From: an uncultured Gemmataceae bacterium
GTDB lineage: Bacteria > Planctomycetota > Planctomycetia > Gemmatales > Gemmataceae
Direction of reading: 5' to 3'
NCBI GenBank assembly: GCA_937923405.1
Contig: CALDUY010000001.1
Span: 1-64,000, forward strand
DNA length: 64,000 nucleotides
Below, one piece after another: positions 1-64,000 of the stretch. The translations under genes were made by a program, and so were the position numbers. Each line of letters begins with the position of its first letter. The first letter of the stretch is position 1. Under the pieces are notes generated by a model. The model was not told where the DNA came from, did not search any database, and was given only the letters and a program-made list of their open reading frames with translations.

Positions 1-770
1 CAGCCATTGGTTGGTCCTCCATTTGTTGGTTGCGGTTGGTGGAAGAAGGAAGCGTAGGCGCGCCAGTCGAGCGGCAGCTCGTCGGGCAGGCCCAGGCGGT
101 TCTTGGCGACGTGGGAGGGGCGCTCGGTGGTGTACAGGACGCGCTCGCCGGTGCCGATGCCCTTGGTCTTCTTGCGGCTGAAGCCCTCGTCGGTCTGCTT
201 GGTGTAGACCTTGTAAGTGGCGAACAGCACCTCGTCGCACCACTCCTGGATGATCTGCGAGGCCAACTTGTGCAGCCTTGGCACGTAGCGGTCGTAGCTG
301 TCGGTCTCGGGGTTCTCGAAGCGTTCGATGCGCGAGTGGGCGATCAGCACGACGGTCATGCCGCGGTCGTTGCGCAGGGCGTCCAGGCCCGTGAGGAACT
401 CGCGCCAGCTTGTCAGGGCGAAGGCGTAGCCCTTGCCGTAGCCGATGTCCTCGATGTTCTCGACGGAGCGCTGCCGGCAGACCTCGGCCCAGATGAGCCG
501 CTCCAACCAGTCGAGGGAATCGACGACCAGAGTGCGGTAGAGATGTTGCTCGGTGTACAGACCCTCCAGGGCCTTCAAGGCGTCCTGATACGAGAGCGCC
601 AGCGGGAACTTGTCGCACTCGATCTCGCCCAGGCCGTCCTCGGTCTGGACGAACACGGGCCGGTCGCTGGAGGCGCCGAAGGTCGATTTGCCGATGCCGT
701 GGGTGCCGTAGAGCAGCAGACGGCGTGGGGCGAAGCGCTTGCCGCTCTGGGCTTGTGTCAGGAGACTCAT
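1..770 (-). CDS. Phage ATP-binding protein (AAA_24-like), 3' end outside window
   Basis: The minus strand is open from an ATG at 768-770 to the left edge (256 codons, no stop), so the gene runs off the window. The product begins MSLLTQAQSGKRFAPRRLLL and has a Walker A motif GTHGIGKS near residues 22-29, a Walker B-like TLVVDSLDW near residue 81, and the sensor-like VVLIAHSRIE. This layout matches the P-loop nucleotide-binding proteins of siphophage recombination/replication modules. A GGAGG followed by ATGGC at the window edge suggests another gene starting on the same strand. The long plus-strand reading frame across it is an antisense shadow. The fold is clear; the exact role is inferred. 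Confidence 0.8.
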   Translation of the reverse strand, partial: MSLLTQAQSGKRFAPRRLLLYGTHGIGKSTFGASSDRPVFVQTEDGLGEIECDKFPLALSYQDALKALEGLYTEQHLYRTLVVDSLDWLERLIWAEVCRQRSVENIEDIGYGKGYAFALTSWREFLTGLDALRNDRGMTVVLIAHSRIERFENPETDSYDRYVPRLHKLASQIIQEWCDEVLFATYKVYTKQTDEGFSRKKTKGIGTGERVLYTTERPSHVAKNRLGLPDELPLDWRAYASFFHQPQPTNGGPTNG

Positions 771-785
771 GGTCGGTTCCTCGGG

Positions 786-926
786 TCAAATGTGGTCGAA
801 AACGCGCAGTTCCTCGTAGCCGGTGGGCCAGTGGTCGAGCTGTCGGCAGCGCACCAGCCGCTCCAGGGCGGCCTCGTTGTCCTGCTCCGCAGCGGCCAGG
901 ACGCCCGGGTCGATCCGCCAGAACGC
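786..926 (-). pseudogene. C-terminal remnant of a phage PD-(D/E)XK-type exonuclease
   Basis: A 46-codon open stretch just upstream of the ATPase ends in HWPTGYEELRVFDHI and a stop. From memory this tail resembles those of phage RecB/YqaJ-like nucleases that sit before such ATPases. An in-frame stop lies at the upstream edge and no catalytic core is present, so only the tail survives. The stop is about 15 bases before the ATPase start, as expected in a phage operon. Family assignment rests on the tail alone. Confidence 0.4.
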
Positions 927-952
927 TCAGGGACCGGCCAAGGTCTCCGGCG

Positions 953-1086
953 ATGCCGGTAGTGTCGAGCAGCACCCGCTGCCTGACCAGATCGAGGCAG
1001 ATCGCTACCTGGCATCGAAAGAAGCAGTCAAATCGAAGAAGCGCGGCCTGCGCTTCAACAAGCTCGTCCCACCAGGAGCGGAGTAG
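953..1086 (+). pseudogene. Small phage gene upstream of the portal gene, frameshifted
   Basis: From the ATG at 953 the reading is MPVVSSST. One base appears to be missing near 977-980, after which another frame continues PLPDQIEADRYLASKEAV and ends KLVPPGAE at the stop 1084-1086. The repaired product is about 44 residues, basic and without a recognised domain. Its position, 45 bases before the portal start, is that of small head-module genes. The repaired reading is inferred. Confidence 0.4.
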
Positions 1087-1130
1087 GCGCGCTGAAGGCC
1101 AATCTGTTTGCTTGCGCGTCATAGGGGAGG

Positions 1131-2366
1131 GTGGCAGTGCTCGCATGGATGCAGTCTCTTTTCTTTCGGCCAAGGAAGGCCGCCCTCCCGCCACGGCGCG
1201 GCGCCGTGCTGGCTATTCGTGCCCGTTACGACGCGGCCACGACCAGCGACGACAACCGCCGACACTGGGCCAATGCGGATGGGTTGTCCGCGAACACCGC
1301 CAACAGCGCCGAGGTGCGGCGCATCCTGCGAAACCGCGCACGCTACGAGGTCGCCAACAACAGCTATGCCCGCGGCATCGTGCTGACCCTGGCCAACGAC
1401 GTGGTTGGCACCGGGCCGCGACTGCAACTGCTCACCGACAACCCTAGGGCTAATCGTTGGATCGAGCGCGAGTTCGGCGTCTGGGCCAAGGCCGTCGGTC
1501 TGCCTGAGAAGCTCCGCACTATGCGCATGGCCCGGGCCCAGGATGGCGAGGCGTTCGCCGTCCTGACGAGTAACCCCAAGCTACCAACGTCGGTGCAACT
1601 CGACTTACGGCTTATCGAAGCCGACCAGGTCTGCACCCCGGACCTGTCGCCCCTAGCCGACAATGCTATCGATGGGATCATCTTTGACAGCTTCGGCAAC
1701 CCGGTCGAGTACCACGTACTCAAGCAGCATCCCGGCGATGGCTACCGGACCGTGCGCGACTACGACCGGGTGCCAGCCGAGGCAATGTTGCACTGGTTCC
1801 GGGCCGACCGACCCGGCCAGGCGCGGGGTATACCCGACCTCACACCAGCATTGCCGCTATTCGCGCAGCTACGTCGGTACACTCTAGCCGTGATCGCCGC
1901 GGCCGAGACGGCCGCTGACTTCGCCGGCATTCTCTACACCGACGCGCCGGCCAGTGGGGAGGCGGACGCCGCGCTGGCCAGGGCCGAGGACGCGCACCAG
2001 GAGACGACCTACCCGCTGATCGGCCGGCTGCAGCAGGTTCGCGACGCGATCCGCGACGCCGAGCGGAACCGGCAGCAGTTGGTCGCCACCTGCACCGTCC
2101 CGGACCTGCTCGCCCAGGCCGCCGAGTTGGCGGAGAAGCGGCGGCAGGCGAACGAGCGTAAGCACGCGCTGACGCAGGCGATCAACAACCAGCGCGGCCC
2201 CACGTCGTACCGGGTCGGCGAAGCGGAGGCCGGTGTATTACAGGGCACGGAGGAGCAGCGCTAGAACGCCCGCCGGGCCGAGGCGAAGGTCGCGGGCTGG
2301 GAACGCGAACTGGCCGAGGTGACCAAGCTGCTGGCCAGCCTCAATAAGCAGGAAGCCGCCCTGTAG
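1131..2366 (+). pseudogene. Lambda-type phage portal protein fused to an unrelated coiled coil
   Basis: Residues ~1-275 look like a lambda-family portal protein: a basic N-terminus, then RNRARYEVANNSYARGIVLT, the WIEREFGVW segment and an ADQV...DGIIFD...PVEYHVL region. Portals form the dodecameric DNA gate of the capsid. After about residue 275 (AGILYTDAPASGEAD) the sequence changes to a charged coiled coil (AIRDAERNRQQLV, ELAEKRRQANERKH) unlike a portal C-terminus, so a deletion has joined two genes in frame. The main stop is at 2262-2264. The same frame then continues as coiled coil to a second stop at 2364-2366, so the acquired part is itself interrupted. A GGGAGG lies directly before GTG codons at 1131 and 1137. 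Confidence 0.7.
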
Positions 2367-2498
2367 GAACAGATGCTGGTGCCGTGAGCCGTGGTCCGGA
2401 TGACCGACCGGGCGGCCCAGCCGTCCGGGAAGCTCTTTGACAAATCGGTGTCAGTCTGACCAGCCGCCGGGGCGTAGCAAACCCCGGCGGCTTGGGAA

Positions 2499-3368
2499 TC
2501 ATGTGCGTGGTCGGAAAAACTCCCCAATAACCCAGGGTCGCGGCAGGTAGTCGGACTCGACCTCAATCGGCATGCCCCGGTCATGGGCTAGAACGACCAG
2601 CGCGATCACTCCCAGTGGCCACAGGGCTGTGTGGTTCTGCTTATACTCTTCTGCCAACTTTCCGAATGCAACCGCACGCAACTTCAGTGACTCGGCCAAT
2701 GCCGCGTTGAACTCTTCGGTATTTCGGTGGTCGAGTGCCTCTGCCATCCGGACGTTCGCCTCGGCGATCCGCCGGTTAACAGGACGTGATTTCACAGGCC
2801 GTGCTCCAGCGGCGTGAAGTTTGTAGTCAGCAGCGAGTGGCACGTCTGGGTCAAGTGCAGCCTGGGCGAGAATCCGGTCTTGCTCAACATAATGGTAGTC
2901 ACGCTTTAGATCCGCACTGCGAGTCGAAGATCGACTTAGATCTTCAAAGGTGAGTGGCAGCAACTCCCCTAGACAGTCGTGCTGTCTGGAGACGATAGAT
3001 TGCTTTATTGCATCCATCCATCTGCCAGAATGGACGCTACTCTCATCTGTAAGCTTGGAGAAGGCATACGGCGGTCCGTCGTCCAATTGCCAGGGTCGAG
3101 CCACCGACTTCAGATCAGAGAAGACGAACGCGGCCGTGTTGGCCCTAGCCGCCGTCGTCAACGCCCAAGCACAGACTGCAGGATCGGCCCCGATCCGCAG
3201 GCCGTGATCGTAAACAGCTTCGGCCGACATGCCAAGATTAGTCAGGAGGTCGCTGCGGGTTGGATCGCGGAGAATCTCCAATTTGCGTCGAGCCGCAGCA
3301 AGCTCGTACTCGTACCTCTCTCGGCTGTGGGCGAGATCGATCTTGATATCGTGCCGTGGAATGAACAT
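2499..3368 (-). CDS. Imm49-family immunity protein
   Basis: About 289 residues, soluble, no signal peptide. The C-terminal third carries the block LRAVAFGKLAEEYKQN, then ALWPLGVIALVVLAHDRG and EVESDYLPR, which I recognise as Imm49. Imm49 proteins neutralise toxins delivered by polymorphic toxin systems. The ATG at 3368 is preferred over an upstream GTG/ATG because it lies 8 bases after the stop of the toxin gene (3377) with AGGA between them, giving a toxin-immunity operon. Base composition is less GC-rich than the phage DNA to its left. The gene looks intact. Confidence 0.8.
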   Translation of the reverse strand: MFIPRHDIKIDLAHSRERYEYELAAARRKLEILRDPTRSDLLTNLGMSAEAVYDHGLRIGADPAVCAWALTTAARANTAAFVFSDLKSVARPWQLDDGPPYAFSKLTDESSVHSGRWMDAIKQSIVSRQHDCLGELLPLTFEDLSRSSTRSADLKRDYHYVEQDRILAQAALDPDVPLAADYKLHAAGARPVKSRPVNRRIAEANVRMAEALDHRNTEEFNAALAESLKLRAVAFGKLAEEYKQNHTALWPLGVIALVVLAHDRGMPIEVESDYLPRPWVIGEFFRPRT

Positions 3369-3376
3369 GTTTCGTC

Positions 3377-4861
3377 CTATTGTAGTGCTGCCGGACCGAG
3401 CCACTGGGATACCATGAGAGATGGCCCCCCGTCGGCCGCTAATTTTTTCGCGTGAACCTCCAAGTATACGATTTTGTTGTTCTCCCTCGCAGAATCTAAC
3501 GCTACGCCAATTGCCTTCCGCGGGTCAGAATCCGGCAAACTTTTCATGTAAACGATCTGGGCATCCAGATAATCCTTCGACCCCTGCTGCACATTTTTCG
3601 GAGGCAAAGGATCACCGTTAGCATCGAATTTCCCGCGATTGGCGTTGGTGGTGTTTCGCGCTGCTGTTCCACCTTTCGCCTCGACCACATAGTACTTACC
3701 GGTCTGCGGATCGCGGTAGACAAAGTCCAAATCATGACTGCCGGTCTGCCCTGTGTGGACCTTCTGGGCATTCGGGAATTTCTTGCTCAAGAATGCCTGG
3801 GCACCGGCTTCGCCGTACTCCTTGGCAGCCTTCTTCTGTGCATCCTTCAGGGCTTGGAAGGCGGCTGGATCGGTGACATCGAGTTTGTTGATCCTGACCT
3901 GCTGCACTGCTGCTTTGGCCTGCTCGTACGCATCGAGCTTCGGTTGGATCGCGGCTCGAATCTCCTTATCGGTCACCGGCGAAAGCCGTTGAGCAGGCTT
4001 GCCAGCCCGGACGTGGACGTTTTCACCCCGGGGGTGGCGGGCCTTCTTGGCTGGCTCGGTGGTGCCGCCGGTCGGTGCCACCTTCTCCTTGACCACTTTG
4101 GCATCGTTCGCCGGCTTGGTCTTGGCCGGCGGTTGTACTGCTGCCGGTTGTTGCAGGGCGGGGGCCGCTTGCTTCTCCGGCACCGGCTTGCCTCCCGTCG
4201 GCCACTTGCCGAGGTGGCATTCGTCGATCGATCCGTTGGAATTGTGCGCCAACAGACCAACAGTCCCGACGGCGTAGGCGTGCAGACCATCGACTTCGAG
4301 GTTGTACACCGGCTGTGGGTCGGCGAACGACTCCATCGCCGCCACTCGGGCTACGCCCGCACGAGTGAGTACCGCGTCCCCGACCCGGAGCCCTCCCAGC
4401 GGCACCCACCGCCCAGGGGTCGGCCCGGCGAGTTCATCCGCCCCGTGGTCGGGGCGGCCCCGGTCGTCCAGTTCTTCACCCTCGATCACCCACACCGCAT
4501 GACCGTCCGTGCCCGTCAGTTTTTCCCCAGACGAGAGGCGAACGGCAGCCAGCCGACCGGCCGAGATGTTCCGGAACGTTTGCACCACTGGGCATAGTCG
4601 CCATTCCTGGCCCTGCCGATCGAACGCCCAGACCCGGTCGCCGACTGCGACCTCTTCAATCGGCTTGAGTCCGTTCTCGGTGTGGACCGGCGTTCCGGCG
4701 ACGAAGCACTTCGGCTTCCGCAGGAAGCTGATGGCCTGGACGGACAGCCCGAACATCCGCAGTGTGGCGTCCCCGAAGTAACCCCAGGCCTTCTGTCGCT
4801 CCGCGTCGGAGTCGCTGCCTAGAGCGTGAAATCCCTGGCCAAGCTCGGCCTGCCGCCCCAC
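3377..4861 (-). CDS. Polymorphic toxin C-terminal part: HINT peptidase + PD-(D/E)XK nuclease
   Basis: 494 residues. Residues ~50-215 are a pretoxin-HINT domain: it starts CFVAGTPVHT (catalytic Cys), has the GTDGHAVWV block with its Thr and His, and ends GLLAHN, the typical auto-cleavage site. A Pro/Ala/Lys-rich linker follows (~225-300). The C-terminal domain has SHDLDFVY...YYVVEAKGG, a D-x(n)-ExK arrangement of the PD-(D/E)XK nuclease fold, so a DNase or RNase toxin is likely. There is no secretion or repeat region. The N-terminus starts abruptly at a junction with a glycosyltransferase fragment (4878), so the delivery part is probably lost. The Imm49 gene follows directly. Confidence 0.8.
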   Translation of the reverse strand: MGRQAELGQGFHALGSDSDAERQKAWGYFGDATLRMFGLSVQAISFLRKPKCFVAGTPVHTENGLKPIEEVAVGDRVWAFDRQGQEWRLCPVVQTFRNISAGRLAAVRLSSGEKLTGTDGHAVWVIEGEELDDRGRPDHGADELAGPTPGRWVPLGGLRVGDAVLTRAGVARVAAMESFADPQPVYNLEVDGLHAYAVGTVGLLAHNSNGSIDECHLGKWPTGGKPVPEKQAAPALQQPAAVQPPAKTKPANDAKVVKEKVAPTGGTTEPAKKARHPRGENVHVRAGKPAQRLSPVTDKEIRAAIQPKLDAYEQAKAAVQQVRINKLDVTDPAAFQALKDAQKKAAKEYGEAGAQAFLSKKFPNAQKVHTGQTGSHDLDFVYRDPQTGKYYVVEAKGGTAARNTTNANRGKFDANGDPLPPKNVQQGSKDYLDAQIVYMKSLPDSDPRKAIGVALDSARENNKIVYLEVHAKKLAADGGPSLMVSQWLGPAALQ

Positions 4862-4877
4862 TCATGGAACGCGATAG

Positions 4878-5093
4878 GGGGCCAGCATCCTGCGGCCGAT
4901 GGCCATCCCCACGCCGCAGTTCTTCGCCACGCTCCACTGCCTGCTGCCGGTCAACGGCGGGGCGCGCGAGAACTGGCCCCGCGCCGGCCTGGAGGCCTTC
5001 GCCGCCGGCGTGCCCGTGGTCGCCCAGAACGACTGGGGCTGGAAGGAGATGATCGAGCCCGGCGTCACCGGCCTCCTCGGCGACTGCGATTAA
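4878..5093 (+). pseudogene. Glycosyltransferase family 1 C-terminal fragment
   Basis: The frame opens after a stop at 4875 and reads FATLHCLLPVNGGARENWPR, then GLEAFAAGVPVVAQNDWGW, then MIEPGVTGLLGDCD and a stop. The ExxxxG-type nucleotide-sugar binding region (GLEAFAAGVPVV...G.TG) is typical of GT4-like glycosyltransferases. The N-terminal acceptor domain and the final helix are missing. It abuts the truncated toxin gene on the left and a differently composed ORF on the right, consistent with breakage. Confidence 0.65.
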
Positions 5094-5148
5094 GGCTCAT
5101 AGTTTGGCAATAATGAGCTGGTTTCGTCCGTGTTGCAGGGAGTTACTC

Positions 5149-6000
5149 GTGAGCAAACCGATCCCTCAGGTTTCTGATCGTTGGGCGGACACTGAGTTGT
5201 GGAATCATGGTGTAGTGCGCTACCCCACTACGACGGGACACTGGCTCGAAGTGGGTCAAGGCAAGATCCCGCTGAAGTTTCGCTTCGACCTGGATGATGG
5301 CGGTGACCCGCAGCGACTGGCCGACGAGCGTTACAACTTGGCTTGTCTGCACCGAGTTGCCGACAACTCGGGACAGGTCTGGCAAGCCCGCACCTGCTTT
5401 CGACCGAGTTTGTTCATCCATCGGTTGTTGGATCTCAATCATGTTGAGTATCCGCTGTGGCAACACAACGCAGAGCCCTGGCTGGAAGCGATCCAACAAC
5501 GTCCGCTTGTGACCGGATTGTACGTACTCCTGGATGACCGCTTCTACCGCCGATTCTGGATCGATGATGCGCTTTTGGAGATTCAGTTCAAGTACCAAGG
5601 CATCACCATCGACGTCGGTCAATTGGATGACAACCAGTTGGCAGTGCGGTTGAGTGGGTGGTTTGGGACTTGGAACTATGTTCCGATGGATAATGAAGGT
5701 GCAGTATCCGTCTATCAAGGAGGTCCGATTCGACCGCCTGAAACCAGATTTGATGAAGTGGAAGATCCGCGACGAGAGTATTCCGAGGACATTGAGTCGT
5801 TCGCGCCCGGTGGCTGGCTGGAGAATCTGTCACCGATGATTTACACCTTGTGGATCTGGGATGTTCTGTTCCGCAGTGATGCCAGTTGGGAGAATGATTA
5901 TCCGGTGCAAGTGCCATTCCCCAGACCGATCCTTTGGGAACCGATCACTGAAGAACTTTCAGACCCGTTGGAAAACGTTCGTGTCGTGACAATCGGTTGA
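5149..6000 (+). CDS. Hypothetical protein, unrecognised
   Basis: About 283 residues, no signal peptide or membrane segment, rich in Trp and Asp (ADTELWNHGVVRYPTTTGHW, LYVLLDDRFYRRFWIDDALL). I do not recognise a family. An upstream ATG at 5113 is also possible, but the GTG at 5149 has AGGGAG six bases before it. Composition is more AT-rich than the flanking phage and glycosyltransferase fragments, and the ORF is intact while both neighbours are broken. This suggests a recent insertion. It lies near a toxin-immunity pair, so an orphan immunity-type role is possible but unproven. Confidence 0.55.
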   Translation: MSKPIPQVSDRWADTELWNHGVVRYPTTTGHWLEVGQGKIPLKFRFDLDDGGDPQRLADERYNLACLHRVADNSGQVWQARTCFRPSLFIHRLLDLNHVEYPLWQHNAEPWLEAIQQRPLVTGLYVLLDDRFYRRFWIDDALLEIQFKYQGITIDVGQLDDNQLAVRLSGWFGTWNYVPMDNEGAVSVYQGGPIRPPETRFDEVEDPRREYSEDIESFAPGGWLENLSPMIYTLWIWDVLFRSDASWENDYPVQVPFPRPILWEPITEELSDPLENVRVVTIG

Positions 6001-6193
6001 CGCCGGCTACCGCAACCTCGGCAAGAAGACCACCAAGGGCAAGCACAAGCTCCAGCCCGGCTGGCCTCGCGACTTCACCACGCTGCCGGTGGTCAAGCGG
6101 TTCACCGCCGGCCCGCACGTCTCGCACCGCGACGGCCAGATGCCGGTCGAGTTGATCGGCCCGGTTCACACCCCCGGCCGCGACGGCCCTTAA
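5999..6193 (+). pseudogene. Fragment of an unidentified accessory gene
   Basis: Directly after the preceding gene another frame is open for 64 codons. It reads DAGYRNLGKKTTKGKHKLQP, then GWPRDFTTLPVVKRFTAGPH and ends VELIGPVHTPGRDGP. GC-rich codon use is like that of the nearby phage genes. There is no start codon in a plausible place, so it is taken as the 3' end of a gene cut by the insertion carrying 5149-6000. Family unknown. Confidence 0.3.
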
Positions 6194-6194
6194 T

Positions 6195-6280
6195 AGTCTG
6201 GAGACTGGAGTCCGGAGACCGTAGGAAGAGAACAAAACCATTCACGGGCTTTTCTGACTCCAGCCTGCGGTCTCCAGACT
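6195..6280. repeat. Imperfect inverted repeat (hairpin or small mobile element)
   Basis: AGTCTGGAGAC at 6195-6205 is matched by its complement in GGTCTCCAGACT ending at 6280, and a second pair (CTGGAGTC / GACTCCAG) lies inside. The element separates two gene fragments and has no coding content. It could be a MITE-like insertion or an intergenic hairpin. Confidence 0.45.
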
Positions 6281-6284
6281 CCCG

Positions 6285-6722
6285 TGTGAAAGCCACAGCG
6301 ACTGGCTCTTCCCTCGGCACGTCGTGCTGCACTACGCGCAGTACAAGCGGGACCAGTTGTTCGAGGCGGCCCGCCGGTCGCGGGCTTGTGCCTACCTGGC
6401 CGACGACGACCACGGCCCGCTCGCGCTCCAGGAGATCTTGTTGGCGGGGTGCCCGGTGGTCGGCGTTCGCACCGGGGCACCTTTCATTCACGACGGCATC
6501 ACTGGCGTCTTCGTCGATCGGCTGCCGCCCGGCGCAAAGTGCGTGAAGAACGACGCGGACGAGGTGGCACTGGCGACGTTCGTGGAAGGGATTCGGCGCG
6601 GGATGGAGATGAGGCGAGACGCCGTACGAACTTCGGCTGCAGAAGCGTTCGCCACGGAACGGATCGTCGATCAGGTTGTTGCGGTACTGGAGCGGAACCG
6701 GTCTTACGAGTCTGGCGAGTGA
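6285..6722 (+). pseudogene. Glycosyltransferase family 1, C-terminal half
   Basis: The frame reads SHSDWLFPRHVVLHYAQYKR, QLFEAARRSRACAYL, then HGPLALQEILLAGCPVVGV, GAPFIHDGITGVFVDRL and a helical C-terminus ending RSYESGE. This is the nucleotide-sugar binding half of a GT4-type enzyme with the expected acidic residue (LQEILLAG) and Gly-rich loops. The acceptor-binding half is missing upstream, where the inverted repeat at 6195-6280 lies. Its stop overlaps the GTG start of a phage tail gene (GTGA), so it once sat inside a phage-type operon. Confidence 0.6.
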
Positions 6723-7000
6723 CCGTGGCCACGCTCAAGGACTGCTCCATCGAGTTCGAGATGGTCTGGGACACGGCCGACGACGACTTCGCTGACATCC
6801 GCGACACGTTCCTCAACCGCGGGGCGATGGAGTTCGCCGTCATGGACGGGCCGATGAACGTGCCCGGCTCGCAGGGGCTGCGGGCCACCTGCATGGTCAC
6901 CAACTTCAGCCGTAAAGACAACCTCTTTGAACGAGGTCGAATATCAATCGAATATGCGGTCTTGGTTGTTCATCATTTCCCCAGGAAGCCTGTGACATAA
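6719..7000 (+). pseudogene. Phage tail tube-like protein, 3' truncated
   Basis: A GTG at 6719 overlaps the stop of the glycosyltransferase. The product reads VATLKDCSIEFEMVWDTADD, then DIRDTFLNRGAMEFAVMDG and PGSQGLRATCMVTNFSRKDN. This resembles small major tail proteins, in which a beta-rich core is followed by a MVTNFSR-type motif. After about residue 69 the sequence turns into unrelated residues that overlap the antisense VOC/SRPBCC gene, so the last part is lost. Confidence 0.55.
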
Positions 7001-7906
7001 GCAGCATAGCTATCAAGAATTGCCTGCCAGCCGGATCGCTGGAGTTCGATTGGATGGGCGGCCTCGGGATCGAAGACCGTCTGCACGCGTGTGCCGCTTC
7101 CCTCCGGTGTAAAAGTAGTACGGACGCCGCGGCCATCATCGAGCCGCAACGTTACGGCGTTCGGGACATCCACCTCTTCATACGTGCCTTCATACTCAAA
7201 ACCGAAGGAACCATCGCGGGCCTCCATGCGGGAGACATGCCGACCGCCAACCCGGAGGTCGACCTTGGCCCACGGGCAGTGCCAGTCGGGGCTGGCTTGG
7301 TTCCACTGCGTGATGGCCTCAGGTGTATTGAACGCTTGCCATGCCTGCTCGGGCGGAACGGGAACGAATGCTTCGATGGTGATGGGTTGCGACATGGTCT
7401 GTCCTTGTGAGTTGGGAATTTGGTGTCCTCGGCGGGCAGCATCAATAGCGGCCACATCGATCTTGCGCATAGTCATCATCGCGGCGAAAGCCCGTTTGGC
7501 TTCGTCTCCACCGGCGGCGAGCGCCTCGGTGAGGGTGCGCGGGATGATCTGCCAGTTGACACCCCAGCGGTCCTTGCACCAGCCGCATTCGCTTTCCTGG
7601 CCGCCGTTGCCGACGATGGCATTCCAGTAGCGATCGGTTTCTTCCTGATCTTCCGTGGCGATCTGGAACGAAAACGCTTCCGTATGCGGGAAGATTGGCC
7701 CGCCGTTCAGCCCGATGCACCGGACTCCACACACGGTGAACTCGACGACGAGCACCTCGCCGGCCTTGTTGCCGGGGTTGTCCATCGGTGAACGATGGAT
7801 CGCGCCCACGCTACTAACTATCTGGAAAGACGGAGGCGTAGAACCGCGCCGCAGCCTCGGCTTCGCGGTCGTACCAGATGCAGATGGTGTTCTTGGGGAT
7901 CGCCAT
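6973..7906 (-). pseudogene. VOC (PhnB-like) protein disrupted by a 4-bp duplication and read through into an SRPBCC/AHSA1 domain
   Basis: From the ATG at 7904-7906 the reading is MAIPKNTICIWYDREAEAAA then RFYASVFPDS, followed by two stops. The DNA there is GATAGTTAGTAGCGTGG; removing one TAGT restores DSSVGAIHRSPMDNPGNKAG and joins the rest of a PhnB-like VOC domain (GLNGGPIFPHTEAFSFQI, CGWCKDRWGVNWQIIPR). The same frame continues through GHQIPNSQGQ into MSQPITIEAFVPVPPEQAW, a complete SRPBCC/AHSA1 domain ending SYAAYVTGFLGK. Two genes that are usually separate are thus joined, with the second start (7394-7396) still usable. It is followed upstream by another VOC gene and TetR, probably one transcription unit. 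Confidence 0.75.
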
Positions 7907-7949
7907 GAAAAACTCCCTCATCGGAATGTCACGAGCATCGTCTGGGACA

Positions 7950-8357
7950 TCAAAGCGTCAACATCCACTGAAGCCCGAAGCGATCTGTGACCATGCCGAA
8001 GCAGGCAGACCAGAAGGTCGGTCCGATGGGCATGTCGATCTGTCCACCTTCTGCGAGTGCTTCAAAAGCAGCACGAACCGATGCTTCGTTGGGAAATTGA
8101 AGAGAAAGGGCAAATCCGCCAAATTTCCGGCCGGTCAGACCACCTCCATCGGAAACCATCACGCGGGCATCGCCAATCAAAAAACTCGCATGCATGATTT
8201 TGTTTTCAAAGCCAACCGGAAGCCGACCGTCGGGGATCGGATCCGGCGATTCCGAGAACCGCATCACCATTTCGACCTTCGCCCCCAACGCTTTCTCGTA
8301 GAAAGCCAACGCCTCCTCAGCTTGGCCATTGAAGAACAAATAGGGTTCGATCTTCAT
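7950..8357 (-). CDS. VOC family protein (PhnB-like)
   Basis: 135 residues beginning MKIEPYLFFNGQAEEALAFY, with ALGAKVEMVMRFSES and the Gly-rich KFGGFALSLQF. The C-terminal FWSACFGMVTDRFGLQWML is typical of PhnB/YjdN-type members of the glyoxalase/bleomycin-resistance superfamily. No substrate can be assigned. Its start overlaps the stop of the TetR gene by 4 bases (ATGA), and the broken VOC-SRPBCC gene follows, so these are one operon under TetR control. Confidence 0.85.
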   Translation of the reverse strand: MKIEPYLFFNGQAEEALAFYEKALGAKVEMVMRFSESPDPIPDGRLPVGFENKIMHASFLIGDARVMVSDGGGLTGRKFGGFALSLQFPNEASVRAAFEALAEGGQIDMPIGPTFWSACFGMVTDRFGLQWMLTL

Positions 8358-8977
8358 CGAGTCTTCCTTCCTTTGGGGACTGGTAAAAGGTGACAGACGT
8401 ACTGCTTCAAATGTTCGATGGAGTCATGCACAATCTGTGGATCGTTTAATGCCTTGGCCACCACAAAACTACCTTGCAGTACCACTTGGGTGTGCTGGGC
8501 CAGGCTCTCAGCAGTCCATTTGGCCTGCGGTGCATACTGGGCCTTGGCGGCCTTAATCGTCGGCAATAAGGTTTGCAAATGCTGATCGATCCCGGCAGCA
8601 CAAGCCACTCGCAGGGATGGATGACTGGCGTAGACCTCCTGCACCAACGTACCCAGCAAGCAGGTAAACTCCGCGAACTCGCCCTGGACCAGTTCCGCCC
8701 GGAAATCGAGGTAGGCAAGCAACCGCTCACGGGGATCTCGCACTTGCCAATAGGGTGCGTCGGCGAACAAGGCTCCCGTCCTGTTGTTCCAATAGTCAAT
8801 CGCTGCCAGAGCCACGGCCTCCTTACTGGCGAAGTGATGGAAGAAGGCTCCCTTGGTGACACCACTAGCCCGGCAGAGGTCGTCAACACTCGTCGCGGCG
8901 TAGCCCCGATCACGAAAGACTGTAAGAGCAACATCAAGAATCTTCTGTCTTGTCTGTTCGCCACGCTGATCCGCCAT
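8354..8977 (-). CDS. TetR family transcriptional repressor
   Basis: 207 residues. The N-terminal helix-turn-helix is clear: RQKILDVALTVFRDRGYAAT, SVDDLCRASGVTKGAFFHHF, ASKEAVALAAIDYW. The rest is the alpha-helical ligand-binding and dimerisation domain, with FTCLLGTLVQEVY as in the TetR_C group that often precedes VOC/AHSA1 genes. The start at 8977 is chosen because it leaves the complete HTH and lies 12 bases from a perfect palindrome (8989-9002). Autoregulation together with the downstream VOC genes is inferred. Confidence 0.88.
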   Translation of the reverse strand: MADQRGEQTRQKILDVALTVFRDRGYAATSVDDLCRASGVTKGAFFHHFASKEAVALAAIDYWNNRTGALFADAPYWQVRDPRERLLAYLDFRAELVQGEFAEFTCLLGTLVQEVYASHPSLRVACAAGIDQHLQTLLPTIKAAKAQYAPQAKWTAESLAQHTQVVLQGSFVVAKALNDPQIVHDSIEHLKQYVCHLLPVPKGRKTR

Positions 8978-8988
8978 GATCTTAACAT

Positions 8989-9002
8989 ACCAACCGGTTG
9001 GT
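8989..9002. promoter_or_regulatory. Probable TetR operator
   Basis: A perfect 14-bp palindrome ACCAACCGGTTGGT ends 12 bases upstream of the TetR start. Palindromes of this form (ACCAACCGGTTGGT or close) are typical binding sites for TetR repressors of AcrR/TetR_C type, and the place would cover the promoter or the leader. Binding itself is inferred. Confidence 0.7.
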
Positions 9003-9208
9003 TTATGGTCAAGCCCGGTTCTGCTCGCAGAGCAGTGGATCGATCTCAAGCACTTCTTCATCGACACCTTCGACCACACCGTCTACGGCTTGGCCCTTTT
9101 CCCTAACCACCACTGGGCTAGCATCCAGGTCGCCTGGGTCGAGACCGTAGGTATATTGGCACCATGTGAACACCAAGAAATAACCGCTAGAACCGCCCAC
9201 GGACTCAC

Positions 9209-9643
9209 AGCAACTTAGTCTTCCAGAGCTACCACCTCGCCCGCCAGGGGGGCGGCCTGTGGGAAGTCACCGTCCGCTACGGCAAGCGCGAGCCGAAAGC
9301 GCCGGGTGAATCGTCATTCTCTTTCGACACCGGCGGCGGCACGACCCACATCACGCAGAGCCTGACGACCGTCAACAGCTACGCGCCTCCCAGCGAAGAC
9401 CCGCCTGACTTCAAAGGGGCCATCGGCGTCAACAACGATTCGGTCGAAGGCACCGACATCACCATCCCGGTCTACGACTTTAAGGAAACGCACTACATCC
9501 CGGCCGCTCTGGTCACCCCCGCTTACAAGGCGGCGCTCTTCGCTCTCACCGGCAAGGTCAAAGCCGCCCCGTTCAAAGGCTTCGCCCCAGGCGAAGCCCT
9601 TTTCCTCGGCGCCTCCGGCTCCCAACGCGGCACCGATGGCCCA
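9209..9643 (+). pseudogene. Phage tail-associated protein, fragment
   Basis: The frame reads SNLVFQSYHLARQGGGLWEV, VRYGKREPKAPGESSF, DTGGGTTHITQSL, then DFKGAIGVNNDSVEGTDI and GFAPGEALFLGASGSQRGTD. The first part is clearly homologous to the reverse-strand fragment at 22091-22521 (NLVFQHYPIAHQGGSVWEV, RYGK, EYSLDTGGG). Both lie near other tail-gene pieces, so a baseplate or tail protein is likely. The N-terminus is missing and the frame runs into an unrelated fragment near 9640. Confidence 0.6.
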
Positions 9644-9842
9644 CATGGTGAACCTCGTCCATGCCGACAACAAGTGGTTTGCCGTTCTGGACGAAAACGA
9701 TCCCGCTGCAAAACAAGTCGAATTTGTGCCGGAGGGGTGGACCTCGCTGGCCAACGGTCGGTCGTTCACCGGGCCGTCACCAGCACCACACAATCTGCAA
9801 CTGGGCCGACTCCCATGGGCCGTCTCGCGCTCGGCGACATAG
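9636..9842 (+). pseudogene. Short fragment, possibly from a C39-like peptidase
   Basis: Overlapping the end of the tail fragment, another frame reads AHMVNLVHADNKWFAVLDEN then DPAAKQVEFVPEGW. The HMVNLVH...AVLDENDP pattern recalls the catalytic His region of papain-like/C39 peptidase domains. It is only about 45 residues before the sequence loses meaning. Weak call. Confidence 0.25.
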
Positions 9843-10077
9843 AAGTCGTAGTACAGCCCTACGGTTAGCCGATCCCTCGAGTAGCAGTTCACGCCACCGC
9901 CGAAGATGCCAAAGTCGTTCCCGAGGTAGACGCCACGGATCGGGAAGGTGCAGCGCTACGACGTGGACACGAAGAGTTGGCAGACGCTGTTCGAGTGCAA
10001 GGTGCTGGACATCAACCAATGATCGCGCAGCAGCGATACCTGGCGAGGTTCGTGGGGCAGGACCATCATGGCTTCAT
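9843..10077. other. Decayed DNA with pieces of unknown genes
   Basis: No intact gene. The plus strand has a short end RIGKVQRYDVDTKSWQTLFE then CKVLDINQ with a stop at about 10020. The minus strand has NDFGIFGGGVNCYSRDRLTV then GLYYDFYVAER around 9840-9930. Both look like real protein scraps but are too short to identify. Confidence 0.3.
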
Positions 10078-11133
10078 TCACCACGGAGGCAACAACCGCC
10101 GTAGGAGGTGAGTCAGTACGATAAGGAAGAAGCCCAGATTTCGCAGCACGATGATCGGCCAAAGAACTAGAGGCGGACGATGCAGGTGAATCAGTCGATC
10201 AATGCTCCAGGGCCAATCACAGTGCCGTTGACGCCACTCTAGGGGAATACCCTCAACGCCCACACGGGTGCCGATCAACGCTCCGGTAATCGCGGCCACT
10301 GTGTCCGTGTCGCCCCCAGCACGAATGACTTGTTCAATACCCCGCGCGTAGTCATCAGCATGGCGAAAGAACGCCATCACCGCTACAGGAACCGTGTGGG
10401 CGATGAATCCGCTAACGCCACGACCCGACGTAAGCTGCTCCGCGAAAGCGGGAACGGTCAGCCCTTGAAGCAAAGCCTCGGCGGTAAGTTGTAGATTCCT
10501 CAGCAACGGTTCCAGGTCCGCTTGTTTACTGAATTCGTCCGTGACTCCCGAAATCCATGCCGCGCCCTTGCTCGGATCCAAGCGAGGTGCCTCGGCAGCC
10601 AAACGTGCGACGATCAAACTCCCGACTTCCGCACGTCGATCCGTGTGAGTCAACCGTGTCGAGGCGGCAACAAAGTCAGCGAGTGCTTCAGCAGGCACCA
10701 TGACGCCGAGGATGGCCGCACGCATCGCCGGACCATTGCCAGCCGAGCGAACCCCAGAGCGGGACTCTGGGAATCCCAAGCAGAGTTTCAAACATGACTT
10801 CAGCGTTGCCAGGCCGATGCCGGGTGGTCCTGCTAGAAACCAGCGCCGCAAACTCGATGCAAGACGGCGGCGAAATGTTGCAACATCACCGTTCGCATAA
10901 CGAATGGCTTCGGCCGTCAGCCCGATATGCTCCGTGTCATCAGATCCGCAACCGTATCCAAAAATGAACCGCGGTCGGTCGAATCGGGCCAATTTGGCTA
11001 TGCGTCTCGGGGACACGTTCTCATAGGGCAAGCCCATCATGTCTCCGATGGCTTGGCCGATGAGGCACCCAGCGACTTCAGGAGATTGACTTTCAGACAA
11101 AATCACACCGGGCGGTAAAGGTTGTGTGTCCAT
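10078..11133 (-). CDS. ADP-ribosylglycohydrolase family protein
   Basis: About 351 residues. Signature motifs of the DraG/ARH fold are present: GCLIGQAIGDMMGLPYE near the N-terminus, the metal-binding GSDDTEH (~residue 63) and the C-terminal RAGGDTDTVAAITGALIG (~290). These residues coordinate the two Mg ions used to remove ADP-ribose from proteins or nucleic acids. A hydrophobic C-terminal tail (LWPIIVLRNLGFFLIVL) suggests membrane anchoring. The start at 11133 fits the family's usual N-terminus; longer reading frames upstream run into unrelated DNA. The gene is intact although both flanks are broken. Confidence 0.85.
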   Translation of the reverse strand: MDTQPLPPGVILSESQSPEVAGCLIGQAIGDMMGLPYENVSPRRIAKLARFDRPRFIFGYGCGSDDTEHIGLTAEAIRYANGDVATFRRRLASSLRRWFLAGPPGIGLATLKSCLKLCLGFPESRSGVRSAGNGPAMRAAILGVMVPAEALADFVAASTRLTHTDRRAEVGSLIVARLAAEAPRLDPSKGAAWISGVTDEFSKQADLEPLLRNLQLTAEALLQGLTVPAFAEQLTSGRGVSGFIAHTVPVAVMAFFRHADDYARGIEQVIRAGGDTDTVAAITGALIGTRVGVEGIPLEWRQRHCDWPWSIDRLIHLHRPPLVLWPIIVLRNLGFFLIVLTHLLRRLLPPW

Positions 11134-11214
11134 GAAAAGTGTCCCCGGATGCGACTGGCCTGCCGCTCTCATATTATTATCGCTCCAAAAGCAGTCCGAC
11201 GAACAGACACCAGC

Positions 11215-11865
11215 AGTCAGACGTACTTCCCCAGCGTCTGGGTCTGCATCCACCTGGTCTGCCACTTCGGCTGCAAGCTGCCGATCCAGCTCTGGTATCT
11301 GGGCGACGGCGAATGCAACCCCTACATGAAGCGGCTGCTCAAACCGCTCGGGGTCGCGTGCGTCGATGCCCGCAAGTTGGAGAAGGCCATCCCCTGCCGC
11401 ATCCTCTGCGGCTGGGAGTTAAAGCCCTATGCCACGCTTCACTCACCTTTCGCCCAAAGTGCTCTTCCTCGACGCCGACAACGGACCGGTGCGCGACGTG
11501 ACGTATCTCTTCGACACGCCGCAGTTCCAGGAGCACGGCGCGATCTTCTGGCCCGACTACGCCTGCTGGACGCTTAAGCCCGAAGTCTGGCACATTTTCG
11601 GCATGGACTGGATGGTGCCGCAGGCGCAGAAGGAGATCGCCTTCGAATCGGGCCAGTACCTGATCGACAAGACCCGTTGCTGGCGCGAGCTGCGGATGGC
11701 CCTCTGGTACGCGGAGCATTCCGACTTCGTGTTCCGCGTCGTCTACGGCGACAAGGAGTGCTTCCACCTGGCCTGGCGAAAGCTCGGCACCGAATACGCC
11801 ATGCCGCGCAAGGTCCCCGGCTGGAACCAGCACACCATCGTGCAGTACGACTTCCAGGCCCCGCC
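11215..11865 (+). pseudogene. Mannosyltransferase-like glycosyltransferase, frameshifted
   Basis: Frame one reads SQTYFPSVWVCIHLVCHFGC, KLPIQLWYLGDGECNPYM and GWELKPYATLHSPFAQ. Frame two continues VLFLDADNGPVRDVTYLF, HGAIFWPDYACW and ALWYAEHSDFVFRVVYGDKE. The two join at about 11452-11458, where CCCAAAGTG has one A too many. The DAD motif and WELKPY block match the MNN1-like 'mannosyltransferase putative' family common in planctomycetes. Both ends are missing. The role would be sugar transfer to a surface or phage-associated glycan. Confidence 0.7.
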
Positions 11866-11927
11866 TCGACCTGGTGAAGCTCGGCACCGAGGAGGTAGAT
11901 GCTCTAGTCTAGGTAGGCATGCAGCAG

Positions 11928-12134
11928 ACCCTGTATCGCTTCCCGCACGCCGCCGTCGTCCTCGAACTGCACCTCTAGCGCGATCCGTGGCAGGTTGCCT
12001 CCTTCTTGCATCAACTTAAGCGGAGCGGCTACAGCCTCCGCTTCGTGAACTACGATGGCGACGTCGTGCTCACCGACGTCGAAACGATTCTCGCCAACCC
12101 GCAGGAGCATTGGATGGTGTGGCTCGCTCGATGA
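11928..12134 (+). pseudogene. FkbM-type methyltransferase C-terminal remnant
   Basis: The frame reads FPHAAVVLELHL, a stop at 11973, then RDPWQVASFLHQLKRSGYSL, RFVNYDGDVVLTDVE and EHWMVWLAR with a natural stop. The VLELHL...LRxVxYDG...WMxxL pattern is that of the C-terminal part of FkbM-family methyltransferases. The internal stop and missing SAM-binding domain show decay. It follows the broken mannosyltransferase, as in glycan-modification clusters. Confidence 0.45.
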
Positions 12135-12175
12135 GCCAATGAGACTGAGCGACTCAAAAAAATGAAAAAATTCAC

Positions 12176-12207
12176 TTGACAAGGGGAGGGTGGGGTAAGG
12201 TGTAAAT
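12176..12207 (+). promoter_or_regulatory. Candidate promoter before the LEPR/Rhs remnant
   Basis: A consensus -35 TTGACA lies at 12176-12181, preceded by an A-rich tract (12156-12170). The best -10 candidates are TGTAAA at 12201 (19-bp spacer) or weaker hexamers nearby. It is about 85 bases before the ATG at 12291. The -35 is good and the -10 poor. Confidence 0.4.
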
Positions 12208-12290
12208 TTGGCCTCGGTGGCACGCTCACCCTGTCCTGGTCGGATCACGATGTTGGATCGTCGCGCCTGCTCGCTGGTGGAGACGACGCC

Positions 12291-12455
12291 ATGAGCCAGC
12301 ACCCCATGCGAAAGGTTCTCTCGTCCTTGTCCCGGAAATGGTTCACGCCGCGCCGGTCACGGCCGATTCGCCGCCAACTCCTGTTGGAGCTGGAATCGCT
12401 AGAGCCACGGGAGATGCCCGCGGCCAATCCTGCCTTGGCGCTGGGAGCCGAGCCC
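12291..12455 (+). pseudogene. N-terminal LEPR-type export segment of a planctomycete surface protein
   Basis: From ATG 12291 the product begins MSQHPMRKVLSSLSRKWFTP, continues with an Arg-rich RRSRPIRRQ and reaches LLLELESLEPREMPAANPAL. The LE(P/S)RE-MPA block is the characteristic N-terminal motif of very large planctomycete surface proteins, including Rhs-repeat ones. After about residue 50 the frame differs from the following Rhs sequence, so N-terminus and Rhs end have been joined out of frame. The large middle of the original gene is deleted. Confidence 0.6.
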
Positions 12456-12459
12456 GAGC

Positions 12460-13593
12460 GGCCTGTACCACTTCCGCCACCGCGACTACTCCCCCACCCT
12501 CGGCCGCTGGACCAGCCTCGATCCGATTCGATATTTAGCTGGTGATACAAACTTATACCGGTCTATCGGAAACCAACCGACAAATACCACCGATCCAAGT
12601 GGTTTAGTTTGGCCTTTCTCCACCATTGCTGGAGCCGCCATCGGTGCAATTGTTGGCGGAGGAGCGCAAATTGTTTCAAACCTTGTAAATGGTCGCCCGA
12701 CATTCCAGGGTGTCGGTGGTGCAATGGTTGGTGGAGCGGTCACAGGTGCGATCGTCGGAACGGTTGGCCCGGCCGGCTTCGTGGCGACAGCTATGACCGG
12801 AGCTGGTGCCGGTTTTGTGGGTTCTGCTACGGGCAATGTAGTCAACCAGCTTTACTACACAGGGACGGTTAACGGACGTCAGGTTCTCCAAGCTGGTGTG
12901 ATAGGCGGCATCGCGGGAGGAGTCGGTGGGGCTGTCGGCAGTGCAGTCTCTGGACAACTTGGAGTTACAGCGGCATCCCAGCTCCCCATCCGGATTGGTG
13001 CCGGAGTCCTCGCAGGAGGCACGGGGGGAGTCGCGGGTGGTTCCGTCGCTGGACTCACCGGCGCTTTAATGAACGGTCAAGATCCCCTGGCGGGAGCTAT
13101 CCACGGTGGTGGGATCGGGGGGCTTGGCGGAGCATTTGGGGGTGGTCTGTCGGCAAGCCTGCCTGTAACAACCTTCATGAATCAACAACAACTCACTGCC
13201 TACAATATTGCGAACGGCTTGGCTACCCATAACCCAGGTTATTTCTCGGGCTTCGTGGGGCCACAGGGACAAGTGGCCGCCGGCTTCAGTATCAACACAT
13301 GTCCGGGGAGACTGCCAATCCACGGAGGTGTCCAGGGAGTGTGGATGAGAGGACCGGTGATTCCACCTCACCACCCGCGCATCACATGTGCAGAGCCGAG
13401 TGCGCTGACGAACTATAACGCTCTTTATGGCAGTCCCACGCATGGTGGTGTCATCGTGACTGTGGGTCCGAACGGTCCAATGAATCCCTGCCCATCCTGT
13501 GCTGCTGGCCTGCCACATTTTGGCGTCATAAACGGTTTAGCGTTTCCACCGTACATTGTGATTGTTCCGCCGTTGCCAGAATGGAACAAATAG
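12460..13593 (+). CDS. Rhs core end with C-terminal YwqJ-like deaminase toxin domain
   Basis: The frame begins with the Rhs hallmark GLYHFRHRDYSPTLGRWTSL, DPIRYLAGDTNLYR and TDPSGL, then a long glycine-zipper region (GGAVTGAIVGTVGPAGF and similar) of ~170 residues, and a C-terminal toxin module. That module has TCAEPSALTNYN (a C-A-E deaminase motif) and MNPCPSCAAGLPHF (PCxxC), the zinc ligands and catalytic Glu of nucleic-acid deaminases, closest to the YwqJ type. Internal GTG starts such as 12724 exist, but the true N-terminus is lost. The next gene, on the same strand, is a candidate immunity gene. Confidence 0.7.
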   Translation, partial: GLYHFRHRDYSPTLGRWTSLDPIRYLAGDTNLYRSIGNQPTNTTDPSGLVWPFSTIAGAAIGAIVGGGAQIVSNLVNGRPTFQGVGGAMVGGAVTGAIVGTVGPAGFVATAMTGAGAGFVGSATGNVVNQLYYTGTVNGRQVLQAGVIGGIAGGVGGAVGSAVSGQLGVTAASQLPIRIGAGVLAGGTGGVAGGSVAGLTGALMNGQDPLAGAIHGGGIGGLGGAFGGGLSASLPVTTFMNQQQLTAYNIANGLATHNPGYFSGFVGPQGQVAAGFSINTCPGRLPIHGGVQGVWMRGPVIPPHHPRITCAEPSALTNYNALYGSPTHGGVIVTVGPNGPMNPCPSCAAGLPHFGVINGLAFPPYIVIVPPLPEWNK

Positions 13594-13611
13594 AAGCTAG
13601 AGGAGATGCGC

Positions 13612-14172
13612 ATGGCAAGAACGATTGTGCTGTACCCGCCTGACCACGCAGTTGCGCTGGCTCGCGCGTTGCACGTCTTTGATATCATTGCTGCACGCCC
13701 CGAGATAAGTAACGAGGAGGTCATTGCAAAGTTGGTCGAGGAGGGGATTGACCCGGTAGATGCGGTACTGCTGGTCGGCTTCGTCCCCTGCGCGATGTCG
13801 TACCCCGTCGTCAAGTGGATGGGGGCCACCGGTTTATCAAGCCACTACATGGTCCGCAAGCAGTCGGGGCGGACAGTACTTCTACCCTTGGAGACGGAGC
13901 ACTACTTCACCGCTGCGCTTGCGTGGGCAGAAGAGCTTCTAGCGATGCCCCTTGAAAGGCGACCCGTATCCCTGGAAGCGTTCAATGCGGTAGTGCATCG
14001 TAGCCCAGTGCTGAATGCTGCTGAGCGATTTTTGGAAAGCTTTGGACCAGATGCCTTACAAGGAGCTCTCTTCACCCCATTGGTGGTGTGTGGCATAACC
14101 GCAGAGCAAATTAAGGCCAGCCGTCGGGGACGCGGGCGTGAACGTCCGTGGTGGCAATTTTGGCGACGTTAG
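13612..14172 (+). CDS. Candidate immunity protein for the deaminase toxin
   Basis: About 186 residues, soluble, no signal peptide. The product begins MARTIVLYPPDHAVALARAL, has a helix-rich body (EISNEEVIAKLVEEGIDPVD) and a basic tail ending RPWWQFWRR. I do not recognise a family. The ATG at 13612 is preferred to 13606 because AGGAG then has a 6-base spacing. It starts 18 bases after the deaminase stop. Position and size are those of immunity genes; function is inferred from that alone. Confidence 0.6.
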   Translation: MARTIVLYPPDHAVALARALHVFDIIAARPEISNEEVIAKLVEEGIDPVDAVLLVGFVPCAMSYPVVKWMGATGLSSHYMVRKQSGRTVLLPLETEHYFTAALAWAEELLAMPLERRPVSLEAFNAVVHRSPVLNAAERFLESFGPDALQGALFTPLVVCGITAEQIKASRRGRGRERPWWQFWRR

Positions 14173-14202
14173 TGTTCAGGTCTGAGCTGATCCATGTCGC
14201 AG

Positions 14203-14545
14203 GTATCTGGGTGATAAAACCGGCCGGCAGTTTGTCTACGACGCCTGGAACCGGCTGGTAGCAGTCAAGGATGCAGCCGGGAACACGCTGAAGACGTATG
14301 CCTACGACGGCCAGCATCGGCGGGTGCAGGAGACGGCCGGCGGGACGACGACCGACCTGTACTACTCGGATTCCTGGCAAGTGCTGGAGGAGCGGGTAGC
14401 GAGCGGGGGTACGTCCGTCCCCCGAGTGCAATACGTCTGGAGTCCGGTCTATGTCGATGCTCTGATCCTGCGTGACCGCGACACGAATGCCAACGGCACG
14501 CTGGACGAACGCCTGTACGTTGTGCAGGATGCCAATACCCTCCCA
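14203..14545 (+). pseudogene. Orphan Rhs core fragment
   Basis: The frame reads YLGDKTGRQFVYDAWNRLVA, VKDAAGNTLKTYAYDGQHRR, ETAGGTTTDLYYSDSWQVLE and ends ERLYVVQDAN. These are YD-type Rhs repeats just upstream of the conserved core end. After VVQDAN the sequence changes to unrelated DNA near 14535. It sits behind the toxin/immunity pair in the same orientation, the arrangement expected when toxin tips are swapped and old Rhs pieces remain. Confidence 0.65.
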
Positions 14546-14571
14546 GCCACAAGGACGCCGGCACGGACAAT

Positions 14572-15192
14572 CTATGAGTCGGTCACGGGGCTTGCTCCAT
14601 ACTCGATGGCCCTCCGCGCCAACTCATCGACGATGGCTTTCCTCGGAATGATTCCCTTCGATTCGATGGCTAAAAAGGCCGCATCATTCCATGTGGATGG
14701 ATCAAATGCTGGCCCGGACCGGATTGTGATCTCGCCGAACCGATTGCGCATTCGACCGCATGTGAACGGCTCACTCGTGGGCGAGGGGACGTTTGCGTGA
14801 AGTGAAGTTAGTTTACAGTGAATCACCGGATCACTAGTATCGCTTGCCATCGCGACGCTAGATCCAACGGACAAGGAAGAAGCCGTTTTGGCTAAGCGCC
14901 GAGAAAACCATTCGGTCACGACATTTCTCGGTGGAGGGGGGAGATTCAGTGCCTCGGTATTTTTTAGTGCATTCAGACTGTCTCTTGCCCCCGAGGCCAC
15001 AAAGGAATCCAGTAGCGTATGGGCGGCCAGCCAATACAGGTCGGCGCAGAAGTGAATCTGCACGTCGTAAGCTGAGCATATTTCATCTTCCGTCGCCGTC
15101 CTGACTTCCAACCACCAAGAATCTGTAGAGTCATGTTGCTGAAGGTAATCTGGATAAGCAGAAACGTAGAAGCCCGAACCCTCAGTAAGCAC
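14572..15192 (-). CDS. Hypothetical protein
   Basis: About 206 residues if started at the GTG 15190-15192, which avoids overlap with the gene ending at 15237. It has no signal peptide or clear domain and is fairly rich in Ser, Ala and Trp (TDSWWLEVRTATEDEICSAY). The antisense strand also has an open frame joined to the Rhs fragment, so the coding strand is not certain. Possibly decayed. Confidence 0.3.
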   Translation of the reverse strand: MLTEGSGFYVSAYPDYLQQHDSTDSWWLEVRTATEDEICSAYDVQIHFCADLYWLAAHTLLDSFVASGARDSLNALKNTEALNLPPPPRNVVTEWFSRRLAKTASSLSVGSSVAMASDTSDPVIHCKLTSLHANVPSPTSEPFTCGRMRNRFGEITIRSGPAFDPSTWNDAAFLAIESKGIIPRKAIVDELARRAIEYGASPVTDS

Positions 15193-15236
15193 AAATGCGG
15201 CGGTTGCCGCTGATGCCCAGATTATTTGATGTCGAT

Positions 15237-18200
15237 TCAGCGAAACTCGAAGCTGTAAAAACGGAGATCGCGACCAGACAGATAAAAACGGAGGCGAAGT
15301 TCGCGCCCTGTGGGCAGTTCGGCACCCCCTTTCCAAACGATGGGGACGGCCAAGCTGTCGTTCCGAACGGGGAGGCAATCGGCTTTGGAATAGCCCTTGA
15401 TCGGCTCGCCGCTGGCAGCATCAAGCACTTCAGCCGCGAAGGTTGCCCCGGCTGTGGCGATTCCCTCCAGATTGACAGTTAACTTTCGAGCTGTGCCTTG
15501 GGGAGAATCGATCGGAATGGTTGTCAAAGTTCCGGTTTTGTTCGTCTCACGAGGTCGATAGTAGGTGAAGCCATCGGTTCGAATGGTAGCAACACCAATT
15601 TCCTCAAGATTGTGTGAATAGGAGTCAGTTCCCTCGCGACGGGCTGCGTTGCCGCGGTAGTAAACGCGCACTTTGTCCCCCTCGAGCAGGGGATACATTT
15701 GAAAGATGTAGCCGGAATCCCAAGCTCCAGGGGGACCAAGCGGCAGAATCCGTTCACCATTCTTGACGCGGGTAAAGTGGAAGCCATCCCGGCTAACGGC
15801 GATGCCGACATCCGTGAGCGGTCGGCCCTGCTTGCCCGGCCAATAGAAGCAAAAATAGAGTCCCTCGGCCCGTCGCACGCTAGCGGCGTAAATTTCATCT
15901 TCGCCCTTACCGGCGACGGCATCGAGAAAGATTTGCCCACGCATGGTATACACCTTGCCGGTGTCGCCGATGCGATCCATAGCGGGAACCTTACCATACG
16001 GATCGTCCGGGTCGAGCAGATGTTCCAGGCCAGACCAGTGGAGCAGATCGCGACTCCAGATGACGCCCCACGATCGGCCGGTTTCCGTATAAACTCGGCT
16101 GTAGATGCGGATGGGACGCTCGGGATCATGGGCATCAACGAGATTCGGTTGTGCTCGCTCACGCATCGCTTCGGGGGCCGTCAACGCTCGATCTTTCGTC
16201 CAGTTCTTTCCATCGGGGGAATACTCCAGCCAATAACTGCCTCGAGCGTCGATGGAAAATCCCATCCGAATGTACTTCTGTTCGGGCTTGGTGGCGTTCG
16301 GATTCGGATAGGAGAAGGGGGGTCGGCTCTGCTCGGTGCCGTGCCAGTAATTCAACGAGCGCGTGCCACTTCTGATCGGCGCGGGCAAATCAGCAGGCAG
16401 TTTATCGACTTTCTGAAACCGAAGACCATCGCGACTAATCGCCCATTTCAACTCGCTTCCGGCCGACTCGTAGGATGTGCGATAACCGATGACGTAATGA
16501 TCTCCATGTTTGGCCACGCTGGTCGCCAGGACGATTGCCTCGCCCTCATTGGGGGACAAAACTGGTGCTCGAATCGGTTTGTGCATTTGGTTGAGCACCA
16601 GTTCGATCCCTTGGGTCTGCGCGACTTCTAGCCCATCCAGAAAAAGAACTTTGCGTTGTTCGGTCGTCGCGAGCCTGGGAATGTGCAGCCGGTCAAAGAG
16701 TACGCGATCGTTCCCACCAGCGGCCGCGGCATGGAATAGGACGCCGACATCATTAGCCTGCGACGGAGCGAATTTTTCAGCATGCACGGGCCGACGCGGG
16801 GCGTTGAAGGGACCGCGACACTCCTGGACTTCACCGAAGGCTTCGCCCAGCCAGCGGGCCGTGTAGACCCAGCGCCGGGTGGTGTTTTGCCACATCGTCC
16901 AGACTACACCGCGGGGGTCGCGGAAAAGAACAGGCCAACCCAGTTGTTCGATCTGGGGAAATTGTCGGCCGATACCTCGTTGTGCCCACATGCCGCGCCG
17001 AAAGACGACCACTTCCTCGGGTTCGACGACGACACCGGTACGCCAGCCGTCGTTCTCTCGGATGGCATAACCAATCGCCGAGCCTCCTCCCGCCCGTTTG
17101 CGAAGATCCTCCTTCAAATCAAGGGGGATTCGTCGGATGCCGTCGTGATGGTAAACGATTAACGGCCGACCATCTGCTACGATCAGGGAGGGATGAAAGG
17201 CATATTCACGCACGACACGCTCGGGCCGCGACCATTGGCCCTTCGGTGTCCGCTGAACGGCCCAGACTTCAAAATCGCGACGAAACGCCAGCCATACGGT
17301 GCCGTCCGGCGCCTGGTCCATGACCGGGTCTTGACAGATACACTCGCTGAGCGGAATGCGGCCCACCGTTCGTTGCAACTTGCCCAGCCCGGGGGCTGCT
17401 GCGTCATCGACTTACTTTAACCTCTACGAACTGTCGCAAGCGCGGCAGACCGTTTGCACGACTCGCCACCATCACCGGCTGCTTAGCCGAGATAGAGCGA
17501 TAGTAAATCGCGTCGTCCTTGGCATAGCACAGAGCCATGCCTTCGGTGGCATGGTTCATCAAGTCGCCCAGTTTACAGGAGCCTTCGACAAGGCGAACCG
17601 GTTCGGTCCAGTCTTTTTTCTGCTGGAGCCAGTTCGGGCCGTACTTTCCGAGTTTGGCTTGGAGATGCCACAGTCCATCGGGCCGTTGAAAGACTACGTG
17701 CAGATTCTGTTTCGCGTCAATCACCATGCTGGCGCGGGTGCCGCCGCCGGGCATGCGAAACAACGCTTGTTCCCCCGCACCGACCAATTCAAATGCAACC
17801 AGATCGCCTCCCCGAGGTCGATACGGGTTCTTCGGCCAACTCGGACCAGTGGCAAGGAAAAGGGAACCAGTATCGACACTCTCGATGAGAACCAGCCAAT
17901 TGCCGTCGGCGTCACGCGTGATTTGCCGCCCATTCCAGGGTAAACAGTCAAAGCCGGCCATCAAACGCGATTCCGATGGAGCCTCGGCACGCACTTTCAG
18001 TGGTGTAGTTGTCGGTCCCCTGAGTCGTAACGCGAATGGATCCCACATATTTTTTTTGATACTCGGCTGCAGATTGTGGCACCTGCGGCATCTCAACATG
18101 CTTCGGATACTCGCTGCTCTGAGCCTCCACCCGCGAGACGCCCACGGCAACGAGGAACACAAACACAAGAGCGACGACAACTGGATAGCATGCTGCCGAC

Positions 18201-18268
18201 CCAATGACATCCAAGACCGTATGCAGTGCAACGGTCGGGAACGACACTTGATGCTGCCGAGATTTCAT
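15237..18268 (-). pseudogene. Secreted BNR/beta-propeller glycosidase-like protein with two frameshifts
   Basis: Three collinear frames form one ~1000-residue product. Frame one starts at ATG 18268 after GAGGAGG and gives a membrane-spanning signal (CYPVVVALVFVFLVAVGV) up to AEYQKK. At an A8 run (~18050) the frame shifts to MWDPFALRLRGPTT and continues to a stop at 17404. One base further on, a third frame picks up DDAAAPGLGKLQRTVGR and runs to 15237. The body has repeated BNR-like blades (SYWLEYSPDGKNWTKD, LKWAISRDGLRFQKVD, VGIAVSRDGFHFTRVK) as in sialidase-like and GH-type propellers, and a C-terminal beta domain. Secretion and carbohydrate processing are inferred. The translated parts might instead be separate proteins, but the join points argue for one broken gene. 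Confidence 0.65.
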
Positions 18269-18299
18269 ATTTTGCCTCCTCAAGATATGAATCAACGAA

Positions 18300-18716
18300 G
18301 TTGCTATAATGAACTCGTCTGCGAAGTAGGAGTTTTAACTCCCTGCTGCACATATCTTCTATGGACGCAACTCCTCGTTGGTGCTATTCAAACTGCTCTT
18401 TCTGCTCTCGCGCGTGGCTGAGTTCCTGGTCGTGGACATTAGCAATTGCTTTTGACAGCCCTAAGCAAGCATGTGAGGTGGCTCCCATTTGTCTAGGCGC
18501 GTTGTCATTCATCTTGCCAGCCACAGCCTGCAAAGAGCTGCAGAAACGGCCTTGACAGGCAGGCAAGTCGCAACCTACGGATCAGTCATTGCTTGCAAGA
18601 CAAATGACAACAGCCCATCGACCAAAAAGTGTCTTGGCCGGACCGCGGCGGGAACAGCCGCCAATCGGGGTAGAGTTTGTTTCACTTGTCCGAACTGGTG
18701 AACGGAGAAGACAGCC
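18300..18716. other. Intergenic stretch with no supported feature
   Basis: No open frame here shows protein-like composition, and I see no tRNA, repeat or clear terminator. It separates the propeller gene from a ParB/methyltransferase remnant. Confidence 0.5.
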
Positions 18717-19190
18717 GTGAAAATCGAACTCCGCAAGCTGCCCGACATCCGGCCCTATGAGAACAACCCGCGCCACAACGACGCCGCCGTGGATGCCGGG
18801 GTCGCCTCGATCCGCGAGTTCGGCTTCCGCCAGCTCGCCGGGGCTGAAGGGAGCCAACGACGACCTCGGCCTGCTTGGCTTCGATTGCGACGAACTGGCC
18901 AAGTTGCTCGACCCGACGTTTTGCGACGGTCTCACCGATCCCGATGATGTGCCGGCCCTGCCCGACGCCGCGATCACCCAACCGGGCGACCTGTAGCTGC
19001 TCGGCGAGCACCGGCTGCTCTGCGGGCGACAGCGGGCAAGCCCGAGGACGTGGACCGGCTGCTCGACGGCGCGCCGATTCACCTGGTCAACCCCGATCCG
19101 CCGTTCCTCAAGAAGCACGGGCTGAACTTTTCCCAGGGGATCGTCTGGGACAAGCAGCACCCGATGCTGACCCACAAGAATTCACGGGGT
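18717..19190 (+). pseudogene. Phage ParB-domain DNA methyltransferase, heavily deleted
   Basis: It starts VKIELRKLPDIRPYENNPRH then NDAAVDAGVASIREFGFRQ, the ParB-like N-terminus of phage-type adenine methyltransferases. A deletion then joins it out of frame to NDDLGLLGFDCDELAKLLDP and AAITQPGDL, where a stop follows. Another frame continues LLGEHRLLCGDS and PEDVDRLLDGAPIHLVN with a DPP-type motif (NPDPPF), and finally FSQGIVWDKQHPMLTHK. At least two frame changes and loss of most of the catalytic domain make it non-functional. Confidence 0.75.
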
Positions 19191-19371
19191 AGCCGTGTGG
19201 AGCAGGTGAAGTTTGGATGAGAGAGGGGGAAATATATTAATTTCCAGCAACCTTTGACCGGCTATCTTGGTGTTCAGTCTTTCAAATGGAGTGTCTGAGG
19301 ACTTTGTGGTTTCTGCGATTATCAGGCAATTCATCTGAGTATGGGAAAACCATGCGGAATCGGGTTGAAGA

Positions 19372-19884
19372 TTAAGACCTGGTTTCCAGTGCAGAAATTA
19401 CTCTTAAGGCTGCCCCATTCGTCATCCAGTGGTAGATGCAAATAACCTTTGGCTTTACAATTAAAAATGCATAATTGGGTTCTTTGGAGAGCAATTCGCA
19501 ACAAGCAGACTGATCGATCAAATGCAGATATATATTCATTTGCCCGTCTGTGTCCCATGAGGCGATCTCTGATCGCGGTATAGAAATAGTCGTTTTGGTA
19601 ATATTGCTGGTAATTCGTATTGTCTGGTTGGAAATACTACAAGAAAAATGCCCATACGTTTTAATGACAATCTGGCGGAAAACAAGAAAAATGAGTACTA
19701 TTGGTAGGCTGATTAATAGACCCACAAACAGAATTTTTTGCAATGATGCTCCAATAATTACCAGCAGCAGTATGGGCAAGACTGCAGCTGCTACGAGAGG
19801 GATTGCTGCCAGAATTAACTTCTGGCAGCAAAATGCCTCGGGGTGTAGTTCTAGCAGGATATCATCGTCATTATTAGAATTCAT
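19372..19884 (-). CDS. Small membrane protein, candidate immunity for the preceding Rhs tip
   Basis: About 170 residues. It has an acidic N-terminus (MNSNNDDDILLELHPEAF), two adjacent membrane helices (LILAAIPLVAAAVLPILLLV and ILFVGLLISLPIVLIFLVF), then a soluble domain (ITKTTISIPRSEIASWDTDG). I recognise no family. It lies 52 bases downstream of the Rhs glycine-rich tip on the same strand and is strikingly AT-rich compared with the rest of the window, a frequent feature of acquired toxin/immunity cassettes. A membrane immunity protein would suit a membrane-active toxin. This role is inference. Confidence 0.5.
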   Translation of the reverse strand: MNSNNDDDILLELHPEAFCCQKLILAAIPLVAAAVLPILLLVIIGASLQKILFVGLLISLPIVLIFLVFRQIVIKTYGHFSCSISNQTIRITSNITKTTISIPRSEIASWDTDGQMNIYLHLIDQSACCELLSKEPNYAFLIVKPKVICIYHWMTNGAALRVISALETRS

Positions 19885-19936
19885 AATCGTCACGGGAACA
19901 TGCCCTCAGTGGGCGTGTTTGATGGGAAGAATTGCA

Positions 19937-20723
19937 TTATTTTCCAAGCATAGAACCACCTTGGATCAGAGTTCCCACCAGAATTGACACGATACCATTT
20001 TTCCTCCAGAAAAAGCCAGTCCCTCCATAGGCGGTGAAGTAGAAAGTGATTGGGGCTGATGGGAGCGCACCGATTGCATATGACCATCCTGCCGGTCCAA
20101 GAATACCACCCACTAGCCCGGCTGGAACGCCGAGAACTCCTCCACCGATGAAAACTTCAATTGTGGACAACTGTTCTTGTGGTCTGTTCAATGCCCATCT
20201 CGTCGCATCCTCTCCCCTAATCCCTCCAATAATGAAACCGCCGACGAATCCAACTCCACCACCGATGAGCGCTCCAGAGAGTGCCATGATGCCGAACGCT
20301 GGAGCGCCGATAAATGCTCCTGTCCCAGCACCAACACCTCCGCCAGTCAATCCCCCACCCCATGCTCCGGACCAACTACAGTAACCGGATGGGTCAACGA
20401 GCATGGTGGAACTGTTGAATACGTAGCGGTAAAGATTGGGATCGCCAGGAGCAACCCCCATCGGGTCTTGCGTCGTCCGGCGGCCGGTGGTCGGGTCGAG
20501 GTAGCGGGCGCGGTTGTAGTACAGCCCCGTCTCGGCATCGAGTTCGCGGGAGGCGAACCGGATCGGCAAGGAGCCGACGACGCCAGTCGTTGGGTTCAGC
20601 TGCGCGACGATATTGCCGAAAGCGTCCCAGGTGATCTGGTCGAGCACCGCCCCGCTACGTCCAGCACCAGCCGTACCGAGTTCAGGTGGTCGGTCAACAG
20701 CCAGTGGACCTCGGGCGAGACTC
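19937..20723 (-). pseudogene. Rhs core end with glycine-rich C-terminal tip, frameshifted
   Basis: The beginning reads EVHWLLTDHLNSVRLVLDVA, where one G appears missing at ~20652. The other frame then continues GAVLDQITWDAFGNIVAQLN, ASRELDAETGLYYNRARYLD, RTTQDPMGVAPGDPNLYRYV and LVDPSGYCSW. These are the conserved Rhs core end and its cleavage-type DPSG. The ~140-residue tip is composed mostly of Gly/Ala zipper segments (GGGLTGGGVGAGTGAFIG, GGGVGFVGGFIIGG) and a hydrophobic end, so a membrane-inserting or truncated toxin is possible. The following membrane-protein gene may be its immunity partner. Confidence 0.65.
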
Positions 20724-20888
20724 CGGGTGCTGTCGCGGTTCGGGGCGTTCGTGCGGACGCGGGCCAAGACGTCGATCCGCAAGAAGAAGGGCACCAGCCC
20801 GCCCGGCTCGCCGCCCTACTCCCACGTGGGTCTGTTTCGCAAGTTCATCCTCTTCGCCTACGACCCGCAGCGCAAGAGCGTGGTCAGC
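20721..20888 (+). pseudogene. HK97-gp10-like phage protein fragment
   Basis: The plus strand reads LSRFGAFVRTRAKTSIRKKK, GTSPPGSPPYSHVGLFRKF and ILFAYDPQRKSVV. The RTRAKxSIR...GTSPPGxPPxSHxGxLRKF pattern is that of phage head-tail joining (gp10-type) proteins. Both ends are missing. It begins exactly where the antisense Rhs remnant ends, marking a recombination joint. Confidence 0.5.
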
Positions 20889-20894
20889 CGCTCG

Positions 20895-22026
20895 TCATCT
20901 CCACCTGCAACCAGGCGCGAGCGAAGCGCTACATGCGATCGGCGGTGGCGGGGGAGACGCCCCCAGCACGGCGGCGGCCTCGTCACCGGTCTGCCTGGCG
21001 AAGAAGCGAAGCTCCACCAGCCGAGCGTGGTCGGGCTTGATCGCCGCGAGCTTTTCCAGGGCTGCGTCGAGGGCGAGCAGTTCGCCGTCCTTCAGCGTCT
21101 CCTTGGTGAGAGGGGTCGTCCCTGTCAGCAATTCGTAGAGGATCACGCCCAGGGCATAAACATCGGCTCGCGTGTCCACGTCGATGGCGTTGAAGTTGGC
21201 CTGCTCGGGCGCCATGTACAGCGGCGTGCCCAGCACCGTGCCAAAGCCCGTGAACATCGACTGCTCCGTGAGCTGCAAGCCCGTCGTCGCCTTGGCCAGG
21301 CCGAAGTCGATCACCTTCGGCACCGGTTTGCCGTCGTGGTTCTCCACGAGGATGTTGCTGGGTTTCAGGTCGCGGTGGATGATCCCTTTCTGATGGGCGT
21401 GCTGCACCGCGGAGCAGATCTGCAGGAACAACTGGAGTCGTTCGGGAATGGTGAGCCGCTGCTGGTCGCTCGCAATAATTGTTGAGCGGGACGCCCTTCA
21501 CCAGTTCCATGACGAAAAACGGGGAGCCGTCGTCGGTGGTGCCCGCGTCGAGCAGCCTGGCGATGTGCGGGGGGTCCATGAGCGCGATGGCCTGCCGCTC
21601 TGCCTCGAAGCGGGCGAGAATTGCTTTCGACTGCCCGCGTTCGGCGCGAATAAGCTTGACGGCAACCTTGCGTTTGATCGGTTCGGTCTGGTCGGCCATC
21701 CAAACGGCGCCCATGCCGCCTTCGCCGATTTTCTGGAGCAGCTTGTACCGCCCGGCGATGATCGCCCCTTCGGCTTCCACGGGCGGGGTCGGACGATACG
21801 GCCCCGTGGCCGTCGGATCGCATTCCGGCTTCGGTTCGTAGGTGCGGGGCGGGTCATCGGGTCTGGGATGGGGCGAGTCCAGCGGAGAATGCGACGCCGC
21901 GTCGGCCGCCAGCAAGGCTTCCACCCGCGCCCGCAACGCCGGGTCTGGGCATTCGCGATCGAGAAACGCCGCCCGCTGGTCCGGTGGTAATTCCAAGGCT
22001 CGCTGGAAGAGCGATTCTTCGGTCAT
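20895..22026 (-). pseudogene. Ser/Thr protein kinase frameshifted and fused to an ECF sigma-factor tail
   Basis: From ATG 22026 the product starts MTEESLFQRALELPPDQRAA, then a P-loop GEGGMG (~103-108) and VAVKLI with the catalytic Lys. Near 21454 one extra C shifts the frame after NNYCER. The new frame continues [28 protein letters not shown] (catalytic loop), IDFGLA and MAPEQA. After [13 protein letters not shown] the kinase breaks off and the text becomes [20 protein letters not shown] then [19 protein letters not shown], the sigma region 4 of planctomycete ECF factors, continuing in another frame as VSPATADRM[14 protein letters not shown]. In these bacteria an ECF sigma gene usually precedes such a kinase, so part of that unit has recombined. 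Confidence 0.75.
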
Positions 22027-22090
22027 GGCGAATTCCTCCTGCCTGATAAGCGAGATTGTCGCAGGAAGAGCGTCAGGATTCCTGAAAAAA

Positions 22091-22515
22091 TCAAAAAATG
22101 AACGATGCCGGTCTGGTGGAACTCGTCGACCGCGTCGTGATCAGCGTTTCCTCGTCCTCGGCGTCGGCGTACCGCACCCACAGGTCCAGTTGATGATCTC
22201 TCCTGCTCACACAGAGGGCTGGCCAATTGATCGTCTGGTTGCCGCCGCCGGTGTCGAGCGAGTACTCTGGCCCGCTTCTTTAGGCTCGAGTTTGCCGTAG
22301 CGGGCGGTGACCTCCCAGACGCTGCCGCCCTGGTGGGCGATGGGGTAGTGCTGGAAGACCAGGTTGCCGTAGGTCAGCGGCAGGGTGGCCTGCACCAACG
22401 CCCGCACCTCGGCGTCCAGTTCGGTGCCCAGCACCATGAACTGCAGGTCCACCGACGGGCTGTCGATCTCCACCGTGGCTTCGCGGCTGTCGAACTTCTT
22501 GATGATGATCGCCAT
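22091..22515 (-). pseudogene. Phage tail-associated protein, frameshifted
   Basis: From ATG 22515 the product begins MAIIIKKFDSREATVEIDSP, then LTYGNLVFQHYPIAHQGGSV and RYGKLEPKEAG. Near 22270 the frame changes, and the next frame gives EYSLDTGGGNQTINWPALCV and LWVRYADAEDEETLI, ending at 22091. The first half is homologous to the fragment at 9209-9643. It follows a tape-measure end on the same strand, which places it among baseplate or tail-completion proteins. Confidence 0.6.
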
Positions 22516-22522
22516 CCGCACC

Positions 22523-22705
22523 TCACGCGAAGACGAGGCCGCCGTGCTGGGCCTCCTGCACGAGTTTCTTGGTGTTCGCCGCCGTCTGCTCGGCCGCCTT
22601 GGCGGTGCGTTCGCTCAGCGATTCCGCCCCCAGCCCGCGGACGGCCAGGGCGCTGAAGGTGCCCTGGATGTCCACCTTCTCGCGGGCGGCGTCGAGCCGC
22701 CGCAG
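22523..22705 (-). pseudogene. C-terminal end of a phage tape-measure-type protein
   Basis: A 60-codon tail reads LRRLDAAREKVDIQGTFSAL, AVRGLGAESLSERTAKAAEQ, TAANTKKLVQEAQHGGLVFA and a stop directly before the next tail gene. The Ala/Glu-rich helix ending NTKKLVQEAQ resembles the ends of tail tape-measure proteins. A stop (TAG) precedes it at 22706-22708, so the body of the gene is gone. Confidence 0.5.
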
Positions 22706-22946
22706 CTAGAATGATCAATAGATGAGCAAAGCTATCCTTCGACTTGGCAACCCGATATAATCTATTAGAAATTCCTATCCAGCTATCAGAAATTCCTAAC
22801 TATCCAGGGGTGTCCTACCATGTCCAAGCCAACGCGCCAAGGAAAGGGCAGTCCCATCCAGGAAAGGACAGTCCCACCCGCAAGCGCCGCTGCAGCCGGA
22901 GATAGCCTCGAGTGCCGATGAGCATACCGCCGGTCTGGGTGCGTCC

Positions 22947-24955
22947 GTGCCTGCCGAGGATGAGCTGTCGTTTCTGGAAAAGCCGCAGGCTCAGGACGAG
23001 CTGGGTCGGCTGGCGCACTATCGCGTCCTGAAGGAACTGGGCCGGGGCGGCATGGGCTGCGTGCTGCTGGGCGAGGACACGAAGCTCCAGCGCCAGGTGG
23101 CGCTGAAGGTAATGCTGCCGCGGTTCGCCAGAGACGCCAACGCGAAGGAGCGTTTTCTGCGCGAGGCGCGGGCGGCGGCGCGGATCAAGCACGATCACGT
23201 CATCACCATCTTTCAGGTCGATGAGGCCAACAGCGTCCCCTTCATCGCGCTGGAATTTCTTGAAGGGGCTTCGCTGAACAAGTACCTGACGAACAAGGGC
23301 GCTTTGCCACTAGGTGTGGCGGTGCGGATCGGGCGCGAGATAGCGGAGGGCCTGGCGGCGGTGCACAAGCAGGGGCTGATCCATCGTGACATCAAGCTGG
23401 AAAACGTCTGGCTGGAAGCGCCGAAGGGTCGCGTGAAGCTCCTCGATTTCGGCCTGACCCGCGCCGAGGCGGACGACACGCATCTGACGCAGAGCGGCGT
23501 CATCATGGGGACGCCAGCGTTCATGGCCCCGGAGCAGGCCCGCGGCGAGAAGGTCGATGGCCGCTGCGATCTGTTCAGCCTGGGGGTGGTGCTGTATCGG
23601 CTATGCACGGGGAAGCAGCCATTCACGGGCCCATCAACGACGGCGGTGCTGACCGCCATCGCGATCGATACGCCGGCGTCGCCGCGGAGCGTGAATGCGC
23701 AGATTCCGGAATCACTGGAAAAGGTCATCACGAAGCTGTTGGAGAAAGATCCGGCGCGGCGGTATGCCTCGGCGAAGGAAGTGATTGCGGATCTGAACAG
23801 GGTGCTGAAGGAGCTGGCGCTGGCGAGCAAGGTGGAAGCGCCGACGGAGGCAATTGTGCCGATTCCATCCGAGCCGCGACCGTCAGGCAGCGGGGCTGTA
23901 TCGTCGCCGCAATCGGGTTTCCAACCGACATTGGACATGGCCCCCGCACGAGATGCAGCCTCGCTGCCTGACGGTCGCGGCTCGGATGGTCGCCGTTTGA
24001 AGGTTATCGTCGGCGGCGTGCTCGCGCTGCTCGCGTTGGCCGTCGCCGCATGGTTTTTGATCCCACGCGGCACGAAAACGCCTGTCGTTGTGCCGAAGAA
24101 GGACGACATATCGGCCAAGGCGCTCGCCGCGGCCAGATCGCCGCGCACGAAAACGCCTGTCGTTGTGCCGAAGAAGGACGACCCGCCCGTGGTTCCTGCC
24201 GCAAAGGAGCCGCCGCCTTTGAACGCGACGAACGCCAAGGAAGTGCAGTCAGCGTGGGCGACGAAGCTCAAGGTTCCCATCGAAGAGAAAAGCCCGACGG
24301 GCATTGTGAGATGGTGCTGATCCCGCCGGGGGAGTTGGTGAAATACCCGTATCGGCTGGGGAAGTACGAGGTGACGCAGGAGGAATGGCAGAAGGTGATG
24401 GGCTACAATCCGAGCTCTTTCAAGGGACCGAACCTGCCGGTGGAGACCGTGAACTGGTTCGACAGCGTGGAGTTTTGCAACAAGCTGAGCGAACGAGAAG
24501 GCTTGAAGCCGTACTACGACCTTCAGGTAAGAACTCGGAATGGCGACTCGATCGCGGACGCAGAGGTGAAGATCCTCGGCGGGAATGGCTACCACATCCC
24601 GACGGACGCGGAATGGGAGCACGGCTGCCGGACCGGGACGAATACGAAGTATTGCTTCGGGGACGACGACGCCCAGTTGGCGGAATACGCGTGGTACGAA
24701 CAGAACAGCGGGAAGAAAACGCATCCGGTGGGAAAGCTGAAACCGAACGGGTTTGGTTTGTATGATATTCACGGCAACGTGCGGGAGTGGAACGAGGAGA
24801 TGCTGAAGAACGCGACCACGGGAGACTCCGAGCGCGTCCACCGAGGCGGCTTCTGGGGCAGCTCGGCCGCCAACTGCGTGGTGAGCACCCGGACCCATTA
24901 CATTCCGGCCCACCGCAACTACATCTTCGGCCTGCGTCTGGCCAAAGTTCCGTAA
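22947..24955 (+). pseudogene. Membrane Ser/Thr kinase with FGE/SUMF1 sensor domain, frameshifted
   Basis: The kinase domain (residues ~20-285) has GRGGMG, VALKVM, HRDIKLEN, LDFGLT and MAPEQA, all catalytic features. A single membrane helix (VIVGGVLALLALAVAAWFLI) follows. An external linker carries RTKTPVVVPKKDD twice. At ~24300 the frame breaks (TGIVRWC-stop); the adjacent frame goes on MVLIPPGELVKYPYRLGKYE, VTQEEWQKVMGYNPS, a formylglycine-generating-enzyme-like (SUMF1) domain ending NYIFGLRLAKVP at 24955. Kinase-TM-FGE fusions are known in planctomycetes; one indel would restore this one. The true N-terminus is unclear: related residues are readable upstream of the GTG start, and TATAAT lies near 22755. 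Confidence 0.75.
23867..23987. repeat. Palindromic repeat embedded in the kinase linker
   Basis: Two perfect 26-base inverted arms (23867-23892 and 23962-23987, core GAGCCGCGACCGTCAGGCAG) enclose ~70 bases. They are translated as SEPRPSGSG ... ASLPDGRGSDG in the linker between kinase and membrane helix. This is a protein-coding palindromic repeat; similar EPRPSG/LPDGRGSD strings occur, as I recall, in many unrelated bacterial proteins. Confidence 0.75.
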
Positions 24956-24982
24956 TGCGAAGCTCAAGCAGGTCAGTAAGCC

Positions 24983-25037
24983 CCCTCACCCCTGCCCCTC
25001 TCCCCCTCCGGGAGGAGAAGGGATTGGGGGTGAGAGG
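24983..25037. repeat. CCCTCACCCC-type imperfect hairpin repeat
   Basis: A C-rich arm (CCCTCACCCCTGCCCCTCTC) is followed by a G-rich arm (GGAGGAGAAGGGATTGGGGG), forming an imperfect hairpin 30 bases after the kinase gene. It could act as a terminator or be a dispersed intergenic repeat; a related element lies at 52458-52516. Confidence 0.55.
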
Positions 25038-25059
25038 GAGCCGCCTGGCGCGAAGGCCG

Positions 25060-25350
25060 ACTGGCTCGGCCTAACCTGCTCGGTCCTGACCGTCTGGCGC
25101 ACCCTGCGACGTCTGAGCCTGACGTTCAAAAAAAGTGATCCGTGCCGAGGAGCAGTTGCGTCCCGACGTGGCCGAGAGCCGTCGGCAGTGGCGTGACGAG
25201 GTTAGGCCTGGGCTGGACCCGGCCCGGCTGGTGTTCCTCGACGAGACGGCAGCCAACCAAGACGAACATGACCCGCACGTACAGCTACGCCGCCAAGGGC
25301 CAGCGGCTGCAGGGATATGCCTCCTACCGACGGTGGCCCGTCGAATGCGG
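25060..25350 (+). mobile_element. IS630-family transposase remnant
   Basis: Pieces in three frames give [18 protein letters not shown], then [16 protein letters not shown] and [15 protein letters not shown], then [20 protein letters not shown]. The LDPxRLVFxDET (catalytic Asp, DDE) and KTxMTRTYG..RGxRL order is the core of IS630 transposases. Two or more frame changes and missing ends make it a dead copy. No terminal repeats were seen. Confidence 0.65.
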
Positions 25351-25389
25351 CTGGCTCCCCTCGACATTGCCGAGGCGTGTCACCAGCAC

Positions 25390-25518
25390 CACAGGTCGTC
25401 TCAGGAGTTATTGGGCCATGAGGACGTGAGTACGACGATGATTTATACGCATGTGTTGAACCGGGGAGGCCAGGGCGTCAGTGACGCAGCCATCGGGCAG
25501 CGTAACGTGGTCGCCTGA
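25390..25518 (+). pseudogene. Tyrosine recombinase (integron integrase-like) C-terminal remnant
   Basis: The frame reads [20 protein letters not shown] then [10 protein letters not shown] and ends at 25518. [21 protein letters not shown] contains the conserved second-His region and catalytic Tyr of XerC/IntI-type recombinases and is especially like integron integrases. It is fused directly to the IS630 remnant and lies 60 bases from the end of the CRISPR-type operon. Confidence 0.7.
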
Positions 25519-25579
25519 CTGGAGAGATTCTCCAGCGAGAACACTTCCCGGTTGAGGTACTGTACTTCGCCCGTCAACC

Positions 25580-25963
25580 TCACTGCCGTCGAGTTCGGGC
25601 CACGTCCCGGATGGCTTGCAGGTTGAGCAGTTCGGCAACCTCGAACTGTGGTGGAACGCTTCCTGCAATCGGGCGTAGCCGAAGGATCGTCGGAAAGAAA
25701 CCGCTGCGGCCGTGAATCTCCGCGAGCAGGGCAGCCGTGATCGGTGCAAGACTGGGCGGGTTGATGATCAGCGGAGTGGTCTGCCACTGTTCGGGTGTCA
25801 GCGGGACCGTAGCCAGCAGTTCCCGAACTTGCTCATCAAATGGCCGGGCATGGTCGAGGTGTGTCGGCACGGAGAGGACACGCTCGATCTCTCGCTGAGC
25901 GAGTTCTCGAATGCGGGCGAGGTGAGCATCAGTGAGCGGATGCCCGAAGTTGAGTAGGAGCAT
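25580..25963 (-). CDS. csx15: Csx15 family type III CRISPR accessory protein
   Basis: 127 residues from ATG 25963 (MLLLNFGHPLTDAHLARIRE); an ATG at 25972 is also possible. The N-terminal NFGHPLT, central FDEQVRELLATVPLTPEQWQ, LIINPPSLAPITAALLAEIH and C-terminal EVAELLNLQAIRDVAR are the blocks I associate with Csx15. Csx15 proteins have a small Rossmann-like fold and are thought to bind or degrade cyclic oligoadenylate signals of type III CRISPR systems. It is the last gene of the operon, 28 bases after the HEPN remnant. It is intact although its presumed signalling partners are missing or broken. Confidence 0.75.
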   Translation of the reverse strand: MLLLNFGHPLTDAHLARIRELAQREIERVLSVPTHLDHARPFDEQVRELLATVPLTPEQWQTTPLIINPPSLAPITAALLAEIHGRSGFFPTILRLRPIAGSVPPQFEVAELLNLQAIRDVARTRRQ

Positions 25964-25991
25964 GGTAATCATCCAGAGGGGAAGCGATCGT

Positions 25992-26334
25992 TCAAGATCC
26001 CAGGAGTTGCGGCAATCGATCATAGAGATGGAAGGCCCGCTCGATGAGGTTTCGGAAGTCCCGAGGATTCCGTAAAATCTGCTGCACACTGGCGCGATCG
26101 GAGCGCGTTCCGTGAGCGCAGGCGTTTCTCGTGTGCTGGAGGTCGCAAAGCAACTCACAATCAGCACCTGTCAGGCGAGAGAACAGATCACTCTCGGCTC
26201 GCTGTCGAACCTGATAGCTCAGTGGATCGGAATTTGAATACAAAAGCTGGCCTGCACGAATGACAATGGCCTCATAGGTCTTGTGGGGTAACTTTTTGGC
26301 CTGTGCCAAGAAAACTCACGACTGTGGTAGGCAT
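25992..26334 (-). pseudogene. Collapsed CARF-HEPN effector (Csx2/TM1812-like); HEPN end remains
   Basis: From ATG 26334, one base after the stop of the preceding gene, the reading is MPTTVVSFLGTGQKV, the typical opening of TM1812/Csx2-like CARF proteins, but it stops after 20 codons. In the next frame the DNA encodes KTYEAIVIRAGQLLYSNSD then LLCDLQHTRNACAHGTR and a helical end (FRNLIERAFHLYDRLPQLLG). RNACAH is the R-x4-H catalytic motif of HEPN RNases. Essentially the whole CARF sensor is missing and the ends are joined out of frame. A TTG at 26309 could start a 105-residue HEPN-only protein. Whether that is made is unknown. Confidence 0.7.
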
Positions 26335-26335
26335 T

Positions 26336-28843
26336 TCAATTCCCTTGTCGCAGAGCATCGAGCATCGGTAGGCCGCCGTCGTTCGCGAGATTAGGTAGAC
26401 TCACCTGGGGCCCGCCGTTGTGCCCGGTGCGGTCGTTGGCCACGAACCACTCGTAGGCCAGCCCTTCGGGATTCGGCGGCACCGCCCCTGTTTGTCCTTG
26501 TTGGCGGGCGCGCGGATAGTGTGTCGGCAAGGTATCCGCATTCCCGGTCGCCATCTTCAAAAACGCGGCGATGAACGGCACATTCTCGAAAGACGTGGAC
26601 TGGTCATACGAGGTTCGCACTACTTCTTTGAAAGCCTGAACGAGTGAGTTTCGATCCGCCTCAGTCGGCGAGGTATCCTCCAGCGTGGAGTACGTCTGCT
26701 TCCATCCCTTCCCATCGCCAAGGTGCGTGTTTCCCGCGTCGATCTCCAGTCGCACGCTGCCGAATCCGAGAGGCTTGCCGCCGCCGAAACGGTGGAAGTG
26801 GTTGTCTGGCAGGCTCAGCAGCCAGAGCAACGCGCCGAGTTCGACCTTCGATAGGTTGGTAACGTGAATATCGAACGTGAACTCAGCACCAGGCTTTACC
26901 CAGCCCTGGATCGAGCGGTTCTGATTGTCGCGTACCTTCTCGCTGTTGGGTCGCCGATACTCCTGAAAGTGGCCGTTGACGGCCTGCTGGGTGCGATCTT
27001 GCGTCCCGTTGTCCCAGTGGCCATTCGGTAGTCCGCGGTGATGCGGATAGACCTTCCGGCCGCGCAGACCTTTACCGGGGGAGTAACCGGCATCTTCCTT
27101 GTTCAACCCGTTGCCTTGAGCTTCACCATTCGGGGAGGCCGCGACGTAGAAGCGGGCCTGTTGGGGCTTCGGCTGGCCGAGGATCGCCAGCGGCAAGCCG
27201 GGCGTGCCGAAGTTCTCGATGGCATCGTTCGTTCTGCATGTCACCGGCCCGATGCGGACGTTGCCTTTGTAAGCCCCGTGCCCCTGCTGGTTGACCCACC
27301 CGAAAACGCGATCCGCGGGCGAGAGTTGCTGGAGCGAGGTGGCAGGCCGGAGCGAAGGAGGGAGCAGATCGAGCGGAGAAACTTCGTGCAACTTACGCGA
27401 GATGTTCACCGGATAGAAACCATAGATCTCCCAGTGTCCCGCAACTTGCCGAACTTGAGCATACAGAAGGGTTCCTTCGGACAGATCAGCTTCTGCTCCC
27501 CTCTGTTGATTAATTCCGACGATTTGCCTTGACCATACCGAATGGGACAGAGCAGGCGGCTTAGTTAGGCCCTGACGAATTTCTTCCTCATGTTCTTGCT
27601 GGTAGTTGAGAATCAGGGTTTCCCAATCATGGTGGTGCTGACTGGTGGCCGGGATAGCCGTGGGTTGCCTAGAAGATGTGAAGAACACCCGCTCATCATG
27701 TTTCCGATCAATGTTGGCGTTGGTAATGCAGACGAACCCGATGACACGCCGGAACTGACCGAGAGGTTGATGGTAACTGCTACGATCACGCCTCCCCGGA
27801 TCCTGGGAGGCAGTCGGCTGTGGGCCAAGCTGCTGGCCTCGGGGAACGATCTGTCGAACCCGCCAGTACTGAAAATCTTGCTGATGACGGTTATTCCTTC
27901 GATCCCAGCGCCAATGCTGAATGAGTTCGATCCAGCATTCCACTTGGTCGCGATGAATGGGCAATTGGTTGTTGGAGTATCGAACGGCGTTTCGACTAAC
28001 TTGGCCGCGATGATATCGGGGTAGCCAGGCAGCGTACATCGGGCCTTGTGGACCGTTGGTGCCAATTGTCGATGTGCCTGGAAGTAGGATGAGTTGCCCA
28101 TTCTCCACCCGAGCGGGAACGAGTGATAGTCCTTCTTGCGTAGCCATACGGTATGCTAGTTTTCGATCATGTCCCGGAAATACCGCCAGGCGCGAGTTGG
28201 TCACGGCCTCGTAGGCCGATCGCAGCATCCCCTTGATCGACGTTGGTGGGATGTACGGTTTGCCCTCAGCATCGACACGCACGGGGAAGCTCTTGTGGTC
28301 GTTGCCGATGTCGACCGCCTCGGCGGCATTGGGTAGCAGCAGCAGTGTCTTCACGGTCATCTTCACGCGGATCACGCCGGTGAAACGATCCGAGTGCAGA
28401 ACGTGATGGCCAATCGGTTCGAGGTCGCCCAACTCGTCCGTGACGCGATCGCGCGGCGGAGCCGGCACGAAGTTGTACGGATTGTGGAAGGCTCCGCGAA
28501 CAGCCGCTGGGCGTTGCTGCGATTGCGGATAGCTTTGGGGGCTTCTCCCCTGTTGCCCTCGTTGCTGCGATCCGGGCTGTGGCTGAGACGATCGAACTGG
28601 CGGTGTTAGGGGAGAGGCCGCGAACGGCTCTCCCACAAGCCGGATGCGAACGGGTTTACCGTTCACCACTTCCAGATCGACCTCGATCTCGTCCTCGGTC
28701 CGATTTTGCAACGAGGCGGCGAGTTGGTCGGGATCGAACGGAGTTGGGATCGACATCCCTTTCTTGGTTGGGAAGATGACACGGCGAACGCGCTTGTCGC
28801 CCGATCCTTGCCACACCAATTTTCCTCGTACCGGGTCAACCAC
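26336..28843 (-). CDS. Large RAMP-superfamily CRISPR protein, TIGR03986 type
   Basis: 835 residues. An N-terminal beta-rich segment (GKLVWQGSGDKRVRRVIFPT) is followed by a Gln/Pro/Ser-rich linker (~80-112). The RAMP part begins at ~150 (FTGVIRVKMTVKTLLLLPNA) with YIPPTSIKGMLRSAYEAVTN, a Cas7-type thumb-helix region, and ends with FHRFGGGKPLGFGSVRLEI, the Gly-rich loop that binds crRNA. At the position of the Cas7 catalytic Asp there is Ser (SFPVRVD), so this subunit probably does not cut RNA. Such proteins accompany csx10 and csx19 in type III-D systems. Its GTG start overlaps the csx19 stop by 8 bases. Confidence 0.85.
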   Translation of the reverse strand: MVDPVRGKLVWQGSGDKRVRRVIFPTKKGMSIPTPFDPDQLAASLQNRTEDEIEVDLEVVNGKPVRIRLVGEPFAASPLTPPVRSSQPQPGSQQRGQQGRSPQSYPQSQQRPAAVRGAFHNPYNFVPAPPRDRVTDELGDLEPIGHHVLHSDRFTGVIRVKMTVKTLLLLPNAAEAVDIGNDHKSFPVRVDAEGKPYIPPTSIKGMLRSAYEAVTNSRLAVFPGHDRKLAYRMATQEGLSLVPARVENGQLILLPGTSTIGTNGPQGPMYAAWLPRYHRGQVSRNAVRYSNNQLPIHRDQVECWIELIQHWRWDRRNNRHQQDFQYWRVRQIVPRGQQLGPQPTASQDPGRRDRSSYHQPLGQFRRVIGFVCITNANIDRKHDERVFFTSSRQPTAIPATSQHHHDWETLILNYQQEHEEEIRQGLTKPPALSHSVWSRQIVGINQQRGAEADLSEGTLLYAQVRQVAGHWEIYGFYPVNISRKLHEVSPLDLLPPSLRPATSLQQLSPADRVFGWVNQQGHGAYKGNVRIGPVTCRTNDAIENFGTPGLPLAILGQPKPQQARFYVAASPNGEAQGNGLNKEDAGYSPGKGLRGRKVYPHHRGLPNGHWDNGTQDRTQQAVNGHFQEYRRPNSEKVRDNQNRSIQGWVKPGAEFTFDIHVTNLSKVELGALLWLLSLPDNHFHRFGGGKPLGFGSVRLEIDAGNTHLGDGKGWKQTYSTLEDTSPTEADRNSLVQAFKEVVRTSYDQSTSFENVPFIAAFLKMATGNADTLPTHYPRARQQGQTGAVPPNPEGLAYEWFVANDRTGHNGGPQVSLPNLANDGGLPMLDALRQGN

Positions 28844-29417
28844 GGTCCACCTCCAGCTTCACGAGCCGTTCGTCGAAGACCACCGCGTTGCCGTGTTCCG
28901 CCTCGACGATGTATTCCACGCTGTGCAGCAACACACGCTGATTCCTGCCGGCGTTGCCCACGGGCACCTGCAGACCACCGATGCGAGCCGTCGCTAATTC
29001 GCTCCAGCCATTGCTCAACGGTCGGCCGGTGCCTTCGCCCCACAGGAGATACGTTTGCGACAGCGTCTCGATGACACTTGGCCGGTCCTTCTCTGGCTCC
29101 CAGCCTTCCAGCATTCCTGTTCGGTCCTGCTCGGTCAGAATGACAGCCCGATGACACTGCTCCGGGCTGGGATCGTTCAGCCAGCGGAGTTCGGCTGTGT
29201 CGTCGAAGACGCGGGCCTCGAACACGCTGCCGATATCTTCTATCGGTTGACCGTCCCAGCCTTGCAGTGTTCCGTTGGCAAAGGTCGCCAACTCGAACCG
29301 TCGAGGTGAGTACAGGATGGCCGTTGCACCATTCGCGTCGATGAGGGCGGCGAACGCGGACAGGGCCTCGTTGAGAGCGAGTTTCTGCCGCGTGGAAACG
29401 AAGAGAGCGACACTCAT
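28836..29417 (-). CDS. csx19: Csx19 / TIGR03984-type III-D CRISPR protein
   Basis: 193 residues from ATG 29417, which overlaps the preceding stop as ATGA; longer readings are not needed. Features of the family are ILYSPRRFELATFANGTLQG, FEARVFDDTAELRWLND and the late YLLWGEG...ELATARIGGLQVPV segment. Csx19 is a small subunit specific to type III-D loci with no enzyme motif; a structural role in the effector is likely. Translation is coupled on both sides. Confidence 0.7.
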   Translation of the reverse strand: MSVALFVSTRQKLALNEALSAFAALIDANGATAILYSPRRFELATFANGTLQGWDGQPIEDIGSVFEARVFDDTAELRWLNDPSPEQCHRAVILTEQDRTGMLEGWEPEKDRPSVIETLSQTYLLWGEGTGRPLSNGWSELATARIGGLQVPVGNAGRNQRVLLHSVEYIVEAEHGNAVVFDERLVKLEVDRG

Positions 29418-30952
29418 CCATGCACCCCCTGATTCTGTCGGGTCCAATCTCTCCACACCGACTTCAACGCCTCCGGAAGATTCTGAAGTCTGCCGTGTTC
29501 CAGTCGGAGGTTGCTGAGTGAGACCAGATCACCTTCGAGATCGTGTCCTTGAATCTCTAGCCCCGTTACTTCCACCGTCCCCATGCCACGATGGGTGGCG
29601 AAGCCGAGCGGCAGTCGATCATTGGCCAGGTCGCGGATGACCAGTAGCAGCAAGGCCAGGCCTGGGAGCTGAAGGTCGTTCGGCAACCGCTGCAAGTTTA
29701 CTTCCAGCGTCAGCGGCTCCCACTCGGTGCGATGGGGTTCCGGCACCGTGTACAACATGCTCTCCGCCGCCGACCCAAGCCAGCAGTCGATGGCGACGTG
29801 GTACGCTTGCGACCAGGGTTGAAGGCCCGCTGCGGACAACGCATTTCTCAATTGCTCGTCATTTTCGGCAGCATGGATTGCGGACCATTTCTCGGAGGCC
29901 AACGTTTTTTGCCCGAAACAATCGCGCACACCCAGTGCTCCCAAGCCGGGCAGCCATTCCCGATCGTCGTCCGTCTCCACCCTCTCACCCCGCCGGCCAA
30001 ATAGCTCGTTGATGAGTGGCACATCGACGGCATCGAGGAACTTCTTTTTCCCTTCTGTGCCGAGCCAGTTCGGGCGAACATCCCCCAGGACCGTCCGCAC
30101 GATTCGCTCGGCCTGGCTGCGAAGCGCCCCCTTGACGGAACTACCCGGTAATACCAGTGACACCTGCCCGTCGCAGCCACTGACCAGTGGGAGCATATCC
30201 GAGGCGATGCCGTCGAAGCCCGCCTTGACCATCAATGGCCCGACTGGCTTCCAGTGGATCTTCAACGTGAGCCGAGGCCGCTTCTGAGCGGGATGAGCTT
30301 GTTTGGCGGCTTCGATGCCTGTTTGCGAAACGACAGCCCCATTCGCTTGCCTTAGCGATGCCAGGATGCCTTGGCGTGTGCCAAGGACCTGCTCAGTCAA
30401 CTGCGCTTCCGTCAGCTTGAGATGCCCCAACCCGCAGGTCTTGGCCGCACCGAGGCGAACCTCGCCTGCTTCCAGTGCCTGCTTGAGAACGGCCAGCATT
30501 GCCAGAGCCTGATTCCGCTTCTCTTGCTTCGCCACCTCCACGGTCAATCGCAGCAGCAGCTTTGTACCACGCGGCAAGATGGCTCGGTCGTATTTGATGT
30601 GTTCGGCGGCTGAGCCGTATTCTCGATCGATACCGACGTGATCGCGGATTTCGACAACCACCGTTTCGCTATTCTCGATCACGGCATCCTCGACCACGAC
30701 GAAGGACGCATGGCCGTGATCATCGCGCTGATACCCCCACAGTTCATCAATGACGCTCTCGCCGAAGAGCCGCTCGGCCATTTCTCGCAGCGCTCCGGCC
30801 AGGCTTGTGCCGGGAACGTAGAGTTGCCCAGTGCCATCGCGTGCCAGCGGCAGGTCCGTATCGACCTCCTCACCGTGGCCCCCGACGTGAAGGGGGGACT
30901 GCGTGACCAGGGTTCCGTGAAGATGAAATCGGCTGGTGATGTTACGCGCCAC
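29414..30952 (-). CDS. Tandem Cas7-type RAMP protein (Csm3-like fused pair)
   Basis: 512 residues with two RAMP domains. Domain 1 (~8-185) has EEVDTDLPLARDGTGQ then YVPGTSLAGALREMAERLF, and the loop RLGAAKTCGLGHLKL. Domain 2 (~228-490) has GFDGIASDMLPLVSGCDGQ, LPGSSVKGALRSQAERIV and LGFATHRGMGTVEV. In Csm3 the catalytic Asp sits in a D-x-P-V motif; D33 (DLPLARD) and D252 (DMLPLV) match it, so both domains may cut target RNA. The GTG start overlaps the end of csx10 by 11 bases. Fused Cas7 subunits are a type III-D/E trait. Confidence 0.85.
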   Translation of the reverse strand: MARNITSRFHLHGTLVTQSPLHVGGHGEEVDTDLPLARDGTGQLYVPGTSLAGALREMAERLFGESVIDELWGYQRDDHGHASFVVVEDAVIENSETVVVEIRDHVGIDREYGSAAEHIKYDRAILPRGTKLLLRLTVEVAKQEKRNQALAMLAVLKQALEAGEVRLGAAKTCGLGHLKLTEAQLTEQVLGTRQGILASLRQANGAVVSQTGIEAAKQAHPAQKRPRLTLKIHWKPVGPLMVKAGFDGIASDMLPLVSGCDGQVSLVLPGSSVKGALRSQAERIVRTVLGDVRPNWLGTEGKKKFLDAVDVPLINELFGRRGERVETDDDREWLPGLGALGVRDCFGQKTLASEKWSAIHAAENDEQLRNALSAAGLQPWSQAYHVAIDCWLGSAAESMLYTVPEPHRTEWEPLTLEVNLQRLPNDLQLPGLALLLLVIRDLANDRLPLGFATHRGMGTVEVTGLEIQGHDLEGDLVSLSNLRLEHGRLQNLPEALKSVWRDWTRQNQGVHG

Positions 30953-32507
30953 GGGTCGCCTCCTCTAGTTGTTGCCCCGCCTCCAGTTCTCGCTTGTGGG
31001 CGCGGATGCAGGCATCGAAGAACGTGCGGACGGCCAAGGCCCACAGTTCCCGCTTTAACTCGCTCTGGGCATTAGCCGTGAGCGTGGGCCACGATGAAGG
31101 ATTCAGCTCATTCCAGATCCGTTGCGTGTCGGTAAGGAACTGACGAACCAAGCCGATCGAGCCGTTCGGCCACCGATCTCGTCGGCGAGTATTCGCTTCA
31201 AGATGCGCCAACCAGGCCAGCATCGCGGTAACATCATCTGCCCCACGAAGCCGCGTCAATTGGCCCCTCAAGCCTCCGAGTTGGCTCATCGGCGGTTGGC
31301 CCTGTTCGCCCCTGGCCACCCAACCAAGTGTGTTCTGCCGGCTCTGGGCGGAGTTGGCGAATGCCAGACAGGCCCGGCGGATCTCTTGCTTCCAGCACTC
31401 CCGCTCGATGAGACGGGCAAACGCGAACGCGAGATCACTCGATGCGATGGTCATCGTCGCTGTTGTCTCCGGTTCGCTACTGGCCGGCCTGCCGGGATCC
31501 ACTTGTCCGACAAGCGGTTCGGTAAGCAGCGGATGATGGAATCGCACTTGTCCATAACCCTCGGCGGTTCGTTCGCCGATGCCACTGGCTTCGACTTGGA
31601 CGAGTTTGGCAAGGTCAAGTGTTGCCTCGACGACTTGGAACACCATGCACGAGCCAGCCTGCAAGGCGATCAGCGACGGCCGCGGCAATCCCCAGCCGAC
31701 GTGCCAGGTGTCGAGCCGACGGATGCGAACGAGTTCGTCCAGTTGGCCGTCGGTACTCTCTCGCAGTTTCAGCGTCACACCGAGTCGCTGCGACAACTCT
31801 TCGCCGAGACAAGCCGCCGTCGGTTCGGGCCGCAGACGCGAGTTGCGAAGCAGCGTGTCTGACACCAGCCAAACGAATAGCTCTTTGTCAACATTTCTCG
31901 TGGGGGGCTTCCATTCCACGGCAGGTTCTGCATGGAGAAGAACCGAGCCGTAGTCGTCCTTCTTGGAACGGCCGAGAGCCACTTCGCCTGTGAGTTTATT
32001 CCACCAATTCGCATCGGCCTGAGCGAACCGATCCGCCAGGGACTTGCGAAGGCGCAGCTCACTACGAAGGACGACTGGCTTGCCTTTGTCAGTAGGGGCA
32101 ATGGCCTCGTAGGTGTACACGCCGCCCACGTCACTGGTCGGCCGCTGCGGCTGATCCTCGACCGTGTTGTGGGTCCGCACCGTGATGGGCGTCTTGTACA
32201 GCTTCGTCGGCCGTGTTGAGACATACCCTTCGCGCATCTGCTTCAGCTGTGTACCGTCGGCCGGTTCGGCTTGCCGCAGCCGATTGACCACATGGGCCGG
32301 ATCTTCCAGCCCTTTGCCTCCCTTGGGGGCGAACAGGGCCATCGGCACCGGCTGCCCGCGTTCTCCATCGACTTCCGGGTACGCGGGCAGCACACACGTC
32401 CCCAGCCGGTTCCACACCCTCGGCGGGAATGTTTCCCGAAAGCGTGAATTGTGCGAATCCTCGGTTCGATCGAAGGTGGTGTCGGCGGTCCTGTGCGTCC
32501 GGCCCAT
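30942..32507 (-). CDS. csx10: Csx10 (Cas5-like RAMP protein), N-terminus apparently missing
   Basis: 521 residues from ATG 32507; the frame is open only to a stop at ~32543, so at most 10 more residues could be added. The N-terminal text (MGRTHRTADTTFDRTEDSHN, then ETFPPRVWNRLGTCVLPAYP) joins the protein where family members already have the LY.E.RF..AYP segment; the usual first strand and the PGS.LRGALA-type helix are absent. The rest is typical: KTPITVRTHNTVEDQ...GGVYTYEAIAP, a Csx10 core, and TAEGYGQVRFHHPLL (Gly-rich loop). Csx10 caps the crRNA in III-D. It is the first gene of the operon. Truncation is inferred from family memory and needs alignment. Confidence 0.75.
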   Translation of the reverse strand: MGRTHRTADTTFDRTEDSHNSRFRETFPPRVWNRLGTCVLPAYPEVDGERGQPVPMALFAPKGGKGLEDPAHVVNRLRQAEPADGTQLKQMREGYVSTRPTKLYKTPITVRTHNTVEDQPQRPTSDVGGVYTYEAIAPTDKGKPVVLRSELRLRKSLADRFAQADANWWNKLTGEVALGRSKKDDYGSVLLHAEPAVEWKPPTRNVDKELFVWLVSDTLLRNSRLRPEPTAACLGEELSQRLGVTLKLRESTDGQLDELVRIRRLDTWHVGWGLPRPSLIALQAGSCMVFQVVEATLDLAKLVQVEASGIGERTAEGYGQVRFHHPLLTEPLVGQVDPGRPASSEPETTATMTIASSDLAFAFARLIERECWKQEIRRACLAFANSAQSRQNTLGWVARGEQGQPPMSQLGGLRGQLTRLRGADDVTAMLAWLAHLEANTRRRDRWPNGSIGLVRQFLTDTQRIWNELNPSSWPTLTANAQSELKRELWALAVRTFFDACIRAHKRELEAGQQLEEATRGA

Positions 32508-32708
32508 GCCGCATTCGCCGCTGCGGGGTTCCAGTCAGCAAGCCAAGCCAGCAGCGGCCGTCGCTACCACGTCCACCTCGGCTCAGGGGGTGCCAGCGAG
32601 CTTTGCGGCGCCAACCAGTTGCACCGAGGCAGTCTACGTCCGCCGGCTGATCACGCGGAAGTCGATGGGGTTCACGGACGTGGTCTCCGCAGGCTCTCCA
32701 GTACGTGC

Positions 32709-32911
32709 TCAGACCTGCTCAGCCGGGATGCCAACCACACGCCCAGTGTGTACATCCGCCATCCGACGCGCGGCCGAGTGCGAGCCACTCAGAGGCGGCA
32801 CCCCTCGTCAGCCGCCTCCAGGGTACGCAACAGATGATGAATCAGCTCAACTCGTTCGGGTAGCGGCAGCCTTGAGGCCGTTAATTTCAGTTCTTCAAGT
32901 GTCGGGCTCAA
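32709..32911 (-). pseudogene. Addiction-module antitoxin gene (PF09720-like), frameshifted
   Basis: A TTG at 32911 behind GGAGG starts LSPTLEELKLTASRLPLPER then VELIHHLLRTLEAADEG, the N-terminus of the 'putative addiction module component' antitoxins. A stop follows at 32789. In another frame the expected C-terminus is visible: AARRMADVHTGRVVGIPAEQ V with a stop at 32709. One small indel separates the two parts. I could not identify a RelE-like toxin gene in 32545-32708, which holds several stops in each frame and no clear product. Confidence 0.6.
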
Positions 32912-33020
32912 GGTCGCCTCCGTAGGATGTGATCGACGGTTATTCTACCACCCGCTTTCCCAACTACATAGGCGAGATGAAATGGCTTGCTGATTTGTAC
33001 AGATCCTGGCGAATGCCCGG

Positions 33021-33320
33021 TCAGTCGGAATAACTGTTACGCACGGTTCCAAGCTTCGTATTTCCATTGCAAACGTTGCCGCTTCCATCAAGTACATTAA
33101 CATCGTACCCTAGATAAGTGGGGTAGAAGCGTTGGTGTTTCCATTCCGAAACCGTCATGTCATTTTTGGCCATGCGTTCGTAAGGCCCATACGGCGGCAT
33201 CCCGGTAAAATCAGAGCGTACATCACGACCGTTGTAAGTAATGATTACATTGAAGCCTTCTGTGTCCAAGATGCATTTCTCGACTTGCTTGACTGTTGCA
33301 TTTAATGTCCCTCCGTTCGC
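33021..33320 (-). pseudogene. C-terminal fragment of a hypothetical protein
   Basis: The frame reads RIDVTASANGGTLNATVKQV, EKCILDTEGFNVIITYNGRD and ends NTKLGTVRNSYSD at 33021. It resembles small soluble planctomycete proteins of unknown function. No ATG is in a useful place (only TTG at 33269), and the frame merges upstream with the end of the LamG gene, so the 5' part is probably lost. Confidence 0.4.
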
Positions 33321-33346
33321 TGAGGCAGTTACGTCGATTCTTTGTC

Positions 33347-34999
33347 CTATCGCTGGGCGAGGGCGTTGATCTCTGCTTCGCCGAGTGCACGCCGGTAAAG
33401 GCGGACATCGGTTAGCGACCCGTGAAAGTAGTCCCCACTGCCGGCCCCGATCTGGAGCGGCGATTCGTTTACCAAGTCGAACTTGGTTGGATCAAACCGG
33501 CGGGACTCGGCGACCCGCTTTCCATTCAAGTACAGCCGCAGCACGCCGCCTTGCTTCACGGCCGCGACATGTTGCCAGCCGGACGCGAACTCGCGGTCGA
33601 ACGTCACGCACGGCCCCGCTTCAAGCGAGTGGATATGCCCGGACGGAAGCGTGCTACAGAACAGCCGGCCGTCGAACGAAGCCATGGTCCAGGCCCGGCG
33701 GTATTTCACGTTGGGGGTCTGGTCGAGTTGGGCCGTCTTGGTCCACGTCTGCCCGCCATCGAAACGGTACACGGCCCCGAGGGGCAGCGTGCCGCCGTAA
33801 AGTTGGCCGTTGTGGACGAGCATCCCCATGACCTCTTTCTCATCCCCCAACCGGCCGAGGTCGTCCCAGCGGTCGGCAGCGCGGACAAACACCCTACCGC
33901 TCGGCCACGTCCCGACGCACAGCCGACCGCGGTGAACCGCGAACGCATACGTTTGGGTGTCGTCACCGAGCCGGCCAAGGTCTTCCCACTTGTCGCCGTC
34001 ATACCGGTAGACCCGTGCGTCGTCGTAGCTGGTGGCCCACAGAGAGTCGTTGAACACCGCCAGCGATTCGACTCGCTTACCATCGGGCACAACCAGCATG
34101 GTCCACTTGCCGTCGGCTTCGTAGCGGAAGAACCCAGCCGGCTTGTACAAAGAGGAAGCGTACAGACATCCGCGGAACACGGTCATACCGGCGATCGCTT
34201 CGACATCCTTCAACCGGCCCACCTCGGTCCAGCGAGTGCCGCCCTCGTACCGGAATACGCCGCCGCCCGCGTTAGTGTTGTCCGATTCCGGCAGGGACGA
34301 CCCGGCGAACCGATACTTCCCCGTAGCGGCGTACAACTTGCCTTTGTAGGTAACCAGCGACGTGACAGCGTTGCACGTGTCCGGTGCGCCGCAGTCGATC
34401 CATTCGCCGGTCTTGGCGTAGCGGTAGACGCGGCCCGTCTTCCCCGAGGCGTTGTCGGCCGTGCCGGCATACAGCTGGCCGTCGTGGACAGTGAGCGCGA
34501 AGGCCAGAACAGAGGTTCCCGGTCGGCCTTCATCGGTCCAACGCGGTTCGGCCCCCGCGTCGATGCCGAACTGCAACTGACGGACGTTCGCAGTGCCGGT
34601 GGCTCCGGCGTTGGTCCGCAAAGACAGGTTGAACCCGACGCGCTTCGTCTCATCGTACAGAGTGACCAAGTCACCCACGTCGTTCGGCGATTCCCCTGTG
34701 TACACCCAAAGGGTCAACGTGAAGTCGCCGGTGCCGGGGCACAGCCTGGCATCGGGCTTCACACGGAGGTGAGCCTTCCGGCCGTCGAAGGTGGCCGCCG
34801 CGGACTTGCCATCGGGCCCTTTGGCCGAGAACTCGACCCCGTGGTTTCGTGCGTCGAATCGACCGGCGACAGAGTCTTTCGCATCGCCTGCGAGTTTCCA
34901 GTGGGCGACGGGGCCATCGGCATCGCTCGCACGTGTCCACCCCGCTGCGCAAAGCGAGCATCCAACAAGCGCCATAATTGTCCGGATCGAAAACACCAC
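33347..34999 (-). CDS. Secreted LamG/kelch-like beta-propeller protein
   Basis: 550 residues with a signal peptide (MVFSIRTIMALVGCSLCAAG W). A LamG-type lectin fold is split: the first half (~28-135) has VAHWKLAGDAKDSVAGRFDA and FTLTLWVYTGESP; the second half lies at the C-terminus (FASGWQHVAAVKQGGVLRLY, LNGKRVAESRRF, SLTDVRLYRRALGEAEI). Between them are about seven propeller repeats of the form GxLYAGTxxxGRVYRY. Such proteins are exported and bind or process sugars in planctomycetes. A long antisense open frame is an artefact of GC-rich codon use. Intact. Confidence 0.75.
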   Translation of the reverse strand: MVFSIRTIMALVGCSLCAAGWTRASDADGPVAHWKLAGDAKDSVAGRFDARNHGVEFSAKGPDGKSAAATFDGRKAHLRVKPDARLCPGTGDFTLTLWVYTGESPNDVGDLVTLYDETKRVGFNLSLRTNAGATGTANVRQLQFGIDAGAEPRWTDEGRPGTSVLAFALTVHDGQLYAGTADNASGKTGRVYRYAKTGEWIDCGAPDTCNAVTSLVTYKGKLYAATGKYRFAGSSLPESDNTNAGGGVFRYEGGTRWTEVGRLKDVEAIAGMTVFRGCLYASSLYKPAGFFRYEADGKWTMLVVPDGKRVESLAVFNDSLWATSYDDARVYRYDGDKWEDLGRLGDDTQTYAFAVHRGRLCVGTWPSGRVFVRAADRWDDLGRLGDEKEVMGMLVHNGQLYGGTLPLGAVYRFDGGQTWTKTAQLDQTPNVKYRRAWTMASFDGRLFCSTLPSGHIHSLEAGPCVTFDREFASGWQHVAAVKQGGVLRLYLNGKRVAESRRFDPTKFDLVNESPLQIGAGSGDYFHGSLTDVRLYRRALGEAEINALAQR

Positions 35000-35110
35000 A
35001 CGTCTCCTCGATAACTAGCGATGGTTATTGTGCATTCATGCCGCCGGTCGAGTTGCCTCCCTCGAAACCCTCATCGGACGCTATCAGGCCGGATTTGCCC
35101 AGTGTATTTA

Positions 35111-35260
35111 CTATAAAGACGCTCTGAAAAGAGGTTTTTAATCAAGACTACCACTAAGCCTATTCTCGCTCTCGATCGGGGCAACTACAAGAGGGTTGAC
35201 GGTTTTTACGACCGCTCCAGTCAACCGCCGTCTCTGCGAAGACGAAGTGCGTGAGTCCCT
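35111..35260. repeat. Dispersed repeat, copy A
   Basis: Contains a 52-base core (35161-35212) that is identical to 36076-36127, with further similarity on both sides (TATAAAGAC.CTCTG before; TCTCTGCGAAGACGAA after). No open frame. It lies on one side of the DUF29 gene, copy B on the other, in the same orientation. Could be a mobile repeat or a structured RNA. Confidence 0.8.
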
Positions 35261-35408
35261 CAAGCCTGCCTGGCAGGCCACCCGCCAGAGAAGTTCACGA
35301 GAAACGGTCGATCCGTTGGGCTACATCAAACACATCAGCTGCAAAAAGCATGTTCAGAGAGTGGTTTTCTCTGGATAGGGGATTCCTTCAACGGGTTCAG
35401 CGTCTTGG

Positions 35409-35867
35409 TCAGATGTCGTCGGACAAGATGTTTGGAGACAGCAACTGCTCAAGCGTGTACGGGCAGACCATCGGGAAGTTCTCCGGCGGCAACCCGGTCT
35501 CGGCGGCGATCCGTTCGACAGCCTTCAGGTAGGCGTCCGGGAGAACCGCCTCGGCGTGGTTCCGCAGCACTCCTCGGCTGGCCAGCCCCTCCAACTCCTG
35601 CCGCTGTTCGACAACCGTCGCTCGCCAACTCCCCGATCGGCGGTCGGGTTGGTGAAACCACTTCAGCACATGCGCTAGCAGGACGATTAGACGGCTCTCG
35701 ACCTCCCGACGATCGCGGCGTGCCATGTCCGACAGGTACTCCGCCAGGCAGTTTGGATCGATCTCACACACTCGCCCGTGGCGGACGAGCTCGGCGGCGG
35801 CTTCCAGCCACGCGGTCTCATCTGCCTGGTACAAAGCCGCGTTCGCCAGCGGGGTTCGCTGCACCAT
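35409..35867 (-). CDS. DUF29 family protein
   Basis: 152 residues from ATG 35867. The family pattern is clear: LYQADETAWLEAAAELVRHG, LAEYLSDMARRDRREVESRL, IVLLAHVLKWFHQPDRRSGS W and the C-terminal LPPENFPMVCPYTLEQLL. DUF29 proteins are all-helical, of unknown function, and spread widely in cyanobacteria and planctomycetes, often near mobile DNA. The gene sits alone between two direct copies of a ~150-bp repeat (35111 and 36025). Confidence 0.85.
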   Translation of the reverse strand: MVQRTPLANAALYQADETAWLEAAAELVRHGRVCEIDPNCLAEYLSDMARRDRREVESRLIVLLAHVLKWFHQPDRRSGSWRATVVEQRQELEGLASRGVLRNHAEAVLPDAYLKAVERIAAETGLPPENFPMVCPYTLEQLLSPNILSDDI

Positions 35868-36024
35868 CGAGCCACTCCTCACCAGCCCCGACGAACCGGT
35901 CTAGGCTAGACTCACACAATACCGGAATCTGGGCAAACACGCTACCAATTGCGCCAACCTTTGCTCACCGAACAAATCCCTGCAAGCCGTGAGTGCGATA
36001 AATGGTAGGAGACTCAGCACATCT

Positions 36025-36170
36025 CCGATAAAGACACTCTGCAAAAGGGCTTGTCGCTAGGACTGCCGCTGGTACTATTCTCGCTCTCGATCGGGGCAAC
36101 TACAAGAGGGTTGACGGTTTTTACGACTCCTTTCGACCAACCGCCATCTCTGCGAAGACGAACTGCGAGA
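36025..36170. repeat. Dispersed repeat, copy B
   Basis: Second copy of the element at 35111-35260, same orientation, ~915 bases away. The core 36076-36127 is identical over 52 bases; outer parts differ by substitutions and small indels. It lies upstream of the promoter of the lipoprotein gene, so it could be part of a leader or regulatory region. Confidence 0.8.
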
Positions 36171-36252
36171 GACCGATAAGGGGTTGGGTGTTGGTCGCCA
36201 CGAGCGACCCAAGCCTGCCTGTCCTGCTGCGTAACTGCTAAAGTCTTTACCC

Positions 36253-36281
36253 TTGACAGTCTCGACTTCAAAAGGTATGCC
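36253..36281 (+). promoter_or_regulatory. Sigma-70-type promoter for the lipoprotein gene
   Basis: TTGACA at 36253-36258, a 17-base spacer and TATGCC at 36276-36281, 27 bases before the ATG at 36308. A GGGAGG ribosome site is at 36296-36301. Confidence 0.6.
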
Positions 36282-36307
36282 ACGCCCTCTGATTGGGAGG
36301 TTAAGGC

Positions 36308-37339
36308 ATGAAGCGGCGTTACGCAGGGATCGGCGCAGTGAGCCTCAGTGGGCTGTTTTTGACAGGTTGTCTATTTCACCAACACTCCGTGCGCGAGCCG
36401 AAACCCAACGATGCCTTGCTCACGGGAACCTCGGCAGTGGAGCAGGTCGCCTCGGCGATGGCGTCGCACGAGGAGAGCCAGCCAATTCCCTCCCCGCCCG
36501 CGCCGCCGTCCGATTATCATCCGCGGCAACGGATCACACGCCCAGCCAGTTACAGCGAACCGCAGCAGCCGTCCTCGCCTCGTGCCACTGCGACGGCGGA
36601 ACCTGCTTCGATGACCGGTGCCGAAGAGAAAGCTTCTCTCGCTGCCAAGGCCACGTCGGAGACGCCGCTGGTCGCAGCACTGCGCTGCGCTCTGGAGAAG
36701 CATCCTGAAGAGGCTCAACGTCTGCTAGAGCAATACGACAAACAGGATCGGGAATTACTTCTGGCTTTGCTGCGACTGACCGCGGAAGTGGGAGAGGGAG
36801 AACTACAAAACCTCTCGGCTGAAGCAGCGTCTCGAACACTGGAGCAACTGTCGACCATAATCAACTCGCTCAAGAAAAAAGCACCACTGACGCTCGAAAA
36901 AGTCTGTTTTTGCAAGAAAATCCAAGGATTTGGCCGCTACACCCGCTGCCCGCAAAATCACCAGTTTCAGGCGGGCAGCGGCAACCAACCAGGCGAGCGA
37001 GTGCAGGTTTACGCCGAGGTGCGAAACTTTACCTGCAAACAGGTTGAGCAGCAGTATGAAACCGTGCTGGAGAGTCGACTGGTGATCTGTGACGCGGAGC
37101 GAAACGAACTGGCCAAGATCGATCTGGGCCGCTGCGAGGATCGCAGTCTGACGCCGCGTCAGGATTACTTCCTCAATTTTCAGCTCCACATTCCGCCGAA
37201 GCTGGCTCCAGGGCTGTACACGCTGTGGCTGTATGTCAAAGATGTGACCACCGAGCCAGCCCGAGAGACTAGCTGTTCGCTGGATTTTCGGGTGGTGGCT
37301 CCGGGAGCCGAGACAACGGAGAAATCGGAGTCACCATAA
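36308..37339 (+). CDS. Lipoprotein of unknown function
   Basis: 343 residues. The N-terminus MKRRYAGIGAVSLSGLFLTG C has a lipobox (LTGC, Cys 21), so it is lipid-anchored after export. A Pro/Ser/Ala-rich linker (~45-115) leads to a helical part (LLEQYDKQDRELLLALLRLT, NLSAEAASRTLEQLSTIINS) and a C-terminal beta domain (VCFCKKIQGFGRYTRC, ERVQVYAEVRNFTCK, LAPGLYTLWLYVKDVT). The family is not one I can name; it looks planctomycete-specific. Own promoter at 36253. Confidence 0.8.
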   Translation: MKRRYAGIGAVSLSGLFLTGCLFHQHSVREPKPNDALLTGTSAVEQVASAMASHEESQPIPSPPAPPSDYHPRQRITRPASYSEPQQPSSPRATATAEPASMTGAEEKASLAAKATSETPLVAALRCALEKHPEEAQRLLEQYDKQDRELLLALLRLTAEVGEGELQNLSAEAASRTLEQLSTIINSLKKKAPLTLEKVCFCKKIQGFGRYTRCPQNHQFQAGSGNQPGERVQVYAEVRNFTCKQVEQQYETVLESRLVICDAERNELAKIDLGRCEDRSLTPRQDYFLNFQLHIPPKLAPGLYTLWLYVKDVTTEPARETSCSLDFRVVAPGAETTEKSESP

Positions 37340-37423
37340 CCAGTTTGGCATCCCGTGCATCCTGGCCGTTCCAAGGTAACCCGCGGAGGACAGGCGTCCC
37401 CCGCGGTAGATCTATTCAAGATC

Positions 37424-37861
37424 TCAGACACGACCATGCAGGTACTCTTGAAGGAGATGGATCGTGTGTTCCTGTTCGGCGGTGGCCTGAGCGTTGAGAT
37501 CGCCAATAGAGATTAACCCCCGTAAGGCTAGTTCGGAGTCGACCACAGGGAGATGGCGAATTCGCCGATTCTTCATGGCTCCGCGTGCTTCTTCCAAGCT
37601 AGTATCCGGAGAACAGCAGGCCACTTCGGTTGTCATGACCTCGCTGACTCGCGTCGAGCTTGGATCACGCTGCCCAGCTACCACGCGCTGCAACACGTCG
37701 CGTTCAGTGAAGATGCCGACCACGCGACCCGTCTCCACAACGACCAGTGCGCCAATCCGATGTTCATTCATCAGCAAGGCCGCTTGGAGTACGCTGGCTT
37801 CCGGCCCGACGGTGAAGACATGCGAGCCTTTGCGCGCCAGCAGATCAGATACTTTTGCCAT
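37424..37861 (-). CDS. CBS-pair domain protein
   Basis: 145 residues made of two CBS motifs: HVFTVGPEASVLQAALLMNE...GIFTERDVLQRV, then VACCSPDTSLEEARGAMKNR...RGLISIGDL. CBS pairs bind adenosine nucleotides and sense energy state. The ATG at 37861 starts MAKVSDLLARKG. The FHA gene lies upstream on the same strand, about 97 bases away. Two more CBS proteins are in the window (57306, 60995). Target unknown. Confidence 0.88.
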   Translation of the reverse strand: MAKVSDLLARKGSHVFTVGPEASVLQAALLMNEHRIGALVVVETGRVVGIFTERDVLQRVVAGQRDPSSTRVSEVMTTEVACCSPDTSLEEARGAMKNRRIRHLPVVDSELALRGLISIGDLNAQATAEQEHTIHLLQEYLHGRV

Positions 37862-37958
37862 GACCAGACTCCTTAGAAGCAGAGTCACCCGAAAGAAATG
37901 AAAGGATTGCTCGTCACTATACCGCGAGCGACGAGCAAGTGCATGCAAAAAGGAGAGA

Positions 37959-38585
37959 TTATTCTCGGGAGCGTTTTTGGGCCGGCTTGGCAGGTCGAGT
38001 CGGCTCTTCATCGAGCAAACCGCGTAGGTCGCTGACTCCTGGGAGCTGCCACCCTTGGGCATCCAAATCAAAATCCACCGGCAGCGGGGCCAAGTCGTCC
38101 TCCACCGGCGGAGGAGGAGGCGACGCTTGGCGAGATTTGCCATTCCCAACTGACCGCGGCGGCACGGGATCGATCTCTTCCAACTCCGGCAGATCGTCGA
38201 GCGGCTCGACCTCCATGACATCGCCATCCGCCAAGGCTTCGAGCAGACTGACGGAATTCTCGCGCGGTGGAATCCGTGACTTGCCTTGATCGGGCAGTTC
38301 GTACTCGACCTGGAATCGGACAGGCCCGACCTCGACCTCATCTCCGGGATACACCGTCTGCGGGGATTTGAGCCGTTTCCCATTCAAAAAGGTGCCATTA
38401 ACGCTGTCCATGTCCTCCAGAATGACGGTCCCGTCTTTGAGTAGGAAACGGCAATGTCGCCGACTGACTTCGGCAGAAGGAATCCGAACAGCATTCCCAC
38501 GTGCTCGCCCAATGACGGCCACCGCTGTTCGCAAAGGAATGACGAGCCGTCGGCCATTCAACTTGGTGATCAGTTCGACCTTCAT
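37959..38585 (-). CDS. FHA domain protein
   Basis: 208 residues. The FHA domain (residues ~1-95) has VIGRARGNAVRIPSAEVSRR HC, and DMDSVNGTFLNGKRL, the conserved phosphothreonine-binding residues (GR, S..H, NGT). The rest is acidic and Pro-rich (EVEPLDDLPELEEIDPVPP) and probably disordered. FHA proteins dock onto kinase-phosphorylated partners. Operon with the downstream CBS gene is possible. Confidence 0.88.
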   Translation of the reverse strand: MKVELITKLNGRRLVIPLRTAVAVIGRARGNAVRIPSAEVSRRHCRFLLKDGTVILEDMDSVNGTFLNGKRLKSPQTVYPGDEVEVGPVRFQVEYELPDQGKSRIPPRENSVSLLEALADGDVMEVEPLDDLPELEEIDPVPPRSVGNGKSRQASPPPPPVEDDLAPLPVDFDLDAQGWQLPGVSDLRGLLDEEPTRPAKPAQKRSRE

Positions 38586-38715
38586 ATTCCAACCGCGAGG
38601 AAGGAGGTCGGCAAACTCCGTGAGGGTGCCCTAGCTCTAAGGATACCAGGAGTATGCAGCGTGAAGCAAGCGCGGAGTTTATCCATCTTGGTGAGAATCG
38701 CGCCGGTCACGGAGA

Positions 38716-40176
38716 TTAAGTTAGGATGGCGTCGAGAACGTGGCCGTGAACGTCGGTGAGTCGGCGTTCGATGCCGTTGTGGTAGAACGTCAGTCGTTCG
38801 TGGTCTAGCCCGAGCAAATGCAGAATCGTCGCGTGCAGATCGTAGATGGTGGCCACCTTCTCGACCGCCTGGTAGCCGAACTCGTCGGTCGCACCGTAGC
38901 TGAAGGCTCGGCGGACGCCCGCACCGGCCAGCCAGACCGTGAAACCTTTGGGATTATGGTCGCGGCCGCTGGCTCCCTTCTGGAAGGTCGGCATGCGGCC
39001 AAACTCCGTTACCCAAACGACCAGTGTATCCTTGAGCAAGCCGGTTCGCTTCAGGTCGGTCAACAGCGCGGCGCAGGGTTGATCCAGAATCGGTCCGTGA
39101 ACGTTGTACTGCGCCTCGATCGTCTTGTGCCCGTCCCAATTGCCCACTCCTTCGCCCATCGCGTAAGAGCCGTTGAACAGCTGGACAAAGCGCACGTCGC
39201 GTTCGAGCAGTCGTCGGGCCAACAGACAGTTACGCGCGAAGCCAGCCTTGATCTTGTTGGCGTCGCCGGTGCCGTACAGTTCGTGCGTGGCCTTCGACTC
39301 CCTGGACAGATCGCCGACCTCGGCGGCGCGAAGCTGCATCTTGGCCGCCAGTTCGTAGCTGGCAATACGGGCAGCTAGTTCACTGTCTCCGGGGCGAGCG
39401 GCAGCATGCTCGGCGTTGAGTCGTTGCAGGAACTCGCGTGTCTTGGAGTCGGCAGCGGCACTGAGTCGCGCGGGACGGTTCAAATGCGGGATCGGCTTGT
39501 CGGCGGTGAATGGCGTACCCTGGAACACCGCTGGCAGAAAGGCGTTGCCCCAGTTGTTGGGGCCGATCTGCGGCACGCCGCGCGGGTCGGGAATGGCCAC
39601 GAATGCCGGCAGATCGCGGCACTCGCTGCCCAGAGCGTAAGTCACCCAGGCTCCCACACTGGGAAAACCATCGAGCGTGAAGCCGGTCGACATCTGGTTT
39701 TCCGCCGGACCGTGCGTGTTGCTCTTGGCCGTCATCGAGTGAATGAAGCACATCTCGTCGGCCAGTTCCGCCAGTCGGGGCAATAGCTCGGAGACCATCT
39801 TGCCGCTCTGGCCGCGCCGCTTAAACGGCCAGATGGGACGGACCAGGTTGCCCTGTTCGCCCTGAAACGTGATGAGCTTATCCGCGCCTGGGAGCGGTTG
39901 GCCATGACGCTTGATTAGCTCTGCTTTGTAGTCGAACGTGTCGACGTGCGACACCGCCCCGGAACAGAAGATCGTCAACACTCGTTTCGCCTTGGCTGGG
40001 AAGTGCGGTGGACGCGGAGCCAGTGGAGCCTCTGGCTGGATTACCGGACGGAGCGGTTTCTTGTCCGCGGCTAGCAACCGTTGCTCTGCGAGCAACGCGG
40101 TTAGAGCGATCCCGCTCAACCCAGTGGCGGCATGCCCTAAAAACGACCGACGATCAAGCAGAGGATGCGGGGGCAT
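38716..40176 (-). CDS. DUF1501 family secreted protein
   Basis: 486 residues from ATG 40176 ([20 protein letters not shown]), with a twin-arginine type signal (RRSFLG). It has the features of DUF1501: [53 protein letters not shown] and the final [10 protein letters not shown]. The alkaline-phosphatase-like fold suggests a sulfatase/phosphatase relative, but the substrate is not known. It follows the DUF1553 cytochrome gene by 22 bases, the standard planctomycete pair. Confidence 0.9.
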
Positions 40177-40198
40177 CGGAACGGCTCCATTTTTGGAG

Positions 40199-42949
40199 TC
40201 AATCCAGATAGATAAACTCGTTAGCATTAAGCAAGGCCCGACACAACGAAGGTAGTCCATGTTCGCTGACAAGGGACTCGGCGGCGACACGCTCCGACGA
40301 GGTCGGCGCACGTTGAAACGCCAGCCGGAAGGCACGTTCCACTTGAGCGGCAGGAACCGATCCCACTTCCCGCATCACCCGCTCAGCGAACAGGTCCGCC
40401 TGTTGCAGCAGGAACGGACTGTTAAGCAGATTCAGTGCCTGACGCGGCGTCGTCGAGACATTCCGCTTGGGAGCGATCTGGCCGCCATCGGGACAATCGA
40501 ACACCCCGAACGTGTCATCGACAACCATCCGCGGCTTGTGTTCATAAACCATCCGACGAAATTCGGCAGGTCCGAACTCGGCCTTCGGCGTGTACACCTT
40601 GACGTAGTTGGTGTTCGGCTGAAACAGATCGAACCCTGGTCCGCCCATGCGTGTGTCGAGTTGACCACTTACGAAAAGGATGGCATCACGCAGGGCCTCC
40701 GCCTCGATGCGGCGCGGTGGATACCGCCACAACAGCCGCGTCTGGGCATCCTTGGCCAGCCCTTCGGGATGTGCTTTGGAAGACTGCCGATACGTTGCCG
40801 AGGTGACGATCAGCCGATGAATGTGCTTCAGCGACCAGCCGGAGTCAACGAGTTCAGCGCCCAGCCAGTCGAGCAATTCCGGATGCGAAGGGGTTCCGCC
40901 GTTGAGACCGAAGTCACTCGGAGTATCGACCAATCCAGCTCCGAAGTGATAGTGCCACAGCCGATTCACCATCACACGCGGCGTTAGAGGATGAGTTGGA
41001 GCAGTGATCCAGCGAGCCAGCGCCTCTCGGCGTTGTGGGCCGGTCGCGTTAGCCGGAATGCTCAGAGACGGTCCCACTTCGGTGAGCGCGCCAGGACCGA
41101 CTGCTTCGCGCGGTTGCATCGGATCGCCTCGGTGTAGTCGGTAGGTCGGCTCCGGAGCGGTGAACCGGCCAGCGTAGACCAGCTGCGGCGCTTCCAGCGT
41201 CAAGAGTTGACGCCGTAACTCGCGAACCTGCTGATTCAGACGCAGCCACTCGACAGACTCGGCAGGCGGTATCATGCCGCTTTGCGGTGTTCCGAAGGGG
41301 AAACGATCCTCGGACGAGGCAACCACGGTCCAGGTATTTCGATCGAGCGAGACATCGATGCGATAGCGTGTCGCCAGGCGGTCGGCAAAGCGTTCCTGCC
41401 GATCGCGTGCCCAGACGATGCGGTCGATCTCGACCGCCTCCCGCAGTTCGATCTCGACTCGACCGCGACCTACCTGATTGGAGATCCAGCTCCGACTGTT
41501 GCCATACTGGCCATCGTGGATGAACTCCAGTCGATGGAGGCTCGGCGAGGCGGAATAGTCTCCTGACGAGGTGGCGCGAGCACCGGCGGAGGCCAGTGCT
41601 ACATTCACCGGTCGGTCTCCGGACGTGAAGATTTCTAGCTCATCGAGGCATGGTTCGTACTGATTCGTCTCCAACACGACAAAGCGGACATATTTTGCCC
41701 GAATTGGGCGAAATCGTTCGCTGTTGTGCTGGGCAGTGACGGCGGGTCGACGCGGTATGGTTGCGCCAGGATCGGCGAGTGGTTCGGCAGTCCGCAGCTT
41801 CGATTCCAGCGCGGTTAGCTCGGCTCGCACTCGCAGAGCCTGTAACTGGCGCGTCGGATCGACGCCACGCATGGGCCGTTCCCCATGCTGTACGTCGGCG
41901 AAGACAGCCTTGAGCCGATAATAATCCAGTTGGGGAATCGGGTCGAACTTGTGCGCGTGACACCGAGCACAGCCAACCGTCAGTCCCAGGAAAGTGGCTC
42001 CCGTAGTCGCGACCATGTCATGCAGTTCGTCGGCTCGTTGCTGTGCCGTCAACACCACATCGGGACTCTTCACCTCGTCCCAGGCTCCGGCGACAAGGAA
42101 ACCGGTCGCAGCGTCGGCTCCCAGGCTATCTCCTGCCAATTGCTCGTGGATGAACTGGTCATACGGGCGATCGTGGTTGAAGCTCTGGATTACCCAGTCT
42201 CGATAGGGCCAGGCATTGCGTCGGGGTTGGTTGGTCTCAAAGCCGTTGCTCTCAGCGTAGCGCACCACATCCAGCCAGTGTCGCCCCCAGCGTTCGCCGA
42301 AGTGCGGTGAGGCGAGATAGCGTTCGACCAGCTGGGCATAGGCCATTGGCGAACGATCAGCGACGAACTCCTCGACCTCTTGGGGAGTCGGCGGCAGCCC
42401 CAGCAAGCCGAACTTCAGCCGGCGAATAAGCACAGCGCGATCAGCTTCCGGTGAGGGCGTGAGGCCCTGTTGTTGCAATCGCTGCACAATGAACGCATCG
42501 ATCGGACTGCTCGCCGAGACAACCGTAGGCACCGTGGGACGGCGAACTGGCTCCAACGCCCAGTGACGGGCCAAGCTCGCTTTATCCTCGGGCCAGGGAG
42601 CCCCCGCCTGGATCCACGCCGTCAGTGTGCCTAGTTCAGCCGCGCTGAGCCGTTCCCCCTTAGGCGGCATCTGCTCGGCGGGGGCGGTGCTGCTAGCACG
42701 CTGGAGCAGTAAACTGGCCTTCGGCTGACCGGGCACAATCGCCTTGCCGGAGTCGCCACCCTGCAGCGCCAGCGACTTGCGGTCCAATCGCAGGCCGCCG
42801 CGTTGCTTCTCGGCTCCGTGACAAGCCAGACAGTGCTTGGCCAGAATCGGTCGTACTTCACGAGCAAAATCCAACTCACGGGCGTGTAGCGGAGCCGCTA
42901 GTGTGATCAACCAACTCAGTATTCGGAGGTATATCGTCTGATACTTCAT
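40199..42949 (-). CDS. DUF1549/DUF1553 cytochrome c protein
   Basis: 916 residues with a signal peptide ([17 protein letters not shown]). A planctomycete cytochrome motif [14 protein letters not shown] (CxxCH, residues ~40) is followed by DUF1549 ([37 protein letters not shown]), a discoidin/F5-8-like region (~420-570) and DUF1553 ([38 protein letters not shown]). These proteins are exported, heme-bound and paired with DUF1501 proteins; a role in sugar or sulfated-polymer breakdown is often suggested. Intact, first gene of the pair. Confidence 0.92.
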
Positions 42950-43143
42950 GCCCGCTATTGTAACTGACTAGATCAGCGCAGACCAACAATAGGCCCAAGA
43001 AAACAAAGACAACCTGCAACGGATCGTAGAGCAACGGAGGCTACAAAATTCCTGATCTGGATGTCTGTTGACGGAGCCGAGATTGAGGTTACAGTTAATC
43101 TAATCCATCAACCTTAATCCTCTCGTTAATCGCATTAGGGAAC

Positions 43144-43503
43144 ATGGGAGTTTGTGGGCGAGTTGTTGCGGCATTGGTGAAATCGATCACGCGGTTAGCG
43201 GTAGTGGTCGTGTTGTCCGTTTTGGTGACCACGATCGGCGATCCGGCCATTCTTCAGGCTGAGCTATGTCATGCGACGATTCTCACCGGCCTTCCTACCC
43301 CGAACACCCCGACCCAAGAGGAACAAGATGGGGAGATTCCGGCAATTAGCCACCGCCAACAGAATCGTCCTCTGCATCACTTCCGCATGAATAGCCCTGC
43401 GGAGGGGATCACGAGTCGATACTGTGACTGTTTCTTGGTGCATATTTTTGATCCTGCTTCACTTCCACTCAACCTTCCCAGGCACTATCCGCTTCGCTGT
43501 TGA
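43144..43503 (+). CDS. Small hypothetical protein
   Basis: 119 residues. It has an N-terminal hydrophobic stretch (ITRLAVVVVLSVLVTTIGDP) that may be a signal peptide, then a hydrophilic part rich in Pro and Thr (TGLPTPNTPTQEEQDGEIPA). No family recognised and no strong ribosome site, so it may not be translated. It lies between the cytochrome gene and the SulP transporter. Confidence 0.35.
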   Translation: MGVCGRVVAALVKSITRLAVVVVLSVLVTTIGDPAILQAELCHATILTGLPTPNTPTQEEQDGEIPAISHRQQNRPLHHFRMNSPAEGITSRYCDCFLVHIFDPASLPLNLPRHYPLRC

Positions 43504-43623
43504 GGCACCAGCGAGGATGTTGTCACTAGGCGGTTTCATTCAATCGAGGCTTCACGCACCGCGTCTGTGACGGTAGCTGTCCGCGCAGTCGTTGTGTTCT
43601 ATTTGCGAGAGGATATCTCCCTA

Positions 43624-45024
43624 ATGTGGGATCGTATTCGTCTATTTTTTACTTTCTGGGATGCTCGCTTTGAAGATCTGAATGCTCAGAACTGGAAGAC
43701 TACACTCTATCGCGACTTCAGTGCCGGCCTGATTACCGCGCTGACGGCGATCCCGATGGCGATGGGCTTTGCAATGGCCTCAGGCCTACGTCCGGAGCAG
43801 GGCATCATCGCCGGCGCGGTCGCCTGCTTGATCGGCTGCACTTTCGGCGGCTCGAAGTATCAAGTCTGTGGTCCTACCGCCGCCTTCATTCCGATCCTCG
43901 CGGCCCTGGTGTATCGTTACACCGATTACTATCAAGACCTGGGCTACGACCACGAACAAGCTGTCTGGCTGGCTCACGGTTTTCTCGTGTTTGTGTCGCT
44001 GATTTCCGGCGTGATACTCTTGCTCATGGGCCTTGCTGGGTTGGGCAAGTATCTGCAGCGTATCCCCGCTTCCATTGTGGTTGGTTTTACCATCGGCATC
44101 GGTATCACCATCGCGTTGACCAACCTCGGCGAAATGCTCGGCTATCACACAGAATTGCGTGGCAATTTGTTCAACAAGCTCAATGGCCTGTGGAATCACT
44201 TCGACGAATTCAACATTTGGGCCTTATTGATTGCTCTGCTCACCTTTGCTCTCATCAAGATCCTGTTGCGTGTGTCCATCTTCATTCCCGCACCATTGAT
44301 TGCCTTGGGAGTTGCCACGTTCCTAAGCGCAACGGCATTGAGTAGTTCTGGATTGGTGCTGATTCAGAACAAATATGGCGCGATACCGAGTAATTTCTTC
44401 GCATTCACTGGACCGCATATTCCCGACTGGTCGCTGCTCGTGCTGTTCGACGTGTGCTACTTCGTGGTAGCGATTGTCTTCATCAGCGCAGTCGAGAGTC
44501 TGCTCTGTTCGTCGATGGCGGATCGCCTGGCCAACAATAAGAAGACGCCGTTCAACCCTGACAAGGAATTCTGGGGGCAGGGATTGGTACAACTCCTCAC
44601 GCCGCTTTGCAATGGCATGCCCTGCACTGGCGCGTTGGCTCGCACGGCGACGAGTATCAAGACAGGAGCAGTCACGCCGTTCGCTGGATACTTCAAGAGT
44701 GTACTCAAGATCGGCCTGGCAGTGTACCTAGCTAGCTATCTGGAACTGGTGCCGATGGCCTGCATCGGCGGCATTCTCCTCTGGGTCGCCAGCAACATGA
44801 TTAAGTGGCGCGAGATTCACGAAATCATGCTGCAAGGGCGTTTCCAGACGTTGATTATGGCGTTCACTGCTGTCATGGTGCCCATGACCAACTTCCTCAC
44901 CGGGGTCGCTACCGCGATGGTTCTGTATTGGATCCTCTCGTGGTTCGTGGACACACGGAGCGAGGCAGCCCCAGCTCCGGAATTGCCGACCGAGCCGACA
45001 CTTCCCGAACGGATCGGTGCCTAA
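43624..45024 (+). CDS. SulP family inorganic anion transporter
   Basis: About 466 residues with ~11-12 membrane helices. The SulP signature is clear: FSAGLITALTAIPMAMGFAM ASGL, FGGSKYQVCGPTAAFIPILA, and SAVESLLCSSMADRLANNKK. It ends right after the last helix (TGVATAMVLYWILSWFVDTR), so the cytoplasmic STAS domain usual in SLC26/SulP proteins is absent. Substrates of relatives include sulfate and bicarbonate. The ATG at 43624 is taken for the start; an upstream GTG is possible. Tail to tail with a sigma-54 activator. Confidence 0.9.
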   Translation: MWDRIRLFFTFWDARFEDLNAQNWKTTLYRDFSAGLITALTAIPMAMGFAMASGLRPEQGIIAGAVACLIGCTFGGSKYQVCGPTAAFIPILAALVYRYTDYYQDLGYDHEQAVWLAHGFLVFVSLISGVILLLMGLAGLGKYLQRIPASIVVGFTIGIGITIALTNLGEMLGYHTELRGNLFNKLNGLWNHFDEFNIWALLIALLTFALIKILLRVSIFIPAPLIALGVATFLSATALSSSGLVLIQNKYGAIPSNFFAFTGPHIPDWSLLVLFDVCYFVVAIVFISAVESLLCSSMADRLANNKKTPFNPDKEFWGQGLVQLLTPLCNGMPCTGALARTATSIKTGAVTPFAGYFKSVLKIGLAVYLASYLELVPMACIGGILLWVASNMIKWREIHEIMLQGRFQTLIMAFTAVMVPMTNFLTGVATAMVLYWILSWFVDTRSEAAPAPELPTEPTLPERIGA

Positions 45025-45044
45025 CTGTTGCAGGACGCGCAGGA

Positions 45045-46436
45045 CTATAGTTCGCCATTGGATGCCTTGCTATCGAGCAATCCGTAGGCGCGCATTTTCT
45101 TGTACAACGTGACGCGGCTGATGCCCAGGGCGGCCGCCGACCGCGAGCGGTTGTAGCCATTAGCTGCCAGCGTGCGCAGAATGACGCTGCGTTCGGTGGT
45201 TTCGCGAGTATGCTTCAGCGAATCTTTGGCGATCGCGGTTGGACTGGTCGGCATCGGGCGGTGGTCGCGGACAACAGCCGGCAGATGCTCGACGAGCAGT
45301 TCGTGCCCCTGAGCGACGAGAACAGCCTGTTGCAAGACATTCTCCAACTGGCGAATGTTGCCCGGCCAGGGGAACGCCTCCAACACTTCCAGGGTGCGCG
45401 GATGCAAGTCGAACAGATCCTTCTTGAAGCGTGTGTTGAAACGCGCCGTTATCGCCCTTGCCAGAGGGGCAATGTCCTGAATGCGTTCCCGCAGCGACGG
45501 CAGGTGAAACGACATCACGTTCAGCCGATAGTACAGATCCAGGCGAAAACGCTGCTGGCGGACTGCGTCTTCCAGATCCCAGTTACTCGCCACGATGATG
45601 CGGGCCTGGCACAGGCGCGTCTCGTTGCTGCCGATCGGCTCGAACTCACCTGTCTCGATAACGCGCAGTAGACTCGCTTGTTGCTCCAGGGGCAAGGTGT
45701 CGATCTCGTCGAGCAGGATGGTACCCTGTCCCGCTGCCTCGAATTTGCCGATCTTGCGATCGATGGCCCCAGTGAACGCCCCTTTGACGTGGCCGAAGAA
45801 GGCACTCTCGACGAGGTTGGCCGGCAAGGCCCCGCAGGGCACGGTCAGAAAGGGCTGATTGGCTCGTGGCGAACAATCGTGCAGCAAACGTGCCAGGTGC
45901 GTCTTGCCCGTTCCGGTCTCGCCCGTCAGCAACACGGTCACATCATGCTCGGCAGCCAAGGCAACACGGTCGAGCATGGGCAACAGCGACGGAGTTTGGA
46001 CCAAGAGACGCCGTTCCAGCACGTCTTCGAGCGTTTCGTCGAAGGTGTCGAACAGGTCACGTTCCCGAGCCAAGCGTTCGCGGAGCAGATCAACGAGAGT
46101 GCCGGCCTCCTCCGGCCAGCGTAAACGTTTGGCAACATACGGCTCTAATCGGGCCAGTCCGCGACCCGGACCAGGTGTACCCACCTCCACCAACACCAAG
46201 GTCGCAGGCAGCTTCTGAAGATAGATCTCCTGTACCAGCCGCAGCACGCGCTCCGACTCAACCGGTGAGGAGGCCGCCAGCAGCAATAGTACTGGATCTT
46301 CCCGAGTCAGCTGGCCGCGCAGGCCGTCCAGGCTGAGCCGTGGTGCTTCGCGACCGAATGCCTGACGAAGACAGGCCTGAATTTGGCCGACTACAGCGGA
46401 ATCATCAGCAACCAGTGCGAGCCGACTGGCGGTCAT
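45045..46436 (-). CDS. Sigma-54-dependent transcriptional activator
   Basis: 463 residues. A receiver-like N-terminal domain (MTASRLALVADDSAVVGQIQ) lacks an obvious phosphoacceptor context after VLLLLAASSP. The AAA+ domain (~150-385) has Walker A LLTGETGTGKTHLARLLH, the sigma-54 contact motif VKGAFTGA, and Walker B GTILLDEID. The C-terminus is a Fis-type HTH (ILRTLAANGYNRSRSAAALG, ISRVTLYKKMRAYGL). It should start transcription at -24/-12 promoters; targets are unknown. The SulP gene lies convergent beside it. Confidence 0.9.
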   Translation of the reverse strand: MTASRLALVADDSAVVGQIQACLRQAFGREAPRLSLDGLRGQLTREDPVLLLLAASSPVESERVLRLVQEIYLQKLPATLVLVEVGTPGPGRGLARLEPYVAKRLRWPEEAGTLVDLLRERLARERDLFDTFDETLEDVLERRLLVQTPSLLPMLDRVALAAEHDVTVLLTGETGTGKTHLARLLHDCSPRANQPFLTVPCGALPANLVESAFFGHVKGAFTGAIDRKIGKFEAAGQGTILLDEIDTLPLEQQASLLRVIETGEFEPIGSNETRLCQARIIVASNWDLEDAVRQQRFRLDLYYRLNVMSFHLPSLRERIQDIAPLARAITARFNTRFKKDLFDLHPRTLEVLEAFPWPGNIRQLENVLQQAVLVAQGHELLVEHLPAVVRDHRPMPTSPTAIAKDSLKHTRETTERSVILRTLAANGYNRSRSAAALGISRVTLYKKMRAYGLLDSKASNGEL

Positions 46437-46494
46437 ACCGCGGTCCCTCAACTCGTGTTTCCTTTTGTTAACATTGGTCGAGGAAGCCGAGTTG

Positions 46495-46914
46495 TCAACC
46501 CTCGAAAGAATCCGGCAGAGTTCGCAGCGGGGCAGTTAGCCAGAACACCACCGCCGCCGCCACCATCGCTCCAGCGGTGCCCACGAAAAACGACCGAGGT
46601 GGCAGGCCGTCGCCAGCCAACGGCGGAATGATAAGTCCACCAAGGTACAACGCCAGGGGAGCGGCGACCAGGGGAACTCCCAGCACGGCGACGCGGATTG
46701 GCGCATCATGCAAGGGTAAGAAGCTGGTGGCATAGCAGGCCAGGGCCTTTCCAGGAGGAATACGATCGTAAATGGAGCCAAAACAAGACATGAAGAAACT
46801 GGCGAGGATGACCAGCTCCTCGTCGCTGCGTTGACCCAGGCGAGTGATCTCTACGGCCGCGGCCACTGCTACGGCGCTTCCACATACCCCGCTCAGGTTG
46901 AGATGCACGAACAT
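46495..46914 (-). CDS. Small integral membrane protein
   Basis: 139 residues with three to four membrane helices (SGVCGSAVAVAAAVEITRL, VAVLGVPLVAAPLALYLGGL, FFVGTAGAMVAAAVVFWLTA). No family recognised. It lies 58 bases upstream of the sigma-54 activator on the same strand and could be co-transcribed. Confidence 0.6.
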   Translation of the reverse strand: MFVHLNLSGVCGSAVAVAAAVEITRLGQRSDEELVILASFFMSCFGSIYDRIPPGKALACYATSFLPLHDAPIRVAVLGVPLVAAPLALYLGGLIIPPLAGDGLPPRSFFVGTAGAMVAAAVVFWLTAPLRTLPDSFEG

Positions 46915-47005
46915 GCTCGAACGAACTCCCCGACACGCTTAACCGAGAAGTATTTTACTAGATGATCACGGAAGGCGTGTCAGGGTTCGTCCGGATTGGC
47001 GTAGC

Positions 47006-48337
47006 TCATTGCCGCTTTCGTTTGGCCTCGTTCGCTTTCCGCTCCGCATCGAGATAATGGCCCAAAACCGAGAGCCAATGTAGCCATTCTTCCGAAGCAC
47101 GCACTGTCTGTCCGCCGATAATCAGTCCGGTCATCTCGTCGGTGCTTCCCTCGCCCCAGATAATACGCCGTGGTGGATGGAACGGATTGCGCGGGTTGTC
47201 CTCGGTATTGTCCCAGGTCCACTCGGCATGAATGACCGTTCCCTTGGGCAGAACGAACGGCTTCTGGAACGTGTAGGTATCCTGCCAGTTAAAGTCCCAA
47301 TCGGGAATGTGGAGTAAGTCGATCTTCTTTCCAGTGGGCAGCTCGGCCCACGCCTTGGCTTCCTTGCCGATCATGTGCATATGGGCCCATACGTCGCGTA
47401 CCTCGAAGTCGACGGGCACCTTGAACGTGTCGGAGCGTTTGTGGCCTCGGGCACCAGGAGGAATGTCCACGTCGTTGTTCGCCATGCCGATGATTGCGAT
47501 ATTTCGTTCCGGCTTCTTGTCGGTGAAGTACAAGCCGATTTGTGGTTGGTCGTACTCTTCCTTGCCGGTCGGGTGGTAGTGCATTTGCAGGACAATGTCG
47601 ATGCCCTTGCCCAGCGTGATGCCGCGTGGATCGGTCTCGTCGATGCGAGTCATCTGTCCCGGAGCATAGCCGGGCAGAAAGCCGCGCGGGATGAACCCCG
47701 GCCCGCCGAAGTTGGGATAATGGTCGCCACCGTGCTTCTTGGCCAGTCGGCGAGCGGTTCCGCTGCCATCCAGGATCGGCACGCCATGATGAGCCACGCG
47801 ACGATTGCTGGGCAGCACCTGCACCGCCTTGACGTACTTCTCCTGCTGGAAGTCCAACGGTAAGACGAAGTGAACGTAGATGTCTGGTCCCTCGGCGGGG
47901 ATCTTATACGGTTTGGCGACCTGGACGATCAGATCGGGCTTGCCCAGGTGCCAACCGCTGGGAAACTTCGGCAAGGGCGGCAGATCCTTGGCTTCTCCCT
48001 CGGGCATGCCGGCCTCTACCCAGTCTCGGATGAGGGCCAGCTGCTTCTCCGTCAGCACCCGAGCATGCTTGAAGACTTCCGGTCCGGCAGTGGGCTTCCA
48101 CGGCGGCATGATCTTTCGCTGCGTCAGACGGGCAATTTGCCGACCGCGCTTTCGTGCATCCTCGTAAGTTTGTAAGGGAAACGGCCCGACTTCGTCGGGG
48201 CGGTGGCAACTAGTGCAGTGGGCGAATAGGATCGGAGCCACGTCCTTGTTGAACGTCGGCGCGTTGTCCTTGGCGTGCAGCGAACCGCCGCAGGTCGCCA
48301 ATCCACCGAGCAGGGTTAGGTAGAAATAGCGCGTCAT
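47006..48337 (-). CDS. Secreted cytochrome c / copper monooxygenase-like protein
   Basis: 443 residues from ATG 48337 (MTRYFYLTLLGGLATCGGSL, signal peptide). One heme site, CTSCHRPDEVGPF, near residue 40, then a DUF-type linker (IMPPWKPTAGPEVFKHARVL). A C-terminal region resembles Cu type II ascorbate-dependent monooxygenases, with VAHHGV, IVLQMHYHPTGKE and WAHMHMIGKEAKAW as likely copper His ligands. Such proteins are common in planctomycetes; substrates are unknown. The redoxin gene lies 37 bases upstream on the same strand and probably forms an operon with it. Confidence 0.82.
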   Translation of the reverse strand: MTRYFYLTLLGGLATCGGSLHAKDNAPTFNKDVAPILFAHCTSCHRPDEVGPFPLQTYEDARKRGRQIARLTQRKIMPPWKPTAGPEVFKHARVLTEKQLALIRDWVEAGMPEGEAKDLPPLPKFPSGWHLGKPDLIVQVAKPYKIPAEGPDIYVHFVLPLDFQQEKYVKAVQVLPSNRRVAHHGVPILDGSGTARRLAKKHGGDHYPNFGGPGFIPRGFLPGYAPGQMTRIDETDPRGITLGKGIDIVLQMHYHPTGKEEYDQPQIGLYFTDKKPERNIAIIGMANNDVDIPPGARGHKRSDTFKVPVDFEVRDVWAHMHMIGKEAKAWAELPTGKKIDLLHIPDWDFNWQDTYTFQKPFVLPKGTVIHAEWTWDNTEDNPRNPFHPPRRIIWGEGSTDEMTGLIIGGQTVRASEEWLHWLSVLGHYLDAERKANEAKRKRQ

Positions 48338-48374
48338 CGTTGGGACTCCATCGGCAGGGTCGGGCAGATCAGTT

Positions 48375-48989
48375 TCAGTGCTTCTCGTCGGGAAAGTCGA
48401 TGTCGCAACCAATCGCCTGGGTGCGCGGCACGGCGATCGGTTTGTTCGCCAAGAGGGCATCGAGAGCGTCTTTGAGTTCTCGACTGGTCGCCTGAACGCG
48501 ACGCTTGCCGAAATCCGCGTAGAGATTGTCAATCCGCCCACGATAGAGCAGTTTGCCGGTCGCGGACAGCACCGCTGCCTCGGGCATGATCGTCGCTCCG
48601 ACTTTGCGAGCCAGCGTCAATTTCGGATCGAGGATTACGGGGCATGGGAAGCCATACTCCTTGGCGTGTCGGCGAGCGGTTTGCAGTTTCAGATCGGCTT
48701 CCGCATAAATAATGCAAAAAGAGATCTTTTTAGAAGAATACTCTTTGTGCAGTCGGCAGATCTCCCGAGCGTAACCATTCGAGATGGGGCAATCGTGGCC
48801 ATAGAAGATCAGCACCACCGCTCGATATGGCTCACCACGCGGCAGCTGGTACTCCCCGCCGTGGACATTGACGAACTTTTCGCTCACTCGAATCTCGCCC
48901 ACAGGCTCCTCGGCGAACAACGTCGCGCCGTGCAACCCTGCCGCAAGGACAAAAAGTCCCCCTATCCGCCAACTTAGACGGGGCATCAT
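48375..48989 (-). CDS. Secreted redoxin-domain protein
   Basis: 204 residues with a signal peptide (GGLFVLAAGLHGATLFA). The thioredoxin-like fold has VVLIFYGHDCPISNGYAREI, so the active site is a single Cys in CPISN rather than CxxC. This is a thiol-peroxidase/AhpC-like arrangement. The C-terminal segment (VLSATGKLLYRGRIDNLYAD) is typical of the planctomycete group in which this domain is often fused to the cytochrome/monooxygenase encoded here by the next gene. Confidence 0.85.
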   Translation of the reverse strand: MMPRLSWRIGGLFVLAAGLHGATLFAEEPVGEIRVSEKFVNVHGGEYQLPRGEPYRAVVLIFYGHDCPISNGYAREICRLHKEYSSKKISFCIIYAEADLKLQTARRHAKEYGFPCPVILDPKLTLARKVGATIMPEAAVLSATGKLLYRGRIDNLYADFGKRRVQATSRELKDALDALLANKPIAVPRTQAIGCDIDFPDEKH

Positions 48990-49239
48990 CTAGACCACCT
49001 CCTCCTCTTTTATCTCCAGCATTACTCCACGAGAACGGAGTCGGTTTCACTCCTCGTCGTCGATTTGATCACATCTTGATAGGTGAGCCGTGTTCTAGAT
49101 GCAATCCTTATCGCTGGTGGATTCGGTGAACCTCTCAGCGCGAACCCGAGTCTATCTGATGCAACTCGCCCTGTTCGTCCGCGCCCAGACGTGTCAGAAT
49201 AACAAAGAGCCAACGTCGCCCGAACAAGCTGAGTACGCA

Positions 49240-50289
49240 ATGGACGATTCCGCGACTGAACGTTCGACCCGGTTGCCAGCTCTGGTAGCCGGGTTTGCCA
49301 CTTTGTACCTGCTCTGGGGATCGACCTACCTGGGCATCAAGTTCGCTGTCGAGACGATTCCGCCGCTGTTGATGGCTGGCACTCGCTTTCTGATCTCGGG
49401 GAGCCTGCTGTATCTGTTTCTGCGCGGGCGCGGTGTGGCGGCTCCGACCCCGGCGCAGTGGCGGGTGGGAGCTTGGACCGGTGCGCTACTCCTGCTCGGC
49501 GGCAATGGCTTGGTTACCTGGGGACAGCAAACCGTGCCGTCGGGACGAGCGGCTCTGCTGGTCGCCACTACCCCGTTGTGGATGGTGCTGCTCGCCTGGA
49601 TCTTCTACAAAGCCGATCGTCCTACTCCGCGAATCTGGCTCGGCATGCTCATCGGCTTTTTGGGTACGGCCCTGCTCATTCGACCTAACGCGCCGACTGA
49701 GGGTGGCTCGATATTCGGCACCTTGGCCGTGCTGCTGGCTCCCGTCGCCTGGTCGTTGGGATCGTTGGAAACGCGCCAGCGCCGCCCGACCGAGGACATT
49801 CTGTTAACCAGCGCCATGCAGATGCTGACCGGCGGCGCGATGATGTTCGCCCTGGGCAGTTGTCTAGGCGAATGGCCGCGCTTGTTTGAACAGACGATCT
49901 CGCTGCGCTCGCTGTTGGCGTTCGGCTATCTGACGATCTTCGGCGGATTGGTTGGTTTCACGACTTACGCTTGGCTGCTGCGGGTGGCTTCGCCGACCGC
50001 TGTTTCGACCTATGCCTACGTCAATCCGCTGGTCGCGGTTCTGCTCGGTTGGGCGGTGGCGGGCGAATCGCTCAACTTCCTGGTCGGCATCGCCGCCACC
50101 ATGATCCTTGGCGCGGTCGTGCTGATTACCTTGCCGAAACGCTCGGTCGTCGCTGTCTCGGTCGCCGCTCCGCGTGTGCCGTTGTGGCGAGCCTTGCCAG
50201 CAATGATGTCGTTCCGTCGAGCCGCGTCGAACTTCTCTCGTGTTCAGAAAGCGATCTCGGCACCCAGCGATAGACCTAGCACCCAGTAG
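49240..50289 (+). CDS. EamA/DMT family exporter (YedA-like)
   Basis: 349 residues from ATG 49240, ten membrane helices in two EamA repeats. Repeat 1 has FATLYLLWGSTYLGIKFAVE and repeat 2 GFTTYAWLLRVASPTAVSTY then AYVNPLVAVLLGWAVAGE. The WGSTYLGIKFAVET and YVNPLVAVLLG patterns match the YedA group of drug/metabolite exporters. An open frame extends upstream to 49099 but lacks protein-like sequence. The last 46 bases overlap the convergent BBP7 gene. Confidence 0.88.
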   Translation: MDDSATERSTRLPALVAGFATLYLLWGSTYLGIKFAVETIPPLLMAGTRFLISGSLLYLFLRGRGVAAPTPAQWRVGAWTGALLLLGGNGLVTWGQQTVPSGRAALLVATTPLWMVLLAWIFYKADRPTPRIWLGMLIGFLGTALLIRPNAPTEGGSIFGTLAVLLAPVAWSLGSLETRQRRPTEDILLTSAMQMLTGGAMMFALGSCLGEWPRLFEQTISLRSLLAFGYLTIFGGLVGFTTYAWLLRVASPTAVSTYAYVNPLVAVLLGWAVAGESLNFLVGIAATMILGAVVLITLPKRSVVAVSVAAPRVPLWRALPAMMSFRRAASNFSRVQKAISAPSDRPSTQ

Positions 50290-51539
50290 TCGGTGCTGTC
50301 GTAGCGGAGCAACGGCTGATCGCCAGCGCGGATCACGTTGTTGCCCTGCCCGGGAATTAAACTGGGATAAACCAGCGGGTTGATTTGGCTCGCTGGACGC
50401 ACCACACCGCTCCAGTACAGGACGTCGAAGCCGACCGACACCCGAACCAACTCTAAGATCTCGTAGCCTAGTGCGACCCGGCCCTGGGGAACGACGGCGA
50501 ACACGTCGCGCGTGTACCGTCCTAGGTTACTGGTTTGGGCGAAGACGTTGCCCAGTGTCGTGTGCTGAGGCGGAATGTTCAGGTTGGTGTTGCCGTTGAT
50601 ATTCATCTCCTGGTGAGTCATGCCCACGGCCACGCTGATCGTCGTGTCCAGGGTGCATCGTCCCGAACAGTGCCGATGACGTAGTCCGGCCTGTCCGCCG
50701 TAGAAGCGGTTCCGCGCCTCGAATTGATTGAGGGCGCTGTAGGCTGTGCCCGCCGGCTGCGACTGGCCTTGAAAAAACGTCTCCTGCGAGGACTGGGTGT
50801 AAGTCCACAGCCGCAAGTCTTCCATCAGTCCCAATACTCTTCCGCCGAGTAGGAACTCCAGGTGATGCACCGTGTCGTCGTACAGCCGCAATGTGCCGTG
50901 CGCCTCGGCATTCCACAACTGGCCAAACGTCTGAATCGAGGCGTAGCCGGTTGGACCATACGGCGTGGACAGCACGACCGAGGTTGGCTCCATCGTCACG
51001 GGATCGACATAAGGAATGGCCAGCGTCTGGCGAGTAAAGGTGACGTAACGACCGCCGTTGGCCAGGTAGAACCCGCCCGCGTGGATCCCGCACAGCTCGG
51101 TAACATCGCGAGTGATCTCGGCTCGGACACCGAGGAGCGCGGGAAACTCGATGCCATCAGGACCGCCCGCGAGAACCTTCGTTGTCGGTTTGCCGATGAT
51201 GCCCAGATCGACTGGATGACGCGACGTGGTGACCAGCGGCGGAGTCGGTAAGTTTTGCGTCCACCAATAGAGAAAGTCCGCACGGAGAAGACAGGTTGTT
51301 GAGGGGGGACTGGACGGCGGGGCAGGAACGGCAGCTGAGGGCGGCAAGGTCGGCGTGGGAATCGTCGGCATCGTCAGCACCGCTGGCGGCGCAGTCGCAG
51401 GTGGCGGCTCGTGCGGAGCCGTTTCCTTCGGCGAACTCGACGGTACTTCCTTCGGTGCAGGAAGTTGCGCCACGAGCACGCTCGGCGTCCAAACCAACCA
51501 CAGCACCAGTACCCAGCGAACCTGCGACAAGTGAACCAC
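50244..51539 (-). CDS. BBP7-family outer-membrane beta-barrel protein
   Basis: About 431 residues. A signal (VRWVLVLWLVWTPSVLVAQL) and Pro-rich linker precede LLRADFLYWWTQNLPTPPLV, the BBP7 opening. Repeated amphipathic strands (FQLWNAEAHGTLRLYD-type, YGGQAGLRHRHCSGRCTLDT, GRVALGYEILELVRVSVGFD) end in LGLSLGAEIAF with a terminal aromatic residue, as in outer-membrane barrels. Start is uncertain: GTG 51539 or a nearby TTG. BBP7 is specific to planctomycetes; function unknown. Confidence 0.82.
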   Translation of the reverse strand: MVHLSQVRWVLVLWLVWTPSVLVAQLPAPKEVPSSSPKETAPHEPPPATAPPAVLTMPTIPTPTLPPSAAVPAPPSSPPSTTCLLRADFLYWWTQNLPTPPLVTTSRHPVDLGIIGKPTTKVLAGGPDGIEFPALLGVRAEITRDVTELCGIHAGGFYLANGGRYVTFTRQTLAIPYVDPVTMEPTSVVLSTPYGPTGYASIQTFGQLWNAEAHGTLRLYDDTVHHLEFLLGGRVLGLMEDLRLWTYTQSSQETFFQGQSQPAGTAYSALNQFEARNRFYGGQAGLRHRHCSGRCTLDTTISVAVGMTHQEMNINGNTNLNIPPQHTTLGNVFAQTSNLGRYTRDVFAVVPQGRVALGYEILELVRVSVGFDVLYWSGVVRPASQINPLVYPSLIPGQGNNVIRAGDQPLLRYDSTDYWVLGLSLGAEIAF

Positions 51540-51699
51540 TTCCCCCCACCAAGCACAACAAACCTTCCCACAGTCACTATCGACAGAATCATTGCAGCTT
51601 ATGCAATCGGAAAATTTGCTGCCGGGCAACTGACATTGGACGCAGGTATCCGCTGTGTTACTCTTTCGCCCGGTCCCAGTCGGTTATGAGGATGGCGTG

Positions 51700-52257
51700 A
51701 TGAAGAAGTTCGCAGTGCTGGCGGTGTTGGCGACAGTGATGTTGGGCGTATCGGTGGCCTTGGCCACTCGTGAGAAAGACGAGCCGAAGATGCCCGTTCC
51801 GCAGAAGGAGCATGAATGGCTCAAACAATTGGAGGGCGAGTGGGAGCACGAGGCGGAAATGATCATGGAACCGGGCAAGCCGGCCATGAAGTCCAAGGGC
51901 ACAGAGAAGATCCGCTCACTAGGCGGATTCTGGTCGGTTTCCGAGATCACCCTCGACCACGGGGGCACGCCGATGACCGGTATCATGACGATCGGCTACG
52001 ATCCCAAGACAAAGAAGTACGTCGGCACCTGGGTTTGCTCGATGTGCGACTGGTTGTGCAAATACGAGGGATCGCTCAGCGACGGCAAGCTAACGCTGAA
52101 CTGCGAAGGCCCCAACCCCAGTACCGGAAAGACAGCTCAGATGCGCGACGTAATCGAACTGAAGGGCAAGGATGAGAAAGTTCTGACCTCGTACCTGCAG
52201 ACCGAAGACGGCAAGTGGGTACAGTTCATGACGATGAAGTCGAAGCGGAAGAAGTAA
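51700..52257 (+). CDS. DUF1579 family secreted protein
   Basis: 185 residues with a signal peptide (MKKFAVLAVLATVMLGVSVA). The family core is clear: HEWLKQLEGEWEHEAEMIME, GTEKIRSLGGFWSVSEI, MTGIMTIGYDPKTKKYVGTW and GKTAQMRDVIELKGKDE. DUF1579 proteins form a lipocalin-like barrel and are numerous in planctomycetes; ligand unknown. ATG 51700 keeps the signal peptide. Confidence 0.9.
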   Translation: MKKFAVLAVLATVMLGVSVALATREKDEPKMPVPQKEHEWLKQLEGEWEHEAEMIMEPGKPAMKSKGTEKIRSLGGFWSVSEITLDHGGTPMTGIMTIGYDPKTKKYVGTWVCSMCDWLCKYEGSLSDGKLTLNCEGPNPSTGKTAQMRDVIELKGKDEKVLTSYLQTEDGKWVQFMTMKSKRKK

Positions 52258-52457
52258 TCGCTCACGGAACAGGATCGCTTCCAGGCTCGGGAGGGGTAGG
52301 CTCTTCCGAGCCTGGATTATTTTTATTTTGAGGATCCAAAAACAAGGCGACATTTCAGAGATCTCTTTATTTCCATTCGTTTCCACGTTGCCCCTCCTGC
52401 TGTCCGGTATACACTCGACTAAACCATTTAGGAGTTGCGCTGCCCCTCATCCCCGAC

Positions 52458-52516
52458 CCTTCTCCCCAGTGGGGAGAAGGGAGAAAGAATCGCCACAGGG
52501 GAGAAGGGAGAAAGAA
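52458..52516. repeat. G-rich hairpin and tandem repeat before the sulfatase gene
   Basis: CCCTTCTCCCC and GGGGAGAAGGG (52458-52481) form a perfect 11-bp stem with a 3-base loop. The unit GGGGAGAAGGGAGAAAGAA occurs twice (52471-52489 and 52498-52516). Related in type to the element at 24983. It may end the DUF1579 transcript or be a dispersed repeat. Confidence 0.65.
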
Positions 52517-52577
52517 CATGTCCGAACGTTTCAACTGCCTAACTCCTGCCATTTTTACGTTGGTGGAGAACCTTTCC

Positions 52578-54035
52578 ATGAAGCGACTGCTCACGCTGCT
52601 GGTGGGGTTGCTGGCGACGAGTTTGGCCGACGCAGCCACGAAACCCAACATTTTGCTGCTCTTCGCCGACGACCAGCGAGCCGATACTATCGCGGCCTGG
52701 GGCAACAAGCACATCGACACGCCGAATCTCGATCGACTCGTGCAGCGTGGCTATAGTTTTCGCAACAACTATTGCTTCGGATCGAATAGTGGTGCCGTCT
52801 GTATCCCTAGTCGGGCCATGCTTCTGAGCGGTCGGACTTGGTTTGACGTACCGCATCATCTCGGCGGAACGAAACTACTACCTGAGGTGCTTCGTGAGGC
52901 TGGTTATACCACATTTGCGACCGGAAAATGGCACAATGGGGAACGGTCCTGCCTCCGTGCTTTCCCCAATGCCCGCTCGGTCTTCTTCGGTGGGATGAAC
53001 GATCACACGCGCACTCCGGTTGCTGACGTGATCGACGGTAAGGTGGCTAAGCGTCGGTTGGCGTCTAAGTTCTCCAGCGAGCAATTCGCCGACGCAGCCA
53101 TCGAGTTTCTACGGTCGTATCGAGACACGAAACCGTTCTTTTGTTACGTCGCTTTCACAGCTCCACACGACCCGCGCAATCCGCCGGAATCCTATCGTCT
53201 ACGCTATTACAACCAACGCCCGCCATTACCCGCCAACTTTCGTGCGTTACCAGCGTTCGACAATGGCTTGACGAAGAACGTCCGCGATGAAAATCTGGCT
53301 GCCTATCCGCGCACCAAGGAGGTTCTCAGTGATCAACTATGCGAATACTACGGGCTCATCACTCATCTGGATGAGCAGGTGGGACGCATTCTTGACGAAC
53401 TAGAGAAGTCCGGTCAAGCAGACAACACCTTCGTGATCTACACCGCAGATCACGGACTAGCGCTGGGCAGTCATGGCCTGCTGGGCAAACAAAGTCTCTA
53501 CGAACATAGCATGAAGTGTCCACTGATCGTTGCCGGTCCAGGAGTGCCGAAAGCCAAATCCACCGACGCTTTTACCTATTTATTCGATCTCTTTCCTACA
53601 ATTTGTGAGGTGGCAGGGGCAAAAACTCCAGAGGGGTTGGCCGGGGCCAGCCTACGCCCCTTGTGGCAAGGCAAGCAAGCCGCCCTACGCGAGTCAGTCT
53701 TTCTGCCCTACAGCGATCTCATCCGCTCGATTCGTGACCAGCGATGGAAGCTGATCGTCTATCCCCCGATCAACCATCGGGAATTGTTCGACCTTCAAAC
53801 CGATCCCAACGAGACAAACAATCTGGCCGAGCATCCCGCCCATGCTCGCCAGCTCGAGCGCTTGATCGGCTTGATGCGTGCCTGGCAACAGCAGGTCGGC
53901 GATCGTCAACCGCTGACTGTCGCCCAGCCGCGCTCCAAAGAAGTTTCGTTCGACGACTTCCAGCGCGTACCAGACAAATGGCAGCCAAAATGGATCGTTG
54001 ATAAGTATTTTCCCAAGAAAGGAACTTCTCGATGA
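52578..54035 (+). CDS. Secreted sulfatase (iduronate-2-sulfatase-like)
   Basis: 485 residues with a signal peptide (MKRLLTLLVGLLATSLADA). Type I sulfatase features: NILLLFADDQRADTIAAWGN (metal-binding Asp pair), AVCIPSRAMLLSG containing C-x-P-S-R, whose Cys becomes formylglycine, TFATGKWHNGE and VIYTADHGLALGSHGLLGKQ. It needs a formylglycine-generating enzyme for activity. Substrate is probably a sulfated polysaccharide. The second sulfatase gene overlaps its stop by 4 bases (ATGA). Confidence 0.92.
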   Translation: MKRLLTLLVGLLATSLADAATKPNILLLFADDQRADTIAAWGNKHIDTPNLDRLVQRGYSFRNNYCFGSNSGAVCIPSRAMLLSGRTWFDVPHHLGGTKLLPEVLREAGYTTFATGKWHNGERSCLRAFPNARSVFFGGMNDHTRTPVADVIDGKVAKRRLASKFSSEQFADAAIEFLRSYRDTKPFFCYVAFTAPHDPRNPPESYRLRYYNQRPPLPANFRALPAFDNGLTKNVRDENLAAYPRTKEVLSDQLCEYYGLITHLDEQVGRILDELEKSGQADNTFVIYTADHGLALGSHGLLGKQSLYEHSMKCPLIVAGPGVPKAKSTDAFTYLFDLFPTICEVAGAKTPEGLAGASLRPLWQGKQAALRESVFLPYSDLIRSIRDQRWKLIVYPPINHRELFDLQTDPNETNNLAEHPAHARQLERLIGLMRAWQQQVGDRQPLTVAQPRSKEVSFDDFQRVPDKWQPKWIVDKYFPKKGTSR

Positions 54036-55579
54036 GTCGCGCTCTTCTGGTGCTGTTGGTTCTTGCGGCCCCTGCGATTGCTGCCGATCCGCCCAACATT
54101 GTCTTCATCTTCTCGGATGATCATGCCTTTCAGGCAATCAGTGCTTACGGCGATCCGCGCAAACTGATCGACACGCCAAACATTGATCGACTGGCCAAAG
54201 AAGGGGTGCGGTTCGATCGCTGCTTGGTACCCAATTCGATCTGCGGACCGAGTCGAGCTTCTGTGTTGACGGGCAAGTATTCGCATCGCAACGGGTTCTA
54301 CAACAACTCCAACAGCCGATTTGATAGTTCGCAGGTCACCTTCCCCAAACTACTCCAGAAGGCCGGCTATCAAACCGCGATAATCGGCAAATGGCACCTG
54401 GTCACCGATCCAACAGGGTTCGATTATTGGCACATTCTTCCCGGACAGGGGCTGTACTACAACCCTCCAATGATTCGCAACGGTACGCGCGTCAAACACG
54501 AAGGTTACGTTACCGATCTGATCGCTGACTTCAGCATCGAGTGGTTGAAAAAGCGTGACAAGAGCAAACCATTCTTGCTCATGAGTCAACACAAAGCGCC
54601 TCATCGTGAATGGGCACCAGCACTACGGCATCTAGGACATAATAAGGATCGCAAATATCCGGAACCAGAGACGTTGTTCGACGATTACTCAGGTCGCGGT
54701 GTGGCGGTGCGCGATCAAGACATGACGTTGGCGAAAACCTTTACTGCTCTGGATGCCAAGCTGGTGCCCGTGCCGAACATGACCGAGGAGCAACGAACCA
54801 GCTGGAATGCCTACTACGCTCCTCGTAACCAAGCCTACCAGCAAGCCAAACTGGAAGGTAAGGAATTAGTTCGCTGGCGTTACAACCGGTACCTTCACGA
54901 TTACCTTGGCTGCATCAAAGGGGTGGATGAGGCAGTCGGCAAACTGCTCAAGTACCTGGACGACGAAGGATTGGCCAAGAACACCATCGTGGTCTACTGC
55001 TCCGACCAGGGATTTTACCTCGGGGAACATGGCTGGTTCGACAAACGCTGGATCTTCGAGGAGTCCTTACGAACGCCGCTGCTCGTCCGCTGGCCGGGCC
55101 GGGCCAAGGTCGGGCACGTTGATCGAAATTTGACCAGCATCGTCGATTTGGCTCAAACCTTTCTTGACGCCGCTGGCGTGCCCGCTGATCCGGAGATGCA
55201 GGGGGCTAGTCTTGTCCCCTTGCTAGAGGGAAAAACTCCGGAGAATTGGCGCAAAAGTTTCTACTACGAATACTTTGAATATCCCGCTCCACATCGTGTC
55301 ATGCCGCACTATGGCGTCGTCACGAATCGCTTCAAACTGGCTCGGTTCTACGTTCCCACGTTAGAGGGCAAACCAAAAGTGGATTATTGGGAGTTATACG
55401 ATCGCGAAAAGGATCCACTGGAGACGAAATCGTTTTTCCAGGATCCTGCCTATGCAGATACGGTCAAGGAGTTACAGACGGAGTTGGAACGGCTTCGCAA
55501 GGATCTGAAGGTGCCCGACCAACCGCCGAAGGAGGCGTTCGGCAGCCTCTTGATGCCAGTCAAGAAAAAGAAGAAATGA
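54032..55579 (+). CDS. Secreted sulfatase
   Basis: 515 residues with a signal peptide (LLVLLVLAAPAIAAD). Motifs: NIVFIFSDDHAFQAISAYGD, SICGPSRASVLTGKYSHRNG (C-x-P-S-R), AIIGKWHL and VVYCSDQGFYLGEHGWFDKR. The C-terminal DUF4976-like part ends in a Lys-rich tail. It is translationally coupled to the first sulfatase, and the two probably act on one sulfated glycan. Intact. Confidence 0.92.
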   Translation: MSRALLVLLVLAAPAIAADPPNIVFIFSDDHAFQAISAYGDPRKLIDTPNIDRLAKEGVRFDRCLVPNSICGPSRASVLTGKYSHRNGFYNNSNSRFDSSQVTFPKLLQKAGYQTAIIGKWHLVTDPTGFDYWHILPGQGLYYNPPMIRNGTRVKHEGYVTDLIADFSIEWLKKRDKSKPFLLMSQHKAPHREWAPALRHLGHNKDRKYPEPETLFDDYSGRGVAVRDQDMTLAKTFTALDAKLVPVPNMTEEQRTSWNAYYAPRNQAYQQAKLEGKELVRWRYNRYLHDYLGCIKGVDEAVGKLLKYLDDEGLAKNTIVVYCSDQGFYLGEHGWFDKRWIFEESLRTPLLVRWPGRAKVGHVDRNLTSIVDLAQTFLDAAGVPADPEMQGASLVPLLEGKTPENWRKSFYYEYFEYPAPHRVMPHYGVVTNRFKLARFYVPTLEGKPKVDYWELYDREKDPLETKSFFQDPAYADTVKELQTELERLRKDLKVPDQPPKEAFGSLLMPVKKKKK

Positions 55580-55598
55580 GCAACTCGCGAACCCGTGT

Positions 55599-55757
55599 AA
55601 CAAACCAGGCGAGCCGCTCCAGCCCAGAACGGCTCGTAGAACTACTGGTTTGTTGCAGCTGAATTGAGAGGAGGTTCGAGTCTTCAAGCTTCCGAGCGGA
55701 GGATGTAAGTCCTGCGTGGGGGTGGCGAAGCACGGAAGGCGGACGCCCTCCGCTCAG
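55599..55757. repeat. Two hairpins between convergent genes
   Basis: Hairpin 1 pairs AACAAACCAG (55599-55608) with CTGGTTTGTT (55645-55654) and CGAGCCG (55610-55616) with CGGCTCG (55630-55636). Hairpin 2 pairs GAGCGGAGG (55694-55702) with CCTCCGCTC (55747-55755). They lie 20-180 bases after the sulfatase operon and face a convergent gene, so a bidirectional terminator role is plausible. Confidence 0.55.
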
Positions 55758-55810
55758 AGGAGTCGGTTCTGAGTCACCCTGCAATATCAGCTATAATCAA
55801 TCACTACCGC

Positions 55811-56203
55811 TTAGTCGATGAATCCGCCGAAGCCGAACCCCCCACCGAAGCCACCGTTCGGAAATCCGTGGACTGGCAGGAAGCAGCCACGCGGTGCCGA
55901 CCAGTAGTAATAGCAGCGCAGGTGGGGATCCCAGTAGTGGTAACGACAGAAGCGGGGATCCCAGACTCGTCGGCTCCAGTGGTTGTGATGGGCACCTCGG
56001 TAGTAGTAGCCACCACCAAAGCGGACTCCGTAAGTCTCATAATAAGGTCGCACCAGAGGTCCACCGATCCGTCCGGGGATGGGGCCGGGACGTCCCAAGC
56101 GATCGGGGAACGGACCGGGACGGAAGCCCTGAGCCGTTGCCTCGCTAGTGCAGGCCAACCCAAGTATCAATGCCGCAGCGCCCAGCCAAAGCTTCTTCAA
56201 CAT
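55811..56203 (-). CDS. Secreted Gly/Tyr/Arg-rich small protein
   Basis: 130 residues. A signal peptide (MLKKLWLGAAALILGLACTS) is followed by a low-complexity part rich in Gly, Pro, Arg and aromatic residues (GGGYYYRGAHHNHWSRR, GGFGGGFGFGGFID). No known domain. Probably a surface or matrix protein. A convergent hairpin pair lies beyond its 3' end. Confidence 0.7.
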   Translation of the reverse strand: MLKKLWLGAAALILGLACTSEATAQGFRPGPFPDRLGRPGPIPGRIGGPLVRPYYETYGVRFGGGYYYRGAHHNHWSRRVWDPRFCRYHYWDPHLRCYYYWSAPRGCFLPVHGFPNGGFGGGFGFGGFID

Positions 56204-56325
56204 GGCTTAACTCCTCAGTGAGGTTGTCTTCGAGTTTGGAAGTGGAACGGAGATGGGGTTCTACTTACTTACGCTTGCCGTTCCACTTAGCAGACGCACC
56301 TACACGAAGGACTTGCGCACTACAG

Positions 56326-57150
56326 TCACGGTTTCTGCCAAATCTGGGCCAACGCCTCACGCAGCTGTTCGGCACTACTATCACACGGTAGAACGATCGA
56401 ACGACAGGGGGTCGGCGAGGCATGGAGCTGTTGCAGCCAGTCAGACGTATTCGCCGACGGCATCGACTCGGCAACGACGACCAGCGTAAACGGTGCTCCC
56501 TCGACCATGCCGCGAACCAATTCCGCCATGCCGGCCTGTTCATCGGCGACGGCGACAACACAACAGCCAGCCTCGCGTAGGAGTTTCGCCAGCCGTTCAC
56601 GTTCCGACGGTTCGGCGGCGAGCAGTAGGGTGGTGTGCGTGCCCGTCTGATTTTCCCAGCCGCGCAACATCCCTTCGAGCAACCCCGCGAGCCGTTCCGC
56701 CGAGTGCCGCAAGGTTTCGATCTGGTGAGCTTGTTCGGGGGTCTGTTGATTCAGAGCCAACACCTGGGCCATACCCAGAATGCCATTTAACGGAGTGCGA
56801 ATCTCGTGATTCAGGCGGATCAAGAATTGCTCACGCGCAGCGTGGATGGCTTCTAACTGCGCTTTCTGAGCGGCACACTGATCCAGCGACTCGGCCAGCC
56901 GCGCGGAAACTCCGGTTACTCCTCGAAACAGCAGTAGGTTGCCGACTAGTCCGCCTAACAGAGCCACCAAAAACCCCGCAGTGACGGCTTCCGAGAGATC
57001 CAGCTGCTGGTAATGAATCACTTGCGAATAAAACTGCAAACCCAGCCAGAACAAGAGGAGTAATGCCGGCAAGTTGACCAGGACAAAAAGCAGGAGGATC
57101 CGGCGGTGAGGTAGTCTCTTATAAAGAAGACTAAGTAACGGGCAGCGCAT
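56326..57150 (-). CDS. Histidine-kinase-like membrane protein without ATPase domain
   Basis: 274 residues. Two membrane helices (LFVLVNLPALLLLFWLGLQF, TAGFLVALLGGLVGNLLLFR) are followed by a coiled region and a HisKA H-box (FLIRLNHEIRTPLNGILGMA, His ~118). The expected HATPase_c domain is absent; instead a degenerate receiver-like domain follows (TTLLLAAEPSERERLAKLLR, PFTLVVVAESMP). It could take part in phosphotransfer only with another kinase. No frameshift is visible, so the architecture seems genuine. Confidence 0.7.
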   Translation of the reverse strand: MRCPLLSLLYKRLPHRRILLLFVLVNLPALLLLFWLGLQFYSQVIHYQQLDLSEAVTAGFLVALLGGLVGNLLLFRGVTGVSARLAESLDQCAAQKAQLEAIHAAREQFLIRLNHEIRTPLNGILGMAQVLALNQQTPEQAHQIETLRHSAERLAGLLEGMLRGWENQTGTHTTLLLAAEPSERERLAKLLREAGCCVVAVADEQAGMAELVRGMVEGAPFTLVVVAESMPSANTSDWLQQLHASPTPCRSIVLPCDSSAEQLREALAQIWQKP

Positions 57151-57305
57151 GCGAGTTGGCTCCCCGACTCACGGAACCCCAAACTCATCAGCCGGTCTGA
57201 CGAGCCTCTATCAGGCTCCATCGCGATCGCAAAATTTAAACGGACAACAAAATCTCACAATCCGTGCCGATCCGCTCTCGATGAGAAACGGTTTTAGCAA
57301 CAAGA

Positions 57306-57845
57306 TCAACTTGGTCCGGAGTGCCCTGAACTGCGTCGGGTGCAGATTCGGGTGATATGTTCGAGCATGTCACGCACCGAAACCATTCCTACCAGTCGCC
57401 CCTCATGTACTACGGGTAAGTGGCGGTATCCGCCACAGTCCATCTTGTGCAAGGCGAATGCCAAGGAATCGCTCAGGCGTACTGTTTCCGGGCGTCGCGT
57501 CATGAAGTCGCTGACGGGATGCTGAATCCTCGCTGGATACTCCCCGGCCACCTTGAGTAAGAGGTCGCGTTCACTAAAGATGCCGATCAACTCGCCCTGA
57601 GTATCAACGATGAGTACCGCGCCGATGTCGCTTTTCAACATCACTTCGACGGCTTCCGCGACCGTGGCCGTGGGAAGCAGCGTGATGGGTTGACGTGGCA
57701 ACAGCACATGGACCGGATCGTCCATCAAACTCTGCTCGACTCGATCCTGAGCCATTGGCCGATTCAACTGCATCAGATCAAGCATGCAGTTGCCGCACTC
57801 TTCCGAGCCGGGCAAATTATCGTGGTCGCACCAAGGGCAAATCAT
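57306..57845 (-). CDS. CBS-pair protein with N-terminal zinc ribbon
   Basis: 179 residues. CPWCDHDNLPGSEECGNC gives a four-Cys zinc ribbon (residues 3-20). The two CBS motifs are LLPTATVAEAVEVMLKSDIG...GIFSERDLLLKV and ETVRLSDSLAFALHKMDCGG YRHLPVV. It lies 155 bases downstream of korB, separated by an inverted repeat, and is a likely nucleotide sensor. Relation to the korAB operon is by proximity only. Confidence 0.85.
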   Translation of the reverse strand: MICPWCDHDNLPGSEECGNCMLDLMQLNRPMAQDRVEQSLMDDPVHVLLPRQPITLLPTATVAEAVEVMLKSDIGAVLIVDTQGELIGIFSERDLLLKVAGEYPARIQHPVSDFMTRRPETVRLSDSLAFALHKMDCGGYRHLPVVHEGRLVGMVSVRDMLEHITRICTRRSSGHSGPS

Positions 57846-57850
57846 GATCG

Positions 57851-57996
57851 AAGTAGTCAGTAGTCAGTAGATAGTAGTCGGACAATAGAGAGATTCTTTC
57901 TCCGATAATATCCTCCTGAGCAAATTATCCTCAAAAGTGGAGCATCATTATGTTCTTACTAATGACTACTATCTACCTACTGACTACTGACTACTT
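57851..57996. repeat. Long inverted repeat between korB and the CBS gene
   Basis: Arm 57851-57879 (AAGTAGTCAGTAGTCAGTAG...) and its complement at 57964-57996 match almost fully, apart from one 4-base insertion. Each arm contains tandem GTAGTCA-type units. The ~84-base middle is AT-rich. It could be a terminator between the genes or a dispersed repeat. Confidence 0.7.
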
Positions 57997-58000
57997 CCCA

Positions 58001-59032
58001 TCAGGTGACCGTCCAGGTTTCGTCGCCGGTCAGCAGGGCTTGCAGGTCGCCGGGGCCGCGTTTCTTGATCTGCTCGTCGATCTGCTGCTGCACTAGTTCA
58101 TGATGCACCGGATGATCGACAGCGCGGAGAACGCCCATGACTTCGGGGAAGCTCATCTCGTCTCCAGGCACACGGACCATGCGTGAGAGCATGAACGCTA
58201 GCGTGGGATCCTCAGCCTTTTCGTCATGGATGAGCAGATCGTCATCACTGATGCCACTGCCGAGATTGACTACTTCCGGAGTCAGGCCATGCAGCCGGAT
58301 GCCTTTGTTGCGATCCTTACCGAACTTTAGCGGTCGGCCATGTTCAAGATAGCACAAGTTGTCGTTCTTGACGCTCTTGTTGGTGGCGTACTCGAACACG
58401 CCGTCGTTGAAGACGACACAGTTCTGGTAGATCTCGACGAAGGCGCTGCCTTTGTGATGGGCAGCACGCTGCAATACCGTGACCAGGTGCGTGATGTCCA
58501 CGTCCGTAGTGCGAGCGACGAAAGTTGCCTCGGAGGCAATGGCGATAGACAGCGGACGCAGCGGCCCTTCGATCGAGCCGGTCGGCGTCGATTTGGAGCG
58601 TGTGCCAATCCGCGACGTGGGCGAGTACTGCCCCTTGGTCAGCCCGTAAATCTCATTGTTGAAAAGCACGATCTTCAAGTCGGTGTTGCGACGCATGGCG
58701 TGCAGCAGATGATTGCCGCCGATCGACAGGCCATCGCCATCACCAGTGATGACCCATACTTGCAGGTCGGGTCGCATCATCTTCAGGCCGGTGGCAAAGG
58801 TCGGAGCGCGGCCGTGGATGGTGTGGAACCCGTAAGTGTTCATGTAGTAGGGAAATCGACTGGAGCAGCCGATCCCGGAGATAAACACCATCTTCTCGCG
58901 CGGAAAGTCCAGACTAGCCAAGGCCTTTTTCATCTGGGCGAGAATGGAATAATCCCCGCAGCCTGGACACCAGCGAACTTCTTGGTCACTGGCCAGATCC
59001 TTGGGAGTCAACGGCAACGATTTCGTCGTCAT
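58001..59032 (-). CDS. korB: 2-oxoglutarate (2-oxoacid):ferredoxin oxidoreductase, beta subunit
   Basis: 343 residues from MTTKSLPLTPKDLASDQEVR. The Cys-rich WCPGCGDYSILAQMKKAL and thiamine-diphosphate site (ITGDGDGLSIGGNHLLHAMR, then NTDLKIVLFNNEIYGLTKGQ YSPTS) are those of KorB. With KorA it converts 2-oxoglutarate to succinyl-CoA using ferredoxin. The start at 59032 leaves 69 bases after korA. Confidence 0.92.
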   Translation of the reverse strand: MTTKSLPLTPKDLASDQEVRWCPGCGDYSILAQMKKALASLDFPREKMVFISGIGCSSRFPYYMNTYGFHTIHGRAPTFATGLKMMRPDLQVWVITGDGDGLSIGGNHLLHAMRRNTDLKIVLFNNEIYGLTKGQYSPTSRIGTRSKSTPTGSIEGPLRPLSIAIASEATFVARTTDVDITHLVTVLQRAAHHKGSAFVEIYQNCVVFNDGVFEYATNKSVKNDNLCYLEHGRPLKFGKDRNKGIRLHGLTPEVVNLGSGISDDDLLIHDEKAEDPTLAFMLSRMVRVPGDEMSFPEVMGVLRAVDHPVHHELVQQQIDEQIKKRGPGDLQALLTGDETWTVT

Positions 59033-59101
59033 AGAAGCGAGCACCTCGGAAGAAAACGGAGAGCGTCTCCGTGTGGCTAGTTTGAAGTCCCATCTAATCG
59101 C

Positions 59102-60979
59102 TTACGAACGCAGAATCTCTTCAGCCTTTTCCTCGATCTCGGAAACGAGGAACGGCTTGCCCTGAACTTTGCTGTAGCCCAAGGCATCGACCAAGTAGTG
59201 TCCGCGAAGCAAGAGACGGAGTTGCCCACCGTTCAACTCGCAGACGAGGACCTTCTTAAATCGCTTCAGCACATCGCCGGTATTCTTCGGCATGGGATTG
59301 AGGTAACGGAACTGAGCGTGGCTGACGGAATAGCCCTTTCGCTGCAAGCGTTGGGTGGCAGTCAGCAACGAACCGTGCGTTCCGCCCCAGCCGACGATGA
59401 GCAACTCACCACTTTCCGGACCATTGACCTGAAGTTCGGGGATGTCATTGGCGATATTAGCGATCTTTTGTGCCCGAGTTCGGACCATGTACTCATGGTT
59501 GGCCGGCTCGTAGCTGATGTTGCCAGTGACATCCTGTTTCTCGATGCCGCCGATGCGATGTTCCAGCCCCGGGGTGCCGGGCGCGACCCAGGGGCGGGCC
59601 AGTTTGGCATCGCGCTTGTAGGGATGGAAGACGGGTTGGCCATCCACCTCGGCGTTGTGTTCCTTGGGATGTTCAATATGCAGATCAGGCAACTGATCTA
59701 CCTGAGGAATGGCCCACGGCTCTGCGCCATTGGCTAAGTAACCATCAGAGAGCAGAAAGACCGGAGTCATATATTGGGTGGCCAAGCGAACGGCTTCTAG
59801 TGTCATGGCAAAACAGTCACCAGGAGTCGCCGGCGCGAGCACCGCCACGGGGCATTCGCCGTTGCGCCCGTACATCGCTTGCAAGAGGTCGGCCTGTTCG
59901 GTCTTAGTCGGCAAACCGGTACTGGGGCCGCCGCGTTGCACGTCAATGATGACCAGCGGCAACTCGGTCATGACGGCCAACCCAATCGCTTCGGACTTCA
60001 AACAGATGCCCGGCCCGCTGGTGCCGGTGACGCCGAGTACCCCGCCGAAACTCGCGCCGATGGCCGCACCGATGGCCGCGATTTCGTCCTCGGCCTGAAG
60101 CGTTTTAATGCCAAAGCGCTTGTACTCGGCGAGTTGGTGCAGAATGTCCGAGGCCGGCGTGATCGGATAGCCGGCATAGAGTAACGGCAAGCCAGTCGCA
60201 TGAGCAGCGGCAACCAGTCCCAGGGCGATCGCTTCGTTGCCGGTGATTTTGCGATAGGTGCCTGGAGCCAGCTTGGCCTTGCCGACTCGGTAGTGAACGA
60301 CCATCGCCTCGGTCGTCTCACCGTAGTTGTATCCGGCTTTCAGCGCGCGAGTATTCGCCTCCAGCACGCTAGGATTCTTGCTAAATTTCGTCTTGATGTA
60401 CCGCAAAGTCGGCTCAAGTGAGCGCTCGTACAGCCAGTAAATCAGTCCCAGAGCGAAGAAGTTTTTGCAGCGATCGGCTTCACGCGGAGAGAGTTTAAGT
60501 TCAGCAACCGCTTCGCGATTGAGGGAAGTGATCGGTACCTGAAACAGACGATAGCCCGACAGAGAGCCGTCTTCCAGGGGGTTGGTTTTGTAGCCAGCCT
60601 TGCGTAGGTCGCTGGTGCCGAAACTGTCTTTATCGACGATGAGGATACCACCCAGTTCCAGATCCTTGAGATTGGTCTTCAGGGCAGCGGGGTTCATCAC
60701 CACCAAGGTATTGAGGCAGTCGCCGGGCGTGTGGATCTCGGAGGAAGAAAAGTGGATCTGAAAACCGGAGACCCCAGCCAGGGTGCCAGCAGGAGCGCGA
60801 ATCTCGGCGGGGAAGTCGGGGAAGGTGCTGATGTCGTTGCCCAGTAGGGCCGAGGTGTGAGTCAGTTGGGTGCCGGCCAGCTGCATTCCGTCTCCGGAAT
60901 CGCCGGCTAGTCGAATCGTGACGGAATCGCGTTCCTCAACAGCAACTTCCTTTTTCGGCACGTCTAGCGTGGTGGTCAT
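59102..60979 (-). CDS. korA: 2-oxoglutarate (2-oxoacid):ferredoxin oxidoreductase, fused gamma-alpha subunit
   Basis: 625 residues. The gamma domain ([20 protein letters not shown], ~20-190) is fused to the alpha/pyrimidine-binding domain ([34 protein letters not shown]) with [20 protein letters not shown]. The domain order is that of KorA in many aerobes and planctomycetes. It is preceded by a CBS gene at 15 bases and followed by korB. Confidence 0.92.
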
Positions 60980-60994
60980 TTCAATCCTCCCTGC

Positions 60995-61462
60995 TCAGGC
61001 CCCTTCGCGTTGGAGAGGAAATACATCCGGGTCAGGGGGCAGGCAGTAAATCGTGGACGGAAAGTGCTCTACTAAGTATTGTACGATTCGTTTGACCGAG
61101 AGAACGCCAATCGGTCGATTTAAGCAATTCACAATCGGTAAATGGCGATAGCCGCCCTCTTGCATGCGAGCTACGACCAGACCAATTGGCTCGCCTTGCT
61201 GCACGGTGACCGGATCGCGCGTCATCACTTCCGACAACTTCACCGTCAGCGATTTCCGCTCGGCGATGACACGCCGCAACAGATCGCGTTCCGTGAAGAT
61301 ACCTTCGAGTCGATCCTGCTCGCTGACGAGAACACAACCAACGCGATGTTGACGCATGATGGCCACAGCATCAGCCACCGTCTGTTCTGGAGCGAGGCAC
61401 AGTGCCACGGTCAACCGCAGACGGGAGACGCTTTCCACCTTCAGGTTCCGGGCTATCTCCAT
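60995..61462 (-). CDS. CBS-pair protein at the head of the kor operon
   Basis: 155 residues. The CBS motifs are ALCLAPEQTVADAVAIMRQH...GIFTERDLLRRV and VTVQQGEPIGLVVARMQEGG YRHLPIV. The stop is 15 bases before korA, so it is co-transcribed. It may sense AMP/ATP and adjust the oxidoreductase, but no direct evidence is in the sequence. Confidence 0.85.
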   Translation of the reverse strand: MEIARNLKVESVSRLRLTVALCLAPEQTVADAVAIMRQHRVGCVLVSEQDRLEGIFTERDLLRRVIAERKSLTVKLSEVMTRDPVTVQQGEPIGLVVARMQEGGYRHLPIVNCLNRPIGVLSVKRIVQYLVEHFPSTIYCLPPDPDVFPLQREGA

Positions 61463-61671
61463 GCGCGTGAGCCTGTCGGCAGTTGCCTTGGAGACTTCTC
61501 TGTCTCCACTTGAAGGCGGGAAGGGTCGGAGGACGCTCTCCTAACGATGCCTTGAGAGACTCAGGCAGAGAGCTTATCTTCGATTCTTGATAAAATTTTT
61601 GCAGTTGGCAAGAGCAGCTGATTTCAGAATTCCATCCGATTCTAACGATTCTTCTAGTTCGCAGGTGAATC

Positions 61672-62703
61672 ATGCGACAAGCACTGGCGATCTGGTTCCT
61701 CCTGGCAGCGACCAGCAGCGCGGCGGTGATCCCGACGGGCTTGGCCGCCCTCGCCGCCTCACCCGATGGCAAACTGCTCGCGGTTGCTGGACAGAATCGA
61801 GTCATCTACTTACTCGATGCGGAGAAACTCGAGGTTAAATCTCGTCTGTGGCTGGGAGTGCGTATTGCGGAGTTGGCCTTTCCACGCGACGCTGGCCGAT
61901 TACTCGTCGCTGATGAGATCAATCAGCTGCACCTGGTTGATCTGAAGGCTGGCAAAGCCGTGCAGGTCGTTCAGCGAGTCGAGGGATTGCTCCTGGCCGG
62001 CGAGCTACTCCTCACGCGCGACCTGGCTGAGGCCGAACGCTATCGGCTTCGTCTGCTTTCGCCTCAGACACTGGAAGAACTCGGCGAACTGGACCTGCCC
62101 GATCGCCCCGTGACCTGGCGGCTGGACGCAACGGGCAAGCAACTCATCGTACTGGGAGCGAGCAAGGCAGGCGATGAACCCAAGGTAGAACTGAGCGAAA
62201 TCCCCAGTGAACTGCGCGGGCTGGAACGCTGGTCGTTTCGGCAACGTAATGATGGTCGCGAAGCCACGCTCTACCAGTTCGATCTGGCCACTCGAAAACT
62301 TGTTGGCCAGGCGACCACCTGGTACACCTCCGACACCGATAGCACTCGACTAGCGCGACTGGGAGACATGACCTATGTGTTCAATCGCGTCAACCAGTGT
62401 GCCCGCATCGACGCCACGGGAAAAACGAAGCCTTTTGAGACCGCACAAGCCGTCAATCATGCTTTGGAAGCCTCTCAGGACGGCAAACTGCTCTACCTCG
62501 GCGGGTTGGGCGGCGGCTCGGTCGGACCGATCGAGGATGGCACCCGCATCGCGTTCAAACTTGACGAACTGCCTGGCCAGGCTGAGTTCATCAATCGCTT
62601 CTTGGTGCTGCCCGACGGCAATGCCTGGGCCGTGACCTCGGCTTGTCGTTTGGTGCAACTCACCCGGACGGGACGGGTGGTCCGGGTGGTGCCGGTGTTC
62701 TGA
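61672..62703 (+). CDS. Secreted WD40-like beta-propeller protein
   Basis: 343 residues with a signal peptide (MRQALAIWFLLAATSSAA). Propeller blades of the WD40/YVTN kind follow: LAALAASPDGKLLAVAGQNR VIYLLDAEKLEV, then AFPRDAGRLLVADEINQLHL VDL, and ALEASQDGKLLYLGGLGGG. No enzyme motif. Its last 44 bases overlap the convergent TVP38 gene. Confidence 0.75.
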   Translation: MRQALAIWFLLAATSSAAVIPTGLAALAASPDGKLLAVAGQNRVIYLLDAEKLEVKSRLWLGVRIAELAFPRDAGRLLVADEINQLHLVDLKAGKAVQVVQRVEGLLLAGELLLTRDLAEAERYRLRLLSPQTLEELGELDLPDRPVTWRLDATGKQLIVLGASKAGDEPKVELSEIPSELRGLERWSFRQRNDGREATLYQFDLATRKLVGQATTWYTSDTDSTRLARLGDMTYVFNRVNQCARIDATGKTKPFETAQAVNHALEASQDGKLLYLGGLGGGSVGPIEDGTRIAFKLDELPGQAEFINRFLVLPDGNAWAVTSACRLVQLTRTGRVVRVVPVF

Positions 62704-63382
62704 GCCGCACTAGCCGACGCAGCAGCAGCCGAATCACCAACGGTAACAGTCCGATCAGTGCTAGTGAGCCGACAAACATCGGCGACAGGGCATCGGAGGG
62801 CTTCTCCAAATCGCTGAGGGAACGACCGAAGTTGACGATGACGAAGCTAGCCGGCAACATGCCCAGCCAACTAACCAAGGCGAAGGTACGGAGTCGCATC
62901 GGCGTTAGTCCAAGTCCGAGGTTGATGAGGAAGAAGGGGACATACGGAGCCATGCGCAGCGACAACAAATACCAGGCTCCGTCACGTTCGATGCCGCGAT
63001 CGATCGGTCCCAAACGATGCCCGAACTGCTTGCGGACCGATTCGCGGAACAAGTACCGACTGCCCAGAAAGGCCAGCGAGGCTCCCGTGGTCGAGGCCAG
63101 GCTGACGACCAGAAGCCCCAGCCAGCGACCGAATAGTGCCCCTCCGACTAGCGACAACATCAGCGCCAGCGGCAGCGACAGTGCCGTGCAAACGACATAG
63201 ATGACAAAGAATATGCCGACGGCGAGGAGTAGATGCTCTTCTGTCAGCTCTTGCCAGTGCTTCACCTGCGAACGAACGTATTCCCAGTCGTACTGCTGAT
63301 CCAACCCCAACCAATAAAACCCCGCGATCGTAGCTCCAATCGCTAGCAGGAGCAATAGTCGAATGCTGCGATTACGAGTCAT
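62660..63382 (-). CDS. TVP38/TMEM64 family membrane protein
   Basis: 240 residues with five to six helices. The VTT (SNARE-associated) signature is clear: LALMLSLVGGALFGRWLGLL, SLAFLGSRYLFRESVRKQFG, RMAPYVPFFLINLGLGLTPM RL and TFALVSWLGMLPASFVIVNF. DedA/VTT proteins are lipid scramblase-like or transport proteins. Convergent overlap of 44 bases with the propeller gene. Confidence 0.88.
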   Translation of the reverse strand: MTRNRSIRLLLLLAIGATIAGFYWLGLDQQYDWEYVRSQVKHWQELTEEHLLLAVGIFFVIYVVCTALSLPLALMLSLVGGALFGRWLGLLVVSLASTTGASLAFLGSRYLFRESVRKQFGHRLGPIDRGIERDGAWYLLSLRMAPYVPFFLINLGLGLTPMRLRTFALVSWLGMLPASFVIVNFGRSLSDLEKPSDALSPMFVGSLALIGLLPLVIRLLLRRLVRLRTPAPPGPPVPSG

Positions 63383-63511
63383 AAGATCGATTTACTCTTC
63401 GGTGCGCGATCCGCGGTCCCGAGGCGATTGTCTTGGCATCGCCTGGGGGGAGCTTTGCCTGTAGGATAGCAACCAGTCGATGTTCTCTCTCGATAAATTG
63501 GAGCGGCAAGC

Positions 63512-63946
63512 ATGCAGGTAGTTACACTGGCTCTGTTTACTCTGGCATTTCTGCTGGTTGGCATGACCGAAGCCCGGCAAGATGCCGAACCGGAACCCAA
63601 GATCGTCAAAACTGAGTCTGGGTTACAGTATCAAGATCTGAAGGTTGGGACGGGAGAGGAGGTGAAGAAGAATTCGACCGTGCGCGTCCATTACATCGGT
63701 TGGCTGGCCAAGGATAAGACTAAGTTCGATTCCAGCCGAGATCGCGGGGAACCGTTCGAGTTTAAGGTGGGTATTGGCAAGGTCATCAAAGGCTGGGACG
63801 AAGGTCTCGTCGGCATGAAAGTGGGCGGCAAGCGAAAATTGATAATCCCCTCAAAGCTCGGCTACGGTTCTCGCGGCGCGGGTAGCATCATTCCGCCGGA
63901 CGCCGATCTTATCTTCGAGGTCGAACTGCTCAAAGTTAGCAAGTAG
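63512..63946 (+). CDS. FKBP-type peptidyl-prolyl isomerase, exported
   Basis: 144 residues with a signal peptide ([19 protein letters not shown]). The FKBP domain is complete: [68 protein letters not shown] and [14 protein letters not shown]. It helps fold exported proteins. Residues lining the active site (Tyr, Phe, Asp, Trp of GWDEG) are in place. Good ribosome site GGAG at 63500. Confidence 0.92.
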
Positions 63947-64000
63947 GTGTTCTCCCCCGAGGCCAGTCCAACTCGGGGAGTTGGAGTCTTTGCGTCATGC

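What the first reader, a model, noticed from the sequence alone, without database searches (positions are those of the whole stretch)
35111..36170. Two direct copies of a ~150-bp element around DUF29
52 identical bases (35161-35212 and 36076-36127) plus similar flanks, same orientation, no coding potential. They may be ends of a mobile unit carrying DUF29, or two copies of a structured RNA. One lies just before a promoter.
Basis: seen in the sequence. Interest (0 to 1): 0.52.

Follow-up and report, generated by a model that had tools for sequence, protein, structure and literature searches.

The report
Relics of a gene-flanking IS110 element
Two repeated stretches on either side of a small bacterial gene are the worn ends of a jumping element that lost its transposase gene; in related bacteria the same ends sit between small accessory genes in rows whose genes differ from strain to strain.

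Summary
The repeat is real: 35113-35258 and 36028-36174 are 81% identical, with a 53-base identical run. Each copy is the left end (LE) of an IS110-family insertion sequence plus a fossil of the first transposase codons (ILALDRGNYKRVDGFYD); copy 1 also keeps a right end (RE, 35293-35401). The genome has four LE copies; no related intact transposase was found. In the same family (Gemmataceae) LE occurs in 28 of 95 genomes. In one relative, transposase-less LE-RE units of about 555 bp are 95% identical at three sites, so they moved recently. LE tips lie against the Shine-Dalgarno site of an antisense gene (25 of 56, against 3% of random positions), in intact IS110 copies too. All 15 neighbouring LE pairs under 2.3 kb are in direct orientation, with genes between, and three orthologous loci carry different genes between the same flanks. 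DUF29 has this geometry: RE tip 7 bases past its stop, LE tip about 99 bases before its start. Best reading: decayed IS110-derived mini-elements that turn the genes between them into exchangeable cassettes. The enzyme that moves them is inferred, not shown.

The parts
35106..35215 (+). Copy 1, left end (LE) remnant; LE tip lost or diverged
   Evidence: Homology to copy 2, L003 and L004; LE profile hit 35143-35202, E 2.4e-9 (copy 1 is in the training set)
35162..35212 (+). Copy 1, fossil of transposase codons ILALDRGNYKRVDGFYD
   Evidence: Reading frame; Gemmataceae IS110 loci have ILAIDLGKYKSVxC here
35262..35292 (+). Junction between LE and RE: palindrome AAGCCTGCCTGGCAGGC (35262-35278) and CCAGA (35285-35289), where copy L003 is split
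   Evidence: L003 LE homology ends and its RE homology begins within these 5 bases
35293..35401 (+). Copy 1, right end (RE); tip GGGTTCAGC at 35393-35401
   Evidence: RE profile E 4.2e-16 (copy 1 is in the training set); independent DNA match to a relative at G033:C5:103670-103713
35409..35867 (-). DUF29 gene between the copies, antisense to them
   Evidence: Pfam DUF29 E 2.5e-36; stop codon 35409-35411, 7 bases from the RE tip; ATG 35865-35867 with GAGGAG before it
35966..36174 (+). Copy 2, LE with tip CACCGAACAAATCCCTGCAAGCCG; no RE detected
   Evidence: LE profile 35967-36117, E 3.5e-17 (copy 2 is in the training set); match to L003 and L004
36077..36127 (+). Copy 2, fossil transposase codons, identical to copy 1
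35982..36054 (+). Possible helix P1 of the LE: GCAAGCC 35982-35988 with GGCTTGT 36048-36054
   Evidence: Helix counted on 37 LE sequences
33347..34999 (-). Gene left of copy 1 (Laminin_G_3 domain), antisense to the copies, start facing the copy 1 LE

Best explanation
The two repeats are decayed, transposase-less copies of an IS110-family element: LE plus about 17 transposase codons, with RE kept in copy 1. Shown: the homology; that such LE-RE units moved recently in a relative; that LE tips lie against Shine-Dalgarno sites of antisense genes; that neighbouring copies are in direct orientation with genes between them; and that gene content between the copies differs at orthologous sites. Inferred: units spread by an IS110 recombinase acting in trans, with its bridge RNA choosing sites beside Shine-Dalgarno sequences. 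Where two units flank a gene, recombination between the direct repeats (homologous, or by the recombinase) excises or swaps that gene, so DUF29 here sits in a cassette-like slot. In this genome the copies are old and probably no longer jump.
For: LE homology to loci that bear PF01548-positive IS110 transposases. LE in 28 of 95 family genomes and 17 of 39 genera; G033 has 30 copies, G103 11, own 4. L082/L083/L084 share a ~555-bp LE-to-RE unit at ~95% with different flanks. Shine-Dalgarno core in the first 14 nt at the LE tip: 25 of 56 against 3.0% of 20,000 random positions; 7 of the 14 IS110 loci with a longer transposase have it too. 15 of 15 LE pairs under 2.3 kb are direct. Three orthologous G033/G103 loci hold different genes between the same flanks; in L101/L102 identity stops exactly at the RE tip. 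The same gene+LE unit lies in different places (L078 and L089, 78%). Copies 1 and 2 share a 53-base identical tract while L003 and L004 differ from that core at 13 and 12 of 52, which suggests local exchange between the two repeats.
Against: No intact helper of this subfamily was found in the own genome (PF01548: one hit, on a 3-kb contig, of another type), nor any PF01548 hit in G033. Own LE tips do not abut a Shine-Dalgarno site (0 of 3). The RE of the main mini-element type was not matched to an intact IS110. Copy 2 has no detectable RE and copy 1 lacks its LE tip. The tests that RE-LE intervals hold one antisense gene are weak: 23 of 26 against 68% at random, and 14 of 26 on the sense strand. 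No empty site of a cassette was seen: in G072 the two flanks of the L095 locus lie 3 Mb apart.
Confidence: 0.68

Rival explanations
1. Plain IS110 mini-elements inserted one by one between genes of accessory operons and decayed; DUF29 is simply the gene between two insertions and does not move with them.
For: Intact IS110 copies of the subfamily show the same antisense placement at Shine-Dalgarno sites, which alone explains orientation relative to genes; own copies are old and diverged.
Against: Clustering: 12 neighbouring pairs under 2.1 kb among 30 G033 copies, where uniform placement predicts about 0.3 (my arithmetic). Orthologous sites with different genes between the same flanks. Many arrays start with an RE that has no LE before it.
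Confidence: 0.22
2. A dedicated integron-like cassette system: the unit is RE-gene-LE, and an IS110-type recombinase joins circles at LE-RE sites. (A stronger form of the best explanation.)
For: RE-gene-LE order with no LE before the first RE at 11 loci of G033/G103 (L083, L084, L090, L052, L094, L095, L098, L099, L100, L104, L105) and at own L019; L003 split within CCAGA; boundary at the RE tip in L101/L102.
Against: Outer breakpoints vary between copies in G033/G103; the 555-bp LE-RE unit moved as a whole; no recombinase tied to it; integron integrase not searched for.
Confidence: 0.25
3. Two copies of a conserved functional RNA or leader element.
For: Helix P1 in LE: 82.4% of 245 cells paired, U-A in 23 and A-U in 8 sequences at one pair, covariation score reached by 1 of 500 shuffles. 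A G033 copy (L082 LE) folds at z -2.9.
Against: The seven window or own stretches tested have z between -1.05 and +1.55; no Rfam match; no pairs from RNAalifold; related rows inflate covariation counts; the pair of columns 23 and 93 fails in 19 sequences.
Confidence: 0.08
4. Ordinary composite transposon LE1...RE2 carrying DUF29.
For: Two direct copies flank a gene.
Against: Copy 2 has no RE and copy 1 no LE tip, so the outer ends needed are missing; the facing ends are RE and LE.
Confidence: 0.05

Closest known systems
IS110 family insertion sequences with bridge RNA (PMC11208160, passages read)
   Same: LE sequence, transposase N-terminus and short inverted tips; strong site preference; in that paper most IS110-group members carry a predicted bridge RNA in LE and IS1111-group members in RE
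   Different: No transposase in these copies; placement beside Shine-Dalgarno sites; the words 'non-autonomous' and 'Shine' do not occur in that paper's main text
Bacterial MITEs (review PMC10969869, passages read)
   Same: Short, non-coding, intergenic, derived from IS ends, sometimes in clusters
   Different: That review does not mention IS110; these carry a fossil of the transposase start and lie between genes in direct arrays
TIME-COMPs, Tn3-derived miniature elements flanking a passenger gene (PMC13367494, abstract and outline read)
   Same: Two miniature elements in direct orientation bracket a gene
   Different: Tn3 ends, mostly on plasmids; here IS110 ends facing inward, in chromosomal arrays
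Integron gene cassettes with attC (recalled, no call)
   Same: Compact genes separated by recombination-site-like spacers; content varies at a fixed site
   Different: Spacers are IS110 ends of about 200-560 bp, not attC; no integrase identified; order RE-gene-LE with the gene antisense

Membership tests
IS110 family insertion sequence | DEDD transposase (PF01548) encoded in the element | tested here: not met
   Only ~17 fossil codons in the window copies; no PF01548 element of this type found in the genome
IS110 family insertion sequence | Ends homologous to an autonomous IS110 | tested here: met
   LE aligned with loci that bear PF01548-positive genes; RE not tied to an intact IS110
IS110 family insertion sequence | Circular intermediate and bridge RNA | not testable with these tools
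   Needs cells
MITE / non-autonomous IS110 derivative | Short element without transposase, bounded by IS ends | tested here: met
   Copy 1 and L004 have LE and RE and no transposase; copy 1 lacks its LE tip
MITE / non-autonomous IS110 derivative | Several near-identical copies with different flanks | tested here: met
   In G033 only: L082/L083/L084 at ~95%; own copies 77-84%
MITE / non-autonomous IS110 derivative | Mobilised in trans by a matching transposase | not testable with these tools
   No helper found in own genome or G033
Integron cassette array | Integron integrase and attI nearby | not tested
   Not searched
Integron cassette array | Gene content varies between the same flanks, genes bounded by the site | tested here: met
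   L094/L095, L096/L097, L101/L102
Integron cassette array | attC sites between the genes | tested here: inconclusive
   Spacers are homologous to IS110 ends; no attC model was run
Known structured RNA (Rfam) | Match to a curated family | tested here: not met
   0 matches in the window at gathering scores

The most novel reading that the evidence does not exclude
Gemmataceae have an RNA-guided gene-cassette system: IS110-type ends, aimed by their bridge RNA at Shine-Dalgarno sites (the LE carries CGGAGG, the transposase's own ribosome-binding site, complementary to the CCTCCG at the target), bracket single genes from start to stop and let them be collected and exchanged in chromosomal arrays: a parallel to integrons built from a different recombinase.
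Probability: 0.25. Interest if true: 0.85.

Novelty: new variant of a known kind. Interest (0 to 1): 0.52.

Why it matters
Transposase-less IS110 elements that sit at translation starts and bracket single genes would give chromosomes a cassette-like way to exchange small genes without an integron. How gene cassettes arise is an old question for integrons (recalled); an IS110 system with young copies in one genome would make a version of it testable. It also predicts an RNA-guided target, the Shine-Dalgarno region, for one IS110 subfamily. The window itself holds only worn relics.

Tried and rejected
Structured RNA as the main reading: folds, Rfam and RNAalifold gave no support for the window copies. 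Close DUF29 relatives in genome contigs: none found, so DUF29 conservation next to the repeats could not be followed. A plain search of 59 relatives with the 157-bp copy 1 gave only three weak short matches; the transposase reading opened the way. Integron attC reading: the tips GCCGAAC/GTTCGGC look a little like core sites, but the spacers are IS110 ends. ORF coverage of RE-LE intervals was dropped as proof after its control. The RE-tip/stop test (25 of 25 against 34%) is biased because the RE probably carries stops in several antisense frames. No empty site was found in G104 or G072. Literature: searches listed no paper that by title or abstract start treats IS110-derived MITEs or Shine-Dalgarno-targeting IS110; only open PMC papers are held, and 5 papers were opened.

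Full report
OBSERVATION. The repeat is there as described. 35113-35258 and 36028-36174 match at 81% over 147 columns, same strand, and 35161-35212 equals 36076-36127. The longest identical run is 53 of 147 columns; shuffled columns reach this in a fraction 2e-5 of 100,000 trials. A search of the own genome gave four strong places: the two in the window, C13:80599-80717 (81%, L003) and C27:116371-116427 (77%, L004), and five weaker short ones. L003 and L004 differ from the 52-base core at 13 and 12 positions. So the perfect core is special to copies 1 and 2, which suggests sequence exchange between them rather than family-wide constraint.

WHAT IT IS. In one frame the copies read ILALDRGNYKRVDGFYD or a worn form of it. 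I recalled that IS110 transposases of this kind begin ILA(I)DLGKYKSV. A query built on that found matches in 9 of 61 family genomes. In those loci the bases before ILAIDLGKYK carry the same GAATCCATGCAAGCCG-type block as the window's AATCCCTGCAAGCCG. LE profile hits lie beside PF01548-positive or IS110-like genes (L128, L135, L123, L124). The repeats are therefore LE plus transposase start. Downstream of copy 1, 35293-35401 matches segments in L003 and L004 and, at its end, G033:C5:103670-103713 (82%), about 190 bp after an LE match there. This segment ends GGGTTCAGC; RE tips elsewhere end GGGTTCGGC. I call it RE.

RELATIVES. The family is Gemmataceae by record titles (a contig of G033 has the length of a JALHPZ01 Gemmataceae contig, and G072 that of the Limnoglobus roseus chromosome). 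The planctomycete domains PSD1, PSCyt1, PSCyt2 and DUF1501 occur in the window. With an LE profile (R1, 37 sequences, own copies included), 28 of 95 family genomes and 17 of 39 genera have LE at E <= 1e-4: G033 30 copies, G103 11, own 4 (strict filters, so lower bounds). In G033, L082, L083 and L084 share a ~555-bp unit from LE tip to RE tip at about 95% with different flanks, without a transposase: recent movement of a non-autonomous element.

PLACEMENT. Read in the sense of the neighbouring gene, the flank that starts at the LE tip begins GGCGGAGGGCG...ATG. A Shine-Dalgarno core lies in its first 14 nt in 25 of 56 LE places, and core plus start codon within 35 nt in 34 of 56, against 3.0% and 5.3% of 20,000 random positions in the same loci. 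By group (core; core plus start): own 0 and 0 of 3, mini-elements 12 and 17 of 30, IS110 loci with longer transposase 7 and 10 of 14, pattern hits 6 and 7 of 9. One search examined 57 places; one (L111, the same record as an earlier locus) was dropped, and copy 1, whose tip is lost, was in neither. So antisense placement at translation starts looks like a target preference of the IS110 subfamily itself; own copies do not show the tight contact.

ARRAYS. Neighbouring LE copies less than 2.3 kb apart number 15 (12 in G033, 1 each in G103, G102 and the own genome), and all 15 are in direct orientation. Uniform placement of 30 copies in 6.4 Mb predicts about 0.3 such pairs (my arithmetic). Genes lie between: HNH, DUF433, a methyltransferase, a DUF4279-like protein, and many with no Pfam match. 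RE tips lie near a stop of an antisense ORF in 25 of 25 against 34% of random positions, but the RE itself probably carries stops in several frames, so this is biased. In several loci the ORF reads into the RE and ends ..EPG*. One antisense ORF fills at least 75% of 23 of 26 RE-LE intervals against 68% at random and 14 of 26 on the other strand: weak.

CHANGE BETWEEN STRAINS. Three loci can be compared between G033 and G103, with flanks about 88-96% identical. L094/L095: 9.6 kb with two LE copies against 0.9 kb with one; the gene+LE unit of L095 is found in G033 on another contig (L078/L100, 78%). L096/L097: four LE copies in 3.7 kb against one in 0.5 kb with another gene. L101/L102: identity runs through the RE and stops at its tip, with different genes beyond. 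The flanks of L082 and L084 have no match in G103 at E <= 1e-20. No empty site was seen in G104 or G072.

THE WINDOW. DUF29 (35409-35867, minus; Pfam E 2.5e-36) ends 7 bases from the RE tip of copy 1 and starts about 99 bases from the LE tip of copy 2. Own L019 has the same order RE-gene-LE with a methyltransferase ORF that matches only the C-terminal half of its Pfam model. L003's LE homology stops and its RE homology starts within the same CCAGA that joins LE and RE in copy 1, as if a circle had opened there; this is one case, and outer breakpoints vary in G033/G103.

MECHANISM. Shown: identity of the ends, recent mobility of the unit in G033, placement, direct arrays, different content at orthologous sites. 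Inferred: trans-mobilisation by an IS110 recombinase, an RNA guide aimed at Shine-Dalgarno sites, and recombination between direct copies as the way genes come and go. Against: no helper found in the own genome or G033, decayed copies, no empty site, and REs of this type not yet tied to an intact IS110.

RNA. Helix P1 (GCAAGCC/GGCTTGC, in others GCATGCC/GGCATGC) is paired in 82.4% of 245 cells with 9 two-sided changes; 0 and 1 of 500 shuffles reach the paired share and the covariation score, but rows are related, further pair types are not above shuffles (490 of 500 reach them) and one pair fails in 19 sequences. RNAalifold gave no pairs. The seven window and own stretches fold at z -1.05 to +1.55; L082's LE folds at z -2.9. 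A remnant of a bridge RNA is possible, not shown.

Noticed in passing
window 29414-32507, minus strand: Two adjacent genes: a RAMP-superfamily protein (Pfam E 2.6e-31) and a 521-aa neighbour without a Pfam match. Possibly part of a type III CRISPR or RAMP locus; the tandem-repeat scan shows no array in the window.
   Followed up: partly
G072:C1 (Limnoglobus roseus), e.g. 3851070/3853106, 4001039/4003075, 4251132/4253170, 6429910/6431946, 6489300/6491336: Five pairs of a 367-aa IS110-type transposase in opposite orientation, about 2,036-2,038 bp apart each time, as if a fixed two-transposase unit had spread.
   Followed up: no
G000:C46 (L013): A 3-kb contig of the own assembly bears an intact IS110-type transposase of another subtype (VGIDLAKNVFEVAVAD); perhaps a contaminant.
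   Followed up: no
LE of L023-L041 and copies in G033/G103, e.g. L084:1278-1413: The LE holds CGGAGG (ribosome-binding site of the transposase), complementary to the CCTCCG found at its target flank: a candidate guide.
   Followed up: no
L082, L083, L084, L096, L099 between LE and RE: GC-rich imperfect palindromes of about 80-100 nt (e.g. CGGCGAACGGCGCGACGTCAG...) recur in G033 and G103 inside and outside the mini-elements.
   Followed up: partly
G000:C17:1111-1167 (L021): A further RE fragment near a contig start, 88% to 35272-35328, without LE.
   Followed up: partly
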